This document shows positions 1 to 26,951 of a stretch of DNA of 26,951 nt, one piece after another (the stretch's first letter is position 1; every line of letters begins with the position of its first letter). The stretch comes from a virus. The DNA lies in IMG/VR virus record IMGVR_UViG_3300035670_001077, positions 1-26,951 of that record; one strand, written 5' to 3'. The translations under genes were made by a program, and so were the position numbers. The notes under the pieces are model-generated. The model had not been told where the DNA came from. It saw only the letters and a list, made by a program, of their open reading frames with translations, and made no database searches.

Positions 1-42
1 CCGTCGTACACGCGGCCGAGGGTTGTAGAAAGGGAGGCTTAT

Positions 43-522
43 ATGGGACGCAGAGGACCGAGACCAACACCAACATCCGTTCTGACGCTGCGAGGGAGTT
101 CACTGCTGCCGCAACGCGTTGACGAGCCGAAGGGAACCGACGGGCCGGCGCTGCTGCTTCCGTTCGTTGTCGCTGACGAGCGGGCTCGCTGGTACTTCGA
201 TCGCTTGATCGAGGACCTGCGGCGGCTCGGCGTGTACGCGGCCGAGGACTACGCCGCGCACAACCGCTGGGCCGCGCTCATGGCTGAGATGGAGCGTGCG
301 GACGCGGAGGTGCGGCAGACCGGGCTGGTCGTTGAAACGGCCCAGGGCAAGTGGCAGAATCCGATGAAGAAGGTCAGAGACGATGCCTGGGCTGAGGCGT
401 CGAAGTTGGGCAGGGAGTTTGGGCTGACTCCTGCGAGCAGGGTGGGTCTCGTTTCGTCGAGAAAGCAGCAACAGGGGGATGCCTCGGGCATCGACGCGCT
501 CCTCAAGCCGAAGTTCGCCTAA
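43..522 (+). CDS. terS: Terminase small subunit, P27 family
   Basis: Recognises phage DNA and loads the large terminase subunit for packaging. The 159-aa protein starts with the basic MGRRGPRPTPT motif typical of P27-type small terminases (Terminase_4). It continues with a helical region containing the W-x-R/L pattern and ends with the conserved FGLTPASRVG motif (about residues 127-136) that closes this family. The ATG has an AGGGAGG ribosome binding site at 31-37. Its end overlaps the next gene, the large terminase, by 44 bp, the usual TerS-TerL order. Length matches the family. The family is assigned from motif recognition only. Confidence 0.9.
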   Translation: MGRRGPRPTPTSVLTLRGSSLLPQRVDEPKGTDGPALLLPFVVADERARWYFDRLIEDLRRLGVYAAEDYAAHNRWAALMAEMERADAEVRQTGLVVETAQGKWQNPMKKVRDDAWAEASKLGREFGLTPASRVGLVSSRKQQQGDASGIDALLKPKFA

Positions 523-2113
523 GCCACGCCTGGCACCCGTCGCGGGTTTCAGCGCATCGGCCACCCGTCGAAGGGGTGACTGGTTTGACGTGGAGGAACT
601 GCAGCGGCTGGAAACCTTCTTCGGGCTGCTGCGTCACACCAAGGGCATCTGGGCGGGCCGCCCCTTCGACCTGCTGCCCTGGCAGCGCGACCTGCTCGGT
701 GCCCTGCTGTGCTGGAAGCGTGCCGACGGTACTCGGCGTTTCCGCAGCGCGTACATCGAGATCCCACGCAAGAACGGCAAGAGCACCCTGCTGGCTGCGA
801 TCGGGTTGTACATGCTGCTGTGCGACCACGAGCAGGGCGCCGAGGTGTACTGCTGTGCCTCGGCCCGGGACCAGGCCGCGATCGTCGGTGACGCCTGCAG
901 GCAGATGGTGCAGAGCAACCCGGAACTCGCGGCCAAGGTCGAGGTGTTCCGCAACGTGATCACGTTCGGCACGTCGAAACTGGAGGTGCTGAGCAGCGAC
1001 GCGGGGACCAAGCACGGCAAGAACGCCAGTTGCGTGATCTTCGACGAGGTGCACACCTTCGCGGACCGCGACCTGTACGACGCGATGGTGACCTCGATGG
1101 GTGCCCGCACGCAGCCGCTGCAAGTGTGCATCACGACTGCGGGCCATGACCGGGAGAGCCTGTGCTGGGAGTTGCACGACTACGCGGCGAAGGTGCGCGA
1201 CGGGATCATCGACGATCCGGCGTTCATGCCGGTGCTGTTCTCCGCGCCCGTCGAGGCCGACTGGAAGAGCCCCAAGGTCTGGCGGCAGTGCAACCCGTCG
1301 CTCGGGATCACCGTGTCGGAGGAGTTCCTGCGGGCTGAGTGCGAGAAGGCCAAGGAACTGCCGACCTACGAGACCACGTTCCGCCAGCTGTACCTGTGCC
1401 AATGGACCGAGAGCAAGCGGGTCTGGATCAGCAGCGACGCCTGGGCGGCGTGTGCGTCGAGCGCGGCCGACGCCGACAGCCTGCAGGGTCGGGAGTGCTG
1501 GGGCGGGCTGGACCTGTCCACCACCACGGACCTGTCCTCGCTGGCGCTTGTGTTCCCATCCGCAGACGGGTCGGTGGACGTGCTCAGTTGGACGTGGTGC
1601 CCCGAGGAGGGCATCCGCCGACGCAGCCGCACGGACCGGGCCCCGTACGACGTGTGGGCGAGCAAGGGCCACCTGTTCCCGACGCCGGGCTCGGTGGTGG
1701 ACTACGACCACATCGCGGCCCGCATCCGCGACGTGTTCCGCCGCTACCAGGTGCGGCACATCGGCTACGACCCGTGGAACGCCACGCAGTTGGCGAGCGG
1801 GCTCTACACCGAGGGCGTGCCCATGCTGGAGGTGCGGCAGGGATTCCGCACGCTCAGCGAGCCGTGCAAGCGGCTCGAAGCCCTCGTGACCAGCCGGAAG
1901 ATTCGTCACCCCGACAACTGCCTACTGAACTGGGCAGTCAGCAACACGGTCGTGGATCAGGACCCGGCCGGGAACTTGAAGCCATCGAAGTCGAGCAGCA
2001 CGGAGCGCATTGACCCGCTCGCTGCTCTCGTCACCGCGCTCGCCACCTGGCTGCACCAGCGTGAGGAGCACGGCCCCAGCGTCTACGAAGAAAGGACCAT
2101 CACATGGGTCTGA
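479..2113 (+). CDS. terL: Terminase large subunit, Terminase_1 type
   Basis: ATPase-nuclease motor that cuts concatemeric DNA and pumps it into proheads. The 544-aa protein has the ATPase signature IPRKNGKS (residues 95-102, Walker A) and VIFDEVH (186-192, Walker B plus catalytic Glu). The C-terminal RNase H-like nuclease has acidic residues at D345 (GGLDLS), D431 (GYDPW) and D512 (RIDPL). The N-terminal LRHTKGIWAGRPF stretch followed by LLPWQ is characteristic of Terminase_1 enzymes that often act with an HNH partner. The first ATG lies within terS; the following 30 residues are low-complexity Ser/Arg, so a slightly later start is possible. It overlaps the portal gene by 10 bp. Confidence 0.95.
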   Translation: MPRASTRSSSRSSPKPRLAPVAGFSASATRRRGDWFDVEELQRLETFFGLLRHTKGIWAGRPFDLLPWQRDLLGALLCWKRADGTRRFRSAYIEIPRKNGKSTLLAAIGLYMLLCDHEQGAEVYCCASARDQAAIVGDACRQMVQSNPELAAKVEVFRNVITFGTSKLEVLSSDAGTKHGKNASCVIFDEVHTFADRDLYDAMVTSMGARTQPLQVCITTAGHDRESLCWELHDYAAKVRDGIIDDPAFMPVLFSAPVEADWKSPKVWRQCNPSLGITVSEEFLRAECEKAKELPTYETTFRQLYLCQWTESKRVWISSDAWAACASSAADADSLQGRECWGGLDLSTTTDLSSLALVFPSADGSVDVLSWTWCPEEGIRRRSRTDRAPYDVWASKGHLFPTPGSVVDYDHIAARIRDVFRRYQVRHIGYDPWNATQLASGLYTEGVPMLEVRQGFRTLSEPCKRLEALVTSRKIRHPDNCLLNWAVSNTVVDQDPAGNLKPSKSSSTERIDPLAALVTALATWLHQREEHGPSVYEERTITWV

Positions 2114-3894
2114 AGGACATCGTGCTCCGCTACCTCGGAGCCCCCCCGCCGCGCTCGGACTTCGAGGAGACGGTGCCGATCGGGCAGCCGGTCTCGGGTT
2201 CCGTGCAGTCGTACATCCAGACGTACTCCTACACCGGCGAGGTGATCACGCCGACGCGGGCGCTGGAGGCCCCGAGCGTGTTCAGTTGCGTGCGTCTGAT
2301 CGCGGGCTCGCTGGCCCGGCTGGAGTGGCAGGTGATGCGGGAGTCTGTTGATGGGCAGGTTGCTGAATCCGCCCACCCGCTCTACGGCCTGCTGAACTAC
2401 GAGCCCGGTGAGGACTACACCGCGGTGTCGTTCCGCGAGGCCCTGATCACCAACGCGCTGCTGGCGGGCAACGGCTACGCGTACATCCAGCGTGATGCAG
2501 CCGGGCGTGCGGTGGCCCTCGAACTGCTGCGACCGGACTACGTGAGCATGTACCGCGACGAGGCCAACCAGCCCTACTACCAGGTCTTCAGCGGCCGGTA
2601 CACCGGAACTGATCCCGAGAAGGCCGCTCGTCGGTTCCGGGCTTACGACGTGTTCCACCTGACTGGTCCCACCATGGAGGGCGTGCTCGGCGTGCCGCCG
2701 ATCCACCTGATGCGTGACATCATCGGGCTGGAGTTGGAGGTGCAGCGGTACGTGACCACGTTCTACGCGAACAACGCGGTCCCGGCTGGCACGCTGCAGA
2801 TGCCTGGCCGACTGAGCCCCGAAGCGTCAAAGCGTCTGCGTGAGGCGTGGCAGGCGGCACACGGTGGTGCGAGCCGGGCCGGTCGCGTGGCCGTGCTGGA
2901 GGACGGGCTGAAGTACGACCCGATCAGTCCCAACTTCAAGGACGCGGACCTGATCGAGATGCGGAAGTATTGCCGCCAGCAGATCGCGGCGGCGTTCGGC
3001 GTGCCCAGCCACAAGGTCGGCGACACCGACGCCACCAGCTGGAACAGCGCCGAGCAGGCCGACAGCGAGTTCGTCAAGCACACCCTGAGCAGCTGGGCCA
3101 CCCGGCTGGAGCAGGAGGCCAGCCGGAAGCTCATCCCCCGCGGCGAGGCGTTCTGCACGCGGATCAGTTTCGACAGCCTGCTGCGCGCTGATATGAGCAC
3201 CCGGTTCAACGCGTATGCGGTCGGCATCACCAACGGCATCCTGACCGTCAACGAGGCCCGTGCCCTTGAGGGTCGCCCCGCTGTCGAGGGCGGCGACCAG
3301 ATCCGCGTGCCGATGAACACCGAGGCCCCCGGCCAGCAGCCCGCTGAAGGGCCTAGCGCGCCCGCTGAGGCGCCCAGTGCCGAGGAGCCATCCGTAGACC
3401 TTGAGCCGGAGGAAATCGACCTTGAGCCATCCAGCGCGCCGGAGGAGCCCGAGGCCGAGGACACCGAGGCCGAGGAGGCCGAGGACCGGGCCGCTACGGC
3501 TCAGGTCGCCATTGCTGCCGTACTTCCTGCGGTCGAGGCCGCCTACCGGCGACACCTAGGCCGGATCTCGGACTACCTGGTGCGGCAACGCACCCAGGCC
3601 AAACTCGACAAGTGGGCGCCGCCCATCGACTGCCTCGACGCGGACCTGCGGTCGGTCGTGGCCGGGCTGGGCCGACTGCTCGGCGACGAGGCCCGGGCGG
3701 TAGCCGTGCTCGACGCCGACCTGGTGCGGCACGCCCGCATGCTGCGGAGTCACATCGGCGACATCAAGACCTTGAGCGAGCAGCTGGACGGGCTGCGGTC
3801 CATGCCCGGATCGGCCGCGGCCGCCCTGCTCGACCTGCTCAAGGTGACCCTGCTGAACCTTCCCCTTCTGGAGACCACCAATGAACAAGCGTGA
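2104..3894 (+). CDS. Portal protein, HK97-like, with long C-terminal extension
   Basis: Forms the dodecameric portal ring through which DNA enters and leaves the head. Residues about 40-400 are a typical HK97-family portal (Phage_portal): the TPTRALEAPSVFSCVRLIAGS start, the LLAGNGYAYI strand and the AAFGVPSHKVGD segment are all diagnostic. HK97 portals are about 420 aa; this protein has 596. The extra part is an acidic Glu/Pro-rich linker (about 406-462) followed by an Ala/Leu-rich helical domain (about 463-596). The linker could be a flexible tether, but its role is unknown. The gene overlaps both terL (10 bp) and the protease gene (14 bp), implying translational coupling. Confidence 0.93.
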   Translation: MGLKDIVLRYLGAPPPRSDFEETVPIGQPVSGSVQSYIQTYSYTGEVITPTRALEAPSVFSCVRLIAGSLARLEWQVMRESVDGQVAESAHPLYGLLNYEPGEDYTAVSFREALITNALLAGNGYAYIQRDAAGRAVALELLRPDYVSMYRDEANQPYYQVFSGRYTGTDPEKAARRFRAYDVFHLTGPTMEGVLGVPPIHLMRDIIGLELEVQRYVTTFYANNAVPAGTLQMPGRLSPEASKRLREAWQAAHGGASRAGRVAVLEDGLKYDPISPNFKDADLIEMRKYCRQQIAAAFGVPSHKVGDTDATSWNSAEQADSEFVKHTLSSWATRLEQEASRKLIPRGEAFCTRISFDSLLRADMSTRFNAYAVGITNGILTVNEARALEGRPAVEGGDQIRVPMNTEAPGQQPAEGPSAPAEAPSAEEPSVDLEPEEIDLEPSSAPEEPEAEDTEAEEAEDRAATAQVAIAAVLPAVEAAYRRHLGRISDYLVRQRTQAKLDKWAPPIDCLDADLRSVVAGLGRLLGDEARAVAVLDADLVRHARMLRSHIGDIKTLSEQLDGLRSMPGSAAAALLDLLKVTLLNLPLLETTNEQA

Positions 3895-4402
3895 GACACG
3901 AGACAAGGGCACCCTGAGCGGCGGCGAGGGCCTTCGCGTCAGCGGGTACGCCGCGACCTGGGACACCTACGACATGGGCTCATTCGAGGAGCGGCTGGAC
4001 CCGGCCGCGTTCACCCGTGCCCTGGAGCAGGCCGACGAGATCGCCCTGCTGTGGAACCACGACACCGGCAAGCCGCTGGCTCGCGTCCGGGCTGGCAACT
4101 TGCGCCTATGGGCCGACGAAACCGGACTGGGCTTCGAGGCCACCCTGCCCGACACCCAGAGCGGCCGCGAGGCGTACGAACTGGTGAAGAGCGGCGTGGT
4201 CACGCAGTGCTCCTTCGGGTTCCAGGTTCGTGACGAGACCTACGAGAAGGGTTCGGTCAAGCCGCTGCGGATCATCCGAGACGCCGACCTTCTGGAGATC
4301 AGTCTGGTCACGTTCCCGGCGAACGAGGGCACCAGCGTGGAGGCCCGGGCCGAGGCCCAGCCAGCGCCGGTCAAGCGTCTGCGGATGTTTCCCCCGGCCT
4401 GA
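3881..4402 (+). CDS. Prohead maturation protease, HK97 family (peptidase S78)
   Basis: Serine protease packaged in the prohead that removes the scaffold (delta) domain of capsid protein and then itself. The 173-aa protein starts with the fold's VSGYAATWDTYDMGSFEERL region, has the catalytic His in ALLWNHDTG (H60) and the catalytic Ser in QCSFGF (S111), and ends with LLEISLVTFPANEGT, the family's third conserved block. Size is normal for a stand-alone HK97-type protease. It overlaps the portal gene and precedes the capsid genes, as in many siphophages. Its stop codon lies inside the left arm of a large inverted repeat. Confidence 0.93.
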   Translation: MNKRETRDKGTLSGGEGLRVSGYAATWDTYDMGSFEERLDPAAFTRALEQADEIALLWNHDTGKPLARVRAGNLRLWADETGLGFEATLPDTQSGREAYELVKSGVVTQCSFGFQVRDETYEKGSVKPLRIIRDADLLEISLVTFPANEGTSVEARAEAQPAPVKRLRMFPPA

Positions 4403-4455
4403 GTTGTCGTCCTTGAATTGAGATCGTGAATTGCTCTAATGAGGGCGACAACTCA
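4400..4455 (+). promoter_or_regulatory. Large inverted repeat after the protease gene
   Basis: Arms 4400-4415 and 4440-4455 pair over 16 positions. The outer 10 bp (4400-4409 with 4446-4455) are perfect, and three of the inner pairs are G-U. The loop is 24 nt. The left arm includes the protease stop codon. No T-run follows, so it does not look like a classical terminator. The loop and inner arm edges carry a promoter-like sequence, so the dyad may be a protein-binding operator or an mRNA processing or stability element. Confidence 0.6.
4413..4440 (+). promoter_or_regulatory. Candidate sigma-70-type promoter for capsid genes
   Basis: TTGAAT (4413-4418) and TCTAAT (4435-4440) match the -35 and -10 consensus at 4 of 6 and 5 of 6 positions, with a 16-bp spacer. 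The stretch is locally AT-rich in a GC-rich genome and lies in the only sizeable gap of the structural operon. Transcription would start near 4447 and give a leader of about 180 nt before the capsid start at 4629. This is inferred from consensus similarity only, and host sigma specificity is unknown. Confidence 0.5.
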
Positions 4456-4628
4456 TACCTCCGCTCCCAGCAGCCCCTGCCTAGTGCACGCTGACTGACG
4501 AGCGAGCGGTCCTCCGTGCAGCCCGTGTGGCGCACTGGCCCGAACTGCGGATGTCAACGACGAACGACAACCGCCGGGTCAGTGCGCCATTTTGCTGCGC
4601 AGTCCCGGCGCTAACCCCGGAGACTGTG
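4456..4628 (+). promoter_or_regulatory. Structured 5' leader of the first capsid gene
   Basis: This non-coding stretch contains a second strong dyad. Positions 4527-4542 pair with 4575-4590 (16 pairs, two G-U), continued by GCGG (4547-4550) with CCGC (4571-4574). Two CTCCG motifs (4459-4463 and 4512-4516) are complementary to the CGGAG ribosome binding site at 4618-4622. A leader that tunes capsid translation is plausible. An open frame begins with GTG at 4527, but its peptide has no capsid character and it lacks a good ribosome binding site, so I treat 4527-4628 as untranslated. Confidence 0.5.
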
Positions 4629-5879
4629 ATGGCAACCAAGACAACCCTGGACCGCGGCGGCGACGAGTACCGCCACCTGTTCCAGACCTACCTTCGGCAC
4701 GGCGTCAACCGCCTGACCGACGCGGAGACCCGAGCCCTGAGCCTGTCCGGCTCCGGCCTGGGCAGCGGCGTCGCCCCCACGGGCTGGATCGACTTCATCG
4801 ACACGGCGATGCAGCAGGACGCAATCCTGAGCCGCGTTCGCGTGGTGCAGAGTTCCGAGAAGTTCACCGCGCCCATCTACGTCGGCTCGGATGTCATCAA
4901 CAACACCAGCGTGGTTGCACGGATCGACGTGACCAATGGCGGCAGCGGCTATACGTCGGCACCGACTGTTGCCTTCTCGGGCGGCAGTGGATCGGGTGCC
5001 ACGGCTACGGCCACGATCAGCGGCGGCGCGGTGGTCAGCGTTGCCGTGACCAACGTGGGCAGCGGCTACACGTCGGCCCCGACCATTTCGTTCTCTGGCG
5101 GTGCGGGCTCCGGTGCAACCGCGACTGCCGTGATCGGCACCGAGGGACTGCGCACGGAGTCGTACACCAGCGGCACACAGTTTGCCCTGCCGCAGCAGGG
5201 TAGCGGCGGCAGCACGACCTACACCTTCGGCCTGAAGAAGGTCCACATCTGGGCCCGCGTCAGCAACGAGCTGCTTGAGGACTCGGCGTCTGCAGCCAGC
5301 GTCGAGCAGTTCCTGCTGCAGGAGTTCGCGAGCGAACTGAAGACCGAGATCAACCGCCAAATCATCATCGGCAACGGCACCAGCGAGTGCCAAGGTGCGT
5401 TTAACTCGGCCAAGGCGTACAGCCGCACGGCCAGCACCGGCGTGGCGACCACCAACAAGCCCAGCGACGTGATCGCTGCGGCGTGGGCTTCGACCAACTC
5501 GGCGCTCTCGCCGATGGCCCACGAGCAGTGGATCAACAGCGTCGCGGTGATCAACAGCCGACTGACTGCTTCGTTTGACTCAACCTTCTACCCGCCGCTG
5601 TTCCCGGTCTTCATGGGCAACATGAAGCAGGGCACGACGGTCGAGGGCTTGCCGACGATCTATCACCGGCTGAGCAATACCAACCCCGCCAGCGGCGACA
5701 CGCTGGTGATGTTCTTCGATCCGAGCAAGTACCTCCTCGTGACCAACTTTGCGGGCTTCACCGTGACGCGTCTGAGCGAGCGGTACGCGGACACCGATTC
5801 CACAGCCTTCGTCGCCAGCGTGCGGGCGGACGGGGCTCTCCTCCATTCCTCAGGCGTGTTGAACGTAAACCGGTCCTGA
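4629..5879 (+). CDS. HK97-fold major capsid protein paralogue 1 (no scaffold domain, repeat insertion)
   Basis: Capsid protein of 416 aa. The ATG at 4629 is chosen because GGAG lies 6 nt upstream (4619-4622) and capsid homology begins right after it. The N-terminal region ([14 protein letters not shown], then [12 protein letters not shown]) and C-terminal region ([15 protein letters not shown]) align with the next gene's product, which is a standard HK97 capsid protein. [10 protein letters not shown] (211-220) is the conserved spine-helix segment. Unlike its neighbour it lacks the N-terminal coiled-coil delta domain. Residues about 95-170, just before the E-loop-like [10 protein letters not shown], hold two Gly/Ser/Thr-rich repeats. 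It may be a minor capsomer such as a pentamer protein, or the principal one using the neighbour's scaffold in trans. Confidence 0.85.
4920..5138 (+). repeat. Tandem repeats within capsid paralogue 1
   Basis: Two copies of a roughly 36-residue unit, with core GSGYTSAPT followed by F-S-G-G-x-G-S-G-A-T-A-T-A, occupy residues about 98-133 and 138-170. DNA copies run about 4920-5027 and 5040-5138. The unit is a Gly-rich beta repeat that I know from assorted phage structural proteins. Third-position differences between copies show the duplication is not brand new. Confidence 0.8.
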
Positions 5880-5903
5880 GCCCGCACAACGAAAGGGAAA
5901 CAC

Positions 5904-7226
5904 ATGAACGACAAGGACACCTACCGAGGGCTCGTCGAGAAGATGGGCGCCCTCTACCGCGAGATGCAGTCGATGATCGACGCGGCGAACGAGAACGGCG
6001 GCGACATGAGCGCCGAGGACACGCAGCGCTTCGACGCGATGCAGGCCGAGTACCGCAAGCTGCAGGAGCAGCGCGAGCGGAACGTGAGCCTCATGCAGCT
6101 GGCCCAGAAGGACACCAATCTGGGCTGGGTCGAGTCGCCCGACGCCCCCGAGCGTCGCTCCGCGACCAAGGCGGTCAAGGCCAACAAGGGCACCCGCTGG
6201 GGCTCGTGGGCCGACTCCGAGGAGTACCGGGATGCGTTCGACTCCTACCTCCGCCGCGGCGAGCTGATCGGGCCGACCGAGCAGCGCGCCCTGAGCGAGG
6301 GTGGCACGGGCTTGGGCGACGTGATCGCCCCGACCGAGTTCAGCGACAAGATCTTCGAGCAGCTGCAGAAGATCGTGACCCTGCGCAAGTTGGCCCAGAT
6401 CATGCCGATGGGCTCGTGGAAGCGTGACCTGGTGATCGAGAGCAACGTGGCCGCGGTCAACTGGACCACGGAAGGCAGCTCGATCACCGACTCGCTGAAC
6501 ACCAACCCCACCTTCAGCAGCGTGGTGCTGAACGCCAAGAAGCTGGCGGGTCTCGCCAAGGTCAGCCGCGAGCTGGCCGAGGACGCCCCTGCCCGCGGCC
6601 CGGGCTTCAGCCTGGAGAACATCCTGACCAACTCCTTCGCCAAGGGTTTCGCGGAGAAGGAGGAGCAGGGCTTCCTCGTGGGCACCGGCTCTTCCGGCCA
6701 GCCCACGGGCATCCTGACGGTCGGCCCGTCTGCCGCGACCCCCTCAACGGGTCCGTCGGTCGGCGCAACTCTGGCGGCAAACACCGCAATCACCACCGCC
6801 AAGCTCATTGAGTGGATCTACAGCCTGCCGCGTCAGTATCGCCAGCACCCCAGCTGCGCGATTCTGGTCAGCAACAAGATCCTGCAGTTCCTGCGAGAGG
6901 TGCCAGTTCTTGCGTCATCGACGATGGGCTACTTCTGGCAGCCCAGCGGCATCCTCGGCGAGCCCGACCGTGTGATGGGCATTCCCATCTATGCGTCGCA
7001 CTACGTTCCCGATCCGGCCAACACGTCGCAGGGTTACACCGGCGGCGGCATCTGCGGCCTTATCGGTGCGTTCGACTACCTGGTCATCGGACAGCGCAGC
7101 CAGTTCTCGCTGCGTGTGCTCAACGAGCGCTACGCCGACGAGGACAACATCGGCATGGTCTGCACCAGCCGGGTTGACATCAAGTACACGCAGACGGACG
7201 CGTTCCGGTTCCTGCGTGGCGCGTGA
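5904..7226 (+). CDS. HK97-fold major capsid protein paralogue 2 (with delta/scaffold domain)
   Basis: 440-aa capsid protein with the full HK97 (Phage_capsid) plan. An N-terminal coiled coil (about residues 1-70) acts as the scaffolding delta domain, followed by a Lys/Arg-rich linker where the protease probably cuts (about 84-100). The shell domain begins at SEEYRDAFDSYLRRG. E-loop residues VNWTTEGSSIT, the spine segment LAKVSRELAEDA, the GTGSSGQPTGIL loop and the C-terminal FSLRVLNERYADEDN are typical. An AAAGGGA ribosome binding site precedes the ATG. It lies 24 bp after paralogue 1 and is followed by a strong terminator, consistent with high expression of both. Confidence 0.95.
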   Translation: MNDKDTYRGLVEKMGALYREMQSMIDAANENGGDMSAEDTQRFDAMQAEYRKLQEQRERNVSLMQLAQKDTNLGWVESPDAPERRSATKAVKANKGTRWGSWADSEEYRDAFDSYLRRGELIGPTEQRALSEGGTGLGDVIAPTEFSDKIFEQLQKIVTLRKLAQIMPMGSWKRDLVIESNVAAVNWTTEGSSITDSLNTNPTFSSVVLNAKKLAGLAKVSRELAEDAPARGPGFSLENILTNSFAKGFAEKEEQGFLVGTGSSGQPTGILTVGPSAATPSTGPSVGATLAANTAITTAKLIEWIYSLPRQYRQHPSCAILVSNKILQFLREVPVLASSTMGYFWQPSGILGEPDRVMGIPIYASHYVPDPANTSQGYTGGGICGLIGAFDYLVIGQRSQFSLRVLNERYADEDNIGMVCTSRVDIKYTQTDAFRFLRGA

Positions 7227-7246
7227 TGGTGACTGAGTGACTTGAC

Positions 7247-7278
7247 CCCCTGGGGAGGGAAACCTCCCCAGGGGATTT
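7247..7278 (+). terminator. Strong hairpin terminator after the capsid genes
   Basis: A perfect 12-bp GC-rich stem (7247-7258 with 7263-7274) is capped by a GAAA tetraloop and followed by ATTTC. The T-run is short, so termination may be partial. The position, directly after the capsid genes, suits partial termination that keeps capsid mRNA above the downstream tail mRNA. Confidence 0.8.
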
Positions 7279-7288
7279 CGAGGACGCG

Positions 7289-7489
7289 ATGAAGGTCAAG
7301 ATGCTGGAATCGGTCGGCACGGCTGAAGGCGGCTACGCGGCTGGCCAGGTCTACGACCTGCCCGACACGCGGGCTATCGAGTTCATGTCACTTGGCTGGG
7401 CCGAACGTGCTGAGTTCCACCCGGACCAGCCGGAGGCGTGCGTGAAGCCCGACTGCTGCCGGGCTGTGAAGAAAGGGGCGCGGCGATGA
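7289..7489 (+). CDS. Small conserved head protein
   Basis: 66-aa protein beginning MKVKMLESVGTAEGGYAAGQ, then YDLPDTRAIEFMSLGWAERA. Proteins of this type (a short beta strand, a G-x-Y/G-D-V-x-D-L-P turn, then a helix ending in a G-W/Y-A-E motif) commonly sit between capsid and head-tail connector genes in siphophages. Their function is not established. The C-terminus has Cys residues (EACVKPDCCRAVKKG), unusual for this group. AGGA lies 7-10 nt upstream. It overlaps the next gene's start by 4 bp (ATGA at 7486). Confidence 0.65.
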   Translation: MKVKMLESVGTAEGGYAAGQVYDLPDTRAIEFMSLGWAERAEFHPDQPEACVKPDCCRAVKKGARR

Positions 7490-8814
7490 AGGCCAACGCG
7501 TTCGTGCCATTCATGCTGCGTCGCGGCGACGGCTCCACGCTCTCGCTGGACTTCACGGCGATGTCGGGTCTTGACTCGCGGTTCACCTTCTCGCGGGCAA
7601 GCATCGGGACATACATCGACTCTGCCGGACTGGTCGCAAGCGTGAGCAATGATGTCCCCCGCTTCGACCACGACCCCACCACGCTCGCACCTCGCGGGCT
7701 GCTGCTGGAGGGCAGTGCGACGAATCTGCTGACCTACAGCGAGGACTATTCGCAAGCAGCGTGGACCAAGCAAAATGTTGCCCGCACAACAGGCCAATCA
7801 TCACCAGACAATCAAACGGGCGCAACGCTTCTAGAGGAAAATACAACTTCCTATGTGAAGCATGGCCTTGAGCGCTCAATCACAATCACCGCTGGCGTAC
7901 ACACCTTTAGTGTGTGGGTGAAGGAGCCATCTTCCAACTCTAGACGATATGTGTGCTTGCAGTTGGCAGATGGACAAGCCACAGCAGCCCGGTACACGAT
8001 TGTTGCGGACTTGCAGACTGGAACGATTACGGCATCAGGTGCAACCAATGGAACAGCAGGCGCACCAACCAACACGGGCCATAGCATCACGGCCTATCCG
8101 AATGGTTGGTATCGGCTGTCCATCACGATGAACTGTGTTGCATCGCCGGTATATCCTGCGGTCTTTTTGAGTGACACCTCCACGCTGTTCGGCGGCAACA
8201 ATCAACCGTTCTACAGTGCGGCTTCTCCATACAAGGGATTGATCGTCTGGGGCGCACAACTCGAAACCGGCTCCGGTGCCTCCTCCTACATCCCCACGGG
8301 CGCAGGCGCCGTGCAGCGGACTGCGGATTCGTGCAGCATTGCCTTGAGCAGTTTCGGATTCAGCACCACCGGAGGAACCTTCTATGTCGATTTCTTCCGT
8401 GGCAATTTCGGTAGTGTTGCCAATGCCGCATTTGGCACGGACTACACGACAACTAGGTGGTTCGGAATTCAAACGCCAACCGCCAGCAATACGGTTCAGT
8501 TGTACACATGGAGCGGTGCGACATCGAGCGCAAACGGATCAACTCGCAACAAGGTTGGAGCGTCGTATGGTGCATGGACAGGCAGCGTCGTGCCGGTAAG
8601 TCTTGCGGTGAACAATACCGCCGCCGTGACCGGAAATCGCGACTTCAACCCGTCGCTGGCCACGCAACTGACGATTGGCGCAAACAGTGCTAGCGCTGGT
8701 TCATCTCCACCATATGGCGTGGCGACGCGTGACTGGCTGAACAACTGCGTGGTGAGACTGAAGTATTGGCCCTTCCGCCTTGACGATACCGCCCTCCGGA
8801 ACCTCACAATATGA
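7486..8814 (+). CDS. Head spike / tail fibre-like protein with lectin-type jelly-roll domain
   Basis: 442 aa from the ATG at 7486, which overlaps the preceding stop. The segment TFSRASIGTYIDSAG, then PRGLLLEGSATNLLTYSEDY, then a carbohydrate-binding-like beta sandwich closing in WGAQLETGSGASSYIPT, is the widespread phage head spike fibre / adhesin module. Such proteins decorate heads or tails and may bind host glycans. The rest (about residues 300-442) resembles a concanavalin-like beta sandwich. The gene is visibly less GC-rich than its neighbours and uses different third-position bases, which suggests recent acquisition. Whether it sits on the head or the tail cannot be told from sequence. 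Confidence 0.75.
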   Translation: MKANAFVPFMLRRGDGSTLSLDFTAMSGLDSRFTFSRASIGTYIDSAGLVASVSNDVPRFDHDPTTLAPRGLLLEGSATNLLTYSEDYSQAAWTKQNVARTTGQSSPDNQTGATLLEENTTSYVKHGLERSITITAGVHTFSVWVKEPSSNSRRYVCLQLADGQATAARYTIVADLQTGTITASGATNGTAGAPTNTGHSITAYPNGWYRLSITMNCVASPVYPAVFLSDTSTLFGGNNQPFYSAASPYKGLIVWGAQLETGSGASSYIPTGAGAVQRTADSCSIALSSFGFSTTGGTFYVDFFRGNFGSVANAAFGTDYTTTRWFGIQTPTASNTVQLYTWSGATSSANGSTRNKVGASYGAWTGSVVPVSLAVNNTAAVTGNRDFNPSLATQLTIGANSASAGSSPPYGVATRDWLNNCVVRLKYWPFRLDDTALRNLTI

Positions 8815-9137
8815 CCGACTACTACCTCCGCGCCGACACCGAAGCCCAGATGCGCGCTGCGTTCGCGGCTGCGGGTATCGACATCCTCAACGAGGACGGC
8901 GGCGTGACGGATGGCACCGTCACCGACTACAACGGCACGCGGCTCGACATCGGCTGGCTTGGCCCCGTCACCATCCAAATCACCACGGGCGAAGATCCAG
9001 ACATCGTGGAGCCGCCCATCGTGGATCCGCGATTCCATGCCAACCTGCGAGTGTCGGGTGAACTGCCGCAGGAGGTGCTCGACCTGCTTCCAATTCTCGA
9101 CCCGGCACCGAGCCAGCCCGTGAGGACGTGGGCATGA
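8811..9137 (+). CDS. Small protein coupled to the spike gene, unknown function
   Basis: 108 aa, beginning MTDYYLRADTEAQMRAAFAA. It starts inside the spike gene stop (ATGA) and ends inside the next gene's start, so all three are translationally coupled. Small proteins with an N-terminal YLRA-x-(D/E)-x-x-M-x-A-A helix often follow phage fibre genes, possibly as accessory or assembly factors. No domain is recognisable. The C-terminus is Pro-rich (residues about 65-105). I do not assign a function. Confidence 0.6.
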   Translation: MTDYYLRADTEAQMRAAFAAAGIDILNEDGGVTDGTVTDYNGTRLDIGWLGPVTIQITTGEDPDIVEPPIVDPRFHANLRVSGELPQEVLDLLPILDPAPSQPVRTWA

Positions 9138-9721
9138 TCACCACCCTCTCCGACACCGGCGCGGCCACCGCGGCCACCAGCCTCGCAGATGCGAAGACGC
9201 ATTGCCGCGTCTACCACACCCAGGATGACTCGTACCTGACCACGCTGATCCTCGCGGCCACCGACGCCATCGAGCGTGAGACCCGGCGGGCCCTGATCAA
9301 CCGCACCTTCGTCTACCAGCTGGAGGCGTTTCCCGCCAATGGCGTGATCGAACTGCCCCGCTCGCCCCTGCAGAGCGTCACCAGCGTGACGTACGTGGAC
9401 TCGGCGGGCGCCAGCCAGACGCTCTCGGCCAGCGACTACGTGGCGTATTCGGTCAACGGCATCGGCCGCGTGCAGATCAAGAGCACGGCCGCCTGGCCAT
9501 CCACCCAGGGCACCGGCGGGCTCGACGTGACCGTGACCTTCGTGGCGGGCTACGGCGCCGCCGCGGCCAACGTGCCCGCCCTGCTGCGTCAGGCCGTGCT
9601 GCTGCAGACCGCGCACCTGTACGACACCCGCGCGCCAATCAACATCGGCAACATCGTCAACGAGATCCCGCGCACCGTCGAACGCCTGATCGTGCAGTAC
9701 CACAGTGGGGACTATGCATGA
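9134..9721 (+). CDS. Head-tail connector, HK97 gp6-like
   Basis: Adaptor that binds beneath the portal ring. 195 aa with the Phage_connect_1 / gp6-like plan: an N-terminal helix pair (TSLADAKTHCRVYHTQDDSYLTTLILAATDAIERETRRAL), a beta hairpin with LPRSPLQSVTSVTYVD, then a C-terminal helix from PALLRQAVLLQTAHLYD. The ATG at 9134 overlaps the previous stop and has GAGG 8 nt upstream; a GTG at 9128 is an alternative. It overlaps the next gene by ATGA. Position and helix pattern agree. Confidence 0.85.
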   Translation: MITTLSDTGAATAATSLADAKTHCRVYHTQDDSYLTTLILAATDAIERETRRALINRTFVYQLEAFPANGVIELPRSPLQSVTSVTYVDSAGASQTLSASDYVAYSVNGIGRVQIKSTAAWPSTQGTGGLDVTVTFVAGYGAAAANVPALLRQAVLLQTAHLYDTRAPINIGNIVNEIPRTVERLIVQYHSGDYA

Positions 9722-10062
9722 ATCCGGGATATATGCGAACTCCACTTACCATTTACAACCCGACCGATACGACGGACGAGTTCGGTCAGGTCACCAGCAC
9801 GAAGACCAGTGCGGGTGCGACGGTGTTTGCCGCGATCAACGAGGCCAGCGCCGATGAGCGGATGAATCACCGCCAACTGAATCAGGTGGTGACCCACCGC
9901 ATCCGCTGCCGCTGGCACCCGGACATCGGGCACCGCACGCAGCTGCGGACCGTGGCCAGCGAGCAGGGCAAGGCCACGGCCACGTGGGAGGTGGTCACCT
10001 GCATCGACTGGCAGGAGCGGCGTCAGTACCTCGACCTCGTTTGCAGGCAGATCGTGACGTGA
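9718..10062 (+). CDS. Head-tail joining (head closure) protein
   Basis: 114 aa, Phage_H_T_join / SPP1 gp16-like. The features are MRTPLTIYNPTDTTDEFGQV at the start, the middle N-Q-V-V-T-H-R-I-R-C-R-W strand and the terminal RRQYLDLVCRQI, all standard for this small beta-barrel stopper. It starts by ATGA overlap with the connector gene and lies upstream of the tail-terminator region, as in HK97-like phages. Confidence 0.82.
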   Translation: MNPGYMRTPLTIYNPTDTTDEFGQVTSTKTSAGATVFAAINEASADERMNHRQLNQVVTHRIRCRWHPDIGHRTQLRTVASEQGKATATWEVVTCIDWQERRQYLDLVCRQIVT

Positions 10063-10065
10063 CCC

Positions 10066-10665
10066 ATGGGCGACTGGAGACGATCACATCTCAAGAACTA
10101 CCTGGTGCAGGGCATTCCAGAAATGGAACGCACTATCCGGTACATGCTGGACGAGGATCTATCCAAGGCGATTCTGGCGACGCTGCGTGAGATTGGGACG
10201 CCTACCCGGGACGCGCTCATCCAGCACTACAACAACGCCCCCGCCAAACATGATGGCGAGAGCACGAAGACGGCTTTGCAGCACCGCTGGTGGAATCCAA
10301 ACACCAAGCGCGGCAAACCCGTGGGCTTTAGCCGGATTCGCACACTGAAGGCGCTTCTTCAGTCGGGATTCGGTTTCAAGGTCAAGCGATCGAAAGACAA
10401 GAATGCATTTGTCTTGCGCGTCAAGGCGTGGGGCGAAGCCGTGCACCTCATGGAACGTGGGCGAAAGCGGATGCAGCAGGTGAAGCGGAGGACCGGAAAG
10501 ACGTACCAGACCAGCAATCAATACCGCGGCTGGATGCGTGGCATCAACATCCTCAAAGCCTTCTCTCAGTCGGCGAATCAAATGCTCATGTCAAGACTGC
10601 CGCCCATGATTGAAAAGTCTGCGGCTAGCGCGGCCAGACGGGCCAACGCGGGGCTACTCACATGA
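10066..10665 (+). CDS. Neck/tail-completion candidate, basic protein
   Basis: 199-aa basic protein with helices rich in Lys/Arg. It sits where HK97-like phages carry the gp10-type tail-completion protein (between head closure and tail terminator). I do not see that family's motif clearly, so the assignment rests on position. Segments such as RKRMQQVKRRTGKTY (about 127-141) are strongly basic and could contact DNA. It starts 3 nt after the previous stop and ends in an ATGA overlap with the next gene. The gene is less GC-rich than its flanks, like the spike gene. Confidence 0.5.
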   Translation: MGDWRRSHLKNYLVQGIPEMERTIRYMLDEDLSKAILATLREIGTPTRDALIQHYNNAPAKHDGESTKTALQHRWWNPNTKRGKPVGFSRIRTLKALLQSGFGFKVKRSKDKNAFVLRVKAWGEAVHLMERGRKRMQQVKRRTGKTYQTSNQYRGWMRGINILKAFSQSANQMLMSRLPPMIEKSAASAARRANAGLLT

Positions 10666-11144
10666 GCGCCACCATTGCTGCTGTCGTGCGGGATGCCCTG
10701 CTCTCGACCACGGGCGTGACCAACCTCGTCGGTGCCCCGAACGTGGCCCGGATCTTCGTGTCGTACCGCGACATCACGGGTTACCCGTGCATCGTGCTCA
10801 CCTACAACGACAACGCCGACGTGAGCCCGGCAATCGACCGCAGCGACCGGCTCCGCAAGTTGGCGGTGGACATTGACTGCATTGCCACCACCGCCAAGGG
10901 CAGCCTGGCGTTGGCCGAGGCGGTGCGTCTGGGACTCCACGGGGCTGCGGGCACCAGCCGCAGCACGACCGTCATGGAGATCCGCGTCAGCCGCGAGACC
11001 ACAACGTACGACGTGGGAGCCGAGGGCGACGAGGGCGGCTACCACATCACCAGCGTGGGCGTCGATGCGTACTACCGCAGCGACGCCGTGACACCTTCGA
11101 CCATCTACCAGGGCGGGGTGAATCCAAGCCCGCCATCACCATAA
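10662..11144 (+). CDS. Tail terminator / DUF3168-like protein
   Basis: 160 aa. The opening AAVVRDALLSTTGVTNLVG, then a pattern of YPCIVLTYNDN, followed by LRKLAVDIDCIATTAKGSLALAEAVRLGL, fits the DUF3168 / tail terminator family that caps the tail tube at the head side. It starts by ATGA overlap and precedes the tail tube gene, the usual position. The C-terminal 25 residues are a loose Pro/Ser tail. Confidence 0.75.
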   Translation: MSATIAAVVRDALLSTTGVTNLVGAPNVARIFVSYRDITGYPCIVLTYNDNADVSPAIDRSDRLRKLAVDIDCIATTAKGSLALAEAVRLGLHGAAGTSRSTTVMEIRVSRETTTYDVGAEGDEGGYHITSVGVDAYYRSDAVTPSTIYQGGVNPSPPSP

Positions 11145-11154
11145 GGAGCAGACC

Positions 11155-11619
11155 ATGCCAGCCATTGCCTCGTGGGGAACCACACTCAAGACCGGATCAG
11201 CGGGCGCCGGGTGCACGTACACCGGCACCCCCACCACCGTCATCGGAAATGTCCTCAGCCTCAACGTCGATGGCATCGCCCTGACGATGATTGACGTGAC
11301 CACCCTCTCGGACCGCTTCCGCAAGTTCGTGGGCGGCCTGGTGGACTCCGGCACCCTCAGCCTCGAAGTCAACCTTGACACCGACTCGACGAGCAACCAG
11401 ACAACCTTTATCGACGATCTGGACGCCAGCCTGACCGCCGCCAACACCTGCCGCTCGTTCCTCCTGGAGTTCGGCGAGGCGACCAACAACAAGGGCACCA
11501 CGGTCCAGTGCGCCGGTTACGTGACGCAGTTCAGCGCACGCGCCGGGCTTGACGCGTCGGTGACTGCCAGCTTCACCATCAAGTTGAACGGGTCCGTGGC
11601 GATCGCGGACGTGGCCTAA
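11155..11619 (+). CDS. Major tail tube protein
   Basis: 154 aa with the tail-tube beta-sandwich plan: an N-terminal strand, a LNVDGIALTMIDVTTLSDRF loop segment (the conserved D-V-T-x-L motif), then RKFVGGLVDSGTLSLEVNLD and a terminal beta strand SFTIKLNGSVAI. AAGGAG lies 7 nt upstream, one of the best ribosome binding sites in the window, as expected for an abundant protein. Its stop shares one base with the chaperone ATG. Family size is typical of short siphophage tube proteins. Confidence 0.85.
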   Translation: MPAIASWGTTLKTGSAGAGCTYTGTPTTVIGNVLSLNVDGIALTMIDVTTLSDRFRKFVGGLVDSGTLSLEVNLDTDSTSNQTTFIDDLDASLTAANTCRSFLLEFGEATNNKGTTVQCAGYVTQFSARAGLDASVTASFTIKLNGSVAIADVA

Positions 11620-11972
11620 TGAGCGTCAAGGATCAACTTCTGGCCCTTCGGGCGACCATCCCTTCGGAGATGGTCAACGTGCCAGGCGTCGGGGAGGTCG
11701 AGATTCGTGGCCTCACCGCCGCCGGGCGCGACGAATGGGAACAGCGGATCGTCTCGGCCAAGAGCCGGACGGTGCGCAACATCCGGGCCAGCCTCGTGGC
11801 GTTGTGCGTCTACGCGGATGGCAAGCCCGTCTTCGGGTCCGCTGACATCGACTCGATCGGCGAGATGCCGGCCCAGGTGGTGGACCGCCTGTACGGCGTC
11901 GCTACCCGTCTGAGCGGGCTCGGCGTCAAGGACCAGGAGGAGCTGGAGGGAAACTCCGAGAGCGCCCGCTGA
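11619..11972 (+). CDS. Tail assembly chaperone (lambda gpG-like)
   Basis: 117 aa. Helps the tape measure protein fold and binds tail tube subunits before polymerisation. The pattern VNVPGVGEVEIRGLTAAGRDEWEQRI, then an Ala/Leu helix region, is characteristic of gpG-like chaperones. It ends at TGA 11970-11972, but a -1 frameshift at 11948-11954 lets a fraction of ribosomes continue into the gpT-like segment. It directly follows the tube gene and precedes the tape measure gene. Confidence 0.85.
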   Translation: MSVKDQLLALRATIPSEMVNVPGVGEVEIRGLTAAGRDEWEQRIVSAKSRTVRNIRASLVALCVYADGKPVFGSADIDSIGEMPAQVVDRLYGVATRLSGLGVKDQEELEGNSESAR

Positions 11973-12274
11973 GACAGTTCCTGTTTCGGCTGGCGCTGGC
12001 GTTGGGACGGACGGTCGCGGAATTGGAGGCGACGATGAGCAGTCGGGAACTGACCGAGTGGATGGCGTTCGAGCAGATCGACGGACCCGTGGGTTCCCAG
12101 CGTGAGGACCTGCGGGCTGGGGTCGTGGCTGCGACCATCGCCAACTGCCACCGGAGCAAGGGCCCCGCGTTCAAGCCGACGGACTTCATGCCGTACTACG
12201 AGCGGCCGCGAACTGATCCCGACGCGGCCCTGGCCGCGCTGCGTGCTGCCATCGGCAGGAAGGGATCGAAGTAA
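11619..12274 (+). CDS. Frameshifted tail assembly chaperone (gpG-T-like fusion)
   Basis: Product of -1 frameshifting on GGGAAAC (11948-11954). Codons 1-112 are read in the first frame, then reading resumes at 11954 (CTC) to the stop at 12272-12274, giving 218 aa. The -1 segment begins LRERPLRQFLFRLALALGR and continues TVAELEATMSSRELTEWMAF, which is typical of gpT-like chaperone extensions. No independent ribosome binding site precedes this segment. The gpT-like part is believed to bind tape measure. Its stop overlaps the tape measure ATG by one base. Confidence 0.85.
11948..11997 (+). promoter_or_regulatory. -1 programmed ribosomal frameshift site
   Basis: Slippery heptamer GGGAAAC (11948-11954) lies exactly in the X-XXY-YYZ register of the upstream frame. 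After a 6-nt spacer, 11961-11977 pairs with 11981-11997: 16 of 17 positions pair, two as G-U, with one C-U mismatch and a TTC loop. The TGA of the upstream frame lies in the stem. Spacer and stem length match known -1 stimulators, and the heptamer differs from lambda's GGGAAAG by one base. Confidence 0.92.
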
Positions 12275-13494
12275 TGGCGACCGTTGCAAACCTCAAGGCG
12301 AAGTTGGTGCTGGATGTCGGCGACTTTTCGGCGGCAGCTGATAGTGCTGTTGGCAAGGCAAGGACGATGGGGAAGGGCATTGAAAATGCCCTAAAGGCTG
12401 CCTCTCAAAGTTGGAAGCGGAGTCTTGGCCAGTCTGCAATGGCGCTTGTTGGAGTGCAGATGGCGGACTCCTTGGTTCGATCAATCGACGAGCGATTGAA
12501 AAGCCCGATTGTGGACAATGTAGCCGCAAATCTGGCGTACGCAATTGGCGAGGGTTTCAAGAATAGTTTGCAATCAATCCCAGTCGCCGGAATCATTGGC
12601 GGCTGGATCGGGAGCGGCATCGGCGCTGCGACCGATTTTGTGGGATTGACCAGCGACGCGTCCGGCTCACTTGAGGCCAAGCAGCAAGCAAGCCGCGAAC
12701 AAGCGGCACGCATGCTGAACATGCTCAAGTTGGTGCAAGACATCAACCAGCCCCTAGAACGCCAGATGCAGTTGGCGCAGGCGATTGACGAGGCCGAGCG
12801 CACACGCTTGCAGCGAGCGTTTCAGCTGCAAGACCTGCAAAAGAAAATCAACGCTGAGGGTTTGGCTTCTGGCATGTCTGGCGATCAGATTCGCGCCCAG
12901 TCTGAAAAGATTGCGCAGCAATTGGCTGCAACACATCAGGCTATAGATGAGAGGGCGGCGGCGGAGGCGGCGATCGCCGAGTCGCAACGACAGCAAGCGG
13001 AGATTGCCAAGCAGCAGGCGGCGGAACAGCAGCGGATACTTGACTTGGCGGAACAACGCCAAGCCGTTGCCGACAACTTCCTGCGAGATTTGGAAACGCA
13101 GCTGAACCGCGAAACGCTGACGGAGCAAGAACTCTTTGAGGATCAGTTGGCGCGGTTGGACCTGACGCGTGAGGAAATCGACCGTGCCCGTGAACTGCAA
13201 CGGTTGCGACAAAACGCAGTGGCAACACGAGAGGCGGAAGCGGAGGCGGCGCGTGCCGCGGCCGAGGCTGACAGGCAGGCGGCCGAACGCCTTGCAGAAG
13301 CGCAGGGAATGGCCCAGCGCTCCATGGAGTTCAGCAATGTCGAGAGCCTGAGCACCGCGATCGGCGGGGTCAAGGTCGCCGGGATGACTAGCAACAGCAT
13401 CGAGCGACTGGTCCCGACGCAAGAAATGATCAAGAACTACAGCGAGCAGATCGCTCGCAACACCCAGCGCATGGCTGGAGCGGGGGCACCGTAA
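12274..13494 (+). CDS. Tape measure protein (short)
   Basis: Determines tail length and occupies the tail lumen. 406 aa. The N-terminus (ANLKAKLVLDVGDFSAAADS) is the classic tape-measure start. Residues about 97-124 form a hydrophobic Gly/Ala segment (VAGIIGGWIGSGIGAATDF) like the membrane-penetrating part of these proteins. Residues about 130-360 are continuous Gln/Glu/Ala-rich coiled coil. It is the largest tail gene and follows the frameshifted chaperone, which confirms the role. At roughly 1.5 angstrom per residue it predicts a tail of about 60 nm. Its TAATG junctions couple it to both neighbours. Confidence 0.9.
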   Translation: MATVANLKAKLVLDVGDFSAAADSAVGKARTMGKGIENALKAASQSWKRSLGQSAMALVGVQMADSLVRSIDERLKSPIVDNVAANLAYAIGEGFKNSLQSIPVAGIIGGWIGSGIGAATDFVGLTSDASGSLEAKQQASREQAARMLNMLKLVQDINQPLERQMQLAQAIDEAERTRLQRAFQLQDLQKKINAEGLASGMSGDQIRAQSEKIAQQLAATHQAIDERAAAEAAIAESQRQQAEIAKQQAAEQQRILDLAEQRQAVADNFLRDLETQLNRETLTEQELFEDQLARLDLTREEIDRARELQRLRQNAVATREAEAEAARAAAEADRQAAERLAEAQGMAQRSMEFSNVESLSTAIGGVKVAGMTSNSIERLVPTQEMIKNYSEQIARNTQRMAGAGAP

Positions 13495-14399
13495 TGGCCG
13501 TACAGATCGCACAGAAGCCCAACGGCGTCAGCATCGGGTTCGACCGCGGCAAGTGGTCCGGCACATCGGCCTACGTGATCACCGACGATGGGGGTGCCAA
13601 GATCAACAGCAGCGACATCCTGAACGATGCGACTGTGGTGGCGAAACTGGGCCCAACCGAGTTCGGCGGGTCCAGCGGTGCCCTGACGGATCTCGGCTCG
13701 TACTGGTCGAACCGCCTGCGTCAGGTGTCGATGGACCTGCGGCAGGTGGACGATGGCGGCTACGTGTGGGAGGCAATCGTCGGGTTCGATTCTAGCGTCG
13801 GCAGCGGCATCACGGTCGGCACGCCGGTCGATCAGAAGAACGAGGGGCAGGACGGGTTCACCGCGGTCGAGGTATCCGTGCAGGGCGAGCCTGTTGACCT
13901 GTGGCGGAACAACGCAACGCTGCCGACGGGCACCGACATCGACAACCCGACCGATACGGATATCGGCGGCACCAAGGTGGACTCCGGCGGCGAGCCGATC
14001 ACGTCGTTTGTGAACATCGCCAGAATCACCTACCGCAAGGTGGTGATCGGGCGTCCGACGATTCCACTGGCATCCATCAACACACGGAACGACAGCACCT
14101 ACTTGGTCGGCGCTTACTCGTTTGCGGCACGGACCCTGCTGTTCACCGGTTGCAACGTGAGCCGCGTCGGCGTCGGCACGTATGAAATCGTCTACTCGTT
14201 TGCCTACGACGCGGACTTCCACCTGCGGCAGATCGCAACACGCGACCCCGCCACGGGCGGCGTCCGGCTCGGGGCCAAGGCCGACACCTGCACCGGCACG
14301 CCGACCAGTGCCGACGCCGGATTTGCGCTGTGCGTGTACTACCGCCAGCCTTTCCGCCAGATCACCAGTTTCAGCACAAACATCGGCACGCTCTCATGA
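13494..14399 (+). CDS. Putative distal tail / baseplate protein
   Basis: 301 aa, beta-rich, directly after the tape measure gene, where siphophages encode distal tail and baseplate proteins. I do not recognise a family. Visible features are an N-terminal amphipathic beta region, Asp/Thr-rich loops (for example TGTDIDNPTDTDIGGTKVD, about 142-160) and a C-terminal domain with two Cys. It starts at TAATG overlapping the tape measure stop and couples to the next gene by an ATGA overlap. Assignment is from position only. Confidence 0.5.
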   Translation: MAVQIAQKPNGVSIGFDRGKWSGTSAYVITDDGGAKINSSDILNDATVVAKLGPTEFGGSSGALTDLGSYWSNRLRQVSMDLRQVDDGGYVWEAIVGFDSSVGSGITVGTPVDQKNEGQDGFTAVEVSVQGEPVDLWRNNATLPTGTDIDNPTDTDIGGTKVDSGGEPITSFVNIARITYRKVVIGRPTIPLASINTRNDSTYLVGAYSFAARTLLFTGCNVSRVGVGTYEIVYSFAYDADFHLRQIATRDPATGGVRLGAKADTCTGTPTSADAGFALCVYYRQPFRQITSFSTNIGTLS

Positions 14400-14938
14400 G
14401 AGTCAACGGCAGCACCAAGATGCACGTCGGCCCGTGGTCACCGAACCAGGTGCGGACCATCGCGGATGCTGTCAACTCGTACAACGCCGAGCGCCGCGTC
14501 GCCATCCCGCACAAGGTCAAGGTGCCCGTGCTCATCATGGCCCGCATCACGGGCTCGCACGCGATCAGCGGCAAGACCGCCACAGTCGGCGGCGTCGCCA
14601 GCACCCCCATCGCGTGGCTGTACGACTGGGAGGAGACCTTCATCAACGGCAGCGGCGTCTACCAGAACGCCAAGACCCAACGCCGCAAGAGCAGCCTGAG
14701 CAGCAGCACGCTGGGGCGTGCGTTCAACGGATGCGAGGGACCGCAGATCATCGCGTCCAGCCCGACCGTGCTGGGACCAGGTATCACCATCGCCAACATC
14801 CCAGCGGGCTTCACGATCAAACCCATCGAGGATGACACGGTTGTGCTCATGTACGCGCTGGCCCGCGACAACGGACAGCCGCTGTTCTTCTTCTCTTGCC
14901 CCAACGCCATCGACGGTGAATGCGAGGTAGGCGAATGA
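14396..14938 (+). CDS. Tail-region protein, unknown function
   Basis: 180 aa from ATG 14396 (ATGA overlap with the previous stop). It contains a central IPHKVKVPVLIMARIT strand region, a WLYDWEE motif and a beta-rich C-terminus. It is probably a virion protein because it lies within the tail operon, but I recognise no domain. The start was chosen over an in-frame upstream codon at 14330 because the overlap junction is the local norm. Confidence 0.5.
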   Translation: MRVNGSTKMHVGPWSPNQVRTIADAVNSYNAERRVAIPHKVKVPVLIMARITGSHAISGKTATVGGVASTPIAWLYDWEETFINGSGVYQNAKTQRRKSSLSSSTLGRAFNGCEGPQIIASSPTVLGPGITIANIPAGFTIKPIEDDTVVLMYALARDNGQPLFFFSCPNAIDGECEVGE

Positions 14939-15216
14939 CTCCCCTTGGACCACGACACCACACCAACCCGCAGCTGGCGTTCGCCATCAGCCTCATGCAA
15001 CTCTTCGTGCTGGTGGTCGGCGTCGCTGGGGTGTTCGTCACGCTCGGCCGCAAGGACGCGATTCTGGAGCGGCAGGACCGGGATATCTCGGAACTGCGTG
15101 GCATCGCTCAGGATCTGGTTAAGGCCCAGGTGCTAGGTGCGGCCAACGACCAGCGCCACCACGAGGCCCTGCAGGCTGTCGGCGTTCGGCTCGACCGGCT
15201 GGAGGCCCGCCGGTGA
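14935..15216 (+). CDS. Small membrane protein with cytoplasmic coiled coil
   Basis: 93 aa from ATG 14935. Residues about 14-38 (FAISLMQLFVLVVGVAGVFVTLG) form one transmembrane helix, followed by a charged coiled coil (KDAILERQDRDISELRGIAQDLVKAQ). This topology resembles inner-membrane lysis proteins (holin-like or i-spanin-like) but has no decisive signature. It is coupled to both neighbours by 4-bp overlaps, and the next two genes also encode membrane proteins. Confidence 0.55.
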   Translation: MTPLGPRHHTNPQLAFAISLMQLFVLVVGVAGVFVTLGRKDAILERQDRDISELRGIAQDLVKAQVLGAANDQRHHEALQAVGVRLDRLEARR

Positions 15217-15728
15217 GGGTGCTGCTGTTCCTGATCCTGCTGGCGTTCTCGGCCTGCTCATCGGCTCGGGCCATCAGCGTGTCGGCATCCCAGATCCACA
15301 CCCGGGCTGGCGAGATCCGCCGCCTGGCTGGTGACCTGACGCCGGACAACGTGGCAACCGTTGCACCGCAAATCGACGCAGGGGCTGCGGCGATTCAGGA
15401 CTCCGTGGGCGTGATTCACCGCGAGGTGACCGGCGTGAAGGATGCCACGCCCTGGTGGGCGACCTTGCTGCAGGTCGGGCTGTGGGCCGTGATCGTGGTG
15501 GCCGTGATGGTGCTGCTGTGGCAGACCGGGATCGGTCAGGCGATGCGTGCTGCGGTCGGCCTGATCCCGCGCCGCACGAAGGCCGAGGCGCAGATGGCCG
15601 CCGCGGTGCTCGATCCGACGCAAAAGGAATCTGTACGTGAGTGGGTCGCTGCCCGGCGTGCCAGCGATCCGCTCTTTTCTGCCGCGTTTGCCGCCGAACA
15701 GGAGTCACACGATGCACCTTCTCGCTGA
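15213..15728 (+). CDS. Membrane/exported protein, possible lysis or spanin-type component
   Basis: 171 aa starting with GTG 15213 (GTGA overlap). Residues 1-20 (MRVLLFLILLAFSACSSARA) are a signal-peptide-like hydrophobic start with a Cys at residue 15. The preceding residues FSA do not match a canonical lipobox, so lipidation is uncertain. A second hydrophobic segment lies at about 80-106 (WWATLLQVGLWAVIVVAVMV), with a basic region after it. Periplasmic residues 21-78 are helical. The combination fits a membrane-anchored lysis or superinfection protein. No family is recognised. Confidence 0.5.
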   Translation: MRVLLFLILLAFSACSSARAISVSASQIHTRAGEIRRLAGDLTPDNVATVAPQIDAGAAAIQDSVGVIHREVTGVKDATPWWATLLQVGLWAVIVVAVMVLLWQTGIGQAMRAAVGLIPRRTKAEAQMAAAVLDPTQKESVREWVAARRASDPLFSAAFAAEQESHDAPSR

Positions 15729-15837
15729 CGCTTCGTCGTTCCTCGGTTCCGTCTGGTTTGCTGGCATGCTCTGCCTCGCGGGCTACATCGCTGGCAACCT
15801 GCTGCCGGTCAGCCGCCTGACCAACTACTTCAAGTGA
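15712..15837 (+). CDS. 41-aa single-span membrane protein
   Basis: ATG 15712 has AGGAG at 15700-15704, 7 nt upstream, so this start is preferred over an in-frame codon at 15637. Residues about 9-32 (SFLGSVWFAGMLCLAGYIAG) form one membrane helix and the short tail is basic. It sits between another membrane protein and the Cys-rich gene, with GTGA coupling to the latter. A holin or holin regulator is possible on size and topology, but nothing in the sequence proves it. Confidence 0.5.
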   Translation: MHLLADASSFLGSVWFAGMLCLAGYIAGNLLPVSRLTNYFK

Positions 15838-16505
15838 GCAGTCTGCTACAGGCGGCGTGCTGCTGCAATCAGTGCATCAACTGTGCATGCTTGCCCAGTT
15901 CGGTCACGATTGATTGTCCGTCGTTTGTGGCCAGCAACATCGGCGAAGACTGCAGTGGTTGCGGCGGTGGTGGCACCTATGACCCCACGATTCCGGCCAC
16001 TACGGTCACGGCGTATTTGTGCTGCGTCAACCCGACAGGCGACTCTTCAATTCCTGCAATTGCGCTCTATCGGGCCAACGCGATCAAGGTAGAGGACCTC
16101 ACTGAGTGTTGCACCGTGGACGGTGAGGGTGTGTGCACCGAGTTTGACATTTGGATCTTGTTCTACGTGCTCGGCTATTGCGTCGATGAAGGCAGTGGAC
16201 CCGTGTTCGCGGGCTGGACCGTGGGGGCGCAGATCGTGAAAGCGTCTAACGAGCCTTGCGCTCCGTGCGCGACACTCACCCCGCGTGACCTTTCGTCTTC
16301 GCCGTGTGCAGGCTTCACGACACTGGACACCGCAAATGATTCGTGGTTTACGTGTGTCAGCACCTGTTCCCCAGGTACCTCATGCGCAACCCTTATCAAT
16401 CAAGTGCTCAGCACGTCTGGCGGAAGCGATCCGTGCGACCCAACGGGGACGTACGCCGCTACGTTTCCTGACCCATTCGCAACTGGGAACCTTGTGGTCT
16501 CGTGA
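15834..16505 (+). CDS. Cysteine-rich protein, unknown function
   Basis: 223 aa with about 22 Cys residues, roughly 10 percent. The N-terminus begins with the cluster CCCNQCINCACLP, and pairs such as YLCC and ECC recur. GTG 15834 overlaps the previous stop as GTGA. The remainder is Thr/Ser/Gly/Asp-rich and beta-like. The Cys pattern could form disulphides in an extracellular virion protein or bind metal. Base composition is less GC-rich than neighbouring genes. It ends in a GTGA overlap with a second Cys-rich gene, so the pair is probably co-translated and may work together. Confidence 0.6.
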   Translation: MSSLLQAACCCNQCINCACLPSSVTIDCPSFVASNIGEDCSGCGGGGTYDPTIPATTVTAYLCCVNPTGDSSIPAIALYRANAIKVEDLTECCTVDGEGVCTEFDIWILFYVLGYCVDEGSGPVFAGWTVGAQIVKASNEPCAPCATLTPRDLSSSPCAGFTTLDTANDSWFTCVSTCSPGTSCATLINQVLSTSGGSDPCDPTGTYAATFPDPFATGNLVVS

Positions 16506-17011
16506 TCGAGTGCGACCACTGGTCACCGTGCACGGTCAAGGGCGGCGGCTGCTGCGCTGCAGGTCACTACGGCAGCCGTCCCAGCCTCGGCGTCTGCGGG
16601 CAGTGCCCGCACCGGGTGGTCGGCGGCGAGCAGCCCGTGGGCACCACGGTGACCTACGGGGCCACCACCGCCAAGGCGATCCAGTACCTCAAGACTGAGG
16701 CTTTCCACGCCCTCAACGGCCCAGCCCCGGCCGAGGTGGTCGAGGCCCGTCAGGCCGCGTGCCGCAGCTGCGAGCACCGGGTGGACAGCCTGGAGGACAA
16801 CACCGACCCCGGCGGCATCGGGTTCTGCACGAAGTGCGGGTGCGGCGGCAGCCGCCGTGCCGCGCTCTCGGTCAAACTCACGCTGGCTGGCACCAGCTGC
16901 CCGGTCGGCAAGTTCACTGCCAGTCAAGGCACCAAGGGCACCGTCGAGAGCATGATGCAGGCCCTGCGCGGGGTGCTCACCAGCGTCGTGGACCAGGCCA
17001 AGAAGGTCTAG
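16502..17011 (+). CDS. Zinc-ribbon-like Cys-rich protein
   Basis: 169 aa from GTG 16502 (GTGA overlap). It has two Cys clusters: an N-terminal one (CDHWSPCTVKGGGCC, then VCGQCP) and a C-terminal one with ACRSCEHRVDS, then GFCTKCGCGG and TSCPVGKF. The second pattern (C-x2-C ... C-x2-C-x-C ... C-P-x-G-K-F/W) is a zinc-binding module seen in phage and host proteins of unknown role. Central helices lie at about 55-85. A structural or nucleic-acid-binding role is possible. It is the last gene before the integrase. Confidence 0.6.
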   Translation: MIECDHWSPCTVKGGGCCAAGHYGSRPSLGVCGQCPHRVVGGEQPVGTTVTYGATTAKAIQYLKTEAFHALNGPAPAEVVEARQAACRSCEHRVDSLEDNTDPGGIGFCTKCGCGGSRRAALSVKLTLAGTSCPVGKFTASQGTKGTVESMMQALRGVLTSVVDQAKKV

Positions 17012-17029
17012 TCGGACAAATAGGTCCGA
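17012..17029 (+). other. Short hairpin after the Cys-rich gene
   Basis: TCGGAC (17012-17017) and GTCCGA (17024-17029) form a perfect 6-bp stem with an AAATAG loop, directly after the TAG stop. No T-run follows, so a terminator call is weak. It could mark the end of the late operon or be an operator. The rest of the gap to 17082 shows no clear promoter. Confidence 0.35.
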
Positions 17030-17082
17030 GATCAACCGCGAAACGCCACAGTTTCCAGAAAACCCGTACCCTTGCCGCCCTC

Positions 17083-18423
17083 ATGGTGATCCGGGTCACC
17101 GTAGAGTTTCGTGTGGATTCAGGGCGTGCAACTCGGGGCGCAGCGTTGTCTGGCCTGCTCGAGCAGGTTGATGCGTGGCAGGCATACGCGCGCGAAGTCG
17201 AGGGTCATAGTCCCGCACACGCGGCACAGGCGTCCCGCTGGGTACGCTCGTGGCTGCAGCATTCACGCGAACACGCCACACCCGACGCGTGTGTAGCGTG
17301 GCTGCGTGACATGACGCGGCGGACCAAGTTGAGCCCGCAGACCATCCGCAACCGGGCCAGCGCCTGCAGGCGGTTCTGCGGCTGGCTGGTGGTGCAGGGC
17401 ATCCTCGACGCCAACCCGTGGGCGTCGGTGCCGATGCCCCGGGGACGCACCAAGCAGGGCGCCGACGCGTTCACCGACGAGCAGGTGGCCGCGCTGATCG
17501 CCCAGGCCGAACGCATGGCCCAGCAGGGACGCAAGCCCGCCGACCGAGCGTCGGCCGCCAACCGGGCCAACCTGTACAGGTTCCTGAGTTTGACCGGCCT
17601 ACGCCGCGGTGAGGCCCGGGCCCAGCGGTGGGAGGACATTGACCTGCAGGCCCGGACCATGGTGGTGACACACGACAAGGCCCGGCGCGCTGACCCGATC
17701 CCGCTGTCTGTGGCAGCGTGTGGCATGCTGCGGCAAATGCTGGCAGGACGTGGCACCGGGCTGGTGTTCCCCACGATCGTGACCGACAAGGCCCTGGAGG
17801 CGGACTGCCGCGCCTGCGGGATCACCGGCCGCGGCAAGTGGCACCGATTCCGGGTGGGGTTCGTGACCGAATCCTTCGAGGCCGGGGTGGCGCCGGAATT
17901 GATCCAGCGGCTGGCCCGGCACCGCTCTATCGACCAGACCCACCGATACTTGCGGCACCGCGAGGAGCGTTTGCGGGACGCGGTGGAAGCACGAGTAAGA
18001 AAAAAGTATCCAGATTCATTGCGCAGCAACGAAACTCCCGATAGGTTGCCCGTGGATTCAGACATGGCCATGGGCGCAACCATCACCGAGAGCACCAAGA
18101 CGACCAGCCAGGTCGCAGCGCCCCACGGCTCTGAATCCACAAACAACCTGGCTGGTCTTCTGCGTGCTCTCGGCCGCTCGGGTTCGCCTGCTACCTCGGC
18201 AAACGAAAAGGCCCGCGTCAAGCGACGCGAGCCTCTCGTGAGTCGGGGTGACAGGATTTGCACCGACACCCCCACCGACGTGGGACCCGAGCGGCTTATC
18301 CACCACGCCATGCTGCTGATGCAGCTGGCAATGCTGCAGATGCAGCAGGGAGCCGCCAGTGAGCAAGTTGCGATTTGGTCAGGTGGTCGAGGACATCGGC
18401 CTAGCAATTCAGGATCTGCGTAA
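17083..18423 (+). CDS. int: Tyrosine integrase with unusual C-terminal extension
   Basis: Site-specific recombinase. 446 aa from ATG 17083; no good ribosome binding site is seen, and a GTG at 17113 is an alternative. The N-terminal SAM-like core-binding domain spans about 25-120. The catalytic domain has R174 (TGLRRGE), K199 (THDKARR), H254-x-x-R257 (KWHRFRVGF), H280 (LARHRS) and the nucleophile Y289 (THRYLRH), so all canonical active-site residues are present. Most phage integrases end 10-30 residues after the Tyr. Here about 157 more follow, overlapping inverted repeats and a tRNA 3'-end copy. The last 65 bp overlap the next gene. The extension may be genuine coding or an attP region that happens to be open. 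Confidence 0.88.
   Translation: MVIRVTVEFRVDSGRATRGAALSGLLEQVDAWQAYAREVEGHSPAHAAQASRWVRSWLQHSREHATPDACVAWLRDMTRRTKLSPQTIRNRASACRRFCGWLVVQGILDANPWASVPMPRGRTKQGADAFTDEQVAALIAQAERMAQQGRKPADRASAANRANLYRFLSLTGLRRGEARAQRWEDIDLQARTMVVTHDKARRADPIPLSVAACGMLRQMLAGRGTGLVFPTIVTDKALEADCRACGITGRGKWHRFRVGFVTESFEAGVAPELIQRLARHRSIDQTHRYLRHREERLRDAVEARVRKKYPDSLRSNETPDRLPVDSDMAMGATITESTKTTSQVAAPHGSESTNNLAGLLRALGRSGSPATSANEKARVKRREPLVSRGDRICTDTPTDVGPERLIHHAMLLMQLAMLQMQQGAASEQVAIWSGGRGHRPSNSGSA
17113..17122 (+). repeat. GTGGATTCAG motif, copy 1
   Basis: First of three exact copies of a 10-bp motif found only around the integrase gene; the others are at 18052-18061 (+) and 18131-18140 (minus). The copies at 18052 and 18130 share an 11th base (GTGGATTCAGA). 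Likely protein-binding sites such as integrase arm-type sites. Confidence 0.55.
18052..18140. repeat. 11-bp inverted repeat flanking the attP region
   Basis: GTGGATTCAGA (18052-18062) and TCTGAATCCAC (18130-18140) are a perfect inverted pair separated by 67 bp. Interleaving with the next dyad (order A1-B1-A2-B2) is unusual for a simple hairpin and suits multiple recombinase or accessory-factor sites. Confidence 0.6.
18086..18173. repeat. 28-position imperfect inverted repeat
   Basis: CCGAGAGCAC (18086-18095) pairs with 18164-18173, and ACCAGCCAGGT (18103-18113) pairs with 18146-18156. About 25 of 28 positions are complementary, around a 32-nt centre. It lies within the integrase reading frame, close to the tRNA-like segment. 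Confidence 0.65.
18201..18234 (-). terminator. Minus-strand intrinsic terminator next to tRNA-like segment
   Basis: Read on the minus strand, a stem (18224-18234 with 18209-18219, ten pairs and one mismatch, GCTT loop) is followed by TTTTCGTTT (18209-18201). That is a good rho-independent terminator. It lies just downstream of the 3' end of the tRNA-like sequence, as a terminator follows a real tRNA gene. Since no minus-strand gene feeds it here, it makes most sense as a replacement terminator for a host tRNA after integration. Confidence 0.7.
18241..18264 (-). other. tRNA 3'-end copy, probable attP core
   Basis: On the minus strand the sequence reads as T-loop TGCAAAT (18262-18256), T-stem 3' strand CCTGT (18255-18251), acceptor 3' strand CACCCCG (18250-18244) and discriminator A (18243). 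This matches the 3' end of bacterial tRNA-Pro-like genes, whose acceptor is CGGGGTG/CACCCCG. No 5' half exists, so it is not a tRNA gene. Integrases of this family often recombine in tRNA 3' ends, and the adjacent terminator supports an attP. CCA is not encoded. A CCCAC-GTGGG hairpin at 18271-18284 may extend the identity. Confidence 0.65.
18310..18351 (+). repeat. Tandem 21-bp repeats, each with a dyad, before the early genes
   Basis: 18310-18330 and 18331-18351 match at 18 of 21 positions. Each contains GCTGC-N4-GCAGC (18312-18325 and 18333-18346), centre spacing 21 bp, two helical turns. They end at the ribosome binding site of the next gene. The geometry looks like tandem operators for a dimeric regulator or excisionase. 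Confidence 0.6.
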
Positions 18424-18763
18424 CGAGGGGCAGGCCCTCGACGCCTGCAAGGTTGAACTGACGCTGGAGCACCACGCCGGTGACATGGTGCGTGCTCTGA
18501 TGATCGCGTTCCCCCAGGGACGCCTTGAGCCGCGGTTCGTGTTGATGGCCGCGGACGCAGTGATCAGCCGCACCACGGAGATCGTGCTAGAGCACGCGGC
18601 CAAGTTGAAGCCTGCCCCGCTGGTCAAGACGGGCCAAGGCGACTACGTGAAGGAGACCACCGAGGCCGACGTGGTGCGTGCGGAGACCCGTGCGGCGGCT
18701 CGGCGGTGTGCTTGGATGACGATGTGCCGCCGGGCGATGGCCCGGGTCTGGGGGGTCGCATGA
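18359..18763 (+). CDS. Early protein of unknown function
   Basis: 134 aa from GTG 18359, with AGGGAG at 18347-18352. Helical and charged, with no recognised domain. Residues about 90-134 are Arg/Ala-rich and contain a Cys-Trp cluster (RRCAWMTMCRRAMARVWG). It is the first gene after the attP/operator region and is coupled by ATGA to the 47-aa HTH protein. It overlaps the integrase reading frame by 65 bp in a different frame. A regulatory role is possible from position alone. Confidence 0.55.
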   Translation: MSKLRFGQVVEDIGLAIQDLRNEGQALDACKVELTLEHHAGDMVRALMIAFPQGRLEPRFVLMAADAVISRTTEIVLEHAAKLKPAPLVKTGQGDYVKETTEADVVRAETRAAARRCAWMTMCRRAMARVWGVA

Positions 18764-18903
18764 GCGTCGAAGAGATCGCCCAGCGAATGAACCTCAGCCC
18801 GCGCCGCGTGCAGATGATCCTGCAGGAGGCGGTGCTCAAGTTGCGGGATGCCCTGGCAAACGACCGCGCGGTGCGGGACGAGTACGAGGGGGCGGGCCGA
18901 TGA
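18760..18903 (+). CDS. 47-aa sigma-region-4-like helix-turn-helix protein
   Basis: Starts by ATGA overlap. The sequence MSVEEIAQRMNLSPRRVQMI, then LQEAVLKLRDAL, closely follows sigma-70 region 4.2 (E-E-I-x-x-x-x-x-L-S-x-x-R-V-x-x-I ... A-x-x-K-L-R), the domain that contacts the -35 element and the RNA polymerase flap. No region 2 or 3 is present, so it cannot act alone as a sigma factor. It may be a DNA-binding regulator or appropriate the polymerase flap. It is coupled to the RecE-like gene. Confidence 0.65.
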   Translation: MSVEEIAQRMNLSPRRVQMILQEAVLKLRDALANDRAVRDEYEGAGR

Positions 18904-19736
18904 CCTACGAGAACACGTCGGTCCCTGACCTGCCTGCGGAGCAGTATCACGCTGTCGAGGCGTTGAGCAGTACGGTGGCCCGGGATCTGCTCTCGGCCAG
19001 CCCGAGGCACGCCCAGTATCGCAAGCAGCATCCTGAGGAGAAGCCAGCGATGCGGCTGGGGACTGCGCTGCATTCGGCCGTGCTGGAGCCTGAGCGTCGC
19101 ATGATTGCTGTGGCGCCGCATGTGGACCGCCGCAGGAAGGAAGACAAGGCCCGTTACGAGGAGTTTCTGCTAAGCAGCGAGGGCAAGATAAGGCTGACTC
19201 CTGAGCAAGGCGACTTGGTGAGCGGAATGCTGTGCGGCATCCGCCGATGCAAGTCGGCACTAGCAATGCTGGAGGCCGCGCCGACACGGGAACTGTCCCT
19301 GTTTGCCCGAGATCCGTCCATCAGTGTGCCGCTCAAGGCCCGTCTGGATGCGATCAGCGTGACGGAGCATTTCATTTTGGACGTAAAGAGCTTTGGCGAG
19401 AAGGCGACCGAGCACAATTTCAAGCAGGCGATTGCCAAGCGCGGCTACGGGTTCCAGGCGGCGTTCTACATGCACGTGGCGGCGCTGCTCGGCTTCGAGG
19501 TGGACGCGTTTGTATTCGTCGTGGTCGAGTCGGAGCCGCCGCACGAGTGTGCAGTGTTCATGCTGCAGCCCGAGGTGGTGGATCTGTACGTGCCGCAGGT
19601 CACGAAGGCGATGCGGACCTACGCCCAGTGCATTGGCAAGGCCGAATGGCCGGGTTACGAGGACAAGGTTCACGAGATCGGGGTCCCTGTCTGGCTGCGT
19701 CGGCAGCTGGAGGAAGGCATGGAGGTGGCAGCATGA
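18900..19736 (+). CDS. RecE-like 5'-3' exonuclease (PDDEXK / YqaJ-type)
   Basis: 278 aa. Resects dsDNA ends to give 3' overhangs for the annealing protein. LGTALHSAVLEP (53-64) is the family's conserved helix with His. D150 (ARLDAI), D161-x-K163 (ILDVKSF) and Q186-A-A-F-Y190 are the PDDEXK catalytic set. It resembles RecE C-terminal domain / DUF3799 proteins. ATGA junctions link it to the neighbours, and the next gene encodes a RecT-like annealing protein, the expected partner. Confidence 0.88.
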   Translation: MTYENTSVPDLPAEQYHAVEALSSTVARDLLSASPRHAQYRKQHPEEKPAMRLGTALHSAVLEPERRMIAVAPHVDRRRKEDKARYEEFLLSSEGKIRLTPEQGDLVSGMLCGIRRCKSALAMLEAAPTRELSLFARDPSISVPLKARLDAISVTEHFILDVKSFGEKATEHNFKQAIAKRGYGFQAAFYMHVAALLGFEVDAFVFVVVESEPPHECAVFMLQPEVVDLYVPQVTKAMRTYAQCIGKAEWPGYEDKVHEIGVPVWLRRQLEEGMEVAA

Positions 19737-20617
19737 GCATCTGTCCTTCTGATACGGCTAGTTCGGCCAAGCCCGCGTTGAGCAACATGCAGGCCATCGA
19801 CCAAATCGTGGTCTCGGGTGACCTGTCCCGGCTCACGCCGGAGCAGCGTGTCGCCTACGTGCACCACGTCTGCCAGTCGCTGGGTCTGAACCCGGCCACG
19901 CGTCCCTTCTCATTCCAGCAGTTCCAGGGGCGGCTGGTCATGTACGCCACGAAGGACTGCAGCGAGCAGCTGCGTCAGATTCACGGCGTCAGCGTGCGGA
20001 TCACGGGCCGGATCACGGACACCGAGGGCGGCGTCTACACGGTCACGGTGCGTGGCATGGACAAGCAGGGCCGCCGCGACGAGGCCAGCGGGTCGGTGAG
20101 CATCGCCGGTCTGAAGGGCGGCGAGTTGGCCAACGCCATGATGAAGGCCGAGACCAAGGCCAAGCGTCGCTTGACTTTGAGCATCTGTGGGCTGGGCTTC
20201 CCCGACGAGACGGAGATCCTCGACGGGGGGCCTGCCCTGCAGCCGCGTGCCGTGTCTTCGGACCGGCTGGCCAGGCTCAACGCGCTCACTGCTGCGGGTT
20301 CCACGTCGGAGGGACCTGCAGCGGCTCCCGTGGCCCCGGCGCTGGCGGTCCCGGAGCCGCCGGCGCCGGCGGCTGCGACCGGCACGGAGCAGGTGCCGGA
20401 CTCTGCCGCCACGGACGGCGGCGAGGTGAGCCTCGAAGACCTGGCCGAGCAGGTGGCTGCGTTGGCCCGCAACACGGGCCAGAAGCGCACCGCCATGCAG
20501 GCGTTGGCTGCAGCCAAGAAGAAGGGAAAGACACCCAAGGGCACTAGGGCGGTCCTTGAGGAGTGGCACGAGGCCCTAAGCAATCACCCCGACAACAACA
20601 AGGAGATCCGACTGTGA
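19733..20617 (+). CDS. RecT/Red-beta-like single-strand annealing protein
   Basis: 294 aa from ATG 19733 (ATGA overlap). Conserved block: RLTPEQRVAYVHHVCQSLGL (33-52), NPATRPF, LVMYATKDCSEQLRQIHGVS, then SIAGLKGGELANAMMKAETK (123-142) and LSICGLGFPDETEI. This pattern is a well-known phage annealing protein related to RecT. The C-terminus (about 170-294) is a Pro/Ala-rich linker and a Lys-rich helical tail. Placed between RecE-like and SSB-like genes, it completes a recombination cassette. The family is named by recognition; the exact clan needs a profile search. Confidence 0.82.
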   Translation: MSICPSDTASSAKPALSNMQAIDQIVVSGDLSRLTPEQRVAYVHHVCQSLGLNPATRPFSFQQFQGRLVMYATKDCSEQLRQIHGVSVRITGRITDTEGGVYTVTVRGMDKQGRRDEASGSVSIAGLKGGELANAMMKAETKAKRRLTLSICGLGFPDETEILDGGPALQPRAVSSDRLARLNALTAAGSTSEGPAAAPVAPALAVPEPPAPAAATGTEQVPDSAATDGGEVSLEDLAEQVAALARNTGQKRTAMQALAAAKKKGKTPKGTRAVLEEWHEALSNHPDNNKEIRL

Positions 20618-21063
20618 ACATCATCTGGAACAGCAGCGAAGACAAGCCCAAGGCAGACAAGCCCACGAACAGCGTGCTCCCCGAGGGCACCTACACGGCC
20701 GAGATCGTCAAGAGCGTGGCGAGGCAGAGCCAGTTTGACAACGTCAAAACGCCAGACAACCCGGAAGGCTGGGAGTGGAGCCTGTGGCTGGACGTGCACG
20801 AGAATGGCACCAGGTACCGGGTGTTCGACAGCATCGCGGTGACCCGCATCAGCCGCATCAACGAGGTGCTGCGGGCTACGGGCCGACCCGAGCTGCGTTT
20901 CGACAAGGAACACAGCTTCGAGGAAAGCAGTCTCGAAGGCGAGACGGTCCGCATCCGCGTGTACATCAGCAAGGCTGGCAAGCCTCGCGTCGGCGAGTAC
21001 ATGAAGGCCGCGCCGTCCAAGCCCGCCAAGACCAAGGTGCAGGTCGATGACATCCCATTCTGA
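20614..21063 (+). CDS. SSB-like protein (DUF669-type) with acidic C-terminal tip
   Basis: 149 aa from GTG 20614 (GTGA overlap), with AAGGAG at 20600-20605. The beta-rich core starts NSVLPEGTYTAEIVKSVARQ and includes EWSLWLDV and RYRVFDSIAV strands, like phage single-strand-binding proteins. It ends with VQVDDIPF, matching the SSB tip that recruits replication and repair enzymes. The product is likely to coat single-stranded DNA during RecE/RecT recombination and replication. It overlaps the next frame by 17 bp. Confidence 0.8.
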   Translation: MNIIWNSSEDKPKADKPTNSVLPEGTYTAEIVKSVARQSQFDNVKTPDNPEGWEWSLWLDVHENGTRYRVFDSIAVTRISRINEVLRATGRPELRFDKEHSFEESSLEGETVRIRVYISKAGKPRVGEYMKAAPSKPAKTKVQVDDIPF

Positions 21064-21075
21064 TCCGCAGGCACC

Positions 21076-21196
21076 TGGGGTGACTCAGGGATGGTCTAAC
21101 ACTCGGCCGCGCCCTGCGGCGGTTGTGCCGAGCAAGATGCCGCATACGGGCCGACGGGCTCGCGGCGATGCGGGTGCGATTCCCGCTCCCTCCCCA
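21076..21196 (+). ncRNA. Structured RNA-like element with a T-arm-like hairpin (tentative)
   Basis: Four pairings enclose one region. The first is TGGGG (21076-21080) with CCCCA (21192-21196), continued by AGGGA (21087-21091) with TCCCT (21187-21191). The second is CTCGGC (21102-21107) with GCCGAG (21127-21132). The third is an 11-bp hairpin, GCCGC 21139-21143 with GCGGC 21162-21166, extended by 21147-21152 with 21157-21162 region pairs. The fourth is GCGGG-TGCGATT-CCCGC (21170-21186), which looks like a tRNA T-arm. At about 120 nt, with no convincing D- or anticodon arm, it is not a standard tRNA. It may be a degenerate or unusual tRNA-like RNA. Confidence 0.35.
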
Positions 21197-21301
21197 CGTG
21201 TCCTGCTGTGGTTCTGGCTGGGCTTCGCCTGGGGCGTTGCCGGGTGCTGTGCGTTCACGCTGGCGGCGATCGGCCGCGGCTGGGTGGAGGCGTGGCTGTG
21301 A
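21137..21301 (+). CDS. Small membrane protein candidate
   Basis: 54 aa from ATG 21137, or 84 aa from ATG 21047, which overlaps the SSB gene by 17 bp. The C-terminal half has one hydrophobic helix (VLLWFWLGFAWGVAGCCAFT). The N-terminal half is translated from the structured element described above and looks non-coding in character, so the start is unsure. It is coupled by GTGA to the next gene. Function unknown. Confidence 0.45.
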   Translation: MPHTGRRARGDAGAIPAPSPRVLLWFWLGFAWGVAGCCAFTLAAIGRGWVEAWL

Positions 21302-21789
21302 GCGACCACCGCGACGAACACGAACCGTATGGCATCACGCCGCCGCCAGCGATCACCGACTTCGCCCTTCGATTGGCACAGCAGGTAGCCGAATGGCGGG
21401 AGAAGTGTGCTCTGGCTCTTGAGAGTTCCCGGCTATCCGAGGAAGAGGTGCGAAGGCTGCGTGCCCGGTGCGACATGGAGGTATCTCACATCGCGGAATT
21501 GAAGGCGCAGGTACGCGCCATCGCTCTGGAGCGGGATGCGGCCCGCGAACGAATCGCTCGCATCGTGGCAGGGCTGGAAGGCTGCTGCATGACCTGCGAG
21601 CCGGTGGGAGTGAAGAATCAGCAGATGGAGGGAATGCTTGAGGTGATGCGTGAGCAGGTGGAGCATTATGTCTCCGAGCGCGACGAGGCGAGGCGAGAGG
21701 TGTGCGCGTTGGAGGCAGACACCGCAGAGGACCAGCGGGAGTTCGCGCGCCAGCGCGGCTGGGACTGCTTCAAGGAGGGCGGCAAGTGA
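21298..21789 (+). CDS. Coiled-coil protein, unknown function
   Basis: 163 aa from GTG 21298 (GTGA overlap). Residues about 27-145 are almost entirely heptad-like Glu/Arg/Leu coiled coil, with a short CCMTC motif near residue 98. The N-terminus is charged (MSDHRDEHEPYG) and the C-terminus ends in WDCFKEGGK. It shares style with the next gene, which also starts MSD and has a coiled coil, so the two may interact or be divergent relatives. No family recognised. Confidence 0.55.
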   Translation: MSDHRDEHEPYGITPPPAITDFALRLAQQVAEWREKCALALESSRLSEEEVRRLRARCDMEVSHIAELKAQVRAIALERDAARERIARIVAGLEGCCMTCEPVGVKNQQMEGMLEVMREQVEHYVSERDEARREVCALEADTAEDQREFARQRGWDCFKEGGK

Positions 21790-22289
21790 GCGACGATCCC
21801 CTATCCCAGGCTGTCGGCGAGCTGGAATGGACACAGGATAACTTGCGCCACGCCCTCCAACGCGCTCAAATTGCCGAAGCCCGTGTCGAAACACTTACGG
21901 CAGACCTGCAGCGTGCCAAAACGTGTGCGGCGTTGGACCGCATTGCCGCGCTCGACGAGCAAGTCGGGATCTCACTCAGCAGACCAGCACCGGTCCGAGC
22001 ACGCATGCTGCGTGAGGCGGCGACCGTGACCGAGGAGCGCGGCAAGACGTACGGCCCACCGGCGGAACACTTCGAGCGGACGGTGCGGGCGGCCTATGCC
22101 CTCATGCCAGATCTGTTCGCCCGGCCGCCGGAGCCTGAGGACTGGGGCAAACTCATGTGCATCGACAAACTGGCCCGCGACGCGGAGGTGGCCAAGGCCG
22201 ACAACATGATCGACCTGGCGGGCTATGCGGCGTGTGTGCACGAATGTCGGTCCGTGGATCAAGCGACCGACACTTCATCACAAATGTAG
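21786..22289 (+). CDS. DUF6378-type protein with N-terminal coiled coil
   Basis: 167 aa from GTG 21786. Residues about 5-60 are coiled coil. Residues about 70-155 match the DUF6378 pattern: TEERGKTYGPPAEHFERT, then YALMPD, DWGKLMCIDKLAR and KADNMIDLAGYAACV. In related phage proteins this domain is all-alpha and often sits near nucleotide-metabolism genes, but no activity is established. It precedes the primase-helicase by 27 bp that hold only an AAGGAC ribosome binding site. Confidence 0.72.
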   Translation: MSDDPLSQAVGELEWTQDNLRHALQRAQIAEARVETLTADLQRAKTCAALDRIAALDEQVGISLSRPAPVRARMLREAATVTEERGKTYGPPAEHFERTVRAAYALMPDLFARPPEPEDWGKLMCIDKLARDAEVAKADNMIDLAGYAACVHECRSVDQATDTSSQM

Positions 22290-22316
22290 TCAGTTCGATC
22301 CAACGGCAAGGACGCC

Positions 22317-24227
22317 ATGCCAGACACCGTTACCGCCGAGGTTGAGGCTGCGATGCAGCTGCTCGGGTTCATCTTTGAGCCCGGCGACCTGATCGAGTTC
22401 CGCACCATCGGAACCAAGCCAAGCCAACACTGGGCGATGCTGCAAGATGCATCAACTTGCATCAACTTGCTGCAGGCGTACCCGGCTGGCACGCACGTGT
22501 ACTTCGGAGCCAACCCACGCAGGGAGCGCGGCGGCAAGGCCGAGCACGTCGGGCTGGCCCGCTGCCTGTTCGCCGACTTCGACGGTGGCGTTGGCGTGGA
22601 GGAAGCCCGGCGTCGGTGGACCGAGGCCCTGATCCCCGAGCCCACCGTGATCGTCTCCACCGGCGGCGGCGTGCACGCCTGGTGGCGGTTGCTTGAGCCC
22701 ATGGAGGACCTGAAGGCGTGGACCGCACGCCAGAAGGCGCTGGCCATCCGGCTCGGGTCGGACCAGGCCGTGACCGACGCACCCCGGATCATGCGTCTGC
22801 CGGGTTTCAGGAACTGGAAGTACCACCACCAGCCACTGTGCGTGGTCGAGGCGTGCGAGCCCGACAACGTGTACGACCTGGACGAGTTCCCCGACCCGGT
22901 GCAGTTCGCGGCCGAGGCACCGGACGAGCACGTGGCCCCCGGCTCGCTGTCTGACCTGTCCCAGCGGTTCCTGCACGAGGGCTTCGTGATGCGGGCTGGG
23001 CGGCGGCAGACGATCTTCACGGTCGCCTGCGACCTGCGGGCCCGCGAGTGGGACCAGGGCGACGCCGAGCGGGCCATCATGAAGCGTGCCCGCCTGCTGA
23101 GGCTGGAGCCGGACGAGTTGGCCGACGTGCCGCGTCAGGTCCGCAACGCGTTCAAGGGCGACAGGGCGCCCTGCAGGGGCCGGGCTGAGGACGTGGAGGT
23201 GGCCGAGGAGGTCGAGCCGGTGAGCCAGCCGGTGGGCATCCTAGACCTGATACGGGCCAACCCGGCGATGAGGCGGCCGCTGGTGCACGGCCTGCTGCGG
23301 TCCGGCGAGACGATGAACATCATCGCCGCGCCCAAGACTGGCAAGTCGTGGATGGTGCTGGACCTTGCCCTGTGCGTGGCGACCGGGCGGGCGTGGATGA
23401 ACACCTACAAGGTCGAGCGGTCCAAGGTCCTGCTGGTGGACAACGAGTTGCACGAGGAGACCTTGGCCGAACGCCTGCAGCGGGTTGCTCAGGCCATGGG
23501 AATCCCGCTGGAGGAACTGGACGGGTGGCTGGAGGTCAAGAGCCTCCGCGGCGCCCTGCAGTCGTTCGAGACCCTTGACAGGGGCATGCTGGCACCCGTG
23601 CAGCCCGGCCACTACGGGCTGGTGATCTTCGACGCGTTCTACCGGTTCAACATCGGGGACGGTGCCGACGAGAACGACAACTCCTACATGGCCAGCACCT
23701 ACAACCGGCTAGACGCCATTGCCAAGCGGCTGGACGCGGCCCTGGTCTGCATCCACCACACGAGCAAGGGCAGCCAGGCCGAGAAGGCGGTGACCGACGT
23801 GGGCTCAGGGGCCGGGTCCATGAGCCGTGCTGCGGACACCCATCTGGTCCTGCGGGAGCACGAGCTGGAGAAGCACCTGGTGATCGACGCCGCCTGCCGG
23901 TCGTGGGCCCCGATCGAGGCCGCCGTGGTGCGGTTCGAGTACCCGCGGTTCTACCCGGAGCCGATGGCCGATCCCAAGATGCTGAAGAAGGCTCGAAAGG
24001 GCAAGGATGACGGCTGGGACGTGGACCGGTTCGTCAACGAGTTCTTCCCAAACCCGGCGATTGAGTTGTCGCACAGGGATCTAGAGGCGTCTGGCATTGA
24101 GGCTGGGCTGACGAAGAACCGCATCCGCACCTTGAAGGAGCAGGCGGTCGCCAAGACACCGAGGCGGAGGCCCCTCTTGGAGCGGGTGGGAGACGCCCGT
24201 TCGACCAAGTATCGGAGGGCATCGTGA
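22317..24227 (+). CDS. Primase-polymerase / RepA-like helicase fusion
   Basis: 636-aa replication protein that would synthesise primers and unwind DNA at the phage origin. The N-terminal primase-polymerase-like domain (about 1-200) has FADFDGG (D87-x-D89), STGGGVHAWW (114-123, with H120) and DAPRIMRLPGFRNWK, the motifs of archaeo-eukaryotic-type primases. The C-terminal AAA_25/RepA-type helicase has Walker A APKTGKS (338-344), Walker B LVIFD (435-439) and the sensor-like CIHHTSKG (478-485). No DNA polymerase gene is present, so the host replisome is probably used. It is followed immediately by an iteron-like repeat cluster. Confidence 0.85.
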   Translation: MPDTVTAEVEAAMQLLGFIFEPGDLIEFRTIGTKPSQHWAMLQDASTCINLLQAYPAGTHVYFGANPRRERGGKAEHVGLARCLFADFDGGVGVEEARRRWTEALIPEPTVIVSTGGGVHAWWRLLEPMEDLKAWTARQKALAIRLGSDQAVTDAPRIMRLPGFRNWKYHHQPLCVVEACEPDNVYDLDEFPDPVQFAAEAPDEHVAPGSLSDLSQRFLHEGFVMRAGRRQTIFTVACDLRAREWDQGDAERAIMKRARLLRLEPDELADVPRQVRNAFKGDRAPCRGRAEDVEVAEEVEPVSQPVGILDLIRANPAMRRPLVHGLLRSGETMNIIAAPKTGKSWMVLDLALCVATGRAWMNTYKVERSKVLLVDNELHEETLAERLQRVAQAMGIPLEELDGWLEVKSLRGALQSFETLDRGMLAPVQPGHYGLVIFDAFYRFNIGDGADENDNSYMASTYNRLDAIAKRLDAALVCIHHTSKGSQAEKAVTDVGSGAGSMSRAADTHLVLREHELEKHLVIDAACRSWAPIEAAVVRFEYPRFYPEPMADPKMLKKARKGKDDGWDVDRFVNEFFPNPAIELSHRDLEASGIEAGLTKNRIRTLKEQAVAKTPRRRPLLERVGDARSTKYRRAS

Positions 24228-24387
24228 GCCCTGATAACTACCCGGAGAATCTTGGGGCGAGAATCGTGGGGCCCCAAGATTACCCCGCAAGATTGGGCAG
24301 GAGAATCTTGTGGGGAATCCCTAACGGGATTCCCCCACAAGATTCGTCCTGCTGCCTTGAGGGACCCCGAGAATGACCCCCAAGATT
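24228..24387. repeat. Iteron cluster, candidate replication origin
   Basis: Seven copies of an AATCTTG(N-N)GGGG motif lie in 140 bp: + strand at 24248-24257, 24262-24271 (one mismatch) and 24304-24315, and minus strand at 24272-24281, 24283-24294, 24333-24344 and 24378-24387. Copies two and three abut as a near-palindrome. Copies at 24304 and 24333 flank GAATCCC-TAAC-GGGATTC, making a near-perfect dyad (24303-24345, one bulged base). The block follows the primase-helicase gene and the last copy overlaps the next gene's first codons. It may be the origin, a partition-like site or an operator cluster. Confidence 0.7.
24303..24345. repeat. Large palindrome inside the iteron cluster
   Basis: Left arm 24303-24321 and right arm 24326-24345 are complementary across their whole lengths except one extra C in the right arm, with a TAAC loop. 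This is the longest perfect-type dyad in the window after the integrase region. No T-run follows, so it is not a typical terminator. Confidence 0.7.
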
Positions 24388-24729
24388 CGGGTGGCGGGAA
24401 AGGCGGACCTTGTTCTGCGGGCTCTGGTCTGGCTGGAGGAGGGCCACGACTCGGGCAAGGCGCTTGCCTCGGTCAGGCAGACCGCCAGCCAGGACCACCG
24501 CAGGCTGGCCCTGTACCTCACCCTGCTGCACCGGGTCGGCCAGATCACCAGGCACGCCGCCTGCCGATGCCTGCGCCAAGACTGGCCCCGCTGTCGCTGG
24601 GCCCTCGAACGCCACGAACCGCCCCAGGAGGAGGTCACGGAGTGGGCTCGGCTGGTGCACGACGCGCTCGTGGTCATGGAACAGCAGCGCAGGGCCGCGA
24701 CAATGCGAGCATGCAGGAGACCGTCCTGA
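24373..24729 (+). CDS. Small basic early protein, unknown function
   Basis: 118 aa from ATG 24373 with GAGGGA at 24359-24364. The N-terminal residues (PKIRVAGK) are encoded by the last iteron copy. The body is alpha-helical and Arg/Leu-rich (ALASVRQTASQDHRRLALYL, then VGQITRHAACRCL). The helical pattern could hold a winged-helix-like DNA-binding fold, but I recognise no family. Location between the origin candidate and replication nuclease genes suggests a replication role. Confidence 0.5.
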   Translation: MTPKIRVAGKADLVLRALVWLEEGHDSGKALASVRQTASQDHRRLALYLTLLHRVGQITRHAACRCLRQDWPRCRWALERHEPPQEEVTEWARLVHDALVVMEQQRRAATMRACRRPS

Positions 24730-24953
24730 GATGGGGGCCATGCGACGGGGATACCGTGACCGTCGATCAGGACACCCGGGAGATCCGGGTGCCGGTGGTC
24801 TGCGGCACCTGCCTCGACGAGCTGCCGACCAACCTGTCCAAGGACGTGTACTCGGAGGCCCTGTACCTGCCCGACCCAGCCTCGGGCACGTGGATCTATT
24901 CGGGGCGGTTCCGCTACGGGTCGGATGGTCACCCCTACTTCCACATGGCGTAG
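24711..24953 (+). CDS. 80-aa protein, unknown function
   Basis: From ATG 24711, overlapping the previous gene by 19 bp and lacking a strong ribosome binding site, so the start is uncertain. It contains VVCGTCLDELPTNLSK, a C-x2-C pair, followed by a Tyr/Gly-rich beta segment (SGRFRYGSDGHPYFHMA). Small size and a single Cys pair could mean a metal-binding fold. No family recognised. Confidence 0.45.
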   Translation: MQETVLRWGPCDGDTVTVDQDTREIRVPVVCGTCLDELPTNLSKDVYSEALYLPDPASGTWIYSGRFRYGSDGHPYFHMA

Positions 24954-24993
24954 TGGTCCTTGTTTCGCGGGTCGAAATCTGGAGGATGAGGAC

Positions 24994-25380
24994 ATGGGCA
25001 AGCGCAGCCGGGACAAGGGCAAGCGCGGCGAGAGGGAGGCCGCGGCCATGATCGCCCACCATTGGAACGCCACCGGAGCACGCCGCGCCGTGCAGTTCTG
25101 TGGCCGCTCAGGAGACGCGGACCTCACCGGCGTGCCGGGCCTGCATTGCGAGGTCAAGCGGTACGCCCGTATCTCGGCGCTGGACTTCCTGCAGCAGGCC
25201 GAGATGGACGCCAGCCCGGACACCGTTCCCGTGGTGCTCATGCGTGAGGACACCAGCACCGAGTGGGTGGTCATGCTGCGGGTTTCGGATGCCCCGGAGT
25301 TCGCCAGGCGTCTGCTGCAGATGGTCGGCGAGCCGGGCCCGATCACGAATCCCGACGCCTACGCGGGGGGTTTGGAATGA
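24994..25380 (+). CDS. Holliday-junction-type PDDEXK nuclease
   Basis: 128 aa from ATG 24994 with AGGATGAGGAC upstream. It resolves branched DNA before packaging, by family inference. Motifs: KGKRGEREAAAMI (E13/E15), SGDADLTG (D41/D43) and HCEVKR (E53-x-K55), the E-D-ExK catalytic pattern of Hjc/VRR-like nucleases. The remaining region (ALDFLQQAEMDA, then VPVVLMRED and WVVMLR) fits the same fold. It couples to the metallophosphoesterase gene by ATGA. Confidence 0.78.
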   Translation: MGKRSRDKGKRGEREAAAMIAHHWNATGARRAVQFCGRSGDADLTGVPGLHCEVKRYARISALDFLQQAEMDASPDTVPVVLMREDTSTEWVVMLRVSDAPEFARRLLQMVGEPGPITNPDAYAGGLE

Positions 25381-26336
25381 CCACACGCGTCCGCGAGAAC
25401 ATTCGGGTGGAGCGTGATCTCAATGGTCACGTCTGGCGTGAGGGCTGCTCACCCGACAGCCGATGGACCGTCGAGAAACTGAGCCGCAACGTGCACCGGG
25501 TCACCATGCTCTGCGACACCGCTCACCAGTTCGAGTGGTGGGGCCTGCTGTCGAGCGATCGGCACCACGACAACGCGCACACGAATCAGGCCTTGGAGCG
25601 AAAGCACCTTGAGGAGATCACCAAGCGCAAGGGCGGCATCCTTGATTGCGGCGACCTGTTCTGCGCGATGCAGGGCAAGTGGGACCCCCGGGCTGACCGA
25701 TCCGCCCTACGGCCCGAGTACCAGGCAGGCGACTACCTCGACGCCCTAGTGCGTGAGGGCGTCAAGTTCTTCCAGCCCTACGCCGATCGCTTCGTCTGCA
25801 TCGGCCGAGGCAACCACGAGACCGCGATCCACAAGCGTCACGAGACGGATCTGATCGAGCGTCTGTGTGCGGGCTTGAGCAACGGCCCGGTGCCCGTGCA
25901 TTCAGGCGGGTACGGCGGCTACGTGCTGTTCCGCTGCATCACGAGGAAGGGCGGGTCGTACTCGTTCAAGATCCGCTACTTCCACGGCTCCGGTGGCGGC
26001 GCGATGATGACCCACGGCGTGCTGGACACGCGGCGCCATGCCAGCATCTACCCCGACGCAGACATGGTGATCACTGGGCACAGTCACCACCACTGGGTCG
26101 TTCCGATCGCACGCGAGCGAATTCGGCAGTTCAGCGGGAAGGCCGAGGTGACCATCGACGAGCAGCTGCACGTGCGGATCGGCACGTACAAGGACGAGCA
26201 CGGCGACGGGTTTGGTGGCTGGAGTGTCGAGAAGGGCCTACCACCGAAGGGGCTCGGAGCGGTCTGGATGCGTCTGCACATTGCGGGCAAGCAGGGCGAG
26301 TACCGGCTGGCTGCGGAGGTGACTCGTGCCCAGTGA
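25377..26336 (+). CDS. Calcineurin-like metallophosphoesterase
   Basis: 319 aa from ATG 25377. The five metal-binding blocks are present: SDRHHDN (D61-x-H63, D65), CGDLF (G92-D93), GRGNHET (N146-H147-E148), YFHGSGGG and ITGHSHHHW. This makes it a complete dimetal phosphoesterase. Phage members of this family may act on DNA ends, nucleotides or RNA, and the substrate cannot be told. Neighbouring nuclease and peptidase genes suggest a nucleic-acid processing role. It overlaps the next gene by 11 bp. Confidence 0.85.
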   Translation: MTTRVRENIRVERDLNGHVWREGCSPDSRWTVEKLSRNVHRVTMLCDTAHQFEWWGLLSSDRHHDNAHTNQALERKHLEEITKRKGGILDCGDLFCAMQGKWDPRADRSALRPEYQAGDYLDALVREGVKFFQPYADRFVCIGRGNHETAIHKRHETDLIERLCAGLSNGPVPVHSGGYGGYVLFRCITRKGGSYSFKIRYFHGSGGGAMMTHGVLDTRRHASIYPDADMVITGHSHHHWVVPIARERIRQFSGKAEVTIDEQLHVRIGTYKDEHGDGFGGWSVEKGLPPKGLGAVWMRLHIAGKQGEYRLAAEVTRAQ

Positions 26337-26604
26337 CTACCGCACCAGGATCAACAACCGCACGTGGCGGGTGCAGTTCGTCGAGGCCAAGGCCATGGGC
26401 AAGGCGTGGGGCCTGTGCGATCACCCGCCTGGTCGGCATCCCACCATCAGCATCCGCCGCAGCCTCAAGCCGCAGGCCATGCTTGACACGCTGGTGCATG
26501 AGGTGTTGCACGCTGCCCGGCCCGAGCTGGACGAGGAGGCTGTGGACACCACGGCCACCGCAATCGCCAAGGCCCTGTGGCGTGCGGGCTGGAGGCAGGC
26601 ATGA
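26326..26604 (+). CDS. Small HExxH metallopeptidase-like protein
   Basis: 92 aa from GTG 26326, with GGAGGT 5 nt upstream inside the previous gene. It contains VHEVLHA (H58-E59-x-x-H62) with downstream Glu/Asp residues (ELDEEAVDTTATAIAKALWR) that could supply the third zinc ligand. This arrangement is common in short phage proteins related to SprT-like domains; whether it cleaves protein is unproven. It couples to the HNH gene by ATGA. Confidence 0.72.
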   Translation: MPSDYRTRINNRTWRVQFVEAKAMGKAWGLCDHPPGRHPTISIRRSLKPQAMLDTLVHEVLHAARPELDEEAVDTTATAIAKALWRAGWRQA

Positions 26605-26933
26605 GGCAGCGTCCGCCTAGGCTGCGTGTCGGCCCAGCACCGACGCCACGTCTGGTCACCCACCAAGCCGAGGACCGAGGCACCACGCACGAGCGCGGCT
26701 ACGGTCGCCACTGGCAATTGCTGCGTGAGGTGGTGCTGAACGAGGAGCCGCTGTGCAGGCGGTGCAGCAGTCGAGGCCGCACCACTGCGGCGTCGCTCGT
26801 GGATCACATCAAGCCGCTGCGTGATGGCGGCGACAACGAGCGGAGCAACCTGCAGCCGCTGTGCGTCGACTGTCACGCGGTGAAGACGAAGCAGGACATC
26901 CGGGCCAGAAGACCGGGGGGGCTGACGAAATGA
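26601..26933 (+). CDS. HNH endonuclease (packaging partner candidate)
   Basis: 110 aa from ATG 26601. The HNH core is complete: LCRRC (C52, C55), LVDHIKPLRDGGDNE (D68, H69), SNLQPLCVDCH (N83, C88, C91, H92) and following Lys. It resembles HK97 gp74-type enzymes that, with the terminase, create the cohesive ends needed for packaging. In such phages the gene sits just upstream of terS, as it would here if the window is circular or continues. A further start codon overlaps its stop. Confidence 0.88.
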   Translation: MRQRPPRLRVGPAPTPRLVTHQAEDRGTTHERGYGRHWQLLREVVLNEEPLCRRCSSRGRTTAASLVDHIKPLRDGGDNERSNLQPLCVDCHAVKTKQDIRARRPGGLTK

Positions 26934-26951
26934 CGCAATATCGGCATGACT
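26930..26951 (+). CDS. Partial open frame at the window end
   Basis: ATG 26930 overlaps the HNH stop as ATGA and reads MTQYRHD before the window ends, fitting the local coupling pattern. It is cut off, so the product cannot be named. If the window were circular, the frame would continue to a TGA at 120-122 inside terS, which is an unlikely overlap. Confidence 0.35.

Follow-up and report, generated by a model that had tools for sequence, protein, structure and literature searches.

Here we describe a candidate replication origin in a tailed phage, composed of an iteron array and a long hairpin resembling single-strand initiation (ssi) sites, that would be bound by the phage's own primase-helicase; on the sequence evidence we put the probability of this reading at roughly three in four. 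The phage is represented by a 26,951-base IMG/VR virus record, the whole of which is referred to below as the window, and all sequences from this phage group are metagenomic. Terminase genes open the window and an HNH gene closes it, and these, together with close relatives that are cut at other points, indicate that it is probably the near-complete, permuted genome of a tailed phage of about 27 kb with an integrase. Among the proteins scanned, which are a subset of the ORFs, none was recognised as a DNA polymerase, in agreement with a preliminary description of this DNA as that of a phage without its own polymerase.

In the search for a host, a genome scan with a close-relative profile returned no match, and a second scan returned three Planctomycetota or Phycisphaerae contigs matching the primase domain only; in L187, the contig inspected, the protein outside this domain differs. 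The nearest genome matches of the primase domain are Planctomycetota assemblies, and among the matches listed for isolated phages and plasmids all are partial, with identities of at most about 32%. Elsewhere in the window, both members of a tandem gene pair (4527-5879 and 5904-7226) match major head protein profiles, the middle part of the first also matching virion and tail structural repeat profiles. A small protein (18359-18763), whose C-terminal half resembles by eye a sigma-factor-type helix-turn-helix, gave no family match; its identity is 57% in G002 vs 98% in G001. A phosphoesterase/exonuclease-like gene (25377-26336) shares about 32% identity with its L006 equivalent, among neighbours at 97-99%, which marks it as a swapped gene.

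Repeat array downstream of the primase-helicase gene

The proposed initiator combines an AEP domain of the RepB_primase type (residues 109-171; Pfam RepB_primase, 4.5e-9, above cut-off) with a RecA-fold helicase domain similar to RSF1010 RepA (residues 310-486; Pfam AAA_25, 1.8e-35). Against the PDB, the family profile matches only RSF1010 RepA (1g8y/1nlf/1olo, 4e-10) and the PrimPol AEP domain (6zp9, 5e-6). The Rep-like gene previously said to adjoin the repeats is thus found directly upstream of them, with a primase and a helicase domain. The last 82 residues are modelled by AlphaFold2 with a pLDDT of 84 and the element order H-S-H-H-S-S, and in most cases the closest structural matches are winged-helix proteins, for example Fur, MecI and BlaI (Z 7-8.5). 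Between the window and G002 this predicted winged helix is the fastest-diverging part of the protein (78% identity vs 93% and 96% elsewhere), the differences including the start of the recognition helix. The array is placed between the stop codon of the primase-helicase gene (24227) and the start of ORF118 (24373), and the features of the region are as follows.

22317-24227, + strand: primase-helicase, 636 aa, proposed initiator, with Pfam and PDB profile matches
23979-24224, + strand: C-terminal domain of the same protein (residues 555-636), predicted winged helix (about 568-636), proposed site reader
24224-24376, + strand: 50-codon open frame spanning the array; its ends overlap the stop of the primase gene (GTGA) and the start of ORF118 (ATGA)
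24248-24257, + strand: site 1, AATCTTGGGG
24262-24271, + strand: site 2, AATCGTGGGG
24272-24281, - strand: site 3, AATCTTGGGG; reads AATCTCGGGG in L006
24285-24294, - strand: site 4, AATCTTGCGG(GG)
24297-24352, strand unassigned: long hairpin, arms 24297-24321 and 24326-24352, loop TAAC
24304-24313, + strand: site 5, AATCTTGTGG(GG), in the left arm of the hairpin
24335-24344, - strand: site 6, AATCTTGTGG(GG), in the right arm of the hairpin
24365-24374, - strand: site 7, a degenerate copy, ATTCTCGGGG
24378-24387, - strand: site 8, AATCTTGGGG, within the coding start of ORF118
24373-24729, + strand: ORF118, small all-helical protein (AlphaFold2 pLDDT 87)

Between 24248 and 24387, AATCTTG(N)GGGG occurs seven times, once as AATCGTG, together with an eighth, degenerate copy, in both orientations. 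The heptamer AATCTTG has six non-overlapping copies inside 160 bp; the best count of any 7-mer was four in 200 dinucleotide-preserving shuffles and likewise four in the rest of the real window, and the observed cluster density was reached in none of the 200 shuffles. Allowing one mismatch to the consensus, seven occurrences were observed in the array stretch vs about 0.01 expected. The seven-copy cluster of the preliminary description could thus be located in full and exceeds chance, the eighth copy having escaped it. Spread of the motif through the genome, which that description had named as an outcome that would count against it, was not seen: exact AATCTTG(N0-8)GGGG has no occurrence elsewhere in the whole record, and the nearest variant outside the array is a single AATCGTGGGG at 15983. 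Repeats in excess of chance, with a primase-helicase bearing a predicted winged helix directly upstream, are what is looked for in an iteron-type origin.

Within the array region no promoter of the sigma-70-like type, the type covered by the search, was found, and there is no intrinsic terminator (a GC-rich stem followed by a T run) at the array or hairpin, no DnaA-box-like match near the array and no clear switch of GC skew at it. The lowest 40-mer near the array has 50% GC vs 65% for the record, at about the 4th percentile, and no clear, strongly AT-rich unwinding stretch was seen. The frames equivalent to the 50-codon open frame are open in relatives too, with almost no shared residues, a pattern suggesting that the frame probably maintains translation or coupling and does not encode a conserved protein. 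GANTC occurs seven times in the array (24247-24388) vs 86 times in the whole window. As a conserved feature of the array, GANTC methylation sites were rejected: the CTCTTGAGG motif class of related phages (see below) does not spell GANTC, so its presence here is probably incidental.

Site classes and the hairpin in related phages

In all group-A relatives examined, an array and a hairpin lie directly after the primase-helicase gene or, as in L118, L121 and L125, within its 3' end. Four motif classes were found, each with eight sites in the same orientation and at closely matching offsets from the centre of the hairpin, which agree to within two bases over all classes:

Window and L007: -76 -62 -43 -30 -20 +20 +50 +63
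CTCTTGAGG class: -75 -62 -43 -31 -19 +18 +48 +62
ATCTGTCGG class: -74 -62 -43 -31 -19 +19 +49 +61

The smallest step separates the window from L007 and L008, in which sites 1-6 and 8 read AATCTCGGGG with the spacing and the bases between sites kept. Of the 15 array differences between the window and L007, 11 fall in core sites, each of the seven sites that changed having arrived at this one motif. L006 is intermediate, its array being equal to that of the window except for site 3, which has the L007 form. L020/L110 and L111 carry CTCTTGAGG at the eight positions, and ATCTGTCGG is the common motif of L112-L117, L119 and L120, with two of the eight sites degenerate in L112, where positions were measured. 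Weaker arrays are seen in L125 and especially in L131, the latter not beyond shuffles; the L009 contig is frame-broken and was left out of the site counts. In the search for the motif in relatives, proposed in the preliminary description, the sites keep position and orientation, whereas the motif itself differs, all sites having changed together, a feature that description had missed. The use of both orientations fits recognition of duplex DNA.

The 43-bp dyad of the preliminary description (24303-24345) is real and forms the core of a longer hairpin of 56 nt with 25 pairs (z = -7.8, DNA parameters), whose conservation had likewise been overlooked. The hairpin was present in 12 of the 12 group-A loci folded (the window, L006, L007, L110, L112, L119, L118, L121, L125, L127, L128 and L131), with z from -5.8 to -9.8 and, in the majority, a loop core CC-TAAA-GG. 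Because a MAFFT alignment of the hairpin across classes misplaced L110, pair counts were started at the loop and taken outward. Counted in this way, 7 pairs are changed on both sides and 0 on one side between the window and L112, and 16 on both sides and 0 on one side between the window and L110. Rfam returned no family at cut-off, the best matches being sub-threshold chance microRNA-type hairpins. By analogy with known replicons, we propose that the hairpin may act as a single-strand initiation or priming element.

More distant relatives (L152-L181, primase 35-46% identical) mostly have a separate wHTH gene after the primase-helicase gene. The 3' part of these wHTH genes, which lie at about 5.7-6.3 kb, contains inverted-repeat iterons spaced about 22 bp apart, their motif differing between groups, and a hairpin follows the iterons in six of six folded. 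Two of the four wHTH genes tested match replication-initiation PHROGs, one of the two also matching O-like PHROGs. The order wHTH, iterons, hairpin is thus common to the distant relatives and to the group of the window.

Candidate reader of the sites and competing explanations

Natural exchanges bear on the question of which protein reads the sites. Between L113 and L125, DNA identity is about 97% in most of the primase part and about 97% again from ORF118, with roughly 30-70% over the segment between, which holds the helicase and winged helix as well as the array and its hairpin; the exchange boundaries are the same for L118 and L121, at lower overall identity. In both phage pairs this whole segment has been exchanged as one cassette, with the next gene left in place. 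ORF118 is 95% (L112 vs L124) and 78% (L118 vs L121) identical between phages with differing arrays, whereas the identity of the winged helix is 23% (L124, which is closely related to L125, vs L112 or L113) and 12% (L118 vs L121). Since ORF118 stays similar where the arrays differ and the winged helix does not, the comparison points to the winged helix as the reader of the sites, and ORF118 is probably not the reader. Array and winged helix are neighbours, and linkage by itself would lead to some of their joint exchange, which weakens the argument.

Alternatively, the array could serve ORF118 or some other phage regulator as a multi-site operator, or as an autoregulatory site, through which downstream genes are controlled, although we regard this as unlikely. 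ORF118 is all-helical and starts within the array, its identity between the window and L007, where the motif differs too, is 50%, and repressor-operator pairs can co-change as well. It was this identity that first favoured ORF118 as the site reader, a candidacy dropped given the cassette swaps. The divergence from L007 is, however, part of a longer diverged stretch reaching the next genes, and the ORF118 and winged-helix identities given above speak against an operator, as does the lack of a sigma-70-like promoter in the region; an operator also leaves the conserved hairpin unexplained. A Foldseek search with ORF118 gave no convincing match. Between the iteron origin and the multi-site operator, both named in the preliminary description, the location of the array, its joint exchange with helicase and winged helix, the PHROG matches and the missing promoter and terminator favour the origin.

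It is also conceivable, if very improbable, that the element acts as RNA, namely as a structured mRNA between two genes serving as a processing site, stability element or translational coupler. The hairpin is very stable with a conserved TAAA loop core, and it lies within the 50-codon open frame, whose ends carry overlapping start and stop signals; against this, sites are used in both orientations and those outside the hairpin all converge on one motif, which suggests duplex DNA as the target, while a terminator tail is absent and Rfam has no family at cut-off. Quasipalindrome correction readily acts on inverted repeats and could preserve pairing in the hairpin, and either this process or short-tract template switching might homogenise repeats without selection; that concerted change and perfect pairing are such a mutational by-product is nevertheless highly implausible, as every core site changes with the bases between sites nearly unchanged, L006 retains one site in the other form, which fits stepwise change, and positions and orientation are held over clearly different motifs.

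Comparison with known replicons and proposed mode of initiation

In lambdoid phages the gene for the O protein itself contains iterons, as do the wHTH genes of L152-L181, whereas the array of the window lies after the primase-helicase gene and not inside a separate O-like gene. In the IncQ plasmid RSF1010, three proteins serve iterons and ssi stem-loops, with RepC acting on the iterons, RepA as helicase and RepB' as primase at ssiA and ssiB (PMC4234260). The phage has a RepA-like helicase, a RepB-type primase domain, repeats and a stem-loop as well, but its primase, helicase and predicted DNA-binding domain are in one polypeptide, and its sites are short, in both orientations, and placed inside or just after the initiator gene. 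No separate RepC-type initiator was recognised among the proteins scanned, the winged helix being fused to the helicase.

The primase-helicase-winged-helix protein of pRN1 (ORF904) depends on a stem-loop located immediately 3' of its gene, conserved in structure and not in sequence, and the same scheme has been proposed for Bordetella phage BIP-1 (PMC4234260). The phage stem-loop is likewise directly 3' of such a gene, with structure kept without sequence; unlike the phage, pRN1 has an SF3 helicase in place of a RecA-fold, AAA_25/RepA-like one, and lacks iterons, whereas the phage hairpin is surrounded by eight sites. P4 alpha is likewise a single protein that acts as primase and helicase and binds origin repeats by a winged helix (PMC4234260), as predicted here, but its primase is of the TOPRIM type and no such hairpin is described for P4 in that source. 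In the satellite PLE, the DNA-binding domain of the initiator RepA and its iterons have been exchanged together, an origin-directed phage nuclease being the proposed selective force (PMC8263062); the PLE initiator belongs to the RepA_N family, with iterons of about 30 bp and without a primase-helicase fusion. By analogy, the phage is best read as following the RSF1010, P4-alpha and pRN1 schemes in a version that relies on one protein. What would be new is the combination of features of pRN1, RSF1010 and PLE in one protein, along with a graded natural series of changed sites, at an element whose origin activity we infer.

We further infer the following course of initiation. The primase-helicase would use its C-terminal winged helix to bind the eight sites, in double-stranded form and immediately 3' of the gene that encodes it, and the bound copies would assemble. 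The RepA-like helicase domain may then open the DNA, allowing the long hairpin to form in the opened strand, where the RepB'-like primase domain would begin primer synthesis in the manner of the RSF1010 ssi sites, for extension by a host polymerase. More tentatively, and with the odds somewhat against it, these phages may form a replicon class in which one protein is primase, helicase and origin recognition factor, and in which the whole set of eight sites repeatedly acquires a new specificity in parallel with the winged helix, either one site at a time or through exchange of the cassette, with geometry and hairpin fixed; the driver would be origin conflict, for example with satellites or origin-directed nucleases.

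The element provides a candidate origin for little-known environmental phages, in which at least three clearly different motif classes occupy a fixed eight-site layout, alongside the small step between the window and L007 and the intermediate L006. Plasmid and phage biology has long asked how the specificity of an initiator can shift jointly with that of its many sites, and the motif classes, the intermediate and the natural cassette swaps make this co-change testable.
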